Positions 1 through 64,000 of a DNA stretch of 64,000 nucleotides are shown here, piece by piece; positions within the stretch are counted from its first letter, which is position 1, and each line of letters starts with the position of its first letter. Location: the NCBI RefSeq assembly GCF_014217855.1, contig NZ_CP059059.1, forward strand, positions 1,922,001-1,986,000. The letters run 5' to 3'. The translations under genes were made by a program, and so were the position numbers. The notes beneath the pieces were generated by a model. It saw nothing but the letters and a program-made list of their open reading frames with translations. It did no database searches and was not told the DNA's origin. This DNA is from Synechococcus sp. HK01-R (GTDB lineage Bacteria > Cyanobacteriota > Cyanobacteriia > PCC-6307 > Cyanobiaceae).

Positions 1-239
1 CGGTTCAGGACGGTGCCAACCGTTATGCGGAACAGACTCTCGGCGAACTTGAAACTCGACTCAAGGAGATGGCACAAGTGGTCTTGGGCGGTCGCCAGGA
101 ACTCGTGAAGATTCAGACCCTTCGTTCTGAATCAAGTCCTACCCGGTCTTCTGCTCCCCAAGATTCAGGGGAGGCTGTGCCAATTTCCAGAGCCCGTCGA
201 GCCGCATCTCGTCTCAGGTCAATGCGGAACACCGGCTGA
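1..239 (+). CDS. C-terminal fragment of an unidentified coiled-coil protein
   Basis: The last 78 codons of a gene that enters from the left edge; the frame starts at base 3 and stops with TGA at 237-239. The visible part begins with a charged heptad-like stretch (around NRYAEQTLGELETRL) and ends in a basic, Ser/Arg-rich tail, which suggests a coiled coil followed by a disordered tail. It resembles cyanobacterial DivIVA/Cdv3-like proteins, but that is a guess from a fragment. It converges on dacB and overlaps its 3' end by 26 bases. Confidence 0.6.
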   Translation, partial: VQDGANRYAEQTLGELETRLKEMAQVVLGGRQELVKIQTLRSESSPTRSSAPQDSGEAVPISRARRAASRLRSMRNTG

Positions 240-1491
240 ATTTCTGCGCAGCTTTGAGAACGGTTCCGATCGTCTCGTTCGGAGCCCAGGAACCGTTCGA
301 GATCAGACTCACGAATCGGAGTCCATCACTGGTCTCCAGAAAGCCGCTCACCGAGCGAACCCCGCGGAGCGTGCCGGTTTTAGCCCAGAGTTTTCCGTCC
401 AAACTGCTGCCCCGGAAGTAATTCCTTAGTGTCCCTCGCCTACCGGCGATGGCCATGGAGGCCTGGTAGTAGGGGCCTAGGGGATGTTGATGCATCCGTA
501 GGAGCAGAGCAGCAAGGGTCTGACTGCTGACTCGATTCGAACGCGACAACCCGCTGCCATCTGCAACCCGTAAGCCTGAGGTCGGCAGATGCTGGCCTCG
601 CATCCACAGCTGGGCCCGCTGTGAGGCACGCGTCACATCCCACTGATCGGAGGCTTCCCGCAACAGCACTTCGGCGGTGAAATTGTGGCTCTCGGTGTTC
701 GACAGGCTCAGCAGGGAATGCATCGGTGCGGAGACCTCCTCATGGAGCACCAAGAGATCATCGACACCACCCTGTTGTTCGAGCGAGCCTTGCGTGGGGT
801 GCACCACCTTCAGGGCTACCCGCCCACCCTGCCGTTGCACTTCTTTTGTGAACAGGCTTTGGAATCGTCCAGCCGGGTTTTGAACAGCCATGCCGAGAGC
901 GTTGCTCGTCAAGGCCAGTCGCGTCACGGGAGCCCCATAAGCCTCCATCCGGTCGGCCTTGGGCCAGTCACGGGGCCACCAACGTTGGGGCGGTTCCTCG
1001 CGAAGCATCAGCTGGATAGAGCCCGATGCTTCGCGACGACTCCCACCCTGGCCTAGGGCTGCCATCGCCAAACGCTGAAGTCCATCAATTCCTAGATCTG
1101 GATCCCCTTCTCCCTCCAGTTCCAGGACCCCGTCAGGGCGTTGCAATAAACGGGTTCTCAGGCGGAAATCTGGACCGAGCTGGTCGAGGGCATAGGCCGT
1201 GGTGATCAATTTCTGATTCGATGCCGGAATCAGAGCTGCAGCACCGTTGACCGCGGCAAGAACAGAGCCCTGTTCATTCAGAATCGTGATGCTCCAAGCC
1301 TTTTTTTCAGGGCCAAGGGCAACATCAACAGCGTTTTGAAGAGGTAGACAAGGCTCTCCGTCACGCAGGCTTGGCCAACCCAGTGTTTGCAGAGGTAATG
1401 GAGGGGCGAGCAGCTCAGGCTCGGCTGTCCGTCCGGGGGCGGGTAGCAGGACAGTCAATGCCAGGGCAGAGAAAGACAGAAGCCTTGTCAC
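214..1491 (-). CDS. dacB: D-alanyl-D-alanine carboxypeptidase / endopeptidase (PBP4 family, S13)
   Basis: Periplasmic serine peptidase that trims or cleaves peptidoglycan stem peptides. The 425-residue product starts with a hydrophobic signal peptide (about 1-22). The three penicillin-binding motifs are present: SxxK at 91-94 (SNQK), an SxN-type motif at 268-270 (SHN) and KTG at 371-373, with DGSGLSR at 311-317, as in the S13 family. Length is normal for class C low-molecular-weight PBPs. The ATG overlaps the end of the upstream DUF4330 gene by 4 bases, so the two are probably co-transcribed. The SHN triad replaces the more usual SDN; this looks like family variation rather than inactivation. 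Confidence 0.9.
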   Translation of the reverse strand: MTRLLSFSALALTVLLPAPGRTAEPELLAPPLPLQTLGWPSLRDGEPCLPLQNAVDVALGPEKKAWSITILNEQGSVLAAVNGAAALIPASNQKLITTAYALDQLGPDFRLRTRLLQRPDGVLELEGEGDPDLGIDGLQRLAMAALGQGGSRREASGSIQLMLREEPPQRWWPRDWPKADRMEAYGAPVTRLALTSNALGMAVQNPAGRFQSLFTKEVQRQGGRVALKVVHPTQGSLEQQGGVDDLLVLHEEVSAPMHSLLSLSNTESHNFTAEVLLREASDQWDVTRASQRAQLWMRGQHLPTSGLRVADGSGLSRSNRVSSQTLAALLLRMHQHPLGPYYQASMAIAGRRGTLRNYFRGSSLDGKLWAKTGTLRGVRSVSGFLETSDGLRFVSLISNGSWAPNETIGTVLKAAQKFSRCSALT

Positions 1492-2006
1492 TGGATCTCG
1501 ACCCCACTGACCGTTCCGTTGACCCGATATTGCGGACCCTCCAGTTCCACGGGAGTTCCGATTTTGAGGTTGGTTCCTGCCATCACCACACCGGAACCTG
1601 AGACCGTCGCCTCCCCATCCAGGATGAAACGGGCATCGAGTGTGCCCTGAATGCGCCGGTTGGGATCGACCGCTGTCAGCACGCGACCATCGGGGGTGAG
1701 GGTGACCAACTTGCGCGTGATGTCTTGCACTTGCACCAAGCGGACTGACCCGTGGGGCTGGTTGCGAATCACGATGCTTGTTCGGCCAGCCTGCAAGGCG
1801 TCCCTGAGAAGGCGGTCAGGATCGGCGGCAGGGACTCCACGCACGTCCACGCTGATCTGAACGGGTTTGACTGACCCTGTCGCTCGAGCAACGGTGTTGC
1901 TCAGTTTCGGGCTCCACAGCACGCCAGCCAAAGCGGCAATGCCGAGTAGGGCAGCCAAACCGTCAACGGCGTTCACACCCTTGATGCGTTGGTTGAGAGC
2001 CATCAC
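1488..2006 (-). CDS. DUF4330 family protein
   Basis: A 172-residue cyanobacterial protein of unknown function. It has a short cytoplasmic N terminus, one membrane segment at about 17-33 (GLAALLGIAALAGVLW) and a Gly/Val-rich, probably beta-structured outer domain. The repeated pattern of ligand-free beta strands fits DUF4330, which I recognise from cyanobacterial genomes. The start chosen is the first ATG of a double ATG. The end overlaps dacB by 4 bases and the upstream DUF1995 gene ends 55 bases before the start, suggesting a DUF1995-DUF4330-dacB transcript. No catalytic motif is visible. Confidence 0.7.
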   Translation of the reverse strand: MMALNQRIKGVNAVDGLAALLGIAALAGVLWSPKLSNTVARATGSVKPVQISVDVRGVPAADPDRLLRDALQAGRTSIVIRNQPHGSVRLVQVQDITRKLVTLTPDGRVLTAVDPNRRIQGTLDARFILDGEATVSGSGVVMAGTNLKIGTPVELEGPQYRVNGTVSGVEIQ

Positions 2007-2061
2007 GCGAGATCCTGAACCGCCACGATACGGAGCCCTCCAAGGGTCTACAAGAGAGCCC

Positions 2062-2775
2062 TCAGCTCCTTAGGTCATTGAGAAAACGGTCCATTGCCCC
2101 CATCTGCCTGTTCAGCTCGGAACCGGTGCCGGCAAGGGCCTCATCGATCTGCTCGGGATCCGGTCGTCGTTCGTAGTCCATCACGAATCGGTAGCCGTCG
2201 GGGTCGGCCCTAAACAGAGACCATGGTTGGGGCCACTGATGAAGGAGAGCGGCTCCGTCCAACGGCTGAAGCCAGTAAGCCACCTCCCAGGTCGCCACAA
2301 AACCTTGGCGTCTCGATCGAGCCACGCTGCCGATGCCAACTGCAGCATCTTCAAGACGGCCATTGAGCATGGCCACTTGGCCAGTCCAGTCCGCGCAGGC
2401 CTGCTCCAGTTCCTCGTAATCGCTGGGTTGAGGTGCCACAGCGAGGAGCAAATCGTCCTGACGCTCCATCAATCGCCCACGGCAGAGGTCCTGAAGGGAA
2501 CAACAAGATTTCGCCAGCTCTGGTTCATCCCTCTGGGCAAGAGCTGCCGATCCAGCATCCGGGAATGCCAGCACAGGTTTTTGACCAGTCTCCTGAAGCT
2601 TGCGAGCAAGCCTCAGAGCGACAGGGAGAACCCGTAGCCCCTCGAAGCGCATGCTCACCATCCAGCGGCGCGATTGGCCATCGCTCAAAGCCTCGAGTAG
2701 TGACTCCCTCGCCTGCTCTTCAGCCTGCTTCAGGTCGGCGGGAAGGGTTCTGGTCACGGCAGAGGTCCATGGCAA
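2062..2775 (-). CDS. DUF1995 family protein
   Basis: A 237-residue soluble protein. The N-terminal helix with TLPADLKQAEEQA, the central FPDAGSAALAQRD region and the C-terminal WxLFRADPDGYRFV stretch match DUF1995, a family of cyanobacteria and chloroplasts (plant relatives such as LPA3 are linked to photosystem assembly). Whether the bacterial member shares that role is unknown. There is no signal peptide or membrane segment, so it is probably cytoplasmic. It lies 28 bases downstream of the cysteine desulfurase gene in the same orientation. Confidence 0.7.
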   Translation of the reverse strand: MPWTSAVTRTLPADLKQAEEQARESLLEALSDGQSRRWMVSMRFEGLRVLPVALRLARKLQETGQKPVLAFPDAGSAALAQRDEPELAKSCCSLQDLCRGRLMERQDDLLLAVAPQPSDYEELEQACADWTGQVAMLNGRLEDAAVGIGSVARSRRQGFVATWEVAYWLQPLDGAALLHQWPQPWSLFRADPDGYRFVMDYERRPDPEQIDEALAGTGSELNRQMGAMDRFLNDLRS

Positions 2776-2803
2776 GGCCGGAGGGTACTGCCAATCCTGA
2801 CCT

Positions 2804-4021
2804 TCAACGCCCCTGCAGCCGATCGAGGGAGCGCGAAAGACGTTCTTTTAACAAGGGAAGTTCGCTCGGATTGTTCCAAGGGCCAAGGCTAATTCTGATG
2901 CCTGACTTACTGGCCTCGGCATTCAGTCCGATGGCCCTAAGCACAGAACTGCCCTCGTCGTGGCCAGACGCACAGGCACTACCACTGCTGATGGCAACGC
3001 CTTGTTGGGCCATCTCGCGGACGAGAGCTCGACCTGAGAGGGCGCGGCCTGCATCGTCAGACGCCAGAAGCGAAATGTGATGGGGCAAACGCTGGTCTCT
3101 GGATCCGGAAAGGCGTAGTCGAGGATCTTCGAGCAAGCTGGCTAGCAGCTCATCACGGAGATGACGTGTGCTGTGCGAGGTGCACAATGACGTCCAGGCA
3201 GGCAGTTTGGAGATCGCCAGCGTGAGCCCCGCGATCAGGGCCACTGGTTGTGTGCCCGAACGCAATCCCTGTTCCTGGCCTCCGCCTCCCAGCCAAGGGC
3301 GCATGGACTCACGTTGATGGGAACGAGTCAGCAGGAAGCCAACCCCCTTGGGCCCGCCACATTTATGGGACGACGCGCTCAGTAAATCAGCGGGCAAGGT
3401 TGACCAATCAGGCCGGCCCTGGCTAACCACCTGCGTGGCATCCACGTGAAAGGTGATGCCTCGCCGTCGGCATTCCGCGCCGACGACATCCACGGGTTGC
3501 AGGCTGCCGATCTCACTTTGCCCCCAAATGAGCGACACCATCTCGGTTGGTGCATCCAAGAGGGAATCAAGCTGCCCCAGATCGATCTGACCCTGCGGGT
3601 CGACAGGCCACTCGACCACCTCCCATCCTTGATTGGCCAGCTGTTGAGCTGCCGCCATCGTTGCTGGGTGCTCAACAGACGACACCACAAGGCGGCCAGG
3701 AGCACGGTCGACCGTTCGACCAAGCAAAGCAAGGTGAATGGATTCTGTTGCACCTGAAGTAAAGACCAAGTCGTTCGCCGCTGCCCGCAAACTGCTGGCG
3801 AGCTGCACACGCGATCGCTCCAAGCATTCAGCAGCCTTCAGACCATGGCCATGCAGGCTCGATGGGTTCCCCCAGGCGCTGCGCTGCACCTCAGCGATCC
3901 AATCGATCACCTCTGGATCGGTGGGGCTTGTCGCACACGCGTCGAAATACAAGGCCCTGTCGCTGTCAGCCACTGGTCTCGCGGTCCATTCGAGCCCGTG
4001 TGCGTTGTTCGAGGCTGTCAC
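2804..4021 (-). CDS. Cysteine desulfurase (NifS/IscS-like, class V aminotransferase)
   Basis: PLP enzyme that removes sulfur from cysteine for Fe-S cluster and thio-cofactor synthesis. Counted from the ATG, the PLP lysine is K220 (SASSHK), the stacking histidine is H118 (SVEHPA) and the persulfide cysteine is C350 in GSACASGHDEGS; the GGGGQEQGLRSGT segment at 246-257 is typical. The start is uncertain: the ATG at 4021 overlaps dapF by 56 bases, but a GTG at 3973 overlaps the dapF stop by only 8 bases and gives an N terminus (VADSDRALYFDACAT) closer to family length. I favour the GTG. Translational coupling to dapF is likely. IscS versus SufS-type assignment was not settled. Confidence 0.88.
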   Translation of the reverse strand: MTASNNAHGLEWTARPVADSDRALYFDACATSPTDPEVIDWIAEVQRSAWGNPSSLHGHGLKAAECLERSRVQLASSLRAAANDLVFTSGATESIHLALLGRTVDRAPGRLVVSSVEHPATMAAAQQLANQGWEVVEWPVDPQGQIDLGQLDSLLDAPTEMVSLIWGQSEIGSLQPVDVVGAECRRRGITFHVDATQVVSQGRPDWSTLPADLLSASSHKCGGPKGVGFLLTRSHQRESMRPWLGGGGQEQGLRSGTQPVALIAGLTLAISKLPAWTSLCTSHSTRHLRDELLASLLEDPRLRLSGSRDQRLPHHISLLASDDAGRALSGRALVREMAQQGVAISSGSACASGHDEGSSVLRAIGLNAEASKSGIRISLGPWNNPSELPLLKERLSRSLDRLQGR

Positions 4022-5093
4022 CGGCGAGGGTGATCATTGTGTCGAGCGACATCGTCTCGAGGAGGGCTTGCACCTGACGTTGGGCTTCTGCGCGCAGACA
4101 GTGATCCGGTTTCTGACAAGTCTCCTGACAGGCCGTTGCGCAGTTGAACTCAGCCTCGATGCTTGAAGGTGTGTCGTTGTCTGCTCGGTGGGTTGCTGCT
4201 TGGGGCTCAGGGGCCAAAGCAACTACCGGTGTGGGAACCAATTCAGGAACTAAGACTCCGTCAAAGACCGCTTCGGCTGGTCCTGTCATGAAGATGGAGC
4301 CGCTGCGATCAGGCCAACTGATCAGCAGTGGGCCTCCAGGAAGGTTCACCTGCGCGGAATGGTCAGCAAGTCCTAGGAGATGAGCGCAGACCAGGGTGGC
4401 GCAGGCGCCTGTTCCACAGGCAAGGGTTGGTCCTGCCCCGCGTTCCCAAACTCGGATTTCAAGGGACTGTGGACCATGCACCTGAAGAAAGTGCACATTC
4501 GTTTTGGCCGGGAAGGCGTCATGGACCTCTAGAGCAGCACCCCAGGGCTCAAACGGAATGGTTTTGAGGTTTTCAACAGGTACGACGACATGCGGATTCC
4601 CCATGCCGGCCGCCGCAACGCTCAGGGTGACCCCCGCAACCTCTAAGTCCCCCTGCGGCAAACCAGCTGACCCCACCGGGAGCGATGTCGGGACTTCATC
4701 TGGAATGAGAAATGGAAGCCCCATATCCACTTTGATCTGACCGTCAGCTTGGAGTTCGGGAACGATCATTCCGGCGGCTGTCTCGATGCGCCAGCGCTCA
4801 CCGCTTTGACTGCCATCGCTGTCAGCCAGAAACCTGGCAAGACATCGAATGCCATTGCCGCACATCTCCGCTTCACTGCCGTCGGCATTGAAGATGCGCA
4901 TGCGGAGATCCCCATCAGTCTCCGGCGGCAGCGCCAGGATGATCCCGTCGGCACCGATTCCAAAGCGTCGATCACAGATCTGACGGATCCAAGCTGCATC
5001 AGGGTTGCGGATGCTTGCATCCAGCTGTCCGGCTCGCCCTTCCAGGACAACAAAATCGTTGCCAAGACCCTGATACTTGCTGAACTGGAGCAT
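3966..5093 (-). CDS. dapF: Diaminopimelate epimerase with a cysteine-bearing C-terminal extension
   Basis: Converts LL- to meso-diaminopimelate for lysine and peptidoglycan synthesis, in the cytoplasm. The catalytic cysteines are C78 (AEMCGNG) and C226 (LACGTGACA), and the fold appears complete by about residue 282 (FMTGPAEAVFDG). DapF is normally about 270-290 residues; this one has 375. The extra 90 or so residues start with a Pro/Ala linker and hold four cysteines (318, 322, 326, 332; C-x3-C-x3-C-x5-C) followed by a predicted helix. The tail is open and in frame, with no sign of a lost stop except its length. It abuts hfq head to head: the two starts are 22 bases apart. Confidence 0.9.
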   Translation of the reverse strand: MLQFSKYQGLGNDFVVLEGRAGQLDASIRNPDAAWIRQICDRRFGIGADGIILALPPETDGDLRMRIFNADGSEAEMCGNGIRCLARFLADSDGSQSGERWRIETAAGMIVPELQADGQIKVDMGLPFLIPDEVPTSLPVGSAGLPQGDLEVAGVTLSVAAAGMGNPHVVVPVENLKTIPFEPWGAALEVHDAFPAKTNVHFLQVHGPQSLEIRVWERGAGPTLACGTGACATLVCAHLLGLADHSAQVNLPGGPLLISWPDRSGSIFMTGPAEAVFDGVLVPELVPTPVVALAPEPQAATHRADNDTPSSIEAEFNCATACQETCQKPDHCLRAEAQRQVQALLETMSLDTMITLAGDSLEQRTRARMDRETSG

Positions 5094-5115
5094 GGTGTTA
5101 CGCGGCGCCGGTTAG

Positions 5116-5337
5116 ATGGAGACCACCTGTTTCGACCCCAGTCTGCCGGGCGTTCGTCTGTTGCAGACCTGGTTGAGAGAGCAACGGGCTTTGCGACTTG
5201 AACTTCTCAACGGTGCCAGTCACGAAGGAGTGCTGGCTTGGCAAGATCCAGAATTCCTTGCCCTCACTCGCTCTGATGCCGATCAACCTCTGTTGATCTC
5301 TAGACGGGCGATTGCTGTGATCCGTTGTCTCGGTTGA
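5116..5337 (+). CDS. hfq: Cyanobacterial Hfq / Sm-like protein
   Basis: A 73-residue Sm-fold protein. The pattern FDPSLPGVRLLQTWLREQRALRLELLNGASHEGVLAWQDPEFLAL, ending with a strand IAVIRCLG, is that of cyanobacterial Hfq, which differs strongly from enterobacterial Hfq (no YKHA Sm2 motif). In Synechocystis the homologue supports type IV pilus motility through contact with PilB rather than acting as a general RNA chaperone (known for that species, inferred here). The position between dapF and leuS is, as I recall it, conserved in marine picocyanobacteria. Only 22 bases separate its ATG from the divergent dapF start, so the promoters must overlap coding sequence. Confidence 0.8.
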   Translation: METTCFDPSLPGVRLLQTWLREQRALRLELLNGASHEGVLAWQDPEFLALTRSDADQPLLISRRAIAVIRCLG

Positions 5338-5404
5338 GCTGATCCTTTGTTTCCCAGCAAGGGAGAGCAGCTGTGTCACGATCGCAACCAGGTGAGCCCT
5401 GCCC

Positions 5405-8041
5405 GTGAGCCCCGTACCCCCATCGACGTCTGCTTCGACGTCTTCCAGTGATCATCGCTACGACCCCCTCACTCTTGAGGACCGTTGGCAGCAGCGCTGG
5501 AAGGACTGCCAGCAGGACCGCACAGCTGAACCACAGCCGGGGCAACGTCCTTTTTATGCACTCTCGATGTTCCCGTATCCATCGGGCTCTCTGCATATGG
5601 GACATGTGCGCAACTATGTGATCACGGATGTGATTGCTCGCACGCAGCGCATGCGAGGGGATGCCGTGCTTCACCCGATGGGCTGGGATGCCTTTGGACT
5701 GCCAGCTGAGAATGCCGCCATCGAACGCGGTGTGGATCCAGCGGTATGGACGGACCGCAACATTGCCCAAATGAGGACCCAACTCGACAGGCTTGGCCTA
5801 TCGATTGATTGGGATCGCGAATTCGCTACCTGCCACGACGATTACTACCGCTGGACCCAGTGGCTCTTCCTGGAGTTACACGCTGGTGGCTTGGCCTACC
5901 AGAAAGAAGCGATCGTCAATTGGGACCCTGTCGATCAGACGGTTCTTGCGAACGAGCAAGTGGATGCCGATGGCAAGTCCTGGCGTTCCGGTGCGCTCGT
6001 TGAGAAGCGCAACCTGCGTCAGTGGTTCCTACGCATCACGGATTATGCCGATGCTCTGTTGGATGATTTGGATCTGCTCCAGGGGTGGCCGGAGCGGGTG
6101 CGCACCATGCAGGCGAACTGGATCGGGCGCTCGAAGGGAGCCGAAATTGACTTCCAGGTGTGCGCCGCTGACGGAAGCTCCTCTGACCAGCACATCACTG
6201 TCTTCACCACCAGGCCGGACACGTTGTTTGGAGCGAGTTACGTCGTTCTTGCCCCAGAGCATCCCCTCGTTGATCAGCTCGTCAGTACGACCGAAGCCAC
6301 TGCCGTGGCGGCTTTTCGAGATCTGATGTCGACCCTCTCCCAGGAAGAGCGAACCGCTGATGACCAACCCAAGCGCGGGATTCCGATCGGCGCTGAGGTG
6401 ATCAATCCGGTGAATGGGAAGACCATTCCGGTATGGATTGCCGACTATGTGCTTGCCGATTACGGCACCGGGGCCGTCATGGGTGTGCCGGCTCATGACC
6501 AAAGGGATTTCCTGTTTGCCCGACGCCATGAGCTGCCCTTACACCGGGTCGTACAGATCCCAGGCGTGGAATCTCAAACACTCGATGGTGAGGCATGGAC
6601 AGAGCCGGGTGTTCTGGTCAATTCAGGGCGCTTCGATGGTCTCGCCTCTGAGGATGCGAAAACAGCGATCACCCTCCATGGCGAAAGTGAAGGCTGGGCC
6701 CGGACCAAGGTTCAGTATCGACTGAGGGATTGGTTGATCTCCCGCCAGCGGTATTGGGGCTGTCCGATTCCGATCATTCACTGCGACAGTTGCGGCGCTG
6801 TTCCCGTACCCAAGGAACAACTCCCAGTTGAGCTTCCCCATGGAATTGACCTCTCAGGGAAAGGGGGCTCACCACTGGCTCAGCTCTCCTCTTGGCTGAC
6901 AGTGGAGTGCCCTTGCTGTGGCCAACCGGCGCGGAGAGAAACTGACACGATGGATACCTTTATGTGTTCATCCTGGTATTTCCTTCGTTTCGCTGACCCC
7001 CATAATGAAGAACGACCTTTTTCAGCAACAAACGTCAATCACTGGCTTCCTGTCAATCAATACGTCGGCGGGATTGAGCACGCCATTCTCCACTTGCTGT
7101 ATGCCCGGTTCTTCACTAAGGCATTGCATGACCGTGGATTACTTGGCACCCGTGAACCCTTTGAGCGTCTGTTGACTCAGGGAATGGTGCAAGGGGTCAC
7201 CTATCGCAATCCTCGGACCGGTCGTTATGTGGCACCTGCGGATGTCGCCGATGAACAGGATCCCCGTGATCCAGAGGACGGTGGTGCTCTCGAGGTCCTT
7301 TTCGAAAAGATGTCGAAGTCAAAGTACAACGGCGTCGATCCAGCTGCCGTCATTGATCGTTATGGCGCCGATACTGCACGGATGTTCATTCTCTTCAAAG
7401 CTCCACCCGAGAAGGATCTGGAATGGGATGATGCTGATGTTGAAGGTCAGTTTCGTTTCCTGCAGCGTCTCTGGCGCTTGGTTGATACAGGAGTCAATTT
7501 GAACGTTCAGGTTCAAGACAGCTGTTGCAACTTCCCAGATGCTCCGATGACCGATCTCGATCGCGAGATCCGTCGGGCTTTGCATACAGCCATTACTGCT
7601 GTTGATGAGGATCTCAGTGGCGATTATCAGTTCAACACAGCAATTTCTGAACTCATGAAGTTGTCCAACGCTCTCTCAGGGCAACTCGAGGCCATTAGTC
7701 CGGAAGTGCGTGTCGAAGCCCTCTCAGGGCTCGTGCGTCTTCTCGCACCATTTGCGCCTCACTTGGCTGAGGAGTTCTGGTCACGACTCGGCGGCGCCAT
7801 CAGCGTGCATCAGCAACCATGGCCGGTGCATGATCCTTCGGCTTTGGTGCAAGAGAGCATCGAGCTGGTGATTCAGGTGAAGGGCAAAGTGCGTGGAAGC
7901 CTTCGGGTGCCGGCAGATGCAGATCAAGCCATGTTGGAACAGCTCGCCCTCAACAGTGATGTGGCTGCGAAATGGCTGGAGGGCCAGCCTCCCCGGCGTG
8001 TGATTGTCGTGCCGGGGAAGCTGGTCAACCTTGTGCCCTGA
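5405..8041 (+). CDS. leuS: Leucyl-tRNA synthetase
   Basis: Class Ia synthetase that charges tRNA-Leu. The 878-residue product has the HIGH-type motif HMGH at 64-67 ([13 protein letters not shown]), the CP1 editing domain with the TTRPDT motif, the catalytic-domain WYFLRF segment, and KMSKS at about 634-638 before the anticodon-binding helices. Length is normal for bacterial LeuRS. It follows hfq by 67 bases and ends 3 bases before the convergent pgi stop. Its last codons contain a strong inverted repeat listed separately. Confidence 0.97.
7984..8024. terminator. Strong inverted repeat in the last leuS codons, possible transcript end
   Basis: Two 14-base arms (7984-7997 and 8011-8024) pair with a single mismatch around a 13-base loop, just before the leuS stop and the convergent pgi stop. 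There is no T run after it, so it is not a classical terminator; it may limit read-through or protect the 3' ends of both transcripts. Confidence 0.35.
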
Positions 8042-8044
8042 CAA

Positions 8045-9643
8045 TCAGCTCTTGGCAAAACGCAAGGAAGCCGGCTGATCCCAGCTTCCTTGCGCCACGT
8101 AGCCACGGCTGTTGGCACACAGGTGGCGAAGGATCCAGAACACGGATTCCATTGACCCTTCGCCGATTGCCTGTTGAACGTCTGAAACCGAACGACTCAC
8201 TCCATCAGCGAGAAGAGCTTCAACTTGACCCTGAAGATTGAGGATCGCAGCCGCTGCTTTCTTGCCGGCTTCCACTCCGGGCTGGTGATAAGCATTGATG
8301 TTGACAAGTTCGCCGTAAAAGCCAACTGCGCGCTCAAACAGTGCAATCAGGGCGCCAAGGCGACGAGCATCGAAGTCCTTCATCGAGATGCTGATACTTT
8401 GGCGACCCCCCTCCATCAGGGCTGATCTAGTTCCCTGTAGGAAACCGTCGAGGAAATCGCCAGGGCGCTCCCCGTTGATTTCGGGAATATCAGAAGCGTC
8501 GGTCAGCTGCTCGATGAAGGTCACAAAGAAATTGTCTACGCCGTCTCGTAGTTGCTGGACGTAAGCGTGCTGATCGGTCGAGCCTTTATTGCCGTAAACG
8601 GCGATGCCCTGATGGACGACATTGCCGTCGCGATCAAGACGCTTGCCAAGAGATTCCATGACCAGCTGCTGCAGATAGCGGCTGAAGACCTCGAGACGGT
8701 CGCGATAGGGCAACACCACCATGTCGCGTTTGCCTTTGCCTTCGCCTGCTTTAAACCAGGCTGCAGCCATCAAGGCCGCGGGATTACGACGTAGATCCGT
8801 CAGACGTGTGGCCTGATCCATCTGGGCAGCTCCGGCCAGGAATTGTCTGATGTCTGTACCGATCAGAGCACCAGGAACCAGACCAACCGCACTGGTGATG
8901 CTGGTGCGACCACCCACCCAGTCGAACATGTCAAAGCGCTTGAGCCAGCCCTCCTGCACCGCCTGCTGATCGAGATGACTGTTCTTCATCGTGATTGCAA
9001 CGGCCTGTTGGCTCCAGTTGCCGCCAATGGACTCAAGACGATGACGGGCCTGCTCCATGCCCAGATGCGGCTCGGGGGTTCCGCCTGATTTGCTGACCGT
9101 GATCACAAGCGTGGTGCGGAGCTTGTCAGCAAGCGATGCGAGCACACGACTCATGCCGTTGGGGTCGACATTGTCGAAGAAATGAAAGGGAAGACCCACT
9201 CCCTGGTTCTGGAGTGCCCGAATCATCAGCAAGGGCCCGAGTCCACTGCCACCAATTCCGATCCAGAGCACATCCGTGAAGGGTTGACCAGTGGGTGCCT
9301 GAATGGTCCCGCTCAGGACCGCCTGACCAAAGGCCTCAATGGAGTCAATCTCAGCACTGATATGGTCACGCACCTGTGGTGTGGGAGCCAACTCTGGCTG
9401 TCTCAGCCAGTAATGACCGACCTGCCGTTGTTCGTCGGCGTTGGCAATGGCACCGCCCTCCAACGCCTCCATGGCACTAAAGGCCCGGTCGAACCCGGGG
9501 GCCATCTCTTCAAGATCACCATGGTTGAGATGCATGCGACTGATATCCAGCCACATCCCCAGGTCATCGTGGAACCAGAGCAGATCACAGAACCGCTGCC
9601 ATTGAATCTGGCTGTCACTCGCGCAGAAATCTGGAAAGCTCAT
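8045..9643 (-). CDS. pgi: Glucose-6-phosphate isomerase
   Basis: Interconverts glucose-6-phosphate and fructose-6-phosphate, linking glycogen, the oxidative pentose phosphate path and the Calvin cycle. The 532-residue product carries the sugar-phosphate isomerase elements IGIGGSGLGP, VSKSGGTPE (phosphate-binding loop), VGGRTSITSAVGL and the C-terminal GVEAGKKAAA segment with its catalytic lysine. The first ATG gives a normal-length protein. It faces a divergent gene across 111 bases. Confidence 0.96.
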   Translation of the reverse strand: MSFPDFCASDSQIQWQRFCDLLWFHDDLGMWLDISRMHLNHGDLEEMAPGFDRAFSAMEALEGGAIANADEQRQVGHYWLRQPELAPTPQVRDHISAEIDSIEAFGQAVLSGTIQAPTGQPFTDVLWIGIGGSGLGPLLMIRALQNQGVGLPFHFFDNVDPNGMSRVLASLADKLRTTLVITVSKSGGTPEPHLGMEQARHRLESIGGNWSQQAVAITMKNSHLDQQAVQEGWLKRFDMFDWVGGRTSITSAVGLVPGALIGTDIRQFLAGAAQMDQATRLTDLRRNPAALMAAAWFKAGEGKGKRDMVVLPYRDRLEVFSRYLQQLVMESLGKRLDRDGNVVHQGIAVYGNKGSTDQHAYVQQLRDGVDNFFVTFIEQLTDASDIPEINGERPGDFLDGFLQGTRSALMEGGRQSISISMKDFDARRLGALIALFERAVGFYGELVNINAYHQPGVEAGKKAAAAILNLQGQVEALLADGVSRSVSDVQQAIGEGSMESVFWILRHLCANSRGYVAQGSWDQPASLRFAKS

Positions 9644-9754
9644 CTCGTGTCGGAGCAGATCGCCTACTCGCAGAACCTATCCAGGATCCAGCAGTCTGCC
9701 CATCAAATGCGACACCCCAGCTAGCGTCTATAGGGATTCGTTCATCAACCATCC

Positions 9755-10558
9755 GTGCGCTTGAGGCCTCAGCTCAGTCTCCTGCTACCTGTCACGGGGG
9801 TTCTGCTTTCGTTGGCTGCTCTGTTGGGCGTGAGGGAGCCCGTGTCGATTGACAGGGTGATTGCAGAACGAAGCACCCCTGCCGCAGCGAGTGATCAGCC
9901 TCGGGAGCCTTACGGGCAGCCAACTGATTTTTCTGCTGAAGAGCTGGCGTTTTTGCAGCGTCGCTTTGGCGTGCATGGCCCCCAGACCCCGCTCGCACAG
10001 TTGTTCACTCGCGGGATGGACCAACTGGAGCCCCTACGTCTCAACACACTTCAGCGTCTCCAAGAGTTGAAGCCAGTCATCCTGCTCGAGGCGCATCGGC
10101 AGCATGTCAATCCCATGCTGATCGCTGGAATCCTGTATGACGAGATCCAGCATTCCAAGCCCGGAGAAGATCTTCCATTCGTAGCCCATTCAGGTTTGTT
10201 CTCCACCCTGGGCCCTGCACAGCTGGGTCTTTCCGAACTGATGCATCAGGGTCGCCTCCCTCGCAACCCCACCGATGCTCAAATTTCCAAGGCCAGGGAA
10301 ACTCTGCTTAATCCAGCCTCGAATGTTCAGTTACTCGTTGGAAAGATGGCACGACTGAAGGCTGAGCTTGGTTTTGCCGAAGAGCGCATGTTGATGGCCA
10401 GCCGTTCTGCCATCGACGCCAAGGCCATTGCCACCCTGGCCTACCTTCACAACGGCAAGTTGGATTACCCCGCCCGCATTCTCCGCTACATGCAGGATCC
10501 AGCTCTGCACGGGCTGATCTACTCCACTCAACGTGCACCCGAGAGTGGGTTGATCTGA
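9755..10558 (+). CDS. Secreted lysozyme-like protein (DUF1402-like)
   Basis: A 267-residue protein with an N-terminal hydrophobic anchor or signal (about 7-25). The core has NPMLIAGILYDEIQHS and a later FSTLGPAQLGLSEL stretch, which recall the Glu-bearing helix and Gly-Pro-Gln-Leu segment of lysozyme-fold/DUF1402 proteins. E129 in LYDEI would be the candidate catalytic acid. This suggests a periplasmic peptidoglycan lytic enzyme, but the assignment rests on short motifs. It converges with an amidase gene with no gap between the two stops, a pairing that supports a cell-wall role. Confidence 0.55.
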   Translation: MRLRPQLSLLLPVTGVLLSLAALLGVREPVSIDRVIAERSTPAAASDQPREPYGQPTDFSAEELAFLQRRFGVHGPQTPLAQLFTRGMDQLEPLRLNTLQRLQELKPVILLEAHRQHVNPMLIAGILYDEIQHSKPGEDLPFVAHSGLFSTLGPAQLGLSELMHQGRLPRNPTDAQISKARETLLNPASNVQLLVGKMARLKAELGFAEERMLMASRSAIDAKAIATLAYLHNGKLDYPARILRYMQDPALHGLIYSTQRAPESGLI

Positions 10559-11485
10559 TCAGGAGCTGCAGAGAAGCCCGAGTGCCGCAAGTCGTTTCTG
10601 CAATTCTGACCAATTAAAGCTGCGAGGATCTGATCGCTCCCCGCCAAGATCAACATGTTCATGGGTGGTGATCGCTGCAGGAGAAAACCCGTAGTTTTGG
10701 ATCCATTGATCCAGTACCAGCGCGAGAGCGTCGTATTGGGCTGCTGTGTAACCGCTGTGCTTCGATCTGTCATTTTGACCATCTTCGGGTGTTTCAAGGC
10801 TCAGATGTAAGGCGAAATTGTTCACCGAGCCCTTGAATTTTGGATTGGTTGCTGCCCATTCACCGAGAAATGCTGAATAACCAGCCCCGAAGGCCCGATC
10901 GATTGGGCTCACCAGATCCACAATCTGTCCGTTGAGTCCAATCAACGTGTGATAGCTCACTTGGTCTTCGTCTCGTGGGTGATGGGTTTGGAAGGTATTA
11001 ATGGCTGAATTCATTGAGAAAACCGTCTCATGCAGAATCACAACCCTGGGGCTTGGATCCAAGGGACGTTTCCATGGATCCCGCCGGTAGCGCTTCCCAT
11101 AATTGCTTTTGTCGATGGCAATCGACTGGCGGAGTGAGGCAAGACGCGCCTTTTTGGTCTTCAGACGTTTCTGAATGGCCTGATCGATGCCACTGCATTG
11201 CCGAGCCAAAGGCGATGTCCAGGCGAGGGCGCGGGGGGCTTCCGGAGGTGATTCCTTCGGCAGTGTCTCGGAAGCTCCTTCAGTCGTGCGCCCCACGTCA
11301 TCCAATAACTCGAGGAGAGACGGGCGTTCCTTAGCCCTGTCAGTGTCGGAGCGCCCTGCACTGAGTAAGAGAAAACTGACCGCACAGACCATCGATCCTG
11401 CAGCGACGAGTGCCAGCAGGCGACCGGAGGTGCGTGTGCCGGATTGAACCAGCTTGCGCAGTGGGCCTAAAGGATCCGAAACCAT
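10559..11485 (-). CDS. N-acetylmuramoyl-L-alanine amidase family protein (Amidase_2)
   Basis: Probably cuts the amide bond between N-acetylmuramic acid and the stem peptide. The 308-residue product has an N-terminal membrane anchor (about 20-42, LLALVAAGSMVCAVSFLLLSAG), a linker, then an Amidase_2/PGRP-like domain from about 145: VILHETV (first Zn histidine), SYHTLIGLNGQIVDLV (second histidine and substrate strand), NNFALHLSLE and TTHEHVDLGGERSDPRSF (third zinc region). It is predicted to act in the periplasm. It overlaps the upstream M61 peptidase gene by 19 bases, so both are likely in one transcript with the DUF1257-like gene before them. Confidence 0.85.
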   Translation of the reverse strand: MVSDPLGPLRKLVQSGTRTSGRLLALVAAGSMVCAVSFLLLSAGRSDTDRAKERPSLLELLDDVGRTTEGASETLPKESPPEAPRALAWTSPLARQCSGIDQAIQKRLKTKKARLASLRQSIAIDKSNYGKRYRRDPWKRPLDPSPRVVILHETVFSMNSAINTFQTHHPRDEDQVSYHTLIGLNGQIVDLVSPIDRAFGAGYSAFLGEWAATNPKFKGSVNNFALHLSLETPEDGQNDRSKHSGYTAAQYDALALVLDQWIQNYGFSPAAITTHEHVDLGGERSDPRSFNWSELQKRLAALGLLCSS

Positions 11486-13179
11486 GCGTCTCGAAGAGCG
11501 CTCGCCTGCGGTGATGCCCCAGGATCACAGCTCAATTCCCAGTGGTCCAGTGATGGTGGGGCCTGTTGAAGGTGCGTCTCAGCCATGCGGCCCCGTCGAG
11601 CAAAGTGCACGACAGCTTCATCTGGTCCTGCCCAAAGGATTTGCCAATCCTCCAGGCTGCGAATTCGATGCCCATGAAGGGCGATGAGCTCATCTCCTGG
11701 AATCAGACCCGCCCTGGCTCCTGGACCTTGTTGCGCCACCCTCTCGATCAGAATTGCTCCCCGCTCCTCGCGAAGCACCAGACCGCTTTCAGCCCGATCT
11801 GCCAGGACTGGATTTAGCTTCAGCCCCACTCTGGAGACGCAGTCTTCAATCGGGATGGATCCGCAGTGATCGAGCCAATTAGGGAGAGACTGGGCCAGCT
11901 CTGGATGATGTTGTTGGACCGCATTCAACAGATCGCTACGGCCATAGCCTCGTCCATGGCGACCAAAGTGATCCCAGAGCTGTCTCAACAGCGAGGCCAG
12001 TGATGCCCCGCTTTCCCGCAACATGACGTCCAAACAGAACGCCATCGCAGTACCAAGGACGTAGTAACTGATCTGGCTGTCGGCACCGGCTGGAGTTCTT
12101 TTGTACAGGCGAACCCATGCTTCACGGGAACTATCGGCAAGGCTCTGGATACCGACACCAGGACTGATCAGAACAGTGGAGAGATCACGACCTAGATCCT
12201 TGAGGTACTGCTCCTGATTGCTACAACCCGCTAACAAGGGCAGGCCGAGGTCGAAGTAACTTGTCACCCCCTCGGCAAACCAGAGGCAGTCTGAAACCAC
12301 AGGCCCTCCGTAGTCATAAGGGATGTAGTCGCGGGGTCTTAAACGCCGCACATTCCATTGATGCAGATACTCATGTCCGATCAACTGGAGCAGCTTGAGG
12401 TATCCGTCTTCTCCCGCTAGTGACTTCCAGGAATAGTGGAGGACAGCGGCGTGATCATGTTCAAGCCCTCCGTAGCCCTGATCCAACATCAACAGAACCA
12501 GTTGATAGCGATCAGCGCTTGGCGGTGACGTTTGCATGAGACGACAGGTCGCCTCACAAACGGCGCTGATGTCGCGAAGAAAATCCGGTGGCCAGCCCTG
12601 GGGTGGTGCTCCAAACAGAATCAGTTCGTGCTGACAACCCATGACTTCAAAGGGCTGGGATTCGAAACACCCCGCATGGACAGGACTATCAACAAGGGCA
12701 TCAAAATCGTCGCTGTGGTAAATCCCTTGATCGTGTGGAAGAGGAACGGCTGCTTGCCAGCCCGATGGCAGAACCATCTCCAGATGATGGGGTGCCCATC
12801 GAAAGCCATCCACCAACATCACAACGGCGGAAAGACAAAGGCTGGCGAACTGCGGCTCGAGACAGCAGGTTCTGACCGTGAGTTGTCGGGCTTCCAGTTG
12901 ATAACGAACTTCAACGTCTTGATCTGGTTGTAAATCCGCTCTCCAGCAAGACGGTGACGTGCGACGGAGCGGCACAGATTTCCCCTGCTGTTTGCAGGAG
13001 AGTGAATGGAGGTGTTGAACCGGATCACGGACCGTGTAGGAGCCTGGTGTCCACACCGGCAGTTGCCATCGGGTCGTGGCCTGGGCTGGTGTCCAGGTCA
13101 TAGTCACAGTGATCGTCTGATTTGAAGCTTCCGTTAGGTCCAGACGAACCCTGACGGCAGACAAATCGCTCGTCATCAA
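11467..13179 (-). CDS. M61 family metallopeptidase with PDZ domain
   Basis: Zinc aminopeptidase of the glycyl-aminopeptidase (M61) family. The 570-residue product has an N-terminal beta domain, the zinc motif HEYLH at 269-273 with the third ligand E303 in WFAEGVTSY, and a C-terminal PDZ domain (about 465-540, GPGARAGLIPGDELIALHGHRI). No clear signal peptide is seen, so the location is unknown. It begins 1 base after the stop of the upstream DUF1257-like gene and overlaps the amidase start downstream. Physiological substrates in cyanobacteria are not known. Confidence 0.9.
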   Translation of the reverse strand: MMTSDLSAVRVRLDLTEASNQTITVTMTWTPAQATTRWQLPVWTPGSYTVRDPVQHLHSLSCKQQGKSVPLRRTSPSCWRADLQPDQDVEVRYQLEARQLTVRTCCLEPQFASLCLSAVVMLVDGFRWAPHHLEMVLPSGWQAAVPLPHDQGIYHSDDFDALVDSPVHAGCFESQPFEVMGCQHELILFGAPPQGWPPDFLRDISAVCEATCRLMQTSPPSADRYQLVLLMLDQGYGGLEHDHAAVLHYSWKSLAGEDGYLKLLQLIGHEYLHQWNVRRLRPRDYIPYDYGGPVVSDCLWFAEGVTSYFDLGLPLLAGCSNQEQYLKDLGRDLSTVLISPGVGIQSLADSSREAWVRLYKRTPAGADSQISYYVLGTAMAFCLDVMLRESGASLASLLRQLWDHFGRHGRGYGRSDLLNAVQQHHPELAQSLPNWLDHCGSIPIEDCVSRVGLKLNPVLADRAESGLVLREERGAILIERVAQQGPGARAGLIPGDELIALHGHRIRSLEDWQILWAGPDEAVVHFARRGRMAETHLQQAPPSLDHWELSCDPGASPQASALRDAWFRIL

Positions 13180-13180
13180 A

Positions 13181-13546
13181 TCAACGGGAGACCGCGAAGT
13201 CCTGGGGTGCTTCCACGGTGTAGCCCTGGTCCTGCAACCCTGGAATGCTGGTCATGGCCTGATGCAGTGCATAACGGCGGATGATTTGACTCAGCTGTTG
13301 TTGATAGAAAGGCTGGGCAGCGTCATGGCCCAGGTCTGTCACCAAGTCGAGACACTGCTGTCCTGGAAGCTGACGCCAACCCAAGCGGATTGAGCCCTTG
13401 CTTGCCAGGACCTCAACGGGAATCTGGCCTGAGCCCAGGGTGAAAAGGATGGTCCGACGCGTGACCTTGTATCCCTGTTCTTGAAGCACAACCTGCAAGC
13501 GCTCAGGATCGTCCAGGGCGGTGGGCAGGATGGAGAGATGGGACAT
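13181..13546 (-). CDS. DUF1257 (Ycf35-like) protein
   Basis: A 121-residue protein starting MSHLSILPTALDDPERLQVVLQEQGY, the typical N terminus of the Ycf35/DUF1257 family found in cyanobacteria and algal plastids; the end (IPGLQDQGYTV) also fits. Function is unknown. It is divergent to purN: its ATG at 13546 lies 7 bases from the purN start I prefer, so the control regions overlap coding sequence of both. It starts a leftward run with the M61 peptidase and the amidase. Confidence 0.7.
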   Translation of the reverse strand: MSHLSILPTALDDPERLQVVLQEQGYKVTRRTILFTLGSGQIPVEVLASKGSIRLGWRQLPGQQCLDLVTDLGHDAAQPFYQQQLSQIIRRYALHQAMTSIPGLQDQGYTVEAPQDFAVSR

Positions 13547-13553
13547 GAGCCGA

Positions 13554-14234
13554 ATGCCCGCTTTTCAAAACCCTAGCCAGCAGAACACGAACGGGGAATC
13601 CTCTTGTGCGTTTCTGTCGCCGCCTGCCACCCACTGGCCACAATTTGATCCCCCCCTGCGGTTGGGGGTCATGGCATCTGGCAGGGGAAGCAACCTGGAG
13701 GCTCTCGTGCATGCCTGTCGCGACGGTCGTGTGGATGGCAAGGTCGATCTCCTCGTGGTCAATAAGGCCGACTGTGGCGCTCGAACGCGAGCGGAACGCT
13801 TAGGGCTTCAATCCCTGGTTCTTGACCATCGTGAGTACCCCACCAGAGAGGCACTCGATCATGCCCTGGTGTCCTGTTTTCGTGATGCTGGGGTCGAAGC
13901 CATCGTGATGGCGGGTTGGATGCGGATTGTGACTGACGTGCTGATAAACGCCTTCCCAAGGCGATTGATCAATTTGCACCCGTCTCTTCTCCCCAGCTTT
14001 CGAGGGGTTGATGCGATTGGCCAGGCCCTCGAGGCCGGAGTGAAGATCACTGGCTGCAGCGCCCACTGGGTGGCACCAGAGGTCGATTCAGGACCCGTGA
14101 TTGCCCAGGCAGCTGTGCCGATCTTCCCAACTGATGACAAGGATTCACTGGCGGAGAGAATCAGGCGCGAGGAGCACCGCTTGTTGCCCTGGGCCGTCGC
14201 TCTCGCTGCTCAGCAGTGGCGCGCTCAGGGATAG
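13554..14234 (+). CDS. purN: Phosphoribosylglycinamide formyltransferase
   Basis: Third step of purine synthesis: transfers formyl from N10-formyl-THF to GAR. The core starts at LRLGVMASGRGSNLEAL (phosphate loop), followed by AGWMRIV, the catalytic INLHPSLLPSFRG and the GCSAHWVAPEVDSGPVI segment with the conserved His and Asp. About 35 poorly conserved residues precede the core. The open frame extends upstream to a GTG at 13521, but I prefer the ATG at 13554, which does not overlap the divergent Ycf35-like gene. Its stop overlaps the convergent argC stop by 10 bases. Confidence 0.92.
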   Translation: MPAFQNPSQQNTNGESSCAFLSPPATHWPQFDPPLRLGVMASGRGSNLEALVHACRDGRVDGKVDLLVVNKADCGARTRAERLGLQSLVLDHREYPTREALDHALVSCFRDAGVEAIVMAGWMRIVTDVLINAFPRRLINLHPSLLPSFRGVDAIGQALEAGVKITGCSAHWVAPEVDSGPVIAQAAVPIFPTDDKDSLAERIRREEHRLLPWAVALAAQQWRAQG

Positions 14235-15322
14235 AAGGGAGCCAGAGGTAATCCTGTGGTTGGAGGGAAGCCAGCCATCAAGTTCAAACACTGGACGCCT
14301 TGGCCAGCCTGCCCCTTGATCAGATTGTCGATGGCGCCCATCAGAACAATCCGACCCGTTCGGTGATCCACCTGGACTGAGAGCAGAGCCCGGTTGGTGT
14401 GCTTGACCCACTTGGTGGCTGGATAAGTGCCGACGGGGAGCACCCTGACCAACGGGTGATGTCGATAAAAGGCCTCCAACACCGTGGTGCAGTCATCTGC
14501 GGTGAGACCTGGGTCGCGAAGACGCCCGTACACAGTGGCCAGCAGTCCACGAACCATTGGCACAAGGTGTGGCGTGAACTGAAGCTGAATTTCGCTACCG
14601 GCCGCTTGCGTCGCCAACTGTTCAATCTCTGAGGTGTGTCGATGACCGATCACCCCATAGGGACAAATGGATTCGGACGCTTCGGCTAGGAGGAGATGTT
14701 CCTTGGCCGCTCGTCCTCCACCGGATGTTCCTGTTTTGGCGTCGATGATCAAGCCTTCGGTTTCGATCAGTCCCTGCTTCAGAAACGGCAGTAACGGAAG
14801 CAGGCTTGCCGTGGGAAAACAGCCAGGAGCAGCCACAAGGCGGGCGTCAGCGATGGCAGGCCCATTCCATTCAGGGAGGCCATACACCGCTTCTTCGCAG
14901 AGCTGATGGTCCTGACGCTGGCGTTGGGATGCTTCGTGGACATAGACCTGCGACCACTGGTCCAGAGAGCGGTATCGGTAATCGGCAGAGAGATCAACGA
15001 CCCTGACACCACGCTTCAAAAGGGCTGGCACCAGATCACTTGCCAACCCGTTGGGGAGACTCAGCAAGGCGAAGTCAGCACGGTCGGCGATGCGATCAGG
15101 ATCGGGCGCCTCAATTTCAGGGTCATCCTGAAGGGGGAGAAAGGGGCAGACCTCACTCCAACGCTTTCCAGCGCTCCGTTCACCCCCCAGCAAGGAGACC
15201 TTCAGACCTGGGTGGCCTTCAAGCAATCGAAGAGTTTGTAGGCCGCCATACCCGGAGGCACCGATCACAGCGACCGTGGCTGACGTCATGCCAGGCCGTC
15301 CCGGAGGAATGTTGTCCATCAA
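14225..15322 (-). CDS. argC: N-acetyl-gamma-glutamyl-phosphate reductase
   Basis: NADPH-dependent reductase of arginine synthesis. Visible features: the dinucleotide loop GASGYGGLQ near the N terminus, the catalytic cysteine C168 in AAPGCFPTAS, and the His-containing GHRHTSEIEQ segment. The 365 residues include a short N-terminal extension; the internal ATG at 15289 (MTSATVAVIGASG) would give a more typical N terminus, but a purine-rich GAGAG lies at good spacing before the first ATG. It is divergent from ribBA across 54 bases. Confidence 0.94.
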   Translation of the reverse strand: MMDNIPPGRPGMTSATVAVIGASGYGGLQTLRLLEGHPGLKVSLLGGERSAGKRWSEVCPFLPLQDDPEIEAPDPDRIADRADFALLSLPNGLASDLVPALLKRGVRVVDLSADYRYRSLDQWSQVYVHEASQRQRQDHQLCEEAVYGLPEWNGPAIADARLVAAPGCFPTASLLPLLPFLKQGLIETEGLIIDAKTGTSGGGRAAKEHLLLAEASESICPYGVIGHRHTSEIEQLATQAAGSEIQLQFTPHLVPMVRGLLATVYGRLRDPGLTADDCTTVLEAFYRHHPLVRVLPVGTYPATKWVKHTNRALLSVQVDHRTGRIVLMGAIDNLIKGQAGQGVQCLNLMAGFPPTTGLPLAPFYP

Positions 15323-15376
15323 CCGCTCTCTCTTCGGCAGTCAGTCTTCGCCAGATCGTACCGGTGTCGATAATGA

Positions 15377-17056
15377 GTGGAGATTTATGTCACAGGCCCG
15401 CTGAGCACCTCACACGCAACTGAAGACCTGTCATCCATCCGATTTGACAGCATTCCCGATGCACTGGCGGCGATTCGCAACGGAGAGTGTGTTGTCGTCG
15501 TCGACGACGAACGCCGGGAGAACGAAGGTGACTTGATCTGTGCGGCCCAGTTCGCCTCCCCCGATCAGATCAACTTCATGGCGACCCACGCCCGGGGTCT
15601 GATTTGTCTCTCCATGGAAGGCGAGCGCCTTGACGCTCTCGACCTGCCCCTGATGGTTGATCGCAATACCGATGCCAACCAGACCGCCTTCACAGTGAGT
15701 ATTGATGCTGGTCCTGAGCATGGAGTCTCAACCGGCATCTCCGCAGAAGACCGCTCACGCACCATCCAGGTGGCCTTACGAGCGGATGCCCGCCCTGCCG
15801 ATCTGCGCCGACCAGGGCACATCTTTCCCCTGCGTGCCCGTCAAGGAGGCGTGCTCAAACGAGCGGGCCATACCGAAGCAGCTGTGGATCTGGCCAAGCT
15901 CTCAGGCCTGAATCCGGCCGGTGTGATCTGCGAGATCCAGAACCCCGATGGCTCGATGGCGCGGCTTCCGGAATTGCGTGCCTACGCCACCCAGTGGAAT
16001 CTGCGATTGATCAGTATCGCCGACCTCATCCGCTATCGACTGGACAACGAGCGTTTCGTGGTTCGCCAGGCCCATGCCGTCATGCCCAGCTTGTTTGGGT
16101 CCTTTCAGGCGATTGGGTATCAAAACCAACTCGATGGCAGTGAGCATGTGGCGGTCATCAAGGGTGATCCCGAGCACCTCAAGGAACCAGTCCTCGTCAG
16201 GATGCATTCCGAGTGCCTGACCGGTGACGCCTTTGGCTCGCTCCGTTGTGATTGCCGCCCCCAACTAGAAGCTGCCTTGCGAAGCATCGAAGCCGAGGGC
16301 GAGGGCGTCGTGGTCTATCTGCGACAGGAAGGCCGAGGCATTGGCCTGATCAACAAACTCAAGGCCTACAGCCTGCAGGATGGTGGCCTCGACACGGTTG
16401 AAGCCAATGAGAAACTCGGCTTTCCTGCCGACTTACGCAACTACGGAGTTGGTGCGCAAATTCTCAGCGATCTAGGGATCCACAGACTTCGTCTGCTCAC
16501 CAACAACCCCCGCAAAATTGCTGGACTCGGTGGTTATGGACTTGAGGTTGTTGACCGAGTGCCTCTGGTGATCAGCCCCGGTGATCACAATGCTGAGTAC
16601 CTGGCGGTCAAGCGAGACAAGCTTGGCCACTGGATCAGTGATATCGCCACGGTGGTCAGCTGGGATGGGGATTCCGATGGGGCTTCGCTGATTGATGTGA
16701 AAGCCGATGCGGATGCCCTGGCCCAGCGCCTTGGCTTTGCGCTTCTGCCTGTGAGCGCTCCGAGGCTCCTCGCGCTCTGGGAGCGTCCGCAGTTGGCCTG
16801 GCGACTCGCCGAGCTCTCCGAGGGTGATCCCCCAGATCAATCGCAGCGTGCAGCCCGTCTCAAGGAGTTGCTTTCGGGCCTGGCCCTCTGGACACACACC
16901 CGACGCATCGGGCTCTACAGCACTGGACGGGCCGAGCAACTGGATCACCCGCCCCAACGGCTCGATCGCAGAGAAGGCTCTTTAGTGGAGCTTCGCCAAG
17001 GAAAGGTGTTGGAGCAGCTCGAGCAGGGTGAACCCTTGCTGCTCCAGTGGACCTAA
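15377..17056 (+). CDS. ribBA: Bifunctional DHBP synthase / GTP cyclohydrolase II
   Basis: Makes both riboflavin precursors: 3,4-dihydroxy-2-butanone-4-phosphate from ribulose-5-phosphate (N-terminal half, [11 protein letters not shown] at 43-53 and RRPGHIFPL) and the pyrimidine precursor from GTP (C-terminal half). The GTP cyclohydrolase zinc cysteines are C280, C291 and C293, followed by RQEGRGIGL at 316-324. The last 130 or so residues after HWISDIA are an extension seen in cyanobacterial RibBA, function unknown. The only reasonable start is a GTG at 15377; an A/T-rich GATAAT immediately before it could be a -10 box, in which case the true start would lie slightly downstream. Confidence 0.93.
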
Positions 17057-17072
17057 CTCAGGCGATCTGTAA

Positions 17073-17576
17073 TCAGGCCTCCTGAACCGTCACTTTTTCA
17101 ATGCGGGATCCGTTGCGGAGGGCCAGAACGACCTCCAGATCACCTGTTTGACCGAAAACAGTGTGAACACCATCCAGATGGGGCTGAGCTTCATGGACGA
17201 TGAAGAACTGGCTTCCCCCGGTGTTGCGGCCGGCATGAGCCATCGACAGGGCACCAGCTACATGCTTGCGGCTGTTGATTTCACAGTTGATCGTGTAGCC
17301 GGGCCCCCCGGTACCGGGCATGCCCTTGGCTCCTTCCCGTGAATTAGGGCATCCGCCCTGGGCCATGAATCCATCGATCACGCGATGGAAGGCCAAACCG
17401 TCATAAAAGCCATCGTTGGCCAGCTTGACGAAATTGGCCACCGTGTTTGGGGCGTCCGCATCGAACAACTCCAGCCTGATCTGGCCGGCGTCCGTCTCCA
17501 TCAGAACAGTCGTCAAGGGGCTGATCGCAAAGTTGAATCGTACGCAGGCGATGATGGGGACCGGCTTGGTCATCAA
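17073..17576 (-). CDS. Cyclophilin-type peptidyl-prolyl isomerase
   Basis: Catalyses proline cis-trans isomerisation in protein folding. The core [37 protein letters not shown] (catalytic Arg and Phe), and [23 protein letters not shown] are standard for small bacterial cyclophilins. The open frame has 167 residues; the internal ATG at 17501 would give 142 residues and starts directly at the conserved domain, so the first 25 residues may not be translated. There is no convincing signal peptide, so it is probably cytoplasmic. It is divergent from mtnP. Confidence 0.9.
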
Positions 17577-17582
17577 TCAGAC

Positions 17583-18500
17583 ATGAGCGCTTCAGCACTC
17601 CCAGCTCCCTTTGAGAACGCCCGGGTGGGGGTGATCGGAGGCAGTGGTCTCTATGCCATCGATGGCCTCTCTGAGGTCAAGGAAGTTCAGATCGATACAC
17701 CGTTTGGTACCCCCTCCGATCAGTTTCGCCTGGGTCGGCTTCATGGCGTGGATGTGGTGTTTCTTGCGCGGCATGGTCGCCAGCACCACCTGTTGCCCAG
17801 TGAAGTGCCCTATCGCGCCAATGTTTGGGCGCTGCGCTCCTTGGGGGTGCGTTGGCTCGTTTCCGTCTCAGCTGTTGGTTCCCTAAGGGAGCACCTCCGC
17901 CCTCGCGACATGGTGGTGCCCTCTCAATTCATCGATCGCACGATGCAACGTCCCCAATCCTTCTTTGGCGATGGCTGCGTGGCCCATGTGAGTCTTGCTG
18001 AACCCTTCTGCCAGCGACTGAGTGAATGTCTGGCCAGGGCAGCGGAGGCGCAGATGCCTGCGGGGCACCATTTGCATCGTGGTGGCACCTATCTCTGCAT
18101 GGAGGGGCCTGCATTTTCAACCCGAGCTGAAAGTGAGCTTTACAGGAGCTGGGGATGTGATGTCATCGGGATGACCAACCACACGGAAGCTCGCCTTGCT
18201 CGCGAGGCCGAGATCGCCTATGCGTCACTGAGCATGGTCACCGATTTTGATTGCTGGCACAACGATCACGATGCCGTTTCTGTGGAAATGGTGGTTGGCA
18301 ACCTTCGTGCCAACGCCATGGCGACAGGACCCATCCTTCAACAGCTGATGGAGTCGCTGCGCGAGTCCTTCCCCGAATCAGTTGCCCATACGGCACTCAA
18401 GGATGCGTTGATGACTGCACCGCAGGCTGTCCCTCAAGAAACGCGTCGGAAACTGGATCTGTTGACGGCTCCTTACTGGGGCTCCCTCGGTGAAAATTAA
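17583..18500 (+). CDS. mtnP: S-methyl-5'-thioadenosine phosphorylase
   Basis: Phosphorolysis of methylthioadenosine to adenine and methylthioribose-1-phosphate; purine and methionine salvage. The 305-residue protein starts [15 protein letters not shown] (phosphate loop), with [34 protein letters not shown] and [19 protein letters not shown], the trimeric MTAP/PNP signature. The frame stays open upstream to 17385, but that part runs antisense to the cyclophilin gene; the ATG at 17583 begins just before the conserved domain. It could be called purine nucleoside phosphorylase by similarity; the sequence favours MTAP. Confidence 0.9.
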
Positions 18501-18511
18501 CCCAGGGAGCC
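18480..18511. terminator. Inverted repeat between convergent mtnP and murQ
   Basis: Perfect 8-base arms (18480-18487 and 18504-18511) flank the mtnP stop codon with a 16-base loop. No T run follows on either strand, so termination is only a suggestion. Confidence 0.3.
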
Positions 18512-18516
18512 ACGTA

Positions 18517-19467
18517 TTAAAGGCTGACCCCGCATCGATCGAGCGCTGCACGAAGTTGATGGTGATGAGCCTCCAAGCAGTTGCCTGCCTCCTCTGTCGA
18601 TAGACCGGAGGCCGCCATCAGCAGCGCCAGCTTCACGGAGCCACCACTCTGCTGCAGAAGCTCTTCTGCTTCAGTTCTGGTAACGCCAGCAAGATCTCGG
18701 AGCATCCTGAGGGCACGGTCCACCAACTTGCTGTTGGTGGCGGCTACATCCACCATCCTGTTCCCGTAGACCTTTCCCAACTTCACCATCACACCGGTCG
18801 ACAGGATGTTGAGGGCCATCTTCGTGGCCGTACCCGCTTTCAATCGGGTGGAGCCCGTCAACAATTCCGGCCCAGTCAGCAGACGGATGTCGATGGCACA
18901 GGGCATCGGGGCTTGATCGCTGGGGACGCACGCGATGGCGATGGTGAGCGCTCCAAGCAATTGTGCCCAGTCGAGTGCACCCAGCACATAGGGGGTGGTT
19001 CCGCCTGCGGCAATGCCGACGAGACAGTCAGCGGCCTTAAAATTCCTTGATTGAAGGTCGTCAATCCCTGCCTGCCGGAGATCCTCCAGCCCTTCAGAGC
19101 TGCGCAACAGTGCAGGTGATCCACCAGCCAGAACTCCTTGAACCAGTTCCGGGGGGCTGCAGAAGGTAGGGGGACACTCCGCGGCATCCAAGACCCCAAG
19201 CCTGCCCGAGGTTCCCGCTCCGATATAGAAGAGCCGCCCCCCCTCTTGCAGCCGCAAGGCGATTTGATCAACAGCGTCTGTGAGTGACTGGCTTGCCGCA
19301 GCAACGGCTTCCTGAGGGCGTCGATCCTCATTCACAAACAGCTCAACAAGCTCAGCAGTGCTGAGTCGATCGAGATCAGTGCTTCTTGGATTCGCCTGTT
19401 CCGTCATGAGATGACCGCGATCCTCTGAAGGGGTGATCGAGTCTCGACGGGACGTGGATTCAGTCAT
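18517..19467 (-). CDS. murQ: N-acetylmuramic acid 6-phosphate etherase
   Basis: Cleaves the lactyl ether of MurNAc-6-P in cell-wall recycling. It is a SIS-fold protein: FYIGAGTSGRLGVLDAAECPPTF is the substrate loop, followed by the ALLRSSEGLED segment and the C-terminal GVTRTEAEELLQQSGGSVKLALLMA helical region. The 316-residue frame begins 6 bases after the DUF3110 stop; the ATG at 19407 (MTEQANPRSTDLDRL) is closer to usual MurQ N termini and may be the real start. No murP or anmK is visible nearby, so the role in recycling is inferred from the family. Confidence 0.93.
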   Translation of the reverse strand: MTESTSRRDSITPSEDRGHLMTEQANPRSTDLDRLSTAELVELFVNEDRRPQEAVAAASQSLTDAVDQIALRLQEGGRLFYIGAGTSGRLGVLDAAECPPTFCSPPELVQGVLAGGSPALLRSSEGLEDLRQAGIDDLQSRNFKAADCLVGIAAGGTTPYVLGALDWAQLLGALTIAIACVPSDQAPMPCAIDIRLLTGPELLTGSTRLKAGTATKMALNILSTGVMVKLGKVYGNRMVDVAATNSKLVDRALRMLRDLAGVTRTEAEELLQQSGGSVKLALLMAASGLSTEEAGNCLEAHHHQLRAALDRCGVSL

Positions 19468-19473
19468 GACGGC

Positions 19474-19872
19474 TCATAACAAGTTCTCGAGGCGACGACG
19501 AAACTCCTCGAGTTCGTCGGTCTGTTCGACCGGTGGGCTGCTTTGGCCTCCTGGTTCATCCTCCCAACCGCTGACATCCCTGTTTGCCGAGGGTGGGGCA
19601 AGCAAAAGCCGTTCTTCGTCTGTCGTGGGCACAAACCCACGTTCAACGAGACGGGCCTCATAACCAGCCTGACGGCAGAAGATCTCGATTTCTTCGCGAT
19701 CGATCGCCTCAATGTTCGGCACAGGAAAGTCTTGGGCCTCAAGAAGCCCGGCGTAGCGCTCGGCATCATCGCGATTCTCAAACATGAGCACCACGGTTGA
19801 CCCGGCGAGCTCAAGCGAATGAATCCCCTCACTGTCTCCCCCGGCGTCGTAGAGGAGCACGTGCACAAGCAT
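19474..19872 (-). CDS. DUF3110 domain protein
   Basis: A 132-residue cyanobacterial protein of unknown function. The N-terminal half, with VHVLLYDAGGDSEGIHSLEL and VLMFENRDDAERYAGLLEAQDFP, matches DUF3110; the C-terminal part is acidic and probably disordered. It is soluble. It lies between dnaJ (48 bases upstream) and murQ on the same strand and may be part of the dnaK-dnaJ transcript. Confidence 0.75.
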   Translation of the reverse strand: MLVHVLLYDAGGDSEGIHSLELAGSTVVLMFENRDDAERYAGLLEAQDFPVPNIEAIDREEIEIFCRQAGYEARLVERGFVPTTDEERLLLAPPSANRDVSGWEDEPGGQSSPPVEQTDELEEFRRRLENLL

Positions 19873-19920
19873 GGTCTGAAGTCGAGCTTCGGCAGTCTCT
19901 CACTGCCATGGGGCCAACAG

Positions 19921-20829
19921 TCAGTCCTCGGGGTCTAGAGCCAGTTCCTGCAGCCGCCGATAAAGCGCTCTCTCCGCCTCGCTGAGGCTGGAGGGAATCA
20001 CGACAACGATCTCCACAAGTTGATCGCCGCGCCGTTCATTCAGACTGAGTCCACGCCCCCGCAATCGCAGCAATCGCCCACTGGACGAGCCTGGGGGAAC
20101 TTGCAGGGTCACCGGACCACTGAGGGTGGGAATGTCAACGGCGCAGCCAAGGGCTGCATCGGCGGGCAGCAGTTCCAGTCGGTAGAGAACCCGCAGACCA
20201 TCCACCCGCAAACCTTCCTCTGTCTGCACACGAAGTTGCAGGAAATGATCGGCACCGCCGCCAGCCACCCCTGCCAGCCGCAGTCGCCAGCCATCACCCG
20301 CTAAGGGTGGGGTCTGCACCTCGACAACGGTTCCATCTGAGAGTTCGAGCTCAACAGCTGTTCCTTGCAAGGCCTGATCGGGCGTGAGATCGACCGTGGT
20401 TTCGAGATCTTCAGTCGCCTGAACAGGAGGCGGTGGTGGGGGCTCAGCAGTTGCTGGCCATGACCCTCGAGCGTGTTCACTGGCGTCATCCTGCGCATCC
20501 CTTGGCCTTCGCTCCCTGGCCGGTTCTGGGACTCCAAGCACCACAGCCAGGTAGTCCTGAAAATCTGGGAACCCTTCTGCGAAAGGGTCATCTGAGAGCG
20601 TTGAAGGTTGCTGACCTGATTCCCAGGACCTGCGTTTCGAGGGGTCACTGAGAACCGCGTAGGCCTCGTTGACCAGCTTGAAACGTTCCTCGGCTTTGGG
20701 GTCATTGCCGTTGAGATCGGGATGCCAACGCCGTGCTTCACGGCGGAAGGCACGCTTGAGCGAATCGCCATCGCTGCCAGGGGGCAGTCCCAGCAACGAC
20801 CAGTAATCGGTATCAGCGGTACGGGTCAT
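19921..20829 (-). CDS. DnaJ-type co-chaperone without zinc domain
   Basis: Hsp40 partner of the DnaK encoded directly upstream. The 302-residue product has an N-terminal J domain with the HPD motif in RRWHPDLNG, a Pro/Glu-rich linker, and a C-terminal substrate-binding domain (from about 165, DLTPDQALQGTAVELEL) without the CxxCxGxG repeats of full DnaJ, so it is of the CbpA/type II kind. I chose the ATG at 20829 ([15 protein letters not shown]); the frame runs upstream to 20922 but that portion is inside dnaK. The start overlaps the dnaK stop by 17 bases, indicating translational coupling. Confidence 0.88.
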   Translation of the reverse strand: MTRTADTDYWSLLGLPPGSDGDSLKRAFRREARRWHPDLNGNDPKAEERFKLVNEAYAVLSDPSKRRSWESGQQPSTLSDDPFAEGFPDFQDYLAVVLGVPEPARERRPRDAQDDASEHARGSWPATAEPPPPPPVQATEDLETTVDLTPDQALQGTAVELELSDGTVVEVQTPPLAGDGWRLRLAGVAGGGADHFLQLRVQTEEGLRVDGLRVLYRLELLPADAALGCAVDIPTLSGPVTLQVPPGSSSGRLLRLRGRGLSLNERRGDQLVEIVVVIPSSLSEAERALYRRLQELALDPED

Positions 20830-22807
20830 CGTCCCAGGGATCCAAACCTTGACGACCTGATCCATAGCGATCGCCGGGACGCCTGCGTGGAGAAGCCCAC
20901 GGGTCATCATCCCAATCGTCATCAGCGAATAATTCGTCCTTCAGGGAACCAAGGGTGTTGCGAATTCCTTGAAGCGGACTGGCGTCCTGGCGCCGTTCAG
21001 CTGCAAGCCGTCGGTTCAGTCCGAACAGCGCCTCCTGAAGTGCGCTCACACTGAGTTCAAGCTCCTGCAGATCCTCCTGCTCGAGGGTGTCCTGGACATC
21101 GCGCATGGCCATCTCAACAGCACGCTGTTGGCGTTCTGCTCCGTAGGGGCCAAGCTCCAGTGCTGCATCGCGCAGACGTCGTTCAGCCTGCGCCACCAGG
21201 GTCATGGCCCGGTTACGGCGTTCGATCGCCGCGCGGCGTCGACGGTCCTCATCAGCGCGCTCTTCGGCTTCGGCGAGCAGAGCCTTCAGCTCATCCTCAT
21301 TCAAGGCAGAACCACCCTGAATCGTGACCGATTGCTTACGCCCCGTTGTGCGATCGGTGGCACTCACCTGGAGAATGCCATTGGCATCGATGTCAAAAGC
21401 AACCTGAATCTGAGGGACGCCACGTGGTGCCGGTGGGATTCCAGACAGTCGGAACCTCCCTAGTGATTTGTTATCGGCAGCCATCTGCCGCTCCCCTTGC
21501 CAGACGTGGATTTCAACCGAGGATTGATTGGCTTCTGATGTGCTGAAGACATCGGACTGGCGAACCGGGATTGGGGTATTCCGTGGGATCAACACCTTAA
21601 TCAAGCCACCCACCGTCTCAAGTCCAAGAGACAGAGGTGTGACGTCATTCAGCAGAAGGTCACGTAACTCACCGGTGAGGATTCCGGCCTGAACAGCCGC
21701 ACCGATGGCCACAACCTCGTCGGGATTAACCGATTGGCAAGGGTCATGAGGAATCAGGGTTCTGACCAGCTGCTGCACCATCGGCATGCGGGTACTCCCT
21801 CCCACAAGAACGACGTCATCAATATCCTCCGCAGACCATCCTGAATCCCTCAGAGCACCTTGGACAGGTGTCAACAGGCGATCCAAAAGATCCGGGCAAA
21901 GGCCTTCAAAGGTTGCGCGCTCGAGATTGGTTTCGATGTGAAGAGGACCATCTGCACCCGTGGCGATAAAGGGAAGAGAGATCGGGGTTGTGGTGACTCC
22001 GGAAAGCTCCTGTTTGGCTTTTTCCGCAGCTTCAGTCAATCGCTGAAGGGCTTGACGGTCCCTGCGCAGATCGATGCCATGAGCGCTCTGGAACTCCTCT
22101 GCAAGCCAGTCGACGATGCGTTGATCAAAGTCGTTTCCTCCCAGCTGCGTGTCGCCGTTGGTGGCCTTCACATCAAAGACACCATTCGCCACACGCAGCA
22201 GTGAGACATCAAATGTGCCTCCACCGAGGTCAAAGACCAGGACCCTCCTGACAGCGCTGCGATCGAACCCATAAGCCAAGGCCGCTGCAGTCGGCTCATT
22301 GAGAATGCGCTCGACCTGCAAGCCTGCAAGGCGTCCTGCATCGCGGGTGGCTTGCCTCTGGGCATCGTTGAAATAGGCCGGAACAGTGATCACCGCTGCT
22401 TCGATCGCCTCACCCAGGTAGGTCGAGGCGTCATCCACGAGCTTGCGGAGGATGTTGGCCACCAACTCCTCAGGGGCGTACTCGCGTTCCGTCAGCGGAC
22501 AGGCAATGCGCACGTTCCCCTGCTCATTCGCCCGAACCGTGTAAGGGACCGTCAGGCTGGAATCATCGAGCTCATCCCAGGCGCGACCGACAAATCGCTT
22601 CAGGTTTGAAAACGTGTTGCGGGGATTCAGGACCAACTGACGGCGGGCCGACTGGCCAACAAGCAGCTCTGCATCCTTCGTAAATCCCACGACCGAAGGG
22701 GTGGTCCTGGTGCCCTCGGCGTTGGCAATCACCTGAGGGCGGCCGGCCTCGAGCACGGCCACGACGGAATTGGTGGTCCCTAGGTCAATCCCGACGATCC
22801 GGCCCAT
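20813..22807 (-). CDS. Hsp70 chaperone DnaK (DnaK3-like paralogue)
   Basis: ATP-dependent Hsp70. The ATPase domain shows [13 protein letters not shown], the [12 protein letters not shown] loop and [13 protein letters not shown]; the substrate domain begins near [13 protein letters not shown]. The 664-residue product ends in an unusual Asp/Trp/Arg-rich tail (DDDWDDDPW repeats, then DPWDDDPYR) instead of a conventional C terminus. Cyanobacteria have several DnaK proteins; the adjacent dnaJ and the atypical tail resemble DnaK3, which is membrane-associated and essential in Synechococcus elongatus. That subtype is inferred. The ATG at 22807 is preferred over a GTG two codons upstream. Confidence 0.92.
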
Positions 22808-22874
22808 ATCCACCTGTTGGTCGAGCCCACGCTACCGACTGCAACCCCCCTGCCCAAGCAGGGATGGACGGGAT

Positions 22875-22904
22875 GTTGCCCGCCCTTTAAAGCGACCTTA
22901 GTGA
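22875..22904 (+). promoter_or_regulatory. Candidate Pho box upstream of pstC
   Basis: Three 8-base units spaced by 3 bases (starting at 22875, 22886 and 22897) partly match the cyanobacterial PhoB/SphR box (PyTTAAPyPyT/A): GTTGCCCG, TTTAAAGC, CTTAGTGA. The middle unit has the TTAA core; the others are degenerate. Position, 50-80 bases before pstC, is suitable. This is a weak match made by eye. Confidence 0.35.
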
Positions 22905-22953
22905 TCAAGCCCCCTCTGCACCGTTACGTTTCAGTTGTTTGTTGCAGCAGGGA

Positions 22954-23904
22954 ATGACCTCTGACCCAAGGGAGCAATACCTCCTGAGGCGTCGTCCAGC
23001 TTCTGAGAAGCTTGTTGACGTCAGTTTCAAGAACCTGGCCATCGCCCTTGCCTCGATGGTGGCCATCGTTCTGTTCGCCATCCTCATCGTGGTCTTCTGG
23101 GGGTCCCTCGAGTCGATGGGCCGCTACGGCTGGAAGTTCCTGGTCACATCGGACTGGAACCCAGTGGATGATCAGTACGGTGCCTTCACCGCCATCTACG
23201 GAACGATCGTTACATCGCTGCTGTCCCTGGCGATTGCTGTTCCCCTTGGTGTCGGTACGGCCATCTTCATCACCGAAAACATCATTCCGCTGAGGATCCG
23301 CGAGGTCATCGGCGTCATGGTGGAGTTGCTGGCAGCCATCCCTTCCGTGGTGCTGGGTCTCTGGGCGATCTTCGTGTTGGAGCCTTTTCTTCGCCCATTC
23401 CTCACCTGGTTGAACACCGCGTTTGGCTGGATTCCGATTTTCAGCTCACCTCCGATGGGCCCCGGTATGGCCCCAGCCATTCTCATTCTTGTGGTGATGA
23501 TTCTTCCAATCATCACGGCCATTGCCAGAGATTCTCTCAATCAGGTGCCGACAAAGCTTCGACAGGCGGCCTACGGAGTTGGCACAACACGATGGGGAGC
23601 CATATTCAACGTGATGCTGCCCGCAGCCGTGTCTGGAATTGTTGGCGGAGTGATGTTGGCCTTAGGTCGTGCCATGGGAGAAACCATGGCCGTCACCATG
23701 ATCATCGGCAATTCCAATAACTTCAGTTGGTCGCTGCTTGCACCTGGAAACACCATTGCTGCCATGCTTGCCAACCAATTCGGCGAAGCCGATGGCAGTC
23801 AGGTGTCTTCCTTGATGTATGCCGCCTTCGTGTTGATCATTCTGACCCTTGCGGTCAACATCTTCGCCCAGTGGTTGGTGAAGCGTCTCAGCCTTAAGTA
23901 CTGA
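22954..23904 (+). CDS. pstC: Phosphate ABC transporter permease PstC
   Basis: One of two inner-membrane subunits of the high-affinity phosphate importer. The 316-residue protein has six predicted membrane segments starting at about 30, the long Pst-type loop with GRYGWKFLVTSDWNPVDDQYG, and the EAA-type cytoplasmic loop ATRWGAIFNVMLPAAVSGIVGG followed by GRAMGETMAV. Start: ATG at 22954 preceded by AGGGA; the frame opens slightly earlier with TTG codons. It starts a pstC-pstA-pstB operon; no pstS is adjacent, but a SphX/PstS-like gene is present at 40.3 kb. Confidence 0.95.
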   Translation: MTSDPREQYLLRRRPASEKLVDVSFKNLAIALASMVAIVLFAILIVVFWGSLESMGRYGWKFLVTSDWNPVDDQYGAFTAIYGTIVTSLLSLAIAVPLGVGTAIFITENIIPLRIREVIGVMVELLAAIPSVVLGLWAIFVLEPFLRPFLTWLNTAFGWIPIFSSPPMGPGMAPAILILVVMILPIITAIARDSLNQVPTKLRQAAYGVGTTRWGAIFNVMLPAAVSGIVGGVMLALGRAMGETMAVTMIIGNSNNFSWSLLAPGNTIAAMLANQFGEADGSQVSSLMYAAFVLIILTLAVNIFAQWLVKRLSLKY

Positions 23905-23912
23905 TTCCCACC

Positions 23913-24806
23913 ATGACCCTATCCACTCCTACTCGTGCAGTCCCCGACCTGAGCTATCGGCCTGGACTGCGCCGCAATATCCAAAGTCGCTTCCTCACGC
24001 TTCTCGCGGGGCTTTTCGCTGGTATTGCCGTCCTGCCTCTTGTGCTGGTGCTCGGCTATGTGTTGATCAAAGGCGGCGGAAAATTGAGTTTCGCCCTATT
24101 TACAGAGCTCCCGCCTCCTCCTGGCCTTGAAGGCGGTGGTATCGCCAACGCAATCATCGGAACGATCATCGTGTCGATCATCGCTGGGCTGATCGCCATC
24201 CCTGTCGGCGTGGGCGGTGGCATCTTCCTTGCCGAATATTCCAAAGGTGGTTCCTTTGCTCAGTTCATTCGATTCGGTACCAACGTCTTATCCGGAGTTC
24301 CCTCAATCATTGCCGGTGTTTTCATTTATGGTGTGATCGTCTCTACCAGGATTCTGTTTGGCAATTCCTACAGTGCTCTCGCTGGTGGCCTTGCACTCTC
24401 AATCCTGATGCTGCCAACAGTCATTAAAACCACCGACGAAGGTCTGAAACTTGTTTCAGATGATCTTCGACGGGGAGCACTAGGAGTCGGCGCCTCCAAA
24501 TTCGTCACGGTGGTGCGGATCACTCTTCCGACGGCGTTCACTCCAATCGCAACGGGAGTGGTTCTATCCATCGCCCGTGCAGCCGGTGAAACAGCACCTC
24601 TGATTTTCACGGCGCTGTTCTCGCCGTTTTGGCCTGAAGGGATTTTCAATCCGATTGCAAGCTTGTCAGTTCTGATCTACAACTTTGCGATCATGCCCTA
24701 CGAAGCTCAAAACGAGTTGGCCTGGGCAGCATCATTCGTGCTCGTTGTGTTCATCCTTGCGATGAATCTGTTGGCACGCTGGCTTGGGCGCTTCGCTTCA
24801 AAGTGA
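23913..24806 (+). CDS. pstA: Phosphate ABC transporter permease PstA
   Basis: Second membrane subunit of the phosphate importer. The 297 residues include six membrane segments, the GGIANAIIGTIIV and PVGVGGGIFLAEYS elements, and the coupling loop GASKFVTVVRITLPTAFTPIATG then RAAGETAPLIFTA, which is diagnostic of PstA. It begins 8 bases after pstC. The first seven residues (MTLSTPT) are the same as those of pstB downstream. Confidence 0.95.
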   Translation: MTLSTPTRAVPDLSYRPGLRRNIQSRFLTLLAGLFAGIAVLPLVLVLGYVLIKGGGKLSFALFTELPPPPGLEGGGIANAIIGTIIVSIIAGLIAIPVGVGGGIFLAEYSKGGSFAQFIRFGTNVLSGVPSIIAGVFIYGVIVSTRILFGNSYSALAGGLALSILMLPTVIKTTDEGLKLVSDDLRRGALGVGASKFVTVVRITLPTAFTPIATGVVLSIARAAGETAPLIFTALFSPFWPEGIFNPIASLSVLIYNFAIMPYEAQNELAWAASFVLVVFILAMNLLARWLGRFASK

Positions 24807-24860
24807 GCGTTTAGAAAGCCTGTTCCTTTTCAATCCTGACACCTCCTTAACTCTTGAGTC

Positions 24861-25679
24861 ATGACACTCTCCACTCCTACCAACAGTCAACAGGTGTCAG
24901 ATGATACCTGTATTTCTCTTCAAAACGTAACGATCAGCTACGGGAGCTATGAAGCTGTCCGCAATGTCTATTGCGAGATACCCCGCGGCAAAGTAACTGC
25001 GTTTATTGGCCCTTCAGGCTGCGGCAAGTCAACCGTTCTGCGAGCCTTGAATCGCATGAACGATCTCATTGAGGGTTGTTCTCTGAAAGGCCGCGTTGTC
25101 TTTGATGGAGCTGACCTCTATGACCCCTCCGTGGATCCCGTTGAGGTCCGACGACGGATCGGTATGGTGTTCCAGCAACCAAATCCTTTCCCGAAGAGTA
25201 TTTACGAAAACATCGCTTTCGGTGCTCGCATCAACGGCTACACCGGCGACATGGACGAACTTGTTGAGCGTTCCCTTCGTCAAGCAGCTGTCTGGGACGA
25301 ATGCAAAGACAAATTAAATGAAAGTGGTTACTCCCTCTCTGGTGGTCAGCAGCAAAGGCTGTGTATTGCTCGCACCATTGCCATTCAGCCTGAAGTCATT
25401 TTGATGGATGAACCCTGCTCGGCACTCGATCCCATCTCTACCTTGAAGATCGAAGAGACGATGCACGAGCTCAAGAAAAGCTTCACCATCGTGATTGTCA
25501 CGCACAACATGCAGCAGGCCGTACGAGTCAGCGACATGACGGCCTTCTACAACGCTGAAGCTCAGGAAGGTGGTTCAGGGAAAGTGGGCTATTTGGTGGA
25601 ATTCAACGAAACCGAGAAAATCTTCAACGCACCTACCCAGCAGGCCACTCAGGACTATGTGTCGGGCCGGTTCGGCTGA
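24861..25679 (+). CDS. pstB: Phosphate ABC transporter ATP-binding protein PstB
   Basis: ATPase of the phosphate importer. The 272-residue protein has Walker [10 protein letters not shown] at about 52-60, Q loop [11 protein letters not shown] (the PstB-specific PNPFP), the signature [13 protein letters not shown] and Walker B VILMDEP with SALDPIST. A gap of 54 bases separates it from pstA and contains a single perfect Pho-type unit (CTTAACTC at 24846-24853), too little for a call. It is the last gene of the operon, followed by a strong terminator. Confidence 0.97.
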
Positions 25680-25712
25680 CCCACCGGGTGGATTGGGTGT
25701 CATTCAGACTGG

Positions 25713-25737
25713 ACCCCGGGTTCCCCGGGGTTTTTTT
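25713..25737 (+). terminator. Intrinsic terminator of the pst operon
   Basis: A 7-bp G/C-rich stem (arms 25713-25719 and 25725-25731 within ACCCCGGG...CCCGGGGT) with a 4-base loop, followed by seven T, 33 bases after the pstB stop. Confidence 0.85.
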
Positions 25738-25743
25738 GTACAA

Positions 25744-25769
25744 AAAAACCGGCCCGAGGGCCGGTTTTT
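25744..25769. terminator. Bidirectional terminator after tRNA-Ser
   Basis: A 6-bp CCGGCC/GGCCGG stem (25749-25754 and 25759-25764) flanked by A and T runs on both sides, so it can work on either strand. On the minus strand it follows the tRNA gene by 4 bases. The T7-GTAC-A7 between this and the pst terminator (25731-25748) is a perfect palindrome. Confidence 0.8.
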
Positions 25770-25773
25770 GAAG

Positions 25774-25860
25774 CGGAGAGGGAGGGATTCGAACCCTCGA
25801 TAGAGTTGCCCCTATACAGCATTTCCAGTGCTGCGCCTTCGACCACTCGGCCACCTCTCC
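25774..25860 (-). tRNA. tRNA-Ser (anticodon GGA)
   Basis: An 87-base class II tRNA on the minus strand. The acceptor stem pairs GGAGAGG (from 25860) with CCTCTCC (25781-25775), discriminator G at 25774. The anticodon stem CAGCA/TGCTG holds the 7-base loop CTGGAAA, giving GGA, which reads UCC/UCU Ser codons. A long variable arm and the T-arm GGTTCGAATCC are present. The 3' CCA is not encoded. Confidence 0.95.
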
Positions 25861-25914
25861 AGCGGCTAGGTGGGGCAAGTGAGAATGTAGCAGGGCGTTC
25901 AGTCGACACCGGCG

Positions 25915-26283
25915 ATGCAACGGAAACACAGGATCACAATCCACTGGCGACAAGAGCAGCGCACAATCAGTCATGACGTGCCTGAGGGGGAGTACATCCT
26001 CCAGAGCTTCGAGGCCCAGGGGGATCCACTGCCGTTCTCCTGCCGCAATGGTTGTTGCACGTCCTGCGCAGTCCGTGTCATCAGCGGTTCACTGGATCAA
26101 CGGGAGGCCATGGGACTGTCTCGTGAGCTTCGTCGTAGCGGCTACGGATTACTTTGCGTGGCCAGGGCCACAGCCGATCTGGAAGCAGAGACCCAGGATG
26201 AAGATGAGGTCTATGAACTGCAGTTCGGAAGGCACTTTGGCCAAGGACGCGTACGACCAGGACTGCCCCTCGACGAGGATTGA
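25915..26283 (+). CDS. [2Fe-2S] ferredoxin, plant type
   Basis: Soluble electron carrier. The 122 residues carry the cluster pattern C43-x4-C48-x2-C51 and C81 (SCRNGCCTSC ... LLCVA) in the order of plant-type ferredoxins; an extra Cys at 47 is unusual. It differs from photosynthetic PetF in having an acidic tail (EDEVYELQFG) after the cluster and a longer C terminus, so it is a secondary, specialised ferredoxin. The stop overlaps the next ATG (TGATG), linking it to the phosphatase gene. Confidence 0.88.
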   Translation: MQRKHRITIHWRQEQRTISHDVPEGEYILQSFEAQGDPLPFSCRNGCCTSCAVRVISGSLDQREAMGLSRELRRSGYGLLCVARATADLEAETQDEDEVYELQFGRHFGQGRVRPGLPLDED

Positions 26284-27173
26284 TGATGGACACCACCAAC
26301 CCTGCAGCCGTATTGGACGAGGCTGGGCTCAACCATGAAGCGATAGAGGAGCTCCACCGTCTTGCTCGCCGGGCAGCCGACGCTGGTGGGACCGTTCTTC
26401 AGTCGCACTACGGAAACCTTTCCGATATTCGTTGCAAGGGGAGAGTCGGTGACCTAGTCACCGCCGCGGATCTCGAAGCAGAAGAGGTGGTGATCAGACT
26501 TCTGAGGTCTGAAACCCCACAGGTAGGAGTTCTCGCTGAGGAATCAGGAAGCCGTGGACCACAAGAGGGGCTGCAATGGGTCATTGACCCCTTGGATGGC
26601 ACCACCAATTTCGCGCACGGCTATCCACTGTTTGCGACCTCAGTGGGCCTTTGCTGGAAGGGAACGCCCCTGCTCGGCGCAATCTCTATTCCCTACCTCC
26701 ACCAGACCTACCACTGTTGTCCAGGGCTGGGAGCTTTCTGCAATGACAAGCCGATTGCTGTGAGCCGTTGCGAGAGTCTTGAGGATTCCCTGCTCGTTAC
26801 AGGCTTCGCCTACGACCGCCACAACCGCCTAGACAACAACTACGCAGAGTTTTGTTGGCTAACCCATCGAACACGAGGGGTCAGGCGAGGTGGCGCCGCA
26901 GCAGTCGACCTGGCGTTCGTCGCTGCAGGTCTACTCGATGGGTACTGGGAGCGAGGACTCGCTCCCTGGGATCTTGCTGCGGGAGTGGCCTTGGTACGCC
27001 AAGCCGGTGGTCTGGTCAGCGGTTATCGGAGCGAACCATTTGACTTGCACTCCGGGAACGTGATTGCGACTGGCCAGTCCATCCACACTCTGCTCACCGA
27101 TGAACTGAGCAAGGTCAGGCCGTTGGATGGGGCTGGTTATGGAGCTCCTGAAATCGGGTCCATGGGATCCTGA
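26283..27173 (+). CDS. Inositol monophosphatase family protein (SuhB/IMPase-like)
   Basis: Mg-dependent sugar or inositol phosphate phosphatase. The 296-residue product shows EAEEVVIRLL, LAEESG, the metal motif WVIDPLDGTTNFAHGYP (DPLDGTTN) and the C-terminal GLAPWDLAAGVALVRQAGG. Substrate is not predictable: myo-inositol-1-P, histidinol-P or fructose bisphosphate are all handled by this family. The next gene, hisZ, makes histidinol-phosphatase activity an attractive but untested idea. The start at 26283 shares TGATG with the ferredoxin stop; 3' overlap with the hisZ frame is avoided if hisZ starts at 27196. Confidence 0.88.
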   Translation: MMDTTNPAAVLDEAGLNHEAIEELHRLARRAADAGGTVLQSHYGNLSDIRCKGRVGDLVTAADLEAEEVVIRLLRSETPQVGVLAEESGSRGPQEGLQWVIDPLDGTTNFAHGYPLFATSVGLCWKGTPLLGAISIPYLHQTYHCCPGLGAFCNDKPIAVSRCESLEDSLLVTGFAYDRHNRLDNNYAEFCWLTHRTRGVRRGGAAAVDLAFVAAGLLDGYWERGLAPWDLAAGVALVRQAGGLVSGYRSEPFDLHSGNVIATGQSIHTLLTDELSKVRPLDGAGYGAPEIGSMGS

Positions 27174-27195
27174 TAGGGATGTCACTGCCCTTTGG

Positions 27196-28374
27196 ATGGC
27201 CCTTCAACCTGCCACGGGTGCTCGCGATCTGAATCCACAGCAGGTGGAGCACAACCACTGGCTCCGTGAACGGCTCGCCAGCGTATATCGACTGTGGGGC
27301 TACGAGGAGGTTTCCCCCCCTCGCGTGGAACGCATTGACACCCTCAAGGCTGGAGGGGGAATCGCCAGCCAAGAGATCGTCCGCTTGGTCGCCGACGAGC
27401 CCTTGGGCTTGCGACCTGAAATGACCGCGTCTATTGCAAGGGCAGCAAGCACTCGCTTGTCTCAACGGACGCGTCCGCTCCGCCTCTGGGCCTCAGGCAC
27501 TGTGTTTGAGAGTCGGCAGGCTGATGAGGGGCGCCAGTGCATTGAGGAAAAGCTGCATAGCGGCGTGGAATTGTTTGGTGCACCATCTCCCCATGGGGAA
27601 CTCGAGCTGCTTTCACTCTTGATGGCCGCTACGGAGAGCCTTGGTTTGAAACCAAGGCATCAGGCACGGCTCTTAGTTGGCCATGCCGCCCTAATGGATC
27701 TGATTCTGTCCCCGTTTAAAGGCGAAGAACGGAACCAGGTGAAAACGGCTTTGACGGAACTGGATCGCCTTGAACTGGAACGGTTAGGTCTCGAACCACA
27801 GGCTCATGAGCGGCTGTTAAGACAGCTCGATCTCAGGGGAGAACCATCCATGGTCCTGGAGGAGGAGCGTCGATGCTTTGGTCCTCAACCTGTGCTCAAG
27901 GATCTGGAAAGGATGTTTAAACACCTGTCTCCTCTTGCGCAGAGGGGAGGGATTGATCTTCAGTTGGATCCCAGCTTCCAACCGCATTACGGGCTCTACG
28001 ACGGCCTGGTCTTCCAGTTGGTCTGCCAGGGGCACTCCGCACCCGTCGTGATTGCAAGGGGTGGTCGTTACGACACCCTTGTGGCGCGCTTTGATTCCGC
28101 AAGGAAGAAAGCCAGTGGACTCGGCTTTAGCTTCTGTCTCGATGATGTCCGTGATCTACCCGGTGCTGCTCAAGCTGCTCGTCAATCATTGACACAGGTT
28201 CTGATCGCTTATTCAGACACGACAAGTCTCGAGGACGCTCTAGAAGTTCAGAGGGGCTTGCATCGGGAGGGCGTCACCGCTGAGGTCATGCTGGGGCCTC
28301 TAGTGAGCCGTGAGGCTGCTGAACAGGTCTGTCAGGAGCGTTGCTGCAGCGAACTCAGGTGGCTGACTCACTAG
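27196..28374 (+). CDS. hisZ: ATP phosphoribosyltransferase regulatory subunit
   Basis: HisRS-like protein that acts with short-form HisG in the first step of histidine synthesis. The 392-residue product has class II core elements (ERLASVYRLWGYEEVSPPRVER, LRPEMTASIAR, GVELFG, YDGLVFQLVC, ARGGRYDTLVARF) but lacks a recognisable anticodon-binding domain and is shorter than HisS, as expected for HisZ. Start: the ATG at 27196 (MALQPATGARDLNP) fits the family better than the frame start at 27127, which overlaps the previous gene. Downstream gene is 24 bases away. Confidence 0.88.
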   Translation: MALQPATGARDLNPQQVEHNHWLRERLASVYRLWGYEEVSPPRVERIDTLKAGGGIASQEIVRLVADEPLGLRPEMTASIARAASTRLSQRTRPLRLWASGTVFESRQADEGRQCIEEKLHSGVELFGAPSPHGELELLSLLMAATESLGLKPRHQARLLVGHAALMDLILSPFKGEERNQVKTALTELDRLELERLGLEPQAHERLLRQLDLRGEPSMVLEEERRCFGPQPVLKDLERMFKHLSPLAQRGGIDLQLDPSFQPHYGLYDGLVFQLVCQGHSAPVVIARGGRYDTLVARFDSARKKASGLGFSFCLDDVRDLPGAAQAARQSLTQVLIAYSDTTSLEDALEVQRGLHREGVTAEVMLGPLVSREAAEQVCQERCCSELRWLTH

Positions 28375-28398
28375 AATTCCGACTGCTCGTTCAAACGC

Positions 28399-28623
28399 AT
28401 GGCTCATACGATCGTCACTGATGTCTGCGAGGGCATTGCAGATTGCGTTGACGCCTGCCCTGTCGCTTGTATACAACCCGGCAAGGGGCGCAACCGTAAA
28501 GGCACAGAGTTTTACTGGATTGATTTTGACACCTGCATTGATTGCGGGATCTGCCTTCAGGTGTGTCCAGTTGAGGGTGCGATTCTTGCCGAGGAACGAG
28601 CCGACCTCCAGAAGCGACCCTAG
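28399..28623 (+). CDS. Bacterial-type ferredoxin (two Fe-S clusters)
   Basis: A 74-residue ferredoxin. Cysteines at 10, 16, 20 and 24 and the canonical C46-x2-C49-x2-C52-x3-C56P motif fit a 7Fe/8Fe ferredoxin with two clusters; C-x5-C instead of C-x2-C in the first half favours [3Fe-4S] plus [4Fe-4S]. Redox partner unknown. A 79-base spacer with no clear terminator separates it from htpG. Confidence 0.9.
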   Translation: MAHTIVTDVCEGIADCVDACPVACIQPGKGRNRKGTEFYWIDFDTCIDCGICLQVCPVEGAILAEERADLQKRP

Positions 28624-28705
28624 GACGTACGGAAACCTCGCCAACCACTGGCTTGAACCGCGTAACTCGCAAGTAATACCATAAGCAAGTTCGCTATTAA
28701 ATGTG

Positions 28706-30610
28706 ATGCTGGAACAAGGCCAGATCCAGATCCACACTGAAAATATATTTCCAATCATCAAAAAGGCTGTCTATTCCGGCCATGAAGTATTTCTCAGAGA
28801 ACTCGTAAGCAATGCTGCCGATGCCATCAACAAGCGGAGGATGGCTTCGATGGCGGGTGATTGCAGCGAGGGCCCAGACGGACTGATAAAGCTGACAATC
28901 GACCGTGAGAAGAAAGCAGTTACTTTTAGCGATAATGGAATTGGCATGACTTCTGATGAAGTCAAGCGTTATATCAATCAGGTAGCCTTTTCAAGCGCCG
29001 AGGATTTTCTTGAAAAATACAAACAAGAACAAGATGCGATTATTGGACACTTTGGCTTGGGCTTCTATTCCAGCTTCATGGTTGCACGTGAAGTAGAACT
29101 GGTTACCAAGTCAGCACGACCTGATAGCCAAGCGGTTCGCTGGACCTGTGACGGTTCGCCCAGTTTCACGTTGTCAGAGGCGGAACGAAGCGAACCTGGA
29201 ACCGACGTCATCCTCCACTTGCTTGAGGACGAGCTTGAGTATCTAGAACCAGCAAGACTTCGTACACTCATCCAGCAGTATTGCGATTTCATGCCAGTCG
29301 CAGTAGAACTGGAAGGAGAATCAATTAACAAGCAAAAGGCTCCATGGCGTCAGAGCCCTAGAGAACTTAATGACGAAGATTACATCGAGTTATATCGTTA
29401 CCTTTACCCTTTCCAGGGCGACCCTTTGCTTTGGGTTCACCTCAACACCGATTACCCATACTCACTCCAAGGCATTCTCTATTTCCCCAAAATCAGTGGT
29501 CGAGCCGATTGGGAGAATGGAGAGATTAAGCTCTATTGCAACCAAGTGTTTGTCAGCGATTCGATCAAGGAAATTGTCCCTCGATACCTGCTACCACTTA
29601 GGGGTGTCATTGATTCTCCCGATATCCCATTAAATGTAAGTCGGAGTGCTCTTCAAACAGATCGGAGAGTTCGGTCCATTGGCAATTTCGTCGCCAAGAA
29701 GATTGCTGACCGACTGAAGGCACTGATGAAGGATGATCCCAGTAAGTATGCACAGGCATGGGATTCACTCGCACCCTTCATCAAAATCGGAGCTATGGAG
29801 GATGAAAAATTTGCGGACCAGGTTGAATCGATTGTCATCTTTGGTACAAGCCATCATCAAACCTCAGAGGGCAATGCCCCCGTCATGCAATCGGACTCCG
29901 GTCGAGAGCTCACGACACTGGAGGCTTATTGCTCTCGACAAAAAGAAGGAAGCGAATCAAAACGCATCCTTTATTGCAGTGATGAAATTGCCCAATCAGC
30001 TGCCCTTAATCTCTGGACAGAGCAAGGAGCTGAGGTGCTGTTTGCGGATAGCATCATCGACAGCCAATTCATCCCATGGCTTGAGGCAAGGCATCAAGAG
30101 TTGAAGTTCCAGCGAGTGGACTCAGAACTCGATGAGTCGCTCCGTGACGAATCAAAGGAACTTGCCGATCAAAATGGAGAAACACAAAGTGAGTCATTGA
30201 GAGCGTTAATGAAGGAGGCGCTGTCCAATGACAAAGTCACCATTCAAGTGCAGGGTCTCAGGGGTGGTCTGGATGCACCTGCCGCCCTGATTTTGCTCCC
30301 TGAGCAAATGCGCAGGCTGAACGACATCGGGGCGCTCATGGACCAACGCCTACCAGGGTTACCAGAGCACCACGTGCTTGTGGTCAATCGCAATCACCCC
30401 TTGGTGAAAGGCCTGCAAAAGCTGGAGGCGGGGGCTGTGCTGACCTCGTCCAGCGCGGAATCTCCAAGCAAGGTCCTTGCAAGGGATCTGGCCACATACC
30501 TCTACGACATGGCGAAGCTCAGCGTCGGAGGCCTCGATCCTCAGGACCTCCACGGTCTTCAGCGACGAAGCACGAAACTGTTGGCAGCACTGATGGAGAG
30601 GGGGGGCTGA
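28706..30610 (+). CDS. htpG: Molecular chaperone HtpG (Hsp90)
   Basis: ATP-dependent Hsp90, 634 residues. N-terminal GHKL ATPase motifs are visible: ELVSNAADAINK (metal/ATP Asn), SDNGIGMT, HFGLGFYSSFMVA; middle-domain NVSRSALQTDRRVRSI and the C-terminal dimerisation region follow. Length is normal. The ATG at 28706 is preceded immediately by a GTG in frame, so the start is uncertain by one codon. The gene is A/T-richer than what lies to its left, marking the start of the lower-GC stretch. Confidence 0.95.
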   Translation: MLEQGQIQIHTENIFPIIKKAVYSGHEVFLRELVSNAADAINKRRMASMAGDCSEGPDGLIKLTIDREKKAVTFSDNGIGMTSDEVKRYINQVAFSSAEDFLEKYKQEQDAIIGHFGLGFYSSFMVAREVELVTKSARPDSQAVRWTCDGSPSFTLSEAERSEPGTDVILHLLEDELEYLEPARLRTLIQQYCDFMPVAVELEGESINKQKAPWRQSPRELNDEDYIELYRYLYPFQGDPLLWVHLNTDYPYSLQGILYFPKISGRADWENGEIKLYCNQVFVSDSIKEIVPRYLLPLRGVIDSPDIPLNVSRSALQTDRRVRSIGNFVAKKIADRLKALMKDDPSKYAQAWDSLAPFIKIGAMEDEKFADQVESIVIFGTSHHQTSEGNAPVMQSDSGRELTTLEAYCSRQKEGSESKRILYCSDEIAQSAALNLWTEQGAEVLFADSIIDSQFIPWLEARHQELKFQRVDSELDESLRDESKELADQNGETQSESLRALMKEALSNDKVTIQVQGLRGGLDAPAALILLPEQMRRLNDIGALMDQRLPGLPEHHVLVVNRNHPLVKGLQKLEAGAVLTSSSAESPSKVLARDLATYLYDMAKLSVGGLDPQDLHGLQRRSTKLLAALMERGG

Positions 30611-30623
30611 GCCCCTGCTTTGC

Positions 30624-30629
30624 TAGAAT
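30624..30629 (+). promoter_or_regulatory. Extended -10 promoter of rpmB
   Basis: TAGAAT preceded by TGC (extended -10), 46 bases before the rpmB ATG and 14 bases after the htpG stop. A 5-bp hairpin with a TAAC loop (30638-30651) follows in the predicted leader. Confidence 0.5.
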
Positions 30630-30674
30630 CCTGGTTTGGTCCTAACGGACCGCAGATCAATAGAGGATTCGACC

Positions 30675-30911
30675 ATGTCTCGGGTGTGCCAACTCACCGG
30701 AACACGCGCCAACAACGGCATGGCGGTGAGCCACTCTCACATCCGCACCAAGAAACTGCAGCAGGCCAATCTGCAGCAGCGTCGGCTTTGGTGGGCGGAG
30801 GGCAAGCGCTGGGTCAACCTGCGTATCACGACACGCGCTCTTAAAACGATTCAGAAGAAAGGTCTTGGCGCTTATGCCAAGTCACTTGGTATTGATCTCA
30901 GCAAGATCTGA
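30675..30911 (+). CDS. rpmB: 50S ribosomal protein L28
   Basis: A 78-residue ribosomal protein. The N-terminal [26 protein letters not shown] and [19 protein letters not shown] segments are the L28 signature. The ATG at 30675 begins exactly at the conserved N terminus; the 13 extra codons upstream in frame are leader. Preceded by its own promoter. Confidence 0.96.
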
Positions 30912-30946
30912 TTGCTCCTAGGGTCAAGCAGTCAGGTCCAGACCCA

Positions 30947-31513
30947 ATGAACTTCAACCGTCGTCAGCTCCTCCGACTACTAGTTGTCGGTGGAGCTTTT
31001 TTTTGCCGTGGAAGGTCTGCTCAAGCCCTTGGTGGAACAATGCCTGCCATTGGCAGCGTTGCGCCAATGTTTGACCTGGAAGGAACCGACCGAACCAATC
31101 CTGATCAAAAACGTTGGTCTCTAAATGACTTTCAGGGACGCTGGCTCGTTCTCTACTTTTATCCAAGAGATTTCACATCAGGATGCACGATTGAGGCGCA
31201 TGGCTTTCAAAGTCTCGTCAACGAATTTGATCAAGCGGGGGCCAGCATCGTTGCCATCAGTGCGGATAATTTGGAAGAGCATGAATCCTTCTGCACCAGT
31301 GAAGGTCTTGACTTTCCCTTGCTGTCAGATCCAGACGGAGCTGTGAGCCGACGCTATGGGTCATGGATGCCGCCATACTCGATGCGCCATACATTCCTCA
31401 TCGACCCAGAAGGAGTGCTCTCGGAGAGCTGGACAGGTGTTCGCCCCGTCGGACACGCACGTGAGGTGCTCAGAACACTTCAGACCGCATGCCAACAAAA
31501 TCGACGAGTTTGA
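30947..31513 (+). CDS. Exported PrxQ/BCP-type peroxiredoxin, 1-Cys
   Basis: Thiol peroxidase reducing H2O2 or organic peroxides. The 188-residue product has an RR-containing signal-like N terminus (NRRQLLRLLVVGGAFF, residues 4-19, Tat-like), then a thioredoxin fold with SLNDFQGRWLVLYFYPRDFTSGC, the peroxidatic Cys being C80. The resolving Cys that PrxQ usually carries five residues later is replaced by His85, so it should act as a 1-Cys enzyme or with another partner. Location would be lumen or periplasm if the signal is used. Confidence 0.85.
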   Translation: MNFNRRQLLRLLVVGGAFFCRGRSAQALGGTMPAIGSVAPMFDLEGTDRTNPDQKRWSLNDFQGRWLVLYFYPRDFTSGCTIEAHGFQSLVNEFDQAGASIVAISADNLEEHESFCTSEGLDFPLLSDPDGAVSRRYGSWMPPYSMRHTFLIDPEGVLSESWTGVRPVGHAREVLRTLQTACQQNRRV

Positions 31514-31554
31514 CAAGCAGAGCAAATTAGGGAAAGGTAGAAGAAGGCCTACAT

Positions 31555-31578
31555 AGGCTGTCCTCTCAAGGGCAGCCT
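31555..31578 (+). promoter_or_regulatory. Hairpin just upstream of ggpS
   Basis: Two 9-base arms (31555-31563, 31570-31578) pair through eight Watson-Crick pairs and one G-U around a 6-base loop, ending 15 bases before the ggpS ATG. It has no T run. It could block or pace ribosome access, or be the operator of a regulator; both are inference. Confidence 0.35.
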
Positions 31579-31593
31579 CGGAGATGGATTTTC

Positions 31594-33075
31594 ATGGCGA
31601 GCAAAAAGGGCACAAGTTCATTCATCCTTCTGTATCACCGAACTCCCTTCGATGCGGTTGTTGATTCAGAAGGAAGAATTCAATGGGCTGACCAAAAAAG
31701 TCCTAATGGCATAATACCTACACTGAGAAATTTATTCTTGAGCAATCTCGACGGAACATGGATTGCCTGGAGAGAAGTAAATGAAGAAAATGATGATTCG
31801 GTCCAACGAACACTGATGTCAAATCCAGCACCATTTGTGCTCAAGAGAATCCCTCTAAATAGCAAACAAATCAATAGCTTTTATCACGTTACCTCAAAGG
31901 AATCTTTCTGGCCAATCCTTCATACGTTCCCCACTTACTTCGATGTCAATAATGCAGACTGGGGAATTTTTGAAACTGTGAATCAACGATTTGCCAATGC
32001 GGCCTGCGAAGAGGCGGCTGAAGGTGCAATTGTCTGGGTCCATGACTACAACCTTTGGCTCGCTCCTGGAATGATTCGAGAGCAGCGTCCAGATCTGAAG
32101 ATTGCATTTTTTCATCATACTCCTTTTCCAAGCAATGACGTGTTCTCTATCTTGCCTTGGCGCGACCAAATTCTCAAAAGCCTTTTATGCTGCGATGTTG
32201 TCGGGTTTCATATACCGAGATATACAGAAAATTTTGCACGTGCAGCAAGCTGCCTCATTGGTGCCAAGAAAGGGCCAAAAGTACCTGTAGGTGCAAGATT
32301 TCTTGAATCAGGAACGGCTTTGAGCGAACCATCTGAAACGCAGGTGCTGGAATATAACGGTCGAACAATTAGATTATTATCTTCACCTGTAGGAACATCG
32401 CCAGACTTAATTCAGGAGCTTGTTCATGAAGAAGAGATCAAAAAATTATCTCAACAGATTGAAGAAGATACACGTAAGGGTAGAAAGCTAATTTTGTCAG
32501 CTAGCCGAGTTGACTACACAAAAGGGAATGAAGAACTCTTGCTATCATTCGAACGATTACTTGAGCGTCGGCCAGAACTTCATGGACGGGTCGTTTTGAT
32601 GTTGGCGTGTGTTTCAGCAGCAAGCGGCATGAAAATCTATGAGGACACGCAGAGATCAATTGAAGAGATGGCAGGGAGGATCAATGGACGCTTTAGCCTG
32701 ATCGATTGGGTGCCAGTAAGATTCTCTACAAGAAGAATACCTTATAGAGAGATGATTGCTTGGTTTACTCGGTCGGACATTTGCTGGATCACTCCATTAC
32801 GAGATGGTCTTAATCTCGTAGCAAAAGAATATGCAGCTGCAAGAAAAGGGCAAGATGGCGTTCTTGTCCTCTCAGAGTTTACTGGGGCATCTGTAGTACT
32901 CGATGGTGCTGTGCTAACCAATCCTTACTCACATAGAAAAATGGATGAAGCCATTGATATTGCCCTTTCCATGCCACCAGAAGAGCAGATCTTGAGGATG
33001 GAAAAAATGACGTCTGCGGTGGAAAGTTTTACGGTTTCAGACTGGGCTGAGGAACAGCTCGGAGCCATGAGCTAG
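31594..33075 (+). CDS. ggpS: Glucosylglycerol-phosphate synthase
   Basis: Transfers glucose from ADP-glucose to glycerol-3-phosphate, the first step to the osmolyte glucosylglycerol. The 493-residue product is a GT20 (trehalose-phosphate-synthase-like) enzyme with VHDYNLWLAPGMIREQRPDLKIAFFHHTPFPS, SRVDYTKG and TPLRDGLNLVAKEYAAAR. The start resembles Synechocystis GgpS (short N terminus with FILLYHRTPFD), and it directly precedes a complete glucosylglycerol transporter. The phosphatase (GgpP/StpA) is not in the window. Codon use is A/T-richer than flanks. Plain trehalose-6-P synthase is the alternative; context argues against it. Confidence 0.92.
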   Translation: MASKKGTSSFILLYHRTPFDAVVDSEGRIQWADQKSPNGIIPTLRNLFLSNLDGTWIAWREVNEENDDSVQRTLMSNPAPFVLKRIPLNSKQINSFYHVTSKESFWPILHTFPTYFDVNNADWGIFETVNQRFANAACEEAAEGAIVWVHDYNLWLAPGMIREQRPDLKIAFFHHTPFPSNDVFSILPWRDQILKSLLCCDVVGFHIPRYTENFARAASCLIGAKKGPKVPVGARFLESGTALSEPSETQVLEYNGRTIRLLSSPVGTSPDLIQELVHEEEIKKLSQQIEEDTRKGRKLILSASRVDYTKGNEELLLSFERLLERRPELHGRVVLMLACVSAASGMKIYEDTQRSIEEMAGRINGRFSLIDWVPVRFSTRRIPYREMIAWFTRSDICWITPLRDGLNLVAKEYAAARKGQDGVLVLSEFTGASVVLDGAVLTNPYSHRKMDEAIDIALSMPPEEQILRMEKMTSAVESFTVSDWAEEQLGAMS

Positions 33076-33083
33076 GTGAATCA

Positions 33084-34364
33084 ATGAGGTTCATGCAACT
33101 TCGTCGCGCCACCACGACGCTGCTAATTGTCTTGCTCGTCGTCATGACATGGTTGGGTCTAAAGACTGCTCTTGCGAGCCAGACAGTGGATGTAAAGGTA
33201 CTAATGCCGGCTCCATTCGCTGATGCGACGAAACCCCTGGTGGATCAGTTTAACCAAGAACATCATGGTCATGTTCGTCTTTCCGTGGTCAAAGGACCGC
33301 TTGAGACAGAGGCAATCTCCGACCTTGCTATCAGCAGTTTGTTGCTTGGAAATCCACCATTCGATGCTTTATTAATGGATGTGACATGGGTCCCCAAATA
33401 TGCCAAGGCTGGATGGTTGCAGCCATTGGACCAGTGGTTTGAAAAAGCGGAGTTTGAGCAGCTGGCCAAAGGAGTTCAACCAGGGAATGAATTCGAAGGC
33501 CAAATCGTCCGCTGGCCATTTGTCGCAAGTATGGGGCTTCTCTACTGGAGAACAGACCTTATGGATGCACCACCACGGACCCCAGATGAGTTAGTCAAGA
33601 TCAGTAAGCAATTACAATCAGACCAAAAGGTACCGTGGGGGTACGTTTGGCAAGGACGACAATATGAAGGATTGAGCTGTGTCTTTCTGGAAATGATTCA
33701 TGGCTTTGGAGGGATTTGGTATGACCCATCCACAGGCACTATTGGACTGGATCAAAAACCAGGTCTTGCTGCTGCCAATTGGTTAACTAACCTGATCAAA
33801 GACGGCATTAGCCCACGAGCTGTCGCAAATTTTACTGAGGCAGAATCGTTGCAGAGTTTCAAAATGGGGGAATCAGCATTCATGAGGAACTGGCCGTACG
33901 CGTGGGCTGAATTACAAAAGGAAGATAGTTCCGTGAAGGGGAAGGTGGCGGTGACGACGATGGTCGCAACTAGTGAAGAAAATTCTGCAGCCACTCTAGG
34001 AAGCTGGGGATTGTCGATTTTGAATGGCACAAAGCATGCGGATGAAACAGCAACAGCCATTCGCTTTCTAACATCACAGTCAGCACAGCGGACCTTAGCC
34101 ATGTCTCATGGATATACCCCCACATCCACCGAACTGTTTAATGATCCTGAGTTATTGACTATTAATCCAATACTCCCTGAATTATCAATTGCACTGAATC
34201 ATGCAATTGCACGTCCAGAGACTCCCCTCTACGCACAGATAAGCGATGCTTTACAACGCAACCTGAACAGCGCCTTAACCGGTGAATCCCCCTCAAATCA
34301 AAGCATGCAGGAGACAGAAATATCTACCGAATATATCATTAAATCAGCAGGAGGGCGCAGATGA
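33084..34364 (+). CDS. ggtB: Glucosylglycerol ABC transporter, substrate-binding protein
   Basis: A 426-residue extracellular binding protein (SBP family 1, MalE-like) with an N-terminal signal anchor (about 11-31). VDVKVLMPAPFADATKPLVDQFNQEHHGHVRLSVV and DALLMDVTWVPKYAKAGWLQPLDQWF match sugar-binding proteins. It starts 8 bases after ggpS and overlaps ggtC by 4. In Synechocystis this system imports glucosylglycerol, sucrose and trehalose, recovering leaked osmolyte; that role is inferred here from order and homology. Confidence 0.88.
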   Translation: MRFMQLRRATTTLLIVLLVVMTWLGLKTALASQTVDVKVLMPAPFADATKPLVDQFNQEHHGHVRLSVVKGPLETEAISDLAISSLLLGNPPFDALLMDVTWVPKYAKAGWLQPLDQWFEKAEFEQLAKGVQPGNEFEGQIVRWPFVASMGLLYWRTDLMDAPPRTPDELVKISKQLQSDQKVPWGYVWQGRQYEGLSCVFLEMIHGFGGIWYDPSTGTIGLDQKPGLAAANWLTNLIKDGISPRAVANFTEAESLQSFKMGESAFMRNWPYAWAELQKEDSSVKGKVAVTTMVATSEENSAATLGSWGLSILNGTKHADETATAIRFLTSQSAQRTLAMSHGYTPTSTELFNDPELLTINPILPELSIALNHAIARPETPLYAQISDALQRNLNSALTGESPSNQSMQETEISTEYIIKSAGGRR

Positions 34365-35230
34365 TCTATCTTTTATTGCCAGCATTTATTCTCTTACTAC
34401 TAGTTTATGGAGCCCCAATGCTCCATTATTTATGGATGAGTTTTCACGCCAACTCTGTTTTAACTGGCTTGATGCCTGAATTTAATGGTGGTGCTAATTG
34501 GGTACGTATCGTTTCAGATGGTCGTTTCTGGCAGGACGCAATACAAACAGGTCGGTTTGCCGTTGTCTCGGTCGGTGTTGAATTCATATTGGCGGTTGCA
34601 ATTGCTATTTTGCTCGATCAGCGTTGGCGAGGTCGAGGCACTGTTCGTGCTGTGACGCTGATCCCCTGGGCGTTGCCTACGACTGTGATGGCACTTGGCT
34701 GGCGTTGGATCTTTAACTCACCGTATGGACCATTAAATCAGTTGACCGATCTTGTTGGTATTGAAACTCTGAATATCCTTTCCAATCCTTCGATTAGCTG
34801 GATCGCAACAGTTATTGGAGATGTTTGGAAAACAACTCCCTTCATGGCCTTGATCCTGTTAGCAGGTTTGCAATCTATTCCAAAGGATCTCTATGAAGCC
34901 TTTAAGTTAGAAGGAGGAGGCAATTGGTTGTGTTTACGCGACGTCACATTGCCGCTATTGCAGCCGTATATAGCAATTGCATTGATTTTTCGATTAGCGC
35001 AGGCATTTGGGGTTTTTGATCTTATTCAAGTGATGACTGGTGGTGGCCCCGCAAGCAGCACGGAGAGTCTTTCTTTATATGCCTATTTAAATGCCATGCG
35101 GTTCCTGGACTTTGGATACAGTGCCACACTTGTTGTGGCTAGTTTCGTCCTCCTTACCTTGGTTTGCGCCACTGTCTGGATCATCGCTGGCCGATGGCAA
35201 CAGATCAATCAAAAATTCGGTAGATCATGA
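34361..35230 (+). CDS. ggtC: Glucosylglycerol ABC transporter, permease
   Basis: A 289-residue MalF-type permease with six membrane segments; the EAA coupling loop is YEAFKLEGGGNWLCLRDVTLPLLQPY. It overlaps ggtB (4 bases, ATGA) and ggtD (4 bases). It differs from the second sugar-type permease in this window at 60.7 kb, which stands alone. Confidence 0.88.
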   Translation: MIYLLLPAFILLLLVYGAPMLHYLWMSFHANSVLTGLMPEFNGGANWVRIVSDGRFWQDAIQTGRFAVVSVGVEFILAVAIAILLDQRWRGRGTVRAVTLIPWALPTTVMALGWRWIFNSPYGPLNQLTDLVGIETLNILSNPSISWIATVIGDVWKTTPFMALILLAGLQSIPKDLYEAFKLEGGGNWLCLRDVTLPLLQPYIAIALIFRLAQAFGVFDLIQVMTGGGPASSTESLSLYAYLNAMRFLDFGYSATLVVASFVLLTLVCATVWIIAGRWQQINQKFGRS

Positions 35231-36045
35231 ATCGACTCAGAAGTCTGTGGATCGCAATACTCTTAGCCTGGTCTCTTGGACCACTGGTATGGCAGCTTTA
35301 CACATCGTTCAGTAGTGACCAAGCACTATTAGAGCCATTGACTAGTCTGGATAATCGATGGACATTGTCGCATTACCGATCTATTTTAAATAGTGAACCA
35401 CCATTCTGGAAATACTTAGTAAACAGTCTGATTGTCTCAGTATTCAGCACACTACTCACACTAGTTTTGGCTTTTCCTGCAGCTTACGCCATCACTAGAT
35501 TGGGAAAGAAAATAGCTCGTACCTTGTCAGCTGGACTTGTCCTTGCTGCACTCTTCCCATTTGTACTTTTATTTTTGGCGCTTCTTGAATTTGCGAGAAC
35601 ATTCAATCTTGGTAATCATCTGCTGGCCTTATGTTTGCCTTATGCAGCGCTATCACAACCATTGGCCATCCTGATTCTTGCCGCAGCAATACGTGATCTT
35701 CCCACTGAACTCGAAGACGCGGCAAGACTTGAAGGCTTTTCCTTGTGGCAGCGTGTACGTTGGATTCTTCTTCCAATTTTGGGCCCAGCAATTACAAGCA
35801 CAGGCATTTTGGTGTTTCTCTTCTGTTGGAACGAATATCCAATTGCACTAACCTGGATAAGTGATTCAGAGCTCTTGACTTTACCTGTAGCGATTGCACG
35901 TATTGCCGGTTCATCCGTGTACTCAGTCCCCTATGGTGCCTATGCTGCAGCAACAGTACTTGCAGCCATACCTCTAATGATTCTTGTCATCATCTTTCAA
36001 AAATCAATTGTCAGTGGTCTGACTTCAGGTGCAGTAAAATCATGA
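35227..36045 (+). CDS. ggtD: Glucosylglycerol ABC transporter, permease
   Basis: A 272-residue MalG-type permease, partner of GgtC. Six membrane segments, with the EAA loop LEDAARLEGFSLWQRVRWILLPILGPA. Start overlaps ggtC and end overlaps ggtA by 4 bases each, so the operon is translated as a coupled unit. Confidence 0.88.
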   Translation: MNRLRSLWIAILLAWSLGPLVWQLYTSFSSDQALLEPLTSLDNRWTLSHYRSILNSEPPFWKYLVNSLIVSVFSTLLTLVLAFPAAYAITRLGKKIARTLSAGLVLAALFPFVLLFLALLEFARTFNLGNHLLALCLPYAALSQPLAILILAAAIRDLPTELEDAARLEGFSLWQRVRWILLPILGPAITSTGILVFLFCWNEYPIALTWISDSELLTLPVAIARIAGSSVYSVPYGAYAAATVLAAIPLMILVIIFQKSIVSGLTSGAVKS

Positions 36046-37013
36046 CCTTGACTTTAACTAACGTCAGCTTCAAGATTGGTGATCAAGACATCCTACGTGA
36101 TTTAAGTTTTACTGTTAAGCCAGGGGAATGCCTAGCACTTGTAGGCCCCAGTGGTTGCGGCAAAAGTACAACACTACGGTTAATTGCTGGTCTAGACCGA
36201 CCAACATCCGGTTCCATTTACCTAGGTCAAGATAATGTCACAGATATTGCTCCAGACAAGAGACGAGTTGGAATGGTATTTCAGAGTTATGCTCTTTACC
36301 CACACTTGTCAGTGGCAGGAAATCTGGAATTGGGATTACGGATCAGAGGGATTACAAAATCACTTCGTATTCGAAAGGTACAGGAGGTTTTGCAAAGGGT
36401 TCAACTGAGTGATCGAGCATCCTTACGTCCGACTCAACTCTCGGGGGGACAACGACAACGCGTTGCTTTGGCTCGCGCCCTTCTTCGTGATCCTAAGGTT
36501 TATCTACTCGATGAACCAATGAGTAATCTTGACGCACAGCTGCGCGAAGAACTACGACCTGAACTCAAGCATTTGATCTTGAAAGAGCAAAAACCAGTGG
36601 TTTATGTAACGCATGATCAACACGAAGCCATGGCTATGGCAGATCAAATCGCAGTTCTTAGAGATGGGCGGCTTGAGCAACTGGCATCCCCGACAATGCT
36701 TTATCAGAAACCTGAAAGTCTTTTTGTTGCTCGTTTTATTGGTCGACCACAAATCAATTTGATCCCCAAGGATGATGGCACAACGATCGGTATACGTCCG
36801 GAATGCCTTCGGCTTGATTCTGTTGGTATCCCCTGTCGGCTTATAGAAAGGGAATGGCTAGGTTCACATCAACTCTGGCTGCTCGACTCACAACATGGAC
36901 ATCTCCGCATCACACTTCCAGCTGACGCTGAGCCAAATGAGACACTTCATGTCAGCTGGAATACAAACGAGCAACATTGTTTCAATACTGATACGGGCAA
37001 ACGCCGTAGCTAG
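36042..37013 (+). CDS. ggtA: Glucosylglycerol ABC transporter, ATPase
   Basis: A 323-residue MalK-like ATPase. Walker [10 protein letters not shown] at 35-43, signature [16 protein letters not shown], Walker [20 protein letters not shown] and a switch His ([13 protein letters not shown]), followed by a C-terminal TOBE/OB-type regulatory domain of about 90 residues. That domain is shorter than in MalK, so regulation may be limited. Ends the ggt operon; the next gene begins 24 bases on. Confidence 0.9.
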
Positions 37014-37037
37014 TTTGAGCTTGACGATGGTTTCACC

Positions 37038-38921
37038 ATGCAAGCACCAGTTAGCGAACCTCTGGTGATCTGCGGGATGGGTTCTCTGGGCCAGTTGTGC
37101 CTCGAGAGGCTCCGTCCATTTGATGTTGATCTGATCTGTGTTGATTGCAAGCACCCAGCCTGGAGATCAGAAGAGTTAAAGGCCCAATATGAGGATCAGC
37201 TAATCCTCGGGGATATGCGTCTGTCATCAACGCTCAAACGAGCACAGGTTGGCCGTGCTCGAAGCGTGCTTTTACTGAGTTCAGACAGCACGATCAATCT
37301 CGAGGCAGCTCTGCATGTCAGAATTCTGAACACAAAGGCAATCATCGTTGTCCGATCTTCGAGCCAACAGGAATCACTCAATGACCTACTTGAAGCCAGA
37401 ATTCCAAATCTGAGAGTTGTCGATCCACTCTTGCTCAGTGCAAGTGCAATTGCCCAGTCACTGAGACCTGAGCAAGTTCCAGCTACATTTACTGTTTTCA
37501 AGCAACGAATCACACTTCAGCATCATGATACACCTGTCGATTTTTCTTCGAAGTACTTATCACGAGTATTAAAGCTGGGTATCAGTACGGATGAAGATCT
37601 AAATGATCAACTAGTGCTCACTCTTAACCATCAAACAAATGTCTATGGCCGAGGTAAAGCTACGAGATCGATGAGACAGGTTATCCGAAGATTATCTGTC
37701 ATTATTCTCGACTTTGGCCGATATTTAAACCATAGGGTCAAGAATATTCAATCATGGGACCTGCTTATCATAACCGCTCTAATACTTCTCATTTCTGGAA
37801 TACCTTATTTTTCCAATGGCCATAGCATTCAATCTGGATTTTTGATCACCCTGGCACTGTTAAAAGGAGAGTTTGTCGATCCAGTCAATGTGTTGATTGA
37901 GCATTCTGGCCAAGGCATTACTTCCTTGTCACCATTTGCACTCATTCTTGCTGTAACCTATGCGAACCTAGGCACAATTCTAACTGCTGCAATTGTCGCC
38001 CTTATTCTCGATCAATTGCTCAGTAGAAGGCTGGGTCTCAGTCCGCGCCGTCGACTCAGCACTGGTTCGAGAAGTGTGATCTTGCTTGATGGAGGATCGC
38101 TTGCAGACTTGGTGAGTTCACAGCTTACAGCTGTGGGAATCGAGGTGCTAAGACTTTCCAGCCAGGATGATAGTCCAAATCTATCGACTAGCCAACTTCA
38201 ACGATGGACTCGACATACACAATTTGTTGGTGCAGGATTGCTCTCAACAGATCTTCTGAAGAATTTACGTCTAGCCCTTGAATGGCAAATGGTTTTCACC
38301 TCAAGCAGAGTTGCAATTATTACGAAGGATCTTGATGCTGGAGAGAGCCTTGAAGACCTACTGGGAGGTATCAGCTTTATTTCTACACTTGATCTTGCGG
38401 CTGACGCGTTTGTTGCAACTGCCTTTGGTGAACAAGTTGAGGAGGTGAGACGAATTAATGGACGCACAGTTTTGCTCGTAAGGTATCGTATTGACGAGCA
38501 TGACACATTAGTTGGTTCAACCATTTCGCGTATTCAAGAGGGTTTTGGCGTTACAGCTCTCGCATTACGTCGAAGCCATGATCGGCATGCCAAGATCTTT
38601 CCCTCACTTGAGTCAAGGCTCATTCAGGATTCAGAGCTTTTCGTTTTGGCTGATTTGCAGGGGCTGCGTCGCATTGAACTTAATCAATGCGATCCACCTC
38701 GCTGGCGACTGAAGTATCAGGTTCAGTGTCGATCTGCTCAAAGTTTCGATACGCAACAGGTCTTGGCACGACATCTGGGAATGGCACCAGGTCAATTCGC
38801 CGCATCAATGGATGGACTCTGGCATTACACCCCCACGATTGATCGAGACTTAGCGAAGCAACTTCAACATGAACTTCAGCGAATGGCTGTGCGCACTGAG
38901 CTCATCGAGACAAAGGGTTGA
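37038..38921 (+). CDS. Membrane protein with RCK/TrkA-N-like domains on both sides of a channel-like core
   Basis: A 627-residue protein of unusual order: an N-terminal nucleotide-binding domain (residues 8-130; VICGMGSLGQLCLERL then VDCKHPAW), a second cytosolic region, three membrane segments at about 235-330 (LLIITALILLISGIPYF; FLITLALLKGEF; FALILAVTYANLGTILTAAIVALIL), then another Rossmann-like domain (from 345; SRSVILLDGGSLADLVSSQL) and a C-terminal RCK-like domain. The region between the second and third segments has the layout of a two-TM K channel but no TVGYG filter. It lies 24 bases after ggtA and shares its direction. Ion specificity and activity are unknown; K or Ca flux tied to osmotic stress is a guess. 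Confidence 0.6.
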   Translation: MQAPVSEPLVICGMGSLGQLCLERLRPFDVDLICVDCKHPAWRSEELKAQYEDQLILGDMRLSSTLKRAQVGRARSVLLLSSDSTINLEAALHVRILNTKAIIVVRSSSQQESLNDLLEARIPNLRVVDPLLLSASAIAQSLRPEQVPATFTVFKQRITLQHHDTPVDFSSKYLSRVLKLGISTDEDLNDQLVLTLNHQTNVYGRGKATRSMRQVIRRLSVIILDFGRYLNHRVKNIQSWDLLIITALILLISGIPYFSNGHSIQSGFLITLALLKGEFVDPVNVLIEHSGQGITSLSPFALILAVTYANLGTILTAAIVALILDQLLSRRLGLSPRRRLSTGSRSVILLDGGSLADLVSSQLTAVGIEVLRLSSQDDSPNLSTSQLQRWTRHTQFVGAGLLSTDLLKNLRLALEWQMVFTSSRVAIITKDLDAGESLEDLLGGISFISTLDLAADAFVATAFGEQVEEVRRINGRTVLLVRYRIDEHDTLVGSTISRIQEGFGVTALALRRSHDRHAKIFPSLESRLIQDSELFVLADLQGLRRIELNQCDPPRWRLKYQVQCRSAQSFDTQQVLARHLGMAPGQFAASMDGLWHYTPTIDRDLAKQLQHELQRMAVRTELIETKG

Positions 38922-38981
38922 CCCTGTGTTGCTCGCAACATCAGATCGAACCTCAATCGACTGAAATGGAATCAAGCATGG

Positions 38982-39152
38982 ATGACCACCTTGATCTGGA
39001 TACTCTGGAATTCGCGGTCTGATGTCCTGCTCTGCATCATGCTGCAGACAACCTTCCTTCTTGGAGGTGTTCTTATCCGATCCGTCAGTGCATCCGATGG
39101 ATTGCCAACCAATGCTGCCCCCACTCTCCACACCCAGACTCATGATCGTTGA
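38982..39152 (+). CDS. Possible 56-residue membrane peptide
   Basis: A short open frame between the RCK protein and corA, too small for routine gene calling. It encodes MTTLIWILWNSRSDVLLCIM followed by a hydrophobic stretch LQTTFLLGGVLI and a polar tail. It ends 8 bases before the corA ATG, and it is in the same frame as the RCK gene, whose stop lies 60 bases before its ATG. One or two membrane segments are plausible. No strong ribosome site is seen and homologues are unknown to me; it may be chance. Confidence 0.35.
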   Translation: MTTLIWILWNSRSDVLLCIMLQTTFLLGGVLIRSVSASDGLPTNAAPTLHTQTHDR

Positions 39153-39160
39153 TTGATCTC

Positions 39161-40297
39161 ATGACTGAACAAACATCAAGAAGTAGTGGCTATCTCGACA
39201 GTATCCCTGAACCGATTCCCCTTAGTGAACGACCAGGTGAGTGGCCAACTCAGTTATTTGTCCATGGTGGTCGGGCTCCAGTGAGCTGCCGAGTTTTGTT
39301 GATTGAACAGGAAACAACCCAATGGATTAACGTTAATGATAGAGGTGTCCTACAGCAGCTTAAAGTGCTGAACGAACCCCTATGGATTCAGATACGTGGA
39401 TTGGCAGATCCAGAATTAATCAAATCCTACCTTGATGTTCTAGATATTGAACCAGAATTTTGGCCATTGTTGCTAACAGCGCCGCAACAAGCACGTATTG
39501 ATTCATTTCCCTCCGCTGTTCTAGGAGTCCTCCATCAGTTCTCTTTGGCATCCAACCCCTCACATCTTATTAGTGAGCAGTTCACGATTCTTTTAGCCCA
39601 CGGTTTTCTGATTACAATTCAGGAGAATCCTTTGCTTGAATTCCGTGAACTTGAGCATTGGATTCACTCTCTCAAGTCAACAGAAGATTATCTTGATCTT
39701 GATAATTTATTCCATTATTTAATCGACGAGATTCTGGACACGCATTTGCCGATGCTTGAAAGCGTACGATCTTATCTTGATGAATTGGAGGAAGCCGCAT
39801 TATTGAGACCAAAGCCCTCGGTTCTTAAGCGTGCATTCACACTGAGACGAAATCTTCGCAAGGCAAGAAGACAGTTGTGGCCCTTAAGAGATCATTTAAT
39901 CTATCTTCTACGTAAAAGTCATCGACTACTTGGACCTGTTGCTCGACAAGGCCTCCATGACATGGCTGACCATGTCAATATTTTACTAGAGATCGGCGAT
40001 CGAATTCTCCATCAGGCCGACGCCGTTAATGATGCTTACATGGCAAGCACTGGCAATCGCATGAATCAAATCATGAAGACACTGACAATTGTCAGCACAA
40101 TATTCGCTCCATTAACGTTCATCGCTGGAATCTATGGGATGAATTTTGAAAATATGCCAGAATTGAAATGGTCTTTTGGATATGCATACTCTCTTATTTT
40201 GATGAGTGGTATAGCTGCTTTCCAGGCTTATTTCCTTTGGCGCCGGGGATGGTTCCAAGACTGGACAGGCGGCCCTGACAGTCGATCTGATCGATAA
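39161..40297 (+). CDS. corA: CorA-family Mg2+/divalent metal channel
   Basis: A 378-residue protein with the CorA layout: large acidic cytosolic N-terminal domain, long helices (VLKRAFTLRRNLRKARRQLWPLRDHL), then two C-terminal membrane segments with the family-defining GMN motif (IAGIYGMNFENMPE) between them. Transports Mg2+ or related ions across the cytoplasmic membrane. The frame opens at a TTG at 39149, but the ATG at 39161 is used here. Its position between an RCK protein and a phosphate-binding protein is notable. Confidence 0.9.
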   Translation: MTEQTSRSSGYLDSIPEPIPLSERPGEWPTQLFVHGGRAPVSCRVLLIEQETTQWINVNDRGVLQQLKVLNEPLWIQIRGLADPELIKSYLDVLDIEPEFWPLLLTAPQQARIDSFPSAVLGVLHQFSLASNPSHLISEQFTILLAHGFLITIQENPLLEFRELEHWIHSLKSTEDYLDLDNLFHYLIDEILDTHLPMLESVRSYLDELEEAALLRPKPSVLKRAFTLRRNLRKARRQLWPLRDHLIYLLRKSHRLLGPVARQGLHDMADHVNILLEIGDRILHQADAVNDAYMASTGNRMNQIMKTLTIVSTIFAPLTFIAGIYGMNFENMPELKWSFGYAYSLILMSGIAAFQAYFLWRRGWFQDWTGGPDSRSDR

Positions 40298-40303
40298 CGT
40301 CTA

Positions 40304-40311
40304 CTTAACCC
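40304..40311 (+). promoter_or_regulatory. Single Pho-box-like unit upstream of sphX
   Basis: CTTAACCC matches the PyTTAAPyPy core once, 37 bases before the frame start of the phosphate-binding gene. No second unit in register was seen, so the match may be chance. Confidence 0.25.
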
Positions 40312-40340
40312 CAGGCCTTCGTGGCGAGGCCAGAATAAGG

Positions 40341-41396
40341 TTGACACACATGGCAGTAATGGCCATCAACTCGAGAACCATCCCGCTCACTCTGCTCAGC
40401 GGCTGCTCGTTCGCTCTTTGTCTCTCTGCCTGGCCTTCCTCCGCGTCAGAGGTCATCGCGATTAAAGGGTCTAGCACCGTGTATCCAATTACGGCCCGTG
40501 CAATTAAACAATTTCAGCAAACTTCTCAGGGTCGCTCCGTTCAGTTTTCTCTGAAGGAAACAGGCTCATCAGCTGGATTTCGTGAGTTCTGTTATGGCAA
40601 GATCCCAGTAGCTAATGCATCTCGACCAATCTCCAAAAAAGAGATTAGTGCCTGCACCTCAAACAATATTCGGTTTATCGAGCTACCGATTGCTTTCGAT
40701 GCAATTACTATAGCTGTGAATAAAAACAATAATTGGGTCACCTCAATCACCACGAAAGAGCTGCAACGCCTTTGGAATAGGAAGGCATCTGGATCTGTGA
40801 CCCGCTGGAATCAAGTTAATCACGACTTTCCTGACCGACCCATCAAGCTCTGTGGACCAGGCAAGGATTCCGGCACCTATGATATTTTCAATAAGGCCAT
40901 TAATGGTTCATTAAAAAACTCCCGTTCGGACTACACCGCTAGCGAGAACGATAATGTGTTAGTGGATTGCGTTATCAATAATCAGAATGCGCTTGCTTAT
41001 TTTGGTTTTGGCTACTTTAAGAAAAACAGTTCAAAGCTGAGGGCATTGAAGGTCGTAAGCCCCAACGGTAATCCCGTGGCCCCTTCAATTGCAAATGTAC
41101 AAAAGGAGCTTTACCAACCTCTGTCGCGCCCTCTCTTTTTGTACGTTAACGATCGAATGCTCAACAATGACAAGAGTCTTAGAAACTTTGTAGCCTTTTA
41201 TCTTCGCCGTGCTGAATCATTAGTGAAGGAAGCGAATTACATCCCTCTGCCCTCGCGAACCTATCGTCTTGTCGAATCAAAGTTGTATCGTCACATTCTA
41301 GGGAGTTCTTTTTCTGGGACAATTCCCGTTGGCCTGACTATTGGTCAGGTGCTTGAGCAAAGCTTTGATCAACACAAGAAACCTGCTTATCGTTAA
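40341..41396 (+). CDS. sphX: Phosphate-binding protein, PstS/SphX family
   Basis: Periplasmic binding protein of the PstS superfamily. A signal peptide (about 1-36, ending near SSASEV) precedes IKGSSTVYPITARAIKQF (phosphate-binding SSTV), ETGSSAGFREFC and GPGKDSGTYDIF. SphX proteins are secondary phosphate-binding proteins of cyanobacteria, usually phosphate-regulated; calling this SphX rather than PstS is inference, because the pst operon is 15 kb away. Several in-frame ATGs make the start uncertain by up to 9 residues. Three or four cysteines in the mature part could form disulfides. Confidence 0.82.
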   Translation: MTHMAVMAINSRTIPLTLLSGCSFALCLSAWPSSASEVIAIKGSSTVYPITARAIKQFQQTSQGRSVQFSLKETGSSAGFREFCYGKIPVANASRPISKKEISACTSNNIRFIELPIAFDAITIAVNKNNNWVTSITTKELQRLWNRKASGSVTRWNQVNHDFPDRPIKLCGPGKDSGTYDIFNKAINGSLKNSRSDYTASENDNVLVDCVINNQNALAYFGFGYFKKNSSKLRALKVVSPNGNPVAPSIANVQKELYQPLSRPLFLYVNDRMLNNDKSLRNFVAFYLRRAESLVKEANYIPLPSRTYRLVESKLYRHILGSSFSGTIPVGLTIGQVLEQSFDQHKKPAYR

Positions 41397-41416
41397 ATTG
41401 TCCCAATGCCTTTTTT

Positions 41417-42343
41417 ATGCAATTGGCTCCTATCACAATTGGTGAGTTTAGTCACTCTTTAATTCAAGTACAATTGCATCGCATTGTTTCTCTTCAAGTT
41501 AATGTTATCGAAGATCGAGATGTCGAGCCATTGCACCAGCTCCGCGTCAGCTTGCGGCGACTTCGTTGTGTGCTCTTGCAATTTGAGCCGTTTCTTGACC
41601 TACCGAATGGTGTTACAGAACGAAGAGTTTCCCGCCTATGTTCATCACTAGGACTCACCAGAGATCTTGATGTTCTACAGGAACTTGTTTCCGGTTCATT
41701 TTCAACGATGCTTGGTGGTAAAACTGATGAAGAGCTTGATGCTCTGAAGAAGGCTATTGGTCGTGAGCGTAAACGAGCAGCCACCGATATGAAACAGTTT
41801 TTACGAAGTTCTACCTATCTTAAGTTTATCTCACGTCTTCAAGGCTGGACTCGCAAACCCAAATTCCACCATTCTGCATCCCAGCCAATTGACGACTGGG
41901 TCGATGAATTGATTACCCCTTATCTATCTGCTCTGTGGTTGCATCCTGGCTGGCATCTTGATCCGATCAGCCACTCGATCGAACTCCATTCATTGCGAAG
42001 CAAGATTAGACGTACTCGCTATATGCTTGAGAACATCAAAACTCGCTGTAGATCTGACCTTGATATTCATCTTCGTCAATTCAGAAGACTGCAAGAACTT
42101 CTTGGAGATCTTCATGATCTCCATGTTTTTGATCATTTGATCAATGAATCAAGAATTAGAATCTCTGAGAAGCAAAAGAATCACGTGCTTCACGCCAGCC
42201 ATCAACAACAAAAGCAGATTGTCACTCTTTGGGATGTCCATAGTCGGCGTCTTTTAAGATTATCGACGCGACGCGTACTCAGTCGACGCATTTCAACTCA
42301 TCCAACAAAATATCTGCATGTACGCGTGACCTCGACTGAATAG
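41417..42343 (+). CDS. CHAD domain protein
   Basis: A 308-residue protein dominated by a CHAD domain: conserved His/Arg helices such as VEPLHQLRVSLRRLRCVLLQF, RLCSSLGLTRDLDVLQELV and SLRSKIRRTRYMLENIK with basic clusters that bind polyphosphate in other CHAD proteins. It has no ThTPase/CYTH domain. It starts 20 bases after the SphX-like gene and probably shares its transcript, which fits a link to polyphosphate granules. The direct function is unknown; the family is structural or targeting rather than enzymatic as far as known. Confidence 0.85.
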   Translation: MQLAPITIGEFSHSLIQVQLHRIVSLQVNVIEDRDVEPLHQLRVSLRRLRCVLLQFEPFLDLPNGVTERRVSRLCSSLGLTRDLDVLQELVSGSFSTMLGGKTDEELDALKKAIGRERKRAATDMKQFLRSSTYLKFISRLQGWTRKPKFHHSASQPIDDWVDELITPYLSALWLHPGWHLDPISHSIELHSLRSKIRRTRYMLENIKTRCRSDLDIHLRQFRRLQELLGDLHDLHVFDHLINESRIRISEKQKNHVLHASHQQQKQIVTLWDVHSRRLLRLSTRRVLSRRISTHPTKYLHVRVTSTE

Positions 42344-43376
42344 TCAGGATTTTCGATGGATCTGCTGGATGGTCAAATTGTTCTGACCAGGCCAGTAAAC
42401 ATTGATCAACAGTCAGTTGATTCCCGAGATCAAGGCAGGATGCCATCACCATTGATGCCGCTGCCTTGACTTTGGGGTCATAGCTCAGGGCTGAACAGGG
42501 TGCTCCAGCCAATTGTGCCAAAATCAGAGCATGTAGACGCATCGGAATCACTAACCTCGCCCTTGAAAAAATATTCAACGCCTGATCGATTGTTTGGCAT
42601 GTTGAAAAAGTTGAAGCTTCTTTCAGTCGCTTCGTGAAGGCATCCAGCGTCTGAAGTTCATCTGGAAGCAGACGATCTTGATCGGCATGAAATGCCAACC
42701 AATGAATCGTCACACCTGTCCGACTTTGCAGTCGACTCAACGCTGTGATTAAGACAATCCATCCTTCATCGTCGAGGCGTTCAGTCGGCCTCCAACAAAC
42801 GACAACATCCCCTCCCCCGATCCATTGCCGCCCTGGATGGCACCAAACAGGATCTGGACCCCAGACCATTGGAACCGATCGTTGCCAACGACAAGCCTGT
42901 TGATAGGACACCAGATCTCGCCAGCTGATTGCTGTGGTCAAAGGCAAAACCATTTGAACCAGCCATCGGCTAACGACTCGGTTCAGGGGGCCTAATCCTT
43001 GGCCCCAAAGCAGCACTTTTGTGTTGCACACGCGGCTGATCACGATCAGCGTCAGGTAGTAGAGGAGGCTACGGAAGCTCGTGCTGTCCTGGAGGAGGCT
43101 TCCTCCCCCGAGGATCAACACATCACTCGTCGCAACCGCTTTGAGAACGGAGCGAAGGGAACGACGTTGAACCGTCTTGCTACTCGGCACCAGTTCTGAT
43201 ACGAGCCTTTGGTCGTAGGCCGTGATCAGCAGACGACAGCTTGTAGGAATCTGACCCACAAGAACCTGAAGTAAGGCGTCATCGCCGAGATTGTGCTCCC
43301 CGTAGTAGCCGCATAGCAGAACCCGCCTTGCGCCTTTGCCGGCTGTCGCCATGGCGGATGTTCGGAACCCAGCCAT
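42279..43376 (-). CDS. csaB: Polysaccharide pyruvyl transferase family protein (CsaB-like)
   Basis: Adds pyruvate ketals to cell-surface polysaccharide. The 365-residue product shows VLLCGYYGEHNLGDDALLQVL at the N terminus, ILGGGSLLQDSTSFRSLLYYL, WGQGLGPLN and ARLVIPMRLHALILAQLAGAPCSALSYDPKV, the PS_pyruv_trans pattern used by CsaB. The frame runs upstream to 43610 but overlaps the divergent DUF2499 gene, so the ATG at 43376 (or 43352) is the better start. Its 3' end overlaps the CHAD gene by 65 bases, unusually long for convergent genes; one end may be imprecise in vivo. Confidence 0.82.
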   Translation of the reverse strand: MAGFRTSAMATAGKGARRVLLCGYYGEHNLGDDALLQVLVGQIPTSCRLLITAYDQRLVSELVPSSKTVQRRSLRSVLKAVATSDVLILGGGSLLQDSTSFRSLLYYLTLIVISRVCNTKVLLWGQGLGPLNRVVSRWLVQMVLPLTTAISWRDLVSYQQACRWQRSVPMVWGPDPVWCHPGRQWIGGGDVVVCWRPTERLDDEGWIVLITALSRLQSRTGVTIHWLAFHADQDRLLPDELQTLDAFTKRLKEASTFSTCQTIDQALNIFSRARLVIPMRLHALILAQLAGAPCSALSYDPKVKAAASMVMASCLDLGNQLTVDQCLLAWSEQFDHPADPSKILTIQSRSRVHADILLDELKCVD

Positions 43377-43422
43377 TATCGGCTCTCGAAAGGTTCTAGG
43401 TTGAGTTTGTGTCGCCCTCCTT

Positions 43423-43719
43423 ATGCACGCTCTCTCCCTCGGAACCTGGTGGATCCACTGGACCTCGGTTCTGGAGTGGATCCTGGCGATTGTCTTGCTC
43501 CATCGCCTTGCTCGTCTTGAGACGGCACCGCGCCTGAATGGCCTTGCGCTCGCCATGACTCCTGCGTTGGTGAGTGCAATGGCGGCCTGTAGCTGGCATC
43601 TCACCGACAACAGCGAGCTCTTTCGTCCACTGGTGCTGCTTCAGGCCCTCTTCACCCTGGTAGGCAATTGCTGCATGGCTTTAGCAGCCTGGAATCTGCA
43701 AAGAACGACCCGTGCCTGA
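43423..43719 (+). CDS. DUF2499 membrane protein
   Basis: A 98-residue, three-segment membrane protein (WWIHWTSVLEWILAIVLLHRLA, LALAMTPALVSAMAACSWH, LFRPLVLLQALFTLVGNCCMALAAW). It fits DUF2499, found in cyanobacteria and chloroplasts. Function unknown. It overlaps the DUF3593 gene by 8 bases and is upstream of psaK, hinting at a thylakoid role. Confidence 0.75.
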   Translation: MHALSLGTWWIHWTSVLEWILAIVLLHRLARLETAPRLNGLALAMTPALVSAMAACSWHLTDNSELFRPLVLLQALFTLVGNCCMALAAWNLQRTTRA

Positions 43720-44041
43720 CTCCCTGTTGCATTTGACGACTCTGGATCCGGCTCCTCTCTTTGCTGCGTCCCTGATTCCTTATCTGGTCTTCCTGTGGTT
43801 CGTGGGTCGAACGCCCCTGATTCCGAAACTCAGCAGGCTCGGCTTTCAGCTCACCATTCTTTTTGTGCTGATCACCATCCTTGCCGCACTCTGGGCTTTG
43901 ATTCGGTTCGATTCAGAACTGGTGCAGATTGACTGGCTGCACGGTGGTGCCGAGGCCTTTCTGACCTTGAGCAATGGACTGATCCTGGCCGGCCTCCTCC
44001 AACGCCATGATCAACTCAAGGGAACTCCCAGCGGTGAATAA
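43712..44041 (+). CDS. DUF3593 membrane protein
   Basis: A 109-residue, three-segment membrane protein (FAASLIPYLVFLWFVG, LGFQLTILFVLITILAALWALI, AFLTLSNGLILAGLL) matching DUF3593, another cyanobacteria/chloroplast family that travels with DUF2499. Function unknown. It precedes psaK. Confidence 0.75.
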   Translation: MPDSLLHLTTLDPAPLFAASLIPYLVFLWFVGRTPLIPKLSRLGFQLTILFVLITILAALWALIRFDSELVQIDWLHGGAEAFLTLSNGLILAGLLQRHDQLKGTPSGE

Positions 44042-44105
44042 CTCTTACGAGGTTGAGACGGATCCCCTCGAAAAGCGGAGGATGAAGCGTCGCATCACGA
44101 TCTGC

Positions 44106-44363
44106 ATGATCACTTCGCTTCTGGCCATTGCTCCCGCCACGGTTTCCTGGACGCCGAAGGTGGCCCTCGTGATGGTGGTGTGCAATGTCATCGCCATTGG
44201 CATCGGCAAGGCCACCATCAAATACCCGAGTGAGGGTGCCAAACTCCCCAACCCCGCGTTCTTCGGCGGTATGGGTCACGCTGCTCTTCTGGCAACCACA
44301 AGCCTTGGGCACATCATTGGCATCGGCGCGATTCAGGGGCTTGCCGCCCGTGGCGTGCTCTGA
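44106..44363 (+). CDS. psaK: Photosystem I subunit X (PsaK)
   Basis: Peripheral two-helix subunit of PSI. The 85-residue product has VSWTPKVALVMVVCNVIAIGIGKATIKYPSEG and a second helix GGMGHAALLATTSLGHIIGIGAI; the LATTSxGHIxG motif is diagnostic. The start is a choice: the frame is open from 44007, with ATGs at 44007, 44082 and 44106. The last gives a length and N terminus (MITSLLAI) like picocyanobacterial PsaK and avoids a 35-base overlap with the DUF3593 gene, but no good ribosome site precedes it. Confidence 0.82.
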   Translation: MITSLLAIAPATVSWTPKVALVMVVCNVIAIGIGKATIKYPSEGAKLPNPAFFGGMGHAALLATTSLGHIIGIGAIQGLAARGVL

Positions 44364-44391
44364 ACAGCTGTCACCATTTCTGAAATTTCGC

Positions 44392-44422
44392 AGACCGGTC
44401 AAGAAAGACCGGTCTTTTTTTT
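44392..44422 (+). terminator. Intrinsic terminator of the psaK transcript
   Basis: A 9-bp stem (AGACCGGTC, 44392-44400, pairing with 44407-44415) with an AAGAAA loop and eight T, 28 bases after psaK. It overlaps the dxs stop region on the other strand. Confidence 0.85.
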
Positions 44423-46355
44423 ACCCCTGCACAAGCGCCGTCGGTGTCCGGTCAAGGGGTGACGAAGAAGCGAGATTTGGGAAATGCCCGGTAATGCGAT
44501 CGGCCATCTGCTGTGGAGTGAGCCCAAGAGCTTCAAAACTCTGTTGTGGTGTGGCGTGATCAACAAGGCAATCCGGAATCCCGAGTCTGTAGAGGGGAAT
44601 CAAAATTCCACTGTCGTTGAGCGATTCCAGTACGGCAGCACCAAAACCGCCTGCCAGTGCCCCCTCCTCCATGGTGACGACACGCCCAATCCGCTGCGCC
44701 AGTGGATGGATGAGTTGCTCATCCAGAGGGCGAAGGAAGCGTGCATTGATGACGGTGGCCTCAGTTCCTCTCGTTGCCAGAAGATCTGCCGTCGCCATTG
44801 CCCTGCTCACCATTGAGCCGTAGGCCACGATCAAGAGGTCATCACCCTGACGCAATACCTCACCACAACCGATGGCGAGGGGCTCCCAGCCCTCTTCCAT
44901 CAAGGGCACACCTTCACCCGGGCCCCGTGGGATCCGTATGGCGGTTGGTCCGTCATGGTGCAAACAGGTGACGAGCATGCGTTGAAGCTCCGCCTCATCA
45001 CAGGGGGCCATCACTGTGAAGTTGGGAATGGCCCGGAAGTAACTGATGTCGTATTGACCCTGATGGGTTGGCCCATCAGCACCGACGATGCCAGCGCGAT
45101 CGAGCACAAACGTGACGGGGAGCTTCTGAATGCCCACATCGTGAATGAGCTGGTCGTAGGCCCTTTGAAGGAACGTGCTGTAGATCGCCACCACCGGCCT
45201 GAGTCCTTCGCAGGCCATGCCGGCAGCGAGGGTGACGGCATGCTGTTCAGCGATGCCGACGTCGATGTACTGCTCAGGAATCGCCTTCTGAAGGAGATCC
45301 AAACCTGTACCGGTGGCCATCGCAGCCGTGATTCCAACGACCCGACCGTTCTGCTCACAGAGTTTGACGAGGGTCTGACCGAAAACCTTGCTGTAGCTGG
45401 GAGGCTTGGGTGTTTTGCTGGGACGTGCCTTCCCAGTGGAGAGATCAAAAGCGGACTGTGCGTGATAGCCGACCTGGTCGGCCTCCGCATAGGGATAGCC
45501 CTTGCCCTTTGTCGTGATCACATGGACCAGGACAGGACCACCAACACGGTGTGCCGCCTGGAATGTGCGCGTCATCTCGGCCAAGTCATGGCCATCAATG
45601 GGCCCCATGTAAGTGAAGCCGAGCTCCTCAAAAACAGCCCCAACCTTCGGCACGGCCAGTCGCCGCATACTGCCTTTCAGGCGATTCAGCTCGGCCGGCA
45701 ATTCTCCGCCCATGAAGGGGAGATGTTTCATGCTCTCCTCAACGGAACCCGAGAGGAATTGCATGGGCGGGCTCAGGCGCATGCGGTTGAGGTAACTGGA
45801 GAGAGCCCCAACCGGTGGTGAAATCGACATGTCGTTGTCATTCAGCACCACCAACAAGGGGGTCTGCGGAAGATGTCCGGCATGGTTGATCGCTTCAAGG
45901 GCCATGCCCCCTGTCAGCGCTCCATCGCCAATCACCGCAACGCATTTGAAGTTTTCTCCGCGACGATCCCTCGCGATTGCCATGCCGAGGGCAGCAGAGA
46001 TCGAGGTGCTGGCGTGTCCAGCACCAAAGTGGTCGAAGTTGCTTTCGCAACGTTTCAGGTAACCGGCCACTCCACCCTGCTGACGAAGGGTATGGAAGTC
46101 GGCGTAGCGACCCGTAATCAATTTGTGGGGATAGGCCTGATGGCCTACATCCCAGACCACCCGATCGTGATCAAGGTCGAGGGTTTGGTACAGGGCCAGG
46201 GTGAGCTCCACAACCCCAAGACCCGGGCCAAGGTGACCACCGCTGTTGGATACAACTTCAAGATGCCGCTCTCGAATCTGCCTTGCCACATCCTCAAGCT
46301 CAGCCGTGGACAGGCCATGCAGCTGATTCGGATGGGTCAATTGGCTCAGTTGCAT
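44421..46355 (-). CDS. dxs: 1-deoxy-D-xylulose-5-phosphate synthase
   Basis: TPP enzyme that condenses pyruvate and glyceraldehyde-3-phosphate, the entry step of the MEP isoprenoid path (carotenoids, phytol, quinones). The 644-residue product shows [21 protein letters not shown], the TPP motif [18 protein letters not shown]...NDNDMSI, the transketolase centre [15 protein letters not shown] and the C-terminal transketolase fold. Normal length. It is divergent to ilvA across 70 bases. Confidence 0.96.
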
Positions 46356-46425
46356 GCCCGTCCCGCGGCCGATTGATGCAATCTACGGTTCCTCTTGCGG
46401 ATGCGGCGGTTGCGAGACTGGAGGA

Positions 46426-47976
46426 ATGGATCACTATCTCCCCCGCATCCTGCGAGCCCGTGTCTATGACGTGGCCCGAGAAACCCCTCTGGAACCAGCA
46501 GCCAATCTGAGCCAGAGACTGGGGAACAGCATCTGGCTGAAGCGAGAGGACCTCCAACCTGTCTTTTCGTTCAAGTTGCGGGGTGCTTACAACCGCATGG
46601 TCCAGCTTGATCAGGACGAGCTGGAGCGGGGTGTCATTGCCTCAAGCGCTGGCAACCATGCCCAGGGCGTGGCCCTTAGCGCCCAAACCCTGAGCTGCAG
46701 AGCGGTCATCGTGATGCCGGTGACCACTCCAGATGTGAAGGTGCAAGCCGTCCGACAGCGCGGTGCGGAGGTCGTGCTGCACGGCGAGACCTATGACGAG
46801 GCCTATGCCGAAGCCCTGAGACGCAGTGAGGCCGAAGGGCTCTGCTTCATCCATCCATTTGATGACCCTGACGTGATTGCTGGTCAGGGCACGATTGGGA
46901 TGGAAATCCTCCGGCAGCTGACCTCGCCCCCCGATGTGATCTACGTCGCCGTTGGAGGTGGTGGCCTCATCGCGGGAATCGCGGCCTATGTCAAGAGTCT
47001 TTGGCCAGGGGTGGAGATCATTGGCGTCGAACCCCATGACGCGGCTGCGATGACGCTGTCCCTGGAGTCTGGAGAACGGATCCGTCTTCCTCAAGTGGGG
47101 CTGTTTGCCGATGGTGTCGCTGTGAGGGAAGTCGGAGAGCACACGTTTGCAATCGCGCAGCAATGCGTCGACGCCATGGTGACCGTCAGCACGGATGAAA
47201 TCTGTGCGGCGATCAAGGACGTCTTTGAGGACACGCGATCCATCCTTGAGCCGGCAGGAGCCCTGGCCATCGCAGGAATGAAATCCGATGTCGCTCGACG
47301 GGGTCTCAAGGATCGGCGTCTTGTCGCGGTGGCTTGTGGGGCGAACATGAATTTCGACCGATTGCGCTTCGTTGCCGAACGCGCCGAACTCGGTGAAGAG
47401 AGGGAGGCCATGCTGGCCGTTCAAATTCCCGAGCAAGCCGGCAGTCTCCGCAATCTCTGCGAATTGCTCGCATCACGAAGCCTCACGGAGTTCAGCTACC
47501 GGATGGGAGATGGGTCGCAGGCTCAGATCTTCATGGGCGTTCAGGTCCGTGACCAGGCTGATCGCGACGATCTGATCAACCACCTGCTGCGTCACGGGTA
47601 CGGATGTCAAGACCTCAGTGACGATGAACTGGCGAAGGTCCATCTGCGTCACATGGTTGGCGGACGATTGCCCGTTAAAGCTCTTCAGGAATCAGGTCGG
47701 AATTGCAGCGAGTTGCTCTACCGCTTTGAGTTTCCAGAGCGCCCAGGCGCTCTGATGCGCTTTGTCAGCGCCTTGCATCCCGAGTGGACGATCAGCATCT
47801 TTCACTACAGAAATCACGGGGCTGACGTTGGCCGGATCGTTGTCGGCGTGCTGGTTCCAGAGAACGATCGAGACGATTGGAACCATTTCCTTCGGGATCT
47901 TGGATATCCAAGCTGGGAAGAAACCGGAAACCCTGCTTACCGCCTGTTCCTCGGGCCCCGGCAAGACCCTGGCTGA
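46426..47976 (+). CDS. ilvA: Threonine ammonia-lyase (biosynthetic)
   Basis: PLP enzyme converting threonine to 2-oxobutanoate for isoleucine. The PLP lysine is in SFKLRGAYNRM; ASSAGNHAQGVA and GGGGLIAGIA follow. Two C-terminal ACT-like domains (from about 330) provide allosteric control by isoleucine in the family. A good Shine-Dalgarno (GGAGGA) precedes the ATG at 46426, so the 24 in-frame codons upstream are not used. 516 residues, normal. scpB starts 47 bases after its stop. Confidence 0.95.
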   Translation: MDHYLPRILRARVYDVARETPLEPAANLSQRLGNSIWLKREDLQPVFSFKLRGAYNRMVQLDQDELERGVIASSAGNHAQGVALSAQTLSCRAVIVMPVTTPDVKVQAVRQRGAEVVLHGETYDEAYAEALRRSEAEGLCFIHPFDDPDVIAGQGTIGMEILRQLTSPPDVIYVAVGGGGLIAGIAAYVKSLWPGVEIIGVEPHDAAAMTLSLESGERIRLPQVGLFADGVAVREVGEHTFAIAQQCVDAMVTVSTDEICAAIKDVFEDTRSILEPAGALAIAGMKSDVARRGLKDRRLVAVACGANMNFDRLRFVAERAELGEEREAMLAVQIPEQAGSLRNLCELLASRSLTEFSYRMGDGSQAQIFMGVQVRDQADRDDLINHLLRHGYGCQDLSDDELAKVHLRHMVGGRLPVKALQESGRNCSELLYRFEFPERPGALMRFVSALHPEWTISIFHYRNHGADVGRIVVGVLVPENDRDDWNHFLRDLGYPSWEETGNPAYRLFLGPRQDPG

Positions 47977-48023
47977 TCAGATTTGAGGGGGTACCTTGGG
48001 CTGTGGTCCAAAGGGGTGCCCGG

Positions 48024-48536
48024 ATGGCCGATCTGCTTGAGATCTCTCTCCCCGCCAAGCTTGAGGCCATCCTCTACCTGAAGGGGCGGCCGGTCGGCCT
48101 CGCGGAGCTGGCCAAGCATGCAGAAGCAACAGAACGTCAGGTGCAGGAAGCGATGCTCACACTGATCGCTGCCTACGCCCAGCGGGATACAGCGCTTGAA
48201 ATCACGAGCCATGGCGGCCGATACGGCCTGCAACTCAGGACGGGACTCGGAGAACTCGTGCGCGACATGTTGCCTGTTGACCTCTCCACCGCGACTCTGA
48301 GAACGCTTGCCACCATTGCGCTCAAAAAGCGCATCCTCCAGTCGGAACTCGTCGAGCTGCGAGGCTCAGGCGCCTACGACCACATCAAGGAACTGCTTCA
48401 GCAGAACTTTGTTGAGCGACAACGTCACAGCGAAGGACGTTCGTATTGGTTAAGCCTGACCGAAAAATTCCACCGCACGTTCTCCGTGCTGCCCACCACA
48501 GGCCCAATCGCCGCCGAGACCGACGAGGCTGCATAG
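48024..48536 (+). CDS. scpB: SMC-ScpA-ScpB condensin subunit ScpB
   Basis: Chromosome segregation factor that, with ScpA, forms the SMC kleisin complex. The 170-residue product has the paired winged-helix pattern LPAKLEAILYLKGRPVGLAELAKHA and TLRTLATIALKKRILQSELVELRGSGAYDHIKELLQQNFVE. The ATG at 48024 is chosen; the open frame extends into ilvA. It overlaps nothing, and is followed by yggT after 25 bases. Confidence 0.88.
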   Translation: MADLLEISLPAKLEAILYLKGRPVGLAELAKHAEATERQVQEAMLTLIAAYAQRDTALEITSHGGRYGLQLRTGLGELVRDMLPVDLSTATLRTLATIALKKRILQSELVELRGSGAYDHIKELLQQNFVERQRHSEGRSYWLSLTEKFHRTFSVLPTTGPIAAETDEAA

Positions 48537-48561
48537 AGTCTGTGCAGACCGGCTTTCCTCG

Positions 48562-48858
48562 ATGGCTTACGACATCATTTCCAGCCTCCTGCAGATTCTT
48601 GCCCAAACACTGCAAATCTATTCGTTGGTGTTGATCGTGAGGGTGTTGCTGAGCTGGTTCCCAAATTTGGACTGGGGCAATCCCGTGCTGAGCACGGTCA
48701 GCTCCATCACCGATCCTTATCTGAATGCCTTCCGCGGCTTGATCCCACCCCTGGGAGGACTGGATCTCTCCGCGATCATCGCCTTCATCGCCCTGAGCCT
48801 CATGGAACAGCTGCTCACTTCGGCAAGCTTCGCGTTTGCAGGTGCCGTCAGCTTTTAA
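48562..48858 (+). CDS. YggT family membrane protein
   Basis: A 98-residue membrane protein with two predicted hydrophobic helices around the YggT core RVLLSWFPNLDWGNPVLSTVSSITDPYLNAFRGLIPP. Involved in envelope or thylakoid organisation in other bacteria and chloroplasts (YLMG); exact role unknown. Overlaps the next gene's stop by 4 bases in convergent orientation. Confidence 0.85.
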   Translation: MAYDIISSLLQILAQTLQIYSLVLIVRVLLSWFPNLDWGNPVLSTVSSITDPYLNAFRGLIPPLGGLDLSAIIAFIALSLMEQLLTSASFAFAGAVSF

Positions 48859-49184
48859 CGTCGGTCGCCACTGCCTCCGAGCATTCCGCGCTCGGCTCGG
48901 CTGGAGAGCTTCTCAAGGTTCGCGGCAGCCACTGATTCAAGGCTGAGGTCCAGCTCCGAGGCCAGCTGTGCGACATACCAGAGCACATCTCCGAGCTCAA
49001 GCTTGAGATCCTCTCGAATTTGCTCGTCAAAGCAGCCATCGGAATCTCTCAGCACCTTCTTGACCTTGTCGGCGACTTCTCCGGCTTCTCCTGCAAGTCC
49101 CAAGGTCGGATAGATCGGATTTTGACCGACATCCGGATAGCGGGCGGTTGTTCTCGCGGCCTGCTGATAGCCATTCAGATCCAT
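48855..49184 (-). CDS. MazG-like nucleotide pyrophosphohydrolase
   Basis: A 109-residue all-alpha NTP pyrophosphatase family protein. GLAGEAGEVADKVKKVLRD and the EDLKLELGDVLWYVAQLASEL helices contain the ExxE(12)ExxD metal pattern. The ATG at 49184 (MDLNGYQQAARTT) is used; the frame extends 51 codons into the space before pyk. Probably cleans nucleotide pools or adjusts signalling nucleotides; substrate unknown. Confidence 0.82.
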   Translation of the reverse strand: MDLNGYQQAARTTARYPDVGQNPIYPTLGLAGEAGEVADKVKKVLRDSDGCFDEQIREDLKLELGDVLWYVAQLASELDLSLESVAAANLEKLSSRAERGMLGGSGDRR

Positions 49185-49278
49185 GGTCAAAGTGCCGGAG
49201 ATGAGTCCTCTGAATCCCTGTTGTAGGGGGGAGGTCAAGTCTGGAGGGTAGATTCCGCGATGTTTCCGGCCCCCTTTG

Positions 49279-51045
49279 ATGGCCCAGATCGATCTGAATC
49301 GCCGTACCAAGATCGTGGCCACCATCGGGCCCGCCACCGAGTCGCCTGAGCGGATCCGTGAGCTGATTCAGGCTGGCGCAACCACCTTCCGCCTGAATTT
49401 CTCCCACGGAGACCACAGCGAGCATGCTGTGCGGATTGCCACCATCCGTCAGGTGGCCAGTGAATTGGGACTGCACATCGGCATCCTTCAGGATCTGCAG
49501 GGGCCCAAAATTCGATTGGGTCGCTTTGCCGACGGTCCGATCACCCTGGCCAAGGGAGCCAGCTTCGCCCTGACCTCGCGCTCTGTGAGCTGTGATCAGT
49601 CGATCGCGACCGTCACCTACGACAAGCTTGCTGAGGAAGTCACCAGCGGCAGTCGCATTCTTCTCGACGACGGGCGTGTCGAGATGAAGGTTGAGCGCGT
49701 GGACCTCGACAATCAAACCCTGCACTGTCAGGTGACCGTTGGGGGAGTTCTCTCCAACAACAAAGGGGTGAACTTTCCAGATGTTCAGTTGTCAGTTCGG
49801 GCTCTGACCGACAAAGACCGCACCGACTTGGCATTCGGACTCCAGCAGGGGGTCGACTGGGTGGCCCTCAGCTTCGTGCGTAATCCCTCCGACATGCTGG
49901 AGATTCGCGAACTGATCCGCCAGCACGGTCACAGCACCCCTGTTGTGGCGAAGATCGAAAAGTTTGAAGCGATCGATCAGATCGATTCAATCTTGCCCCT
50001 CTGTGATGGGGTCATGGTGGCCAGGGGAGACCTTGGGGTTGAGATGCCCGCGGAAGAGGTCCCACTACTCCAAAAAGAGCTGATCCAGAAGGCCAACAGC
50101 CTTGGAATCCCAATCATCACGGCCACCCAGATGCTGGACTCCATGGCAGCCAGTCCAAGGCCCACTCGCGCGGAGGTGAGCGATGTGGCCAACGCCATCC
50201 TTGATGGCACCGATGCGGTCATGCTCTCCAATGAAACCGCCGTCGGTGACTATCCGGTAGAAGCTGTTGAAACGATGGCAACGATCGCGAGGCGGATCGA
50301 AAGGGACTACCCCCAGCGTCGGATCGAAAGCCATCTGCCCAGCACCATTCCGAATGCGATTAGCAGCGCAGTGAGCACCATCGCCAGCCAGCTCAATGCA
50401 GCGGCAATCCTGCCCCTCACCAAGAGTGGCGCGACAGCTCACAACGTCAGCAAATTCAGGCCTGCAGCGCCAATTCTTGCCATCACCAGTGAAGTGACGG
50501 TGGCTCGGAAGCTGCAACTTGTCTGGGGGGTGACTCCACTGTTGATCGCGCAGCAAAACAGCACCTCTGGAACCTTCACCACCGCGATGGGCGCAGCACA
50601 GGACCTTGGACTCCTGAAGGAGGGAGACCTGGTGGTTCAGACCGCTGGAACCCTCGCAGGCGTTGCTGGATCCACCGATCTCGTCAAGGTCGGCATCGTG
50701 AGTGCCGTGCTCGGTCGCGGCACAGGGATGGGGCAGGGGACGGTCAGTGGCAGGGTCAGGCTCGTCCAGTGTCCTGGTGACGCCTGCAAAATCGAGAAAG
50801 GCGAGATCCTTGTGGTGCGTGACACCAGTGCCGACGATCTGGATGCCATCCGCGAGGCTGCTGCAGTGATCACCGAGGAACCGGTTGAAACGGCGCATGC
50901 GGCAGTGATCGCCCAACGTCTTGGCACTCCCCTGATCGCCGGCGTTGCCAATGCGACACGCCACTTACTCGAGGGCGAAGTGGTGACACTTCAGATCCGC
51001 GACGGATTGGTGCACCGCGGCACTAGCGTCAACACAGCAATCTGA
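49279..51045 (+). CDS. pyk: Pyruvate kinase with C-terminal PEP-mobile domain
   Basis: Makes ATP and pyruvate from PEP. The 588-residue product has RTKIVATIGPATES, the catalytic-site KIEKFEAIDQIDSI, ATQMLDSMAASPRPTRAEVSDVANAILDG, and after residue 480 an extra PEP-utiliser mobile-like domain (GQGTVSGRVRLVQCPG ... VVITEEPVETAHAAVIAQRLGTPLI, TxxxSHAAV-like). This two-domain form is found in several bacteria and is longer than the 470-residue E. coli enzymes. ATG at 49279 follows a TTG in frame. Confidence 0.95.
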   Translation: MAQIDLNRRTKIVATIGPATESPERIRELIQAGATTFRLNFSHGDHSEHAVRIATIRQVASELGLHIGILQDLQGPKIRLGRFADGPITLAKGASFALTSRSVSCDQSIATVTYDKLAEEVTSGSRILLDDGRVEMKVERVDLDNQTLHCQVTVGGVLSNNKGVNFPDVQLSVRALTDKDRTDLAFGLQQGVDWVALSFVRNPSDMLEIRELIRQHGHSTPVVAKIEKFEAIDQIDSILPLCDGVMVARGDLGVEMPAEEVPLLQKELIQKANSLGIPIITATQMLDSMAASPRPTRAEVSDVANAILDGTDAVMLSNETAVGDYPVEAVETMATIARRIERDYPQRRIESHLPSTIPNAISSAVSTIASQLNAAAILPLTKSGATAHNVSKFRPAAPILAITSEVTVARKLQLVWGVTPLLIAQQNSTSGTFTTAMGAAQDLGLLKEGDLVVQTAGTLAGVAGSTDLVKVGIVSAVLGRGTGMGQGTVSGRVRLVQCPGDACKIEKGEILVVRDTSADDLDAIREAAAVITEEPVETAHAAVIAQRLGTPLIAGVANATRHLLEGEVVTLQIRDGLVHRGTSVNTAI

Positions 51046-51052
51046 GGCACAG

Positions 51053-52282
51053 ATGGCCCCCAAGCTGCCCATCGGTGAAACGGTGGGCATGGCCCTCAAT
51101 ACGCTGAGGGCCAATCGGCTGCGCAGCCTTCTGACGATGCTCGGCATCATCATTGGCAATGCGTCTGTGATCAGCTTGGTGGGCGTGGGCCGCGGTGCCC
51201 AGAACCTGGCTGAAGACCAACTGAGCAACCTTGGTGCGAACGTGCTGTTCGTCGTGCCTGGCAACAACGACACACGCCGTCAGGGAGTTGCCTTCCCACG
51301 CACCCTCGTCCTTGAAGATGCCGAGGCCATTGCCAGCCAAGTGCCCAGCGTCTTGCGGGTGGCCCCCCAGATCACCAGCAGTGAGGTGATCCAAAGTGGG
51401 TCCCGTAGTGCCACCAGCTCCATCTCCGGGGTGACCCCCGAGTTTCTTGCAGTTCGCAGCTTTGAAGTGGCTCGCGGAAGGTTTCTCAGTGAGCAAGACG
51501 AGAAGGGGGCGCGCAGTGTCGCTGTGATCGGTCCTGATCTCAAGGACAAACTGTTCCCGACCGGGCAGGCAATCGGTCGCAGCCTCCGCATTCGCAACCA
51601 GAGCTTTGAAGTCATCGGCGTGATGGCCCCCAAAGGCGCTGTGTTTGGCACCAATCAAGACGAAAACGCTTACATCCCCCTCACGACGATGGTGAGTCGC
51701 CTGACGGGAAGGGATCCCACCTACGGCGTCAGCCTCAGCTTCATCAGCGTGGAGGCTCGGGATGAAGCGAGCACCGGCCCTGCGAAATTCCAGATCACCA
51801 ACCTGCTGCGTCAGAGGCATCGCATCCTGCGGGAGGACGACTTCGCGGTGCGTTCTCAGAAGGATGCGCTCACAATCGTGAGCACCATCACCGGGGGCCT
51901 CACGTTGATGTTGGGTGCCATTGGGGGGGTGTCCCTGCTGGTGGGTGGCATCGGCATCATGAACATCATGTTGGTCTCCGTCAGTGAGCGCACTGAGGAA
52001 ATCGGGCTACGGAAAGCCCTTGGAGCCCGAAGTTCCGATGTGTTGGTGCAGTTTCTGGTGGAGTCCCTCGTTCTGGCCAGCCTTGGCGGTCTCATCGGTA
52101 CGGCAGTCGGCCTCGGGAGCGTTGCTGCAGTTGCAGCGATCACCCCACTTCCGGCGAGCATTGGCGCAGGCACGGTGCTGCTAACGGTGTCACTCTCCGG
52201 ATCAATCGGACTGTTTTTTGGAGTGGTTCCAGCCCGACGTGCGGCACGTTTAGACCCAATCGTGGCCTTACGCAGCCTCTGA
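51053..52282 (+). CDS. MacB-like ABC transporter permease
   Basis: A 409-residue permease of the MacB/FtsX type: an N-terminal membrane segment (LRSLLTMLGIIIGNASVISLVGVG), a large periplasmic domain, then three C-terminal helices (GGLTLMLGAIGGVSLLVGGIGIMNIMLVSVSERTEEIGLRKALGA). Such proteins with a separate ATPase export small molecules or lipids in mechanotransmission. The ATPase partner is not next to it. It starts 7 bases after pyk, so it may be read through from it. Substrate unknown. Confidence 0.85.
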   Translation: MAPKLPIGETVGMALNTLRANRLRSLLTMLGIIIGNASVISLVGVGRGAQNLAEDQLSNLGANVLFVVPGNNDTRRQGVAFPRTLVLEDAEAIASQVPSVLRVAPQITSSEVIQSGSRSATSSISGVTPEFLAVRSFEVARGRFLSEQDEKGARSVAVIGPDLKDKLFPTGQAIGRSLRIRNQSFEVIGVMAPKGAVFGTNQDENAYIPLTTMVSRLTGRDPTYGVSLSFISVEARDEASTGPAKFQITNLLRQRHRILREDDFAVRSQKDALTIVSTITGGLTLMLGAIGGVSLLVGGIGIMNIMLVSVSERTEEIGLRKALGARSSDVLVQFLVESLVLASLGGLIGTAVGLGSVAAVAAITPLPASIGAGTVLLTVSLSGSIGLFFGVVPARRAARLDPIVALRSL

Positions 52283-52336
52283 ATCCAGCACTCAAGCAAC
52301 CAGGACTCTTAAAGTCTCCTGACTGAGATTCTTTTT

Positions 52337-54253
52337 ATGAATCAGCGTTGGCGCCAGCTTGCTCTCTGGGTTCTCCCCGTCGTTGTCGCCCTTGTGCTGG
52401 CGTGGCAGGTGATCGGCACTGGCGGTCTCCAGGCGCTGCGTCCCGGTGGTCCGACTGAAGCACCTCGCAATGCGGCTGTCGCTCGCATGAGCTATGGCCG
52501 TTTCCTCGATTATGTGGAATCAGGGCGAGTGACGGCGGTCGACATCTACGACGGTGGACGCAATGCGGTGGTTGAAGCCGTGGACCCGGATCTGGACAAT
52601 CGCGTTCAACGCCTGCGAGTGGACCTTCCCGGTTTGGCTCCAGAGCTCATCAACACGCTGAAGCAGGAAGGCATCAGCTTCGACATTCACCCCCCCCGCT
52701 CAGCGCCCCCAGCCCTTGGGATTCTTGGCAATCTCCTGTTCCCATTGCTTCTGATCGGGTCTCTCATCTTTTTGGCTCGCCGATCCAACGGCATGCCCGG
52801 CGGCCCAGGTCAGGCAATGCAGTTCGGCAAGACGAAGGCCCGTTTCGCGATGGAGGCTGAGACGGGTGTGAAATTCGACGATGTGGCCGGCGTTGCCGAG
52901 GCCAAGCAAGACCTTCAGGAGGTGGTCACCTTCCTGAAACAACCCGAGCGCTTCACCTCCGTTGGAGCACAAATCCCCAAAGGCGTCTTGCTCGTCGGCC
53001 CACCGGGTACCGGCAAGACCCTTTTGGCGAAGGCCATCGCTGGCGAAGCCGGAGTTCCGTTCTTCTCCCTCTCCGGCTCGGAATTCGTCGAAATGTTTGT
53101 GGGTGTCGGCGCCAGCCGAGTGCGTGATCTCTTCAAACGTGCCAAGGAAAACAGCCCCTGTTTGATCTTTATCGATGAAATCGATGCGGTGGGTCGTCAG
53201 CGTGGAGCTGGTATTGGTGGAGGAAACGATGAGCGGGAGCAGACCCTCAACCAGTTGCTGACCGAGATGGACGGCTTCGAGGGCAACAGCGGCATCATCA
53301 TCATCGCCGCTACAAACCGTCCTGACGTCCTCGATTCCGCCTTGATGCGCCCCGGCCGCTTTGACCGTCAGGTCACTGTGGATGCCCCAGATATCAAGGG
53401 TCGCCTTTCAATCCTTGAGGTTCATTCTCGTAACAAGAAACTCGACAGCGATCTCTCGCTCGACAGCATTGCCCGTCGCACCCCTGGTTTCACGGGTGCT
53501 GACCTGGCCAATCTCCTCAACGAAGCGGCGATCCTCACAGCCCGCAGACGCAAGGACGCCATCGGCCTGGCCGAAATCGATGATGCCGTCGATCGGATCA
53601 TCGCTGGCATGGAGGGTCAGCCCCTCACCGATGGACGAAGCAAGCGTCTGATTGCATACCACGAAGTGGGCCATGCTCTCGTGGGAACACTGATCAAAGA
53701 TCACGACCCTGTTCAGAAGGTGACCTTGATCCCCCGTGGGCAAGCGCAAGGCCTGACCTGGTTCTCTCCTGACGAGGAACAGATGCTGGTGTCGAGGGCG
53801 CAGCTGAAGGCAAGGATCATGGGCGCTTTGGGTGGCCGTGCCGCCGAGGATGTGGTCTTCGGCCATGAAGAAGTCACGACCGGTGCCGGTGGTGACATTC
53901 AACAGGTGGCTTCCATGGCCCGGCAGATGGTGACCCGCTTTGGCATGAGTGATCTCGGCCCCATGTCGCTTGAGGGCGGCAGCCAGGAGGTGTTCCTCGG
54001 CCGCGATCTCATGACCCGCAGTGATGTCTCTGATGCGATCTCCAAACAGATCGACGAGCAAGTGCGTGCCATGGTGAAACGTCTTTACGAGGAGACCGTC
54101 AGCTTGGTGAGCTCCCATCGATCCCTGATGGATCAACTGGTCGAACGTCTGATCGAACTCGAGACCATGGACGGAGATGAGTTCCGCACTTTGGTAGCAG
54201 AGACAACCACCATCCCCGAGAAGGAGCGCTTTTCACCGGTTCTTAACCCCTGA
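52337..54253 (+). CDS. ftsH: ATP-dependent zinc metalloprotease FtsH
   Basis: Membrane AAA protease; in thylakoids it removes photodamaged PSII D1. The 638-residue product has two membrane segments (about 8-27 and 130-148), Walker [19 protein letters not shown], Walker [13 protein letters not shown], the second region of homology ([20 protein letters not shown]) and HEVGH at 442-446. Normal length. Cyanobacteria have four FtsH proteins; the subtype is not assigned, although the neighbouring thf1 suggests a PSII-repair isoform. Confidence 0.95.
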
Positions 54254-54308
54254 GGCTCGCCCGAATCCTCTTTCGCCACTAGCTTGAAGGAGATGATCAG
54301 TTGATTGG

Positions 54309-54539
54309 ATGAACGACGAGGGAATACGCTCTCCCCTGGAGAGTCACTCAAGCTTTCGTGGTGACAATTGGTCACCGGAGCGCCTTGTCTTCCATCAGAA
54401 TCTTGAGCAATTTGCCGAACGGGTTGGTTTGATCGTTGGTCTTCAGGCCAACGGCAAGATCGACCAAGAAACTGCCTTTGATGAGATCAAGGGGCTTTGG
54501 GGCGAACTAAAAGAGAGCAAAAAGGGGCTGATCAGATAA
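54309..54539 (+). CDS. Small cyanobacterial protein, DUF7219-like
   Basis: A 76-residue soluble protein with LVFHQNLEQFAERVGLIVGLQANGKIDQETAFDEIKGLWGELK, an amphipathic helical core I recall from small cyanobacterial proteins (DUF7219-like). Function unknown. It is 55 bases after ftsH, and its stop codon lies in the loop of a terminator hairpin. Confidence 0.65.
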   Translation: MNDEGIRSPLESHSSFRGDNWSPERLVFHQNLEQFAERVGLIVGLQANGKIDQETAFDEIKGLWGELKESKKGLIR

Positions 54540-54551
54540 TCAGCCCCCTTT
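54521..54551. terminator. Bidirectional terminator between the DUF7219-like gene and clpP
   Basis: Arms 54521-54532 and 54539-54551 (AAAGGGGCTGAT against ATCAGCCCCCTTT) pair with one bulged C; A and T runs on each side allow use on either strand. It lies between two convergent genes and includes the stop codon of the first. Confidence 0.7.
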
Positions 54552-54557
54552 GAATGT

Positions 54558-55157
54558 TCAGACAGGATGAACCGGTCGGCGATCAATCACTGAATCAATG
54601 AGACCGTAGGTAACGGCTTCTTGGGGCGACATAAAGAAATCCCTGTCGGTGTCAACCTGAATCTTGTCCAGGGGTTGTCCGCTGCGTTCGGAGAGTTCCC
54701 GATTGAGTTTGTCTTTGAGGAAGAGAATCTCATCCGCCTGGATTCTGATGTCACTGGCCTGACCACGGGCACCGCCGAGAGGCTGGTGAATCATGATGCG
54801 GGAATGCTGCAGACTGCTGCGTTTGCCCTTCGTGCCAGCGCAGAGAAGAAACGCACCCATGCTGGCGGCCAGACCAACGCAGACGGTGTGCACGTCCGGT
54901 TTGATGTGCTGCATCGTGTCAAAGATGCCAAGCCCGTCATAGACGGAACCACCAGGGGAATTGATATAGAGATAAATGTCCTTTTCTGGGTCCTCAGCTT
55001 CTAGAAACAGAAGCTGGGCCACGATTCGATTGGCCGACTCACTGGTCACTGCTTCACCGAGAAAGATGATTCGCTCACGCAGCAATCGAGAGTAAATATC
55101 AAAAGCCCTTTCACCCCGGCCCGACTCTTCAATCACGATCGGGATCATGCTGCTCAT
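54558..55157 (-). CDS. clpP: ATP-dependent Clp protease proteolytic subunit
   Basis: Serine peptidase subunit of Clp protease. The catalytic triad is visible: S99 ([11 protein letters not shown]), H124 ([10 protein letters not shown]) and D173 ([13 protein letters not shown]). Start [26 protein letters not shown] is typical. 199 residues. Cyanobacteria have several ClpP/ClpR genes; which one this is was not settled. It is divergent from thf1 (41 bases between starts) as is known in other cyanobacteria. Confidence 0.95.
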
Positions 55158-55198
55158 CCTTCAAGTGCACCGATCCTAACGGCGGCTTCAGCAACGCT

Positions 55199-55918
55199 AT
55201 GGTCGTGCCACATCATTTGTGCCGAGCATTGGCCGAGCATCTGACGATCGCTGACAGCAAGCGGGCGTTCCACGCTGCATTCCCCCATGTGATCCCTCCC
55301 CTCTATCGGCGCACTGCCGATGAGCTGCTGGTGGAGCTGCATCTGCTCAGCCACCAAAAGCATTTTCAGGTCGATGCCTTCTTCGCAGTCGGCCTGCGCC
55401 AGGTGTTCGAGGCGTTCACCAGGGGATACCGCCCAGACGGTCAACTTGCTGACCTGTTCAAGGCCCTTTGCTCAAGCACCGGTTTTGATGCCGAAGCGAT
55501 CCAACGCCTCGCATCCGAAAGTCAAGCGGCTGTCGCAGGTCACTCTCTGGAGGATGTCCGCGGTTGGTTAGAAACCAAGGGAGAAGGGGCACCAGCACCG
55601 CTCGCTGAAGGGCTGCGTCGTGCATCAGGAAGCAGCTTTCACTACTCGCGACTCATGGCCGTGGGTGTGTTCAGCCTTCTGAGTGCGGCCCAGGGTGAAT
55701 CATCAGCTGACCCCGAGCTGCTTCGAAAGCTGGCTCACGAGGTCAGTGGTGCGATTGGACTGTCGCAAGAGAGGGTGGACAAGGACCTCAGCCTCTACAC
55801 CAGCAATCTCGAAAGGATGGCCCAGGCTGTAGAGCTGATGGAAGAAACGCTGCTGGCCGAGCGCCGTAAACGCGAGCGTCAGGAGCGGGATAAGGCCAGC
55901 AAGGAGCCCAAAGACTGA
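55199..55918 (+). CDS. thf1: Psb29/Thf1, PSII biogenesis and FtsH-related protein
   Basis: A 239-residue protein with the Psb29/THF1 signature: ISDSKRAF-like TIADSKRAFHAAFPHVIPPLYRRTADELLVELHLLSHQ, AVGLRQVFEAFTRGY, and a C-terminal coiled-coil with basic tail. In Synechocystis and plants this protein is needed for FtsH complex accumulation and PSII repair (known). Divergent from clpP and near ftsH and clpS, which fits that link. The start could be a few codons later. Confidence 0.9.
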   Translation: MVVPHHLCRALAEHLTIADSKRAFHAAFPHVIPPLYRRTADELLVELHLLSHQKHFQVDAFFAVGLRQVFEAFTRGYRPDGQLADLFKALCSSTGFDAEAIQRLASESQAAVAGHSLEDVRGWLETKGEGAPAPLAEGLRRASGSSFHYSRLMAVGVFSLLSAAQGESSADPELLRKLAHEVSGAIGLSQERVDKDLSLYTSNLERMAQAVELMEETLLAERRKRERQERDKASKEPKD

Positions 55919-55952
55919 GGCAGACCCTTCCTCCAGGGCAGTGCCAAGGACT

Positions 55953-57329
55953 TCAAGGCTGCCCCCCAAGCTGTAGTTCGCCTTGGCACTCAAACCAATC
56001 AGCGTCAGCAAGATCACTGCTGAATGGCCGCAGCCGCGTCACCAAGCTGCTGGCCAGCGTGAGCGCGGGGGGCCAACGGCCAGCCAGGAGCTGCTTGCTT
56101 CTGAGTAGTGATGGTCGTGCTTGAACAACCAGTGAGACGGCTTTGTCGTCGGCCATGACGAGGGGTACCGGCGCAAGCGCTGGTTGGGTGGCCACACCAA
56201 GACTGAATTGTCCTTGCTTGTTCAACCAGCGCCAGCCACCGACGACAGCCCCGTCTCGTAACGGATCACGGAACAGCATCCCGGGCCCCGAAAGGGTTGA
56301 TGCGTTGAGCCCTCGATCCAGCAGGCGTGTTCGGATGGCTGCCAAGCTCTCGCCCCAGCGGGCTTGACCTCCCGCAAGGCGGGTCTGGATCAAGAGCGCC
56401 GCTTGAAATGGGCCCCCTCCAAGCGAGCGCAATTGGAGCTCAAAGGGTTGTGTCGCCAGAATCCTGCGCAGATCTGACTTGAGCTTGAAGTCTGCTTCCA
56501 GTGGTTCCTGGATGATCTTGCGGGAGAGGAGAGCACCCAGCAGATCACCCAACGCGCGACCACGGATGGTCAGCAGCTCATTCGAGGCGATTGGATCTGG
56601 GCCCTCCGTTGCGGGCAATGGCTGGGCCACGCCTGCGGGTGCCGCTTCCAATGGCCGTCGGCCAACCATTCCCTGCCAGGACAGTTTGGATCCGTTCAAC
56701 TCAAGATTGAGACAGCCATAGCGAGCCACCTGAAGCAAAGGGGCCAATGGTCCACTCAGCGATGCCAGACCATCAGGAGACCAGGCAACACCAGGATCCG
56801 TGGCTAAACGATCCAGGCACATCGCAGCCAAACCTCCGGGTACCGCCCGGGCTGGCGACGACTGGAGCCGTTGCTGAATCTGTTGGCGATGCAGCGGGTC
56901 AGCACCCGCGAGCAAAAGCCCCTCCAAGCTGGTGAGTGTGAGCCCCTCACGCTCATTCGTTGGCAACAAGCGAGCTGGAACAACGAGATAGGGCTGACCA
57001 TCTGCTGCCCAGACCTGCCACCAAAGCCCCGAACCCTGCTTTTTCCAGAGCGATTCAGAGCGACGTAAACCAAACCTCTGGGCCCAGATGGAGGGCACTG
57101 GCCTTGAGGGATTCCCACGAAATGCCTGGACCAACTGCATGGATGCCAACAATCTGGCCATGCCACGACGCTGGGACAGGGGTTGATCAGCACTGGTGCC
57201 GGAGAGCAGGATTCCGGCACCTCCGGCAAAGCAGAGCAACATCAATGCTCCACCGGTGATGGGATGACGACCGAGGAGGTCCCTCAGCTTTTGCCAGACG
57301 CGGTTCGCCGCCTTCGTCGGTCGCGCCAT
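55953..57329 (-). CDS. Cyanobacterial membrane-anchored protein of unknown function
   Basis: A 458-residue protein with an N-terminal membrane anchor (about 25-43, GGALMLLCFAGGAGILLSG) and a large outer domain rich in Leu, Gly and Trp with no recognised motif. I do not recognise a family. Its ATG overlaps the small petN-linked gene by 46 bases, so it is probably expressed with petN. It is convergent with thf1 (34 bases between stops). Location would be thylakoid or plasma membrane, facing lumen or periplasm. Confidence 0.6.
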   Translation of the reverse strand: MARPTKAANRVWQKLRDLLGRHPITGGALMLLCFAGGAGILLSGTSADQPLSQRRGMARLLASMQLVQAFRGNPSRPVPSIWAQRFGLRRSESLWKKQGSGLWWQVWAADGQPYLVVPARLLPTNEREGLTLTSLEGLLLAGADPLHRQQIQQRLQSSPARAVPGGLAAMCLDRLATDPGVAWSPDGLASLSGPLAPLLQVARYGCLNLELNGSKLSWQGMVGRRPLEAAPAGVAQPLPATEGPDPIASNELLTIRGRALGDLLGALLSRKIIQEPLEADFKLKSDLRRILATQPFELQLRSLGGGPFQAALLIQTRLAGGQARWGESLAAIRTRLLDRGLNASTLSGPGMLFRDPLRDGAVVGGWRWLNKQGQFSLGVATQPALAPVPLVMADDKAVSLVVQARPSLLRSKQLLAGRWPPALTLASSLVTRLRPFSSDLADADWFECQGELQLGGQP

Positions 57330-57436
57330 TCGATTGTGGAGAGATAGATGACTGACCCTGTGACGAAGACCAGCAGGAGAGCAGCCGTAAGGGCTAAAGC
57401 CTGGCCTAGCCCTGGATTGCTCACAACTTCAGACAC
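57284..57436 (-). CDS. Short single-span membrane protein downstream of petN
   Basis: A 50-residue protein with one membrane segment (ALALTAALLLVFVTGSVIYL) and a very basic tail (EWRDRRRRRTASGKS). The start I use is the GTG at 57436, 2 bases after the petN stop; a second GTG at 57424 is possible. The frame also opens upstream inside petN, but those codons overlap petN out of frame. Its size and positive-inside tail resemble small subunits of cytochrome b6f or photosystems, but it matches none I know. Confidence 0.55.
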   Translation of the reverse strand: MSEVVSNPGLGQALALTAALLLVFVTGSVIYLSTIEWRDRRRRRTASGKS

Positions 57437-57437
57437 C

Positions 57438-57539
57438 TCAGAAGTTGATGGAGCCGTCGCCGTTGCGGCCCCAGACAACCATGGCAATGGAGAAACTGAA
57501 CATCGCGGCCAGGGAAGCCCAGGCGAAGGTGAACAGCAT
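57438..57539 (-). CDS. petN: Cytochrome b6f complex subunit VIII (PetN)
   Basis: A 33-residue, single-helix subunit needed for b6f assembly in thylakoids, below the usual size cut-off for automatic gene calls. The sequence reads [20 protein letters not shown] followed by [13 protein letters not shown]; the [11 protein letters not shown] end is the PetN signature. Starts with ATG at 57539. Divergent from clpS across 71 bases. Confidence 0.93.
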
Positions 57540-57610
57540 CGGGATCAGGCGAGTGCACTGAGTTTAACTAGCCTGCTGACCGATCCTGTCCACGACGTGC
57601 AAGTTGTCTC

Positions 57611-57907
57611 ATGAACGTCACATCGCCTGAAACGACCAGCATCCTGGACCGATTGAGCAGGGAAGCGCCCTACCCAAACGCCAGGGTGATTGTGCTCGAC
57701 GATGACGTGAACACCTTTCAGCACGTTGTGGACTGCCTTTGCCGAATCATTCCTGGGATGGGAAGTGATCGAGCCTGGACGCTGGCTCACCGCATCGACA
57801 GCAATGGATCTGCCGAAGTGTGGAGTGGCCCCTTGGAGCAGGCTGAGCTCTATCACCAACAGCTAACCGCAGAAGGATTGACGATGGCGCCAATCGAAAG
57901 ACTCTGA
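57611..57907 (+). CDS. clpS: ClpS adaptor protein
   Basis: Delivers N-degron substrates to ClpA/ClpC. The 98-residue product has the core PNARVIVLDDDVNTFQHVVDCLCRIIPGM (DDDxNTFxxVV binding face) and the C-terminal strand GPLEQAELYHQQL. Cyanobacteria usually have two ClpS proteins; type was not assigned. It is followed after 10 bases by a DedA-like gene. Confidence 0.9.
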   Translation: MNVTSPETTSILDRLSREAPYPNARVIVLDDDVNTFQHVVDCLCRIIPGMGSDRAWTLAHRIDSNGSAEVWSGPLEQAELYHQQLTAEGLTMAPIERL

Positions 57908-57917
57908 GGTGTTTGTG

Positions 57918-58568
57918 ATGTCACCAGCATTCAAAAAGGGTTTCAAGATTTTCATCATCGTCTTGATGTTTATCTTGGCGGTCGTTCTTCTCCAGCGCTA
58001 TGGGCTTGAGCCGCTACAGGCTGCTGTTAAAGAGATGGGCTTCTGGGCTCCATTGGGGCTCTTTCTTTTGCGTGGCATAAGCATCATTCTCCCAGCTTTA
58101 CCAAGTTCTATTTATTCGCTCCTAGCCGGTTCACTGCTTGGCTTTAAAACTGGCTATCTAACCATTGTATTGTCAGATCTTGTTTTCTGTAGTGCAGCAT
58201 TCTTCATGGCCCGCCGCTGGGGGAGGGGACCAGTGAGCCATCTTGTTGGCCACAAGGCAATGCAAAAAATCGATGGCTTTAGCAAGAACCAGCTAGAGGG
58301 GAATTTCTTCCTAATGACAGGCTTACTGATGACGGGTCTTTTTGATTTTCTCAGTTACGCCATTGGAATCAGCCGCACCCATTGGCTGATCTTCGCTCCA
58401 GCTCTTGTCATCAGCGTGTTGGTGAGTGACTCAATCCTGGTTGCCGTCGGTGCAGGCGTGACCCAAGGGGCTGGTCTGATGCTGTTTCTTGCCCTGTTAG
58501 CCATGTTTGCTCTTGCCGTGCTCACAGGACTGCTCAAAAAGCGTTCGGCGACGTCTGGCCATCCTTAG
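57918..58568 (+). CDS. TVP38/TMEM64 (DedA-like) membrane protein
   Basis: A 216-residue membrane protein with about six hydrophobic segments. RGISIILPALPSSIYSLLAGSLLGFKTGYLTIVLSDLVFCSAAFFMARRWGRG fits the VTT/SNARE-associated domain of TVP38 proteins, a lipid scramblase-like family. Start: ATG at 57918; a GTG three codons earlier is possible. Role unknown. Confidence 0.8.
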   Translation: MSPAFKKGFKIFIIVLMFILAVVLLQRYGLEPLQAAVKEMGFWAPLGLFLLRGISIILPALPSSIYSLLAGSLLGFKTGYLTIVLSDLVFCSAAFFMARRWGRGPVSHLVGHKAMQKIDGFSKNQLEGNFFLMTGLLMTGLFDFLSYAIGISRTHWLIFAPALVISVLVSDSILVAVGAGVTQGAGLMLFLALLAMFALAVLTGLLKKRSATSGHP

Positions 58569-58617
58569 GCACAGGATGGACCGCGCGAGAGGCGAGAGTG
58601 TCAGCTGCATCAATCAG

Positions 58618-58673
58618 CCTTGAAATTTCAACAGCCTTGAAATTTCAACAGCCTTGAAATTTCAACAGCCTTG
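58618..58673. repeat. 17-bp tandem repeat, three copies plus partial
   Basis: Three identical copies of CCTTGAAATTTCAACAG (58618-58634, 58635-58651, 58652-58668) plus CCTTG. Each contains the 12-bp palindrome TTGAAATTTCAA. It sits between the 3' ends of two convergent genes in an otherwise featureless 105-base gap. Confidence 0.95.
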
Positions 58674-58901
58674 TCAGGCCGCGGGTTGTCGAGTGGAGCG
58701 CGTCAACCTCAACAACACTGTGGTCCGCAGCCGTGACGTTTCAGCGTCAAGGACGTAGCGCATGACCCGTCCCGGTGAGAAGGCAAGCCCTCGAACCTCA
58801 AGCCGGTGAAGCTCGGTCGTCAGCACACGCACTTCCGCACCGAAACGCTTGCCCAGCGGTCCGGTCACCTGATCACGAAGAGCATCCACTGACTTGAGCA
58901 T
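58674..58901 (-). CDS. Small hypothetical protein
   Basis: A 75-residue, basic, Leu/Arg-rich protein (VDALRDQVTGPLGKRFGAEVRVLTTELHRLEVRGLAFSPGRVMRYVLD). No family recognised. It ends at the tandem repeat and is divergent from the DUF2103 gene. The strong charge pattern and divergent arrangement make it plausible but not certain. Confidence 0.45.
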   Translation of the reverse strand: MLKSVDALRDQVTGPLGKRFGAEVRVLTTELHRLEVRGLAFSPGRVMRYVLDAETSRLRTTVLLRLTRSTRQPAA

Positions 58902-58975
58902 CAGGCAGAAACGGTTGTCTTCCTTTGTCGTAGCTAATCTCGCTAATTTCGACCAGTCGCTGAGCCGCAGCCCCG

Positions 58976-59254
58976 TTGGGACGTCTGGTTATCACCCACA
59001 GCACCTACGTGGAGGGCTTGATTCCCTGGCTTCAGGCGCTGGCCTCAGACCCTGAGATCCAGACCATCACGCCAGCCGTGATCAGTCGTGTGCGAGGACG
59101 CTCTCCAGAGCTGCAGCTCAGGCTCTCCACCGCCATGCGCGGTGGGCACAAACTGGTGGCGCGCCGGGGAAGCAGCGCCCAGGAGGTGTTCATCGTCACC
59201 GGGCTGAGTCGTGACGAGCTGAGCCGACGCATCGCCAACAGCAGGCCGACCTGA
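58976..59254 (+). CDS. DUF2103 family protein
   Basis: A 92-residue protein (MGRLVITHSTYVEGLIPWLQALASDPEIQTITPAVISRVRGRSPELQLRLS...). The pattern GRLVxxHSTYxxGLIPxL and the RGRSP segment match DUF2103, annotated as a predicted metal-binding family. Starts with TTG at 58976; no ATG is near. Downstream sequence folds with the 6S RNA candidate, whose outer stem begins inside its last codons. Confidence 0.75.
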   Translation: MGRLVITHSTYVEGLIPWLQALASDPEIQTITPAVISRVRGRSPELQLRLSTAMRGGHKLVARRGSSAQEVFIVTGLSRDELSRRIANSRPT

Positions 59255-59423
59255 CACTGGCGATCGACCGAGCAGCAAAGGGGTGGACCGCCATGCCGTG
59301 CGAGCCCCAGTGATCGACCTGGAAGAACCAGAAGGGGTTACAAAGTGGGGATTCGTTTCCGGCTCCAGGGCCGGTCTACGTCTCCTTCACGACAGTCACC
59401 CCAAGTCGATAGAGAGTCAGATC
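59248..59423 (-). ncRNA. ssaA: Candidate 6S RNA (ssaA)
   Basis: The 176-base stretch between DUF2103 and purK pairs with itself along its length: 59248-59255 with 59416-59423 (one mismatch), 59263-59268 with 59405-59410 (perfect), 59280-59288 with 59395-59402 (one bulge), and inner 5-base CCTGG/CCAGG. One long interrupted hairpin of this size is what 6S RNA looks like, and cyanobacterial 6S genes are found next to purK as I recall. The strand is inferred from purK: a poor -10-like TCTAGT lies on the minus strand near 59433. On the other strand no promoter is seen. 6S RNA binds the RNA polymerase holoenzyme. Confidence 0.55.
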
Positions 59424-59464
59424 AGAGCACTAGAAAAGGCCGTCACCAACATCGCAGTCCACAA

Positions 59465-60658
59465 TCAATTTAAGGGCAGCGGCCAGATCGAGCGGATGAC
59501 CATGAGCCAATCAGCGGCCTCACGGGAGCGCTGGTCGACACCGTCAGACTCGAGGAGAACGGTCACGTGACCGAGCTTGCGCCCTGGACTCTCATCGTTT
59601 TTGCCATACCAATGAAGATGAGCACCTGAAAGCTGTTGCAACCGCTGCAAGCGCTCCTCAAGAGGTGCTGCCTGCTCCGCTTGAAGACCCAGCAGGTTGA
59701 CCATGAGTGCCCCTGGACAAATCAGCTCAGGATCAGGGACAGGAAGATCGGCCGTGATGCAGAGCTGCTGGTCAAATTGACTGCTGCTGCAGGCCTCAAT
59801 CGAGAAGTGACCAGAATTATGGGTACGGGGCGCAATCTCGTTGACCATCAGACCGGCCGGGCCATAGAAGAATTCCAGGGCCATCACGCCCACATAACTG
59901 AGCTTGGTGAGCAGGGAGGCCGCCATGTTGTAAGCGGTGGCTTCCACGAGCTGCTCAACGGAAGCGGGTGCCAGAACCCAGTCACAGACTTGATGGGATT
60001 GGTGGGTTTCCACCAAGGGAAGACTGCGCACACGACCGAAACGATCACGGCTCACGATGAGAGCGAGCTCCTGCTCGTAGTCGATCCAGCTCTCCAGTAA
60101 CCAACCGGCAGGATCCACAGACCGCAGTAAGTGCGCCAGTGCATCGATGGAGTCAAGAACCCTGGTTCCCTTGCCGTCGTATCCACCACGGGCAGCCTTA
60201 GCCATCACAGGAAACGTCCATCCCTTCGGCAGAGATGGGGCACCTGGATCAATCGAGCGAAGCGGTACCCAAGCGGGTCCGGGAATCGACAACGTATCCA
60301 GCAATTCCCTTTGCTCAATTTTGTCGACAAGCGGAGCAAGGCTGGCGAGGGAAGGACGGAAACTCACCCCCTGGCGTTCGAGCGGTTGGAGTGCATCCAA
60401 GGCAATCCACTCGTTTTCAAAGGTGACCGCAATGCATCCCTCCACCAATCCACGGGTGGCGTCCGGATCGAGAGCATCCGCTTGCACCAGCCGACTGGCA
60501 CCAGCAGCAGCGGGATCCTGGACCGATGCGGTTTGTACAGCAACCGTCACTGACCGCTTTGCAGCAGCCTCCACCAGCATCTGAGCCAGTTGACCACCAC
60601 CGATCACCCCGATGGAGGCCCCGGATCCACCGCCGTTGCTGCTGTTCATCGGTGGCAT
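59465..60658 (-). CDS. purK: N5-carboxyaminoimidazole ribonucleotide synthase
   Basis: ATP-grasp enzyme of purine synthesis: carboxylates AIR. The 397-residue product has SIGVIGGGQLAQMLVEAA, the ATP-grasp FPVMAKAARGGYDGKGTRVL and NEIAPRTHNSGHFSIEAC near the catalytic site. The start could be at a later ATG (MNSSNGG...) three codons on. Its 3' end abuts the 6S RNA candidate. Confidence 0.94.
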   Translation of the reverse strand: MPPMNSSNGGGSGASIGVIGGGQLAQMLVEAAAKRSVTVAVQTASVQDPAAAGASRLVQADALDPDATRGLVEGCIAVTFENEWIALDALQPLERQGVSFRPSLASLAPLVDKIEQRELLDTLSIPGPAWVPLRSIDPGAPSLPKGWTFPVMAKAARGGYDGKGTRVLDSIDALAHLLRSVDPAGWLLESWIDYEQELALIVSRDRFGRVRSLPLVETHQSHQVCDWVLAPASVEQLVEATAYNMAASLLTKLSYVGVMALEFFYGPAGLMVNEIAPRTHNSGHFSIEACSSSQFDQQLCITADLPVPDPELICPGALMVNLLGLQAEQAAPLEERLQRLQQLSGAHLHWYGKNDESPGRKLGHVTVLLESDGVDQRSREAADWLMVIRSIWPLPLN

Positions 60659-60714
60659 TGCGGGCTCCTCAGAAGGATGCCATCCCAGCTGTCGACCTGC
60701 CGCAGAAACGATGA

Positions 60715-61617
60715 TCAGATCAAGCCACGATCACCCGCAGCCAGCCAGCGGATGGCTGTAAGCAGCATGACAAGCAGGAAGAGAGCGAGGCCAACGGTGC
60801 AGGCGTAGCTGATTTCCAGTTCCGCGAAGGCTTGGTCATAGACGTAGTACACCAGAGTCTTGGTGGATTCCGCCGGCCCGCCCTGGGTCATGAGAAACAC
60901 CTCCTCAAACACCTTCGTTGCTGCGATCGCAGAAATCACAGAGACCAGAGTCACGTAGGGCCTCAGAAGCGGCAGGGTGATGTCGACATGTCGTCGCCAG
61001 CCCTCACTCCCATCGAGGGCCGCCGCCTCGTAGAGCTCCGCTGGAATGCCTTGAAGTCCTGCCAGAAAGATGACCATGTAATAACCAAGGCCCTTCCAGA
61101 GGGTGACCAGCATCACGGAAGGGAGCGCCAGCAAGGGGTTCGTCAGGAACCCGATCGGTTCGAAACCAGCACCGGCCAGTGCAGACAACCAGCCGTTGAT
61201 CAGACCGTTCTCGGCATAGAGCCATCGAAAGGCAATGGCGGCCACAACAATCGACACCAGGACCGGGGTGTAGAAGGCAGCCCGCAGCCAGTGCATGCCT
61301 GGGAGACTGCGATTCACCAGCACCGCCAAGCCAAGCGATCCGATCACCACCGGCGGCACAATCCCGACGAGATACAGCAGCGTGGTACCCAGAACCCGAT
61401 AAAACATGGGATCGACACTGAGCCTTCTCAGATTCGCGAATCCGACGAAGCGCAGCGGTTCACTCACATCCAGGCCCGTCTGCGTGAAGCTCATGACGAG
61501 AGCCATCAGGGCTGGCACCAACACCGAAAGTGCCAGCAAACCAAGGGCTGGAAGTAAAAAACCCCAGGCTGCAACAGAGTCGCGAGCACGGGCGCGATCG
61601 GGTCCGATCACCATCAA
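60715..61617 (-). CDS. Orphan carbohydrate ABC transporter permease (MalF/UgpA type)
   Basis: A 300-residue permease with six membrane segments and the EAA loop [29 protein letters not shown]. It belongs to the carbohydrate family that includes ggtC, but no partner permease, binding protein or ATPase is next to it. Partners may be elsewhere, including the MalK-like GgtA. Divergent from aroB. Confidence 0.88.
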
Positions 61618-61706
61618 GCCTGCTGAAGCTTGTGCGGAGCGTAGGCGGATTCCTCCAGCTGAACGGCAGAGTGGGCAGTGAACAGGCGCAGAACCTTTTG
61701 ATCGCG

Positions 61707-62825
61707 GTGGACAGTTCGGCTCGCATTCCGGTCGCGTTGGAACGCAACCCCTATGAGGTTTTGATCGAGCGCCACGGCCTCAACAGGCTTGGCGACGAAC
61801 TGCTTCGCTCTGGGGTGAAGACCGGCCGAAAGATCCTCATTGTGAGCAACCGCGATGTGGCTGGTCCCTATGGGGAGCAGTGCATCGATGCTCTGAGATC
61901 AGCGGGCTTTGACCCATCGCTTTTGGTCATCGAAGCCGGTGAGGAGCGCAAGAACCTGGCCACCATTCAGCAGATCTATGACGAAGCCTTTCGTCTCCGG
62001 CTCGAGCGAAGCTCGCTGTTCGTAGCCCTCGGTGGTGGAGTTGTGGGTGACATGACTGGATTCGCTGCCGCCACCTGGCTGCGGGGTCTAGCGGTCGTTC
62101 AGGTTCCGACCACCTTGCTGGCGATGGTGGACGCGGCGATTGGGGGCAAAACCGGAGTCAATCACCCGGGTGGAAAAAATCTGATCGGAGCGTTTCACCA
62201 GCCAAAGCTCGTGCTGATCGATCCCTCCACCCTGGCCAGCCTTCCAGAACGGGAATTCCGCGCTGGCATGGCCGAAGTGATCAAGTACGGCGTGATCGGA
62301 GATGCGGATCTTTTTGCGCAACTCGAGCAGGGGGGGAAACTGAGCAGCGTCGAGGAAATGGATCCATCCCTGCTGCAGACAACACTCGAGCGATCAGCCC
62401 AGGCCAAGGCCAGGGTGGTTGCTGCCGACGAACGGGAGGGGGGTCTGCGCGCCATCCTCAACTACGGACACACGTTTGGTCATGTGGTCGAAAACCTGAC
62501 GGGCTACGGGACCTGGCTTCATGGTGAAGCCGTGGCCATCGGCATGGTTGCCGCTGGTGAACTGGCTGTTCAACGCAATCTCTGGAGCCGCGAAGACTGT
62601 GATCGGCAACGACGTCTGATCGCGCAGGCGGGCCTACCCAACGCATGGCCAACCCTGAATCCGACAGCCGTCCTTGACACCCTCACAGGCGACAAAAAAG
62701 TTCAGGACGGAAAGGTTCGGTTTGTGCTTCCTAAGGCCCTCGGCTCGGTGACCATCGTCAACGATGTTGAGCAGAGAGAAATTCTGGATTGCCTGTCCTC
62801 GCTCACTGAGGAAGCGGCTCCCTGA
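61707..62825 (+). CDS. aroB: 3-dehydroquinate synthase
   Basis: Second step of the shikimate pathway. The 372-residue product has [34 protein letters not shown] (NAD loop), [34 protein letters not shown] and [21 protein letters not shown] with metal-binding histidines. The start used is GTG at 61707, close before [12 protein letters not shown]; the frame extends upstream to 61530 but that part overlaps the permease. Its last 23 bases overlap the methyltransferase gene. Confidence 0.93.
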
Positions 62826-64000
62826 GGAAGCGGCTGTTGAACGTTGCTCCCCGGTCGGGCCCCTGGGAAGAGCGTTCAAACGCGATCCAACGGAACTCCC
62901 CCAACCCAGCAGGATCCACCAGTCTGAGCAGGGCTTCTCGACGCTGCAGAGCCTGGGCAAGTAGCGATGAGGGCATGTGCTGAAGAGCCTGGAGCCGTTG
63001 CGCTAACCCCAGAGAGAGCAAGGCCTCGCCCTGTCGGCAAGCCCCATGACTGAGCCATCCCTCCTCCTCCGCCATGGCGATCAGGGGCTCAAGGCAGAGG
63101 TGCGCTGTCAGATCACTCTGCCCCGCATCACGCAACAACTCCTGATGACACTGCTGCTGGCCATAGGCCAGCAAGGTTCCATCCCGGCGTGAAGGGCTGT
63201 AATAACGCTTCGCTTCCAGTGCGTAATCCACCACCAACAAGACCCCTGACTCCAGTGCCGTGGCCACCTGATGCAACCAAGGCCTTACCCCTGGATGCCA
63301 TTCACTACACCAGCCCTCGGAGGTTCCATCTGGAGGAATCTGCAGGCCACAACGTGATGTCGCCCACGCCAAGTCATCGACAAGTTGCTGATCGAGCGGG
63401 AGTGAAACCCAGGCAATCTCAGGCTCCAGGTTCATGGTCTGAGGTGATGACCGCTCAGGGAGCAAAACCACCCCAAGCTTCTTCAGCGTTCCTTGTTCAA
63501 AAACCAAGCGCTCAACGGCGAACGCATCGAGCAGTTCGTGGGCAATCACGACCCCGACCACCGGTGATGCCATCAGATCCTCAAGTCGGCTCCAACGCAC
63601 AGGGATGGCATCAGTCACAGCAGCAAGGCGTTCCCGCTGTCGTTGCTGCATGCCGGGATTGCTCTCCACGAGAACAAACTCGAGCTGATCACGACACTCA
63701 GGACAATGCTCCAGAAGAAATGAAAGAAGGTCATGGGCAAGGTGGCCCTCCCCTGGTCCCATCTCCACAAGGCTGAGCCGATTGGAAGGGTGATGGCCCC
63801 TCAGTTGCTCAAGCCAATCCAGCACCTGAAGGCCCAGTAACTCTGCAAAGTCGGATCCAAGAGAGGGGGAGGTCGCAAAGTCCCCATGAGGACCAATCCT
63901 TAGAGCACCGCTGCCATAGGCGCCATGCACAGGGTGGTGCAGGGCGAGGTCCATAAAACGGCAAAAACTGATGCAGCCGCCCTCTTGTGCAATCGCCCGG
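62803..64000 (-). CDS. MidA/NDUFAF7-type SAM methyltransferase (5' end beyond window)
   Basis: Protein of the DUF185/COG1565 family; the mitochondrial relative NDUFAF7 methylates an arginine of complex I. The product, at least 398 residues here, has [19 protein letters not shown] (SAM loop), [29 protein letters not shown] and [30 protein letters not shown]. The frame continues through an ATG at 63954 to the right edge with sequence ([14 protein letters not shown]) that resembles the family N terminus, so the true start lies outside. A complex I (NDH-1) link is inferred. Confidence 0.85.
62806..62835. repeat. 14-bp direct repeat at the aroB / methyltransferase overlap
   Basis: CTGAGGAAGCGGCT occurs at 62806-62819 and again at 62822-62835 with period 16, across the two convergent stop codons. 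Confidence 0.85.

Follow-up and report, generated by a model that had tools for sequence, protein, structure and literature searches.

The gene at positions 37,038 to 38,921 (+ strand) of the window, the 64,000-nucleotide stretch of Synechococcus sp. HK01-R that was analysed here, encodes a protein with a predicted two-transmembrane P-loop pore lying between two RCK domains, in which the position of the K+ channel filter TVGYGD reads KGEFVD. The reading that best fits these data, and which we hold at about even confidence, is that of an RCK-gated P-loop cation channel with K+-channel-type ancestry, whose K+ filter has been replaced in picocyanobacteria by a fixed loop and whose selectivity has changed, perhaps towards divalent ions. 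A channel with new selectivity had been one of the options raised in a first-pass annotation of this DNA and, at the same even weighting, is still the best of them. The domain order, predicted pore fold, missing K+ filter, loop conservation, purifying selection and genomic island are each directly supported by the results below.

The open reading frame is genuine, with an ATG start, 627 aa and a TGA stop. Ratios of dN/dS ranged from 0.08 to 0.28 over 11 pairs (dS being saturated in two of them), and a chance or decayed frame was ruled out by the homologues, the loop conservation and these ratios. In one relative (L098:6683-8604, genome G162) the gene is split into two overlapping frames of 286 and 431 aa, which is either a pseudogene or a sequencing error. 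The layout given below draws on a full-length AF2 model, a monomer built on an alignment of 65 sequences taken from the window and the loci of relatives only.

37038-38921 (+), channel gene, 627 aa, with the order RCK1, TM1, pore loop, TM2, RCK2, RCK_C, small C-terminal domain (ORF; AF2 model pLDDT 89.2, pTM 0.83)
37062-37625 (+), RCK1, residues 9-196, Rossmann glycine motif CGMGSLGQ intact (Pfam TrkA_N; fold matches to TrkA, KtrA and MthK RCK; motif conservation)
37737-37811 (+), TM1, residues 234-258 (AF2 model; pore-only model resembling P-loop channels)
37827-37862 (+), pore helix, residues 264-275, with G267, T271 and L275 in 33/33 sequences including the window (AF2 model, alignment)
37863-37880 (+), filter-position loop K276 G277 E278 F279 V280 D281 replacing TVGYGD, with G, E and D in 33/33 sequences including the window (alignments)
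37875-37907 (+), short second pore-side helix, residues 280-290 (AF2 model, block 281-290 pLDDT 91)
37932-38033 (+), TM2, residues 299-332, with G312 and T316 invariant in the 33 sequences (AF2 model, alignment)
38070-38423 (+), RCK2, residues 345-462, Rossmann glycine motif degenerate, DGGSLAD (fold match to the second half of TrkA; motif comparison)
38433-38678 (+), RCK_C, residues 466-547 (Pfam TrkA_C 480-547 below cut-off; AF2 model)
38703-38909 (+), small C-terminal alpha/beta domain, residues 556-624 (AF2 model)

Pfam TrkA_N matched residues 10-112 above its cut-off in a single stretch (E 9.9e-12) and TrkA_C matched residues 480-547 below its cut-off (23 of 27 bits). Ion_trans_2, Ion_trans and Castor_Pollux gave no match to the protein at E<=1, in a search where the HMMER filters discard many weak matches. 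The RCK domain that follows the pore was missed by TrkA_N, yet is clear in the AF2 model. Against NCBIfam and PDB sequences even the best matches were weak, and these lay in the first RCK region; in the Pfam, NCBIfam and PDB sequence searches no family spanning the entire protein, and no strong match to a described family with the same domain order, was found.

RCK domains before and after a three-segment core had been proposed from the sequence, and this arrangement was recovered, the first domain by TrkA_N and the second by the model. Both RCK folds are present in the monomer, and residues 7 to 550 superpose on residues 1 to 451 of TrkA (4j9u, 4j9v; VIA-align Z 23.1, rmsd 4.8, 387 residues), so that the two RCK halves together share its fold. 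The next match for the RCK part was GsuK (4gx0-4gx5; Z 19.4, rmsd 4.4, 340 residues), and the gating ring of CASTOR was also among the fold matches (Z 18.8, rmsd 12.9). TrkA is a soluble subunit, whereas here a two-TM pore stands between the RCK halves in one chain; going by the model, the protein resembles a TrkA-type pair of RCK domains that has a pore set between the halves. GsuK is an RCK-gated K+ channel in which the pore comes first and is followed by two RCK domains (chain 21-116 and 127-555), while in the present protein RCK1 (9-196) precedes TM1 (234), which departs from the pore-first order of GsuK and Slo. MthK and BK/Slo resemble it in joining a pore to RCK domains and appear among the fold matches, but they have RCK after the pore and a TVGYG-type filter. 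The suggestion of two nucleotide-binding domains stands for RCK1 but is weaker for RCK2, where the glycine motif is DGGSLAD in the window protein as against mostly GLGRVGQ-like in other cyanobacterial rows. The RCK1 motif is retained and the RCK2 motif degenerate in the clade that carries the KGE loop, and nucleotide binding at RCK2 is therefore doubtful.

In the AF2 model the core consists of TM1 (234-258), a re-entrant pore helix (264-275), a loop (276-279), a short helix (280-290) and TM2 (299-332), in agreement with the three segments originally described. When the pore was modelled separately (pLDDT 87.4, pTM 0.66), all of the best 50 matches listed in the fold search were P-loop cation channels, among them GsuK (Z 9.2, rmsd 2.4 over 86 residues), MthK (Z 8.8) and NavAb (Z 8.5); NaK headed the list (Z 10.2), but with an rmsd of 13.3. 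The predicted fold, two TMs enclosing a re-entrant pore helix and its loop, is thus that of the superfamily of tetrameric P-loop cation channels. Foldseek alone gave nothing for the pore model at E<=0.001, its best match being a CNG-mimicking NaK mutant (E 0.087). NaK and CNG-type pores therefore head both lists; CNG filters contain Gly-Glu, but NaK and CNG-type pores have no RCK and another filter sequence. K+-type and Nav-type loops both occur in the fold lists at similar Z, which leaves the choice between them undecided, and filter geometry lies beyond the reach of a monomer model.

The filter position of the window protein reads KGEFVD and not TVGYGD, within the stretch LLKGEFVDP. Across 33 picocyanobacterial sequences, the loop at residues 276-282 varied less than any other segment compared, its mean column entropy being 0.54 where the pore helix had 0.98, TM2 1.06 and RCK1 1.14 and the overall value was 1.61, and G277, E278 and D281 were present in all 33, the window included. 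In a wider alignment with 40 rows of this type, G277 and D281 were again universal and position 278 was E in 39 rows and D in one (L097), while position 276 was more variable (K 26, L 11, Q 2, N 1). The consensus in the picocyanobacterial lineage is mostly L-(K/L)-G-E-(F/Y)-(V/L/I)-D.

The main rival to the channel reading, which we regard as rather unlikely, makes the protein a membrane sensor or a regulatory subunit that conducts nothing: a dead pore would anchor a nucleotide-binding RCK ring that regulates CorA, a K+ channel or another transporter. The canonical filter is gone, a hydrophobic loop with a Lys could plug the pore, and the genome, a single 2.48 Mb contig, keeps a separate RCK K+ channel of 409 aa whose filter reads TIGYGE (L031), one of three TrkA_N proteins in it together with the protein studied here and a 260 aa frame (L032). 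A dead pore would, however, hardly need its filter loop to be the most conserved segment compared, or G312 and T316 of TM2 to be invariant, and the Lys is replaced by L, Q or N in 14 of the 40 rows, which weakens the idea of a Lys plug. The conserved loop could also serve assembly or sensing, and the Lys that adjoins the Glu in the majority of rows could work against the passage of cations.

The origin of the loop was examined in an alignment of 103 rows, in which five kinds of filter were distinguished. The picocyanobacterial (K/L)GE(F/Y)(V/L/I)D type accounts for 40 rows, and a GG type found in other cyanobacteria for 45, of which 28 read GG(Y/F)GD. The other 17 GG-type rows vary (GGYAD, GGYDN, GGYSD, GGFSD, GQYGE, GDYGE, GSYDI; for example L017, L064, L069, L085 and L087), so the GG-type clade may also be losing K+ selectivity. 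The third kind, LTGGYGD, lies within the GG type and belongs to a 752 aa relative (L118:470-2725, - strand) whose TGGYGD is one residue off TVGYGD and which is a possible intermediate. The fourth, TGAGGxE, is found in 12 rows of a cyanobacterial family of about 570 aa (for example L108:481-2214), and canonical filters make up the fifth (L119, L120, L121 and L031); L105 and L122 have filters outside all five kinds. Family members of the TGAGGxE kind (L108-L117) form a second RCK-pore family with a non-canonical filter, one met often among the cyanobacterial genomes searched. The filter GGYPD was seen in a further relative, on a contig labelled uncultured Desulfococcus (L205:3453-5513), possibly through transfer or mis-binning.

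It had been pointed out that RCK domains follow the pore in known K+ channels, and the window protein does have the order RCK-pore-RCK, but this order is not peculiar to proteins that lack the filter. L119 has two TrkA_N stretches (best 15-123), Ion_trans_2 above cut-off at 265-341, a TTTGFGD filter and then a second glycine-rich Rossmann-like start; RCK-pore-RCK therefore occurs with a K+ filter too.

The placement of LLKGEFVDP where TVGYG would be expected was upheld by profile comparisons. Using hhalign, the pore profile of the KGE type matched that of the GGYGD type (E 3.4e-12) and the GGYGD type matched canonical pores (E 4.9e-9), and from these two links it follows that LLKGEFVDP occupies the expected TVGYGD position. 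The homology to canonical pores runs by way of the GGYGD-type relatives, because the direct match between KGE and canonical profiles was weak (Prob 73.5, E 3e-5) and its alignment ended before the filter. One ABC permease, used as a control, gave E 0.29. Ion_trans_2 matched 10 of 55 family pores (best E 4.2e-4), and against PDB sequences the pore profile retrieved only weak matches to two-pore-domain K+ channels (best E 2.5e-4).

In a quick tree of 81 rows from which the pore-loop columns had been removed, a single branch separated the 35 KGE rows from the rest (SH-aLRT 100), and the KGE type needed one change, while the GG type needed two and the two canonical rows also two; L118, L119 and L121 were long branches whose positions are unsure. 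Judged from these sequences, the loop is fixed within its clade and looser in the sister clade, and that it arose out of a K+ filter is the most likely sequence of events, although not proven. A tidy series of filters was considered and is weakened by the variability of the GG-type clade itself and by the long branch of the intermediate L118.

This ancestry bears on the possibility, which we consider improbable, that the protein is a divergent K+ channel still conducting K+ through the backbone carbonyls of an unusual filter. Pore fold and ancestry are those of K+ channels, sister cyanobacterial proteins mostly read GG(Y/F)GD (28/45 rows), and in the MAFFT alignment D281 aligns with the D of GYGD and position 279 with its Tyr (Y 21, F 17 and L 2 of 40). 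In the same alignment, however, other residues stand in place of the T, the V and the two glycines of TVGYG, position 278 is acidic in 40/40 rows, and Ion_trans_2 does not match the window protein.

The gene lies in a small island, the other members of which are as follows.

39149-40297 (+), CorA Mg2+/Co2+ transporter, a recurrent neighbour of the channel; the listed start is TTG and the true start may lie downstream (Pfam CorA 1.2e-54; NCBIfam TIGR00383 above cut-off; synteny)
40341-41396 (+), PstS-family substrate-binding protein (TIGR02136 above cut-off; synteny)
41417-42343 (+), CHAD-domain protein (Pfam CHAD 4.6e-39; synteny)

Among 31 genomes of the genus, CorA was found in seven and the channel in five, with CorA in 5/5 channel genomes and 2/26 others (Fisher p 1.2e-4, kinship ignored); on a dxs tree of the genus (30/30 rows) both genes need only three changes each, too few for an independent test. 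Among 400 genomes of the family, 70 had the channel, 124 CorA and 64 both, so that CorA accompanied the channel in 64/70 genomes as against 60/330 of the others (kinship ignored). The adjacency of CorA hints at a partnership with it, in keeping with a non-conducting sensor, but six of the 70 channel genomes had no matching CorA (G106, G122, G155, G176, G282 and G328).

Of 53 distinct loci, 23 had CorA next to the channel, and three arrangements were seen. It lies 150-263 bp downstream in three loci (PstS present, CHAD in 1/3), 2.2-2.6 kb downstream behind a pyruvate-kinase-like gene in 15 (PstS present, CHAD in 14/15), and 516-571 bp upstream in five (CHAD in 4/5), where a phytase-like gene follows the channel in 5/5 loci and PhoX in 3/5. 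In the remaining 30 loci CorA was not found within the stretch examined, some stretches being short. It was found in 1/39 loci of other filter types. Neighbours were sought by tblastn (E<=1e-15, coverage of 30% or more) with proteins of the window and of a few loci as queries, a scan that distant CorA or PhoX genes next to other family members could escape. The 15 loci with a pyruvate kinase barrel gene directly after the channel are of Cyanobium type (L129:10929-12641 and similar), and at L095:9057-12217 phytase-like and PhoX alkaline phosphatase genes lie downstream of the channel, a further hint of a connection with phosphate. Promoter-like sites were no commoner than expected by chance (3 vs 3.6) and terminator-like sites uninformative (4 vs 2.3, sd 1.4).

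Upstream of the channel are genes for a glycosyltransferase-20 enzyme and an ABC importer, which we take to be ggpS and ggt. It had been proposed that the channel adjoins an osmolyte operon, and by extension it could be an osmotic- or ionic-strength-gated part of it, co-induced with the glucosylglycerol system. The ATPase gene of the importer is separated from the channel by only 24 bp in the window, the same order is found in G018, G010 and G026, and the channel of L098 and L099 likewise follows ggt-type genes. The two are distributed very differently, however, the importer's substrate-binding protein being present in 28/31 genus genomes (24/24 good ones) and the channel in 5/31 (5/24). In Cyanobium-type loci the channel recurs with the pyruvate-kinase-like, CorA, PstS and CHAD genes, and no ggt substrate-binding protein gene was found within the stretch examined; an ABC ATPase with 46% identity to that of the window lies about 7-8 kb from the channel in L137 and L139.

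Comparison of the site between the ggt ATPase gene and dxs points the same way, since ggt is retained in five relatives from which the island is partly or wholly absent. Channel, CorA, PstS and CHAD are all present in the window and G018, and CHAD is missing in G010 and G026. G006 has CorA and PstS, as does G029 with CorA interrupted; G009 has only residues 101-340 of PstS, and G019 and G024 have none of the four. We read this as stepwise loss of the island. In G029 a stop interrupts CorA (L239:3363-4438) and no channel was found there, as if the island were being lost. From distribution and synteny, the osmolyte operon thus seems to neighbour the channel without being its partner, and we consider membership of the channel in it very improbable.

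A pore of P-loop fold, a conserved pair of acidic residues in its filter loop and an RCK pair resembling TrkA accord best with the preferred reading, that of a ligand-gated cation channel no longer selective for K+. The tetramer, ligand, gating, conduction, ion and physiological role described next are inferred. Four subunits would probably form one pore, each contributing a TrkA-like RCK pair to a cytosolic ring, with one RCK on either side of the pore in the chain. A ligand of RCK1, most likely a nucleotide, would shift the ring so that TM2 opens at its conserved glycine, G312 being a possible gating hinge. Rings of E278 and D281 would bind the permeating ion. Such a channel would not be K+-selective; it would probably pass Mg2+/Ca2+, or be a weakly selective cation channel that binds divalent ions. 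Divalent ions are the first guess because of the acidic residues, the precedent of CASTOR and the CorA, PstS and CHAD neighbours, beside which a likely role would be to balance divalent cations with phosphate or polyphosphate.

The plant nuclear channels CASTOR, POLLUX and DMI1 are likewise RCK-gated, lack TVGYG and have an acidic filter residue (PMC6697748). As described in the part of that article available, CASTOR is Ca2+-selective with the filter AD265(S/A)GNHA and becomes inactive when D265 is neutralised, but it is eukaryotic and has four TMs followed by RCK (PMC6697748). The present protein falls outside the CASTOR/POLLUX family, with no Castor_Pollux Pfam match at E<=1 and a different filter. 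A more specific version of the main reading, which we offer tentatively and well short of even confidence, is that a bacterial RCK-gated channel turned Mg2+/Ca2+-selective through the acidic KGE(F/Y)VD loop, as a prokaryotic parallel to CASTOR that arose independently and is placed beside CorA in a phosphate and divalent-cation island, and that the filters of its relatives (TVGYGD, TGGYGD, LGGYGD, looser variants, KGEYVD) may record the steps.

A search of open-licence papers found no description of an RCK-pore-RCK family with the KGE filter. In the available part of a survey of picocyanobacterial strains, a cluster named 'putative potassium transporter' (CK_00002470) is given for 43/67 freshwater, 7/17 brackish and 8/48 marine strains, a distribution resembling that of the channel gene (PMC9361551). 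The same part of the survey gives the corA cluster CK_00057330 as absent from marine isolates (PMC9361551); marine genomes in the present genus set carry a CorA, which may be of another cluster. Elsewhere in cyanobacteria, at least five K+ channel homologues are listed for Synechocystis, of which Sll0536 stands without functional data in the portion available (PMC13099474), and c-di-AMP and K+ transport have been treated in S. elongatus (PMC5897029, in the portion available).

Channel biology has long asked how a filter for K+ can acquire a different selectivity. In this family varied filters occur naturally on a common scaffold, with an acidic end state that is fixed, and the proteins, which are bacterial, could be expressed and recorded. 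If the preferred reading is true, RCK gating would gain a non-K+ case besides CASTOR, and the picocyanobacteria would gain a candidate divalent-cation or phosphate-linked channel.
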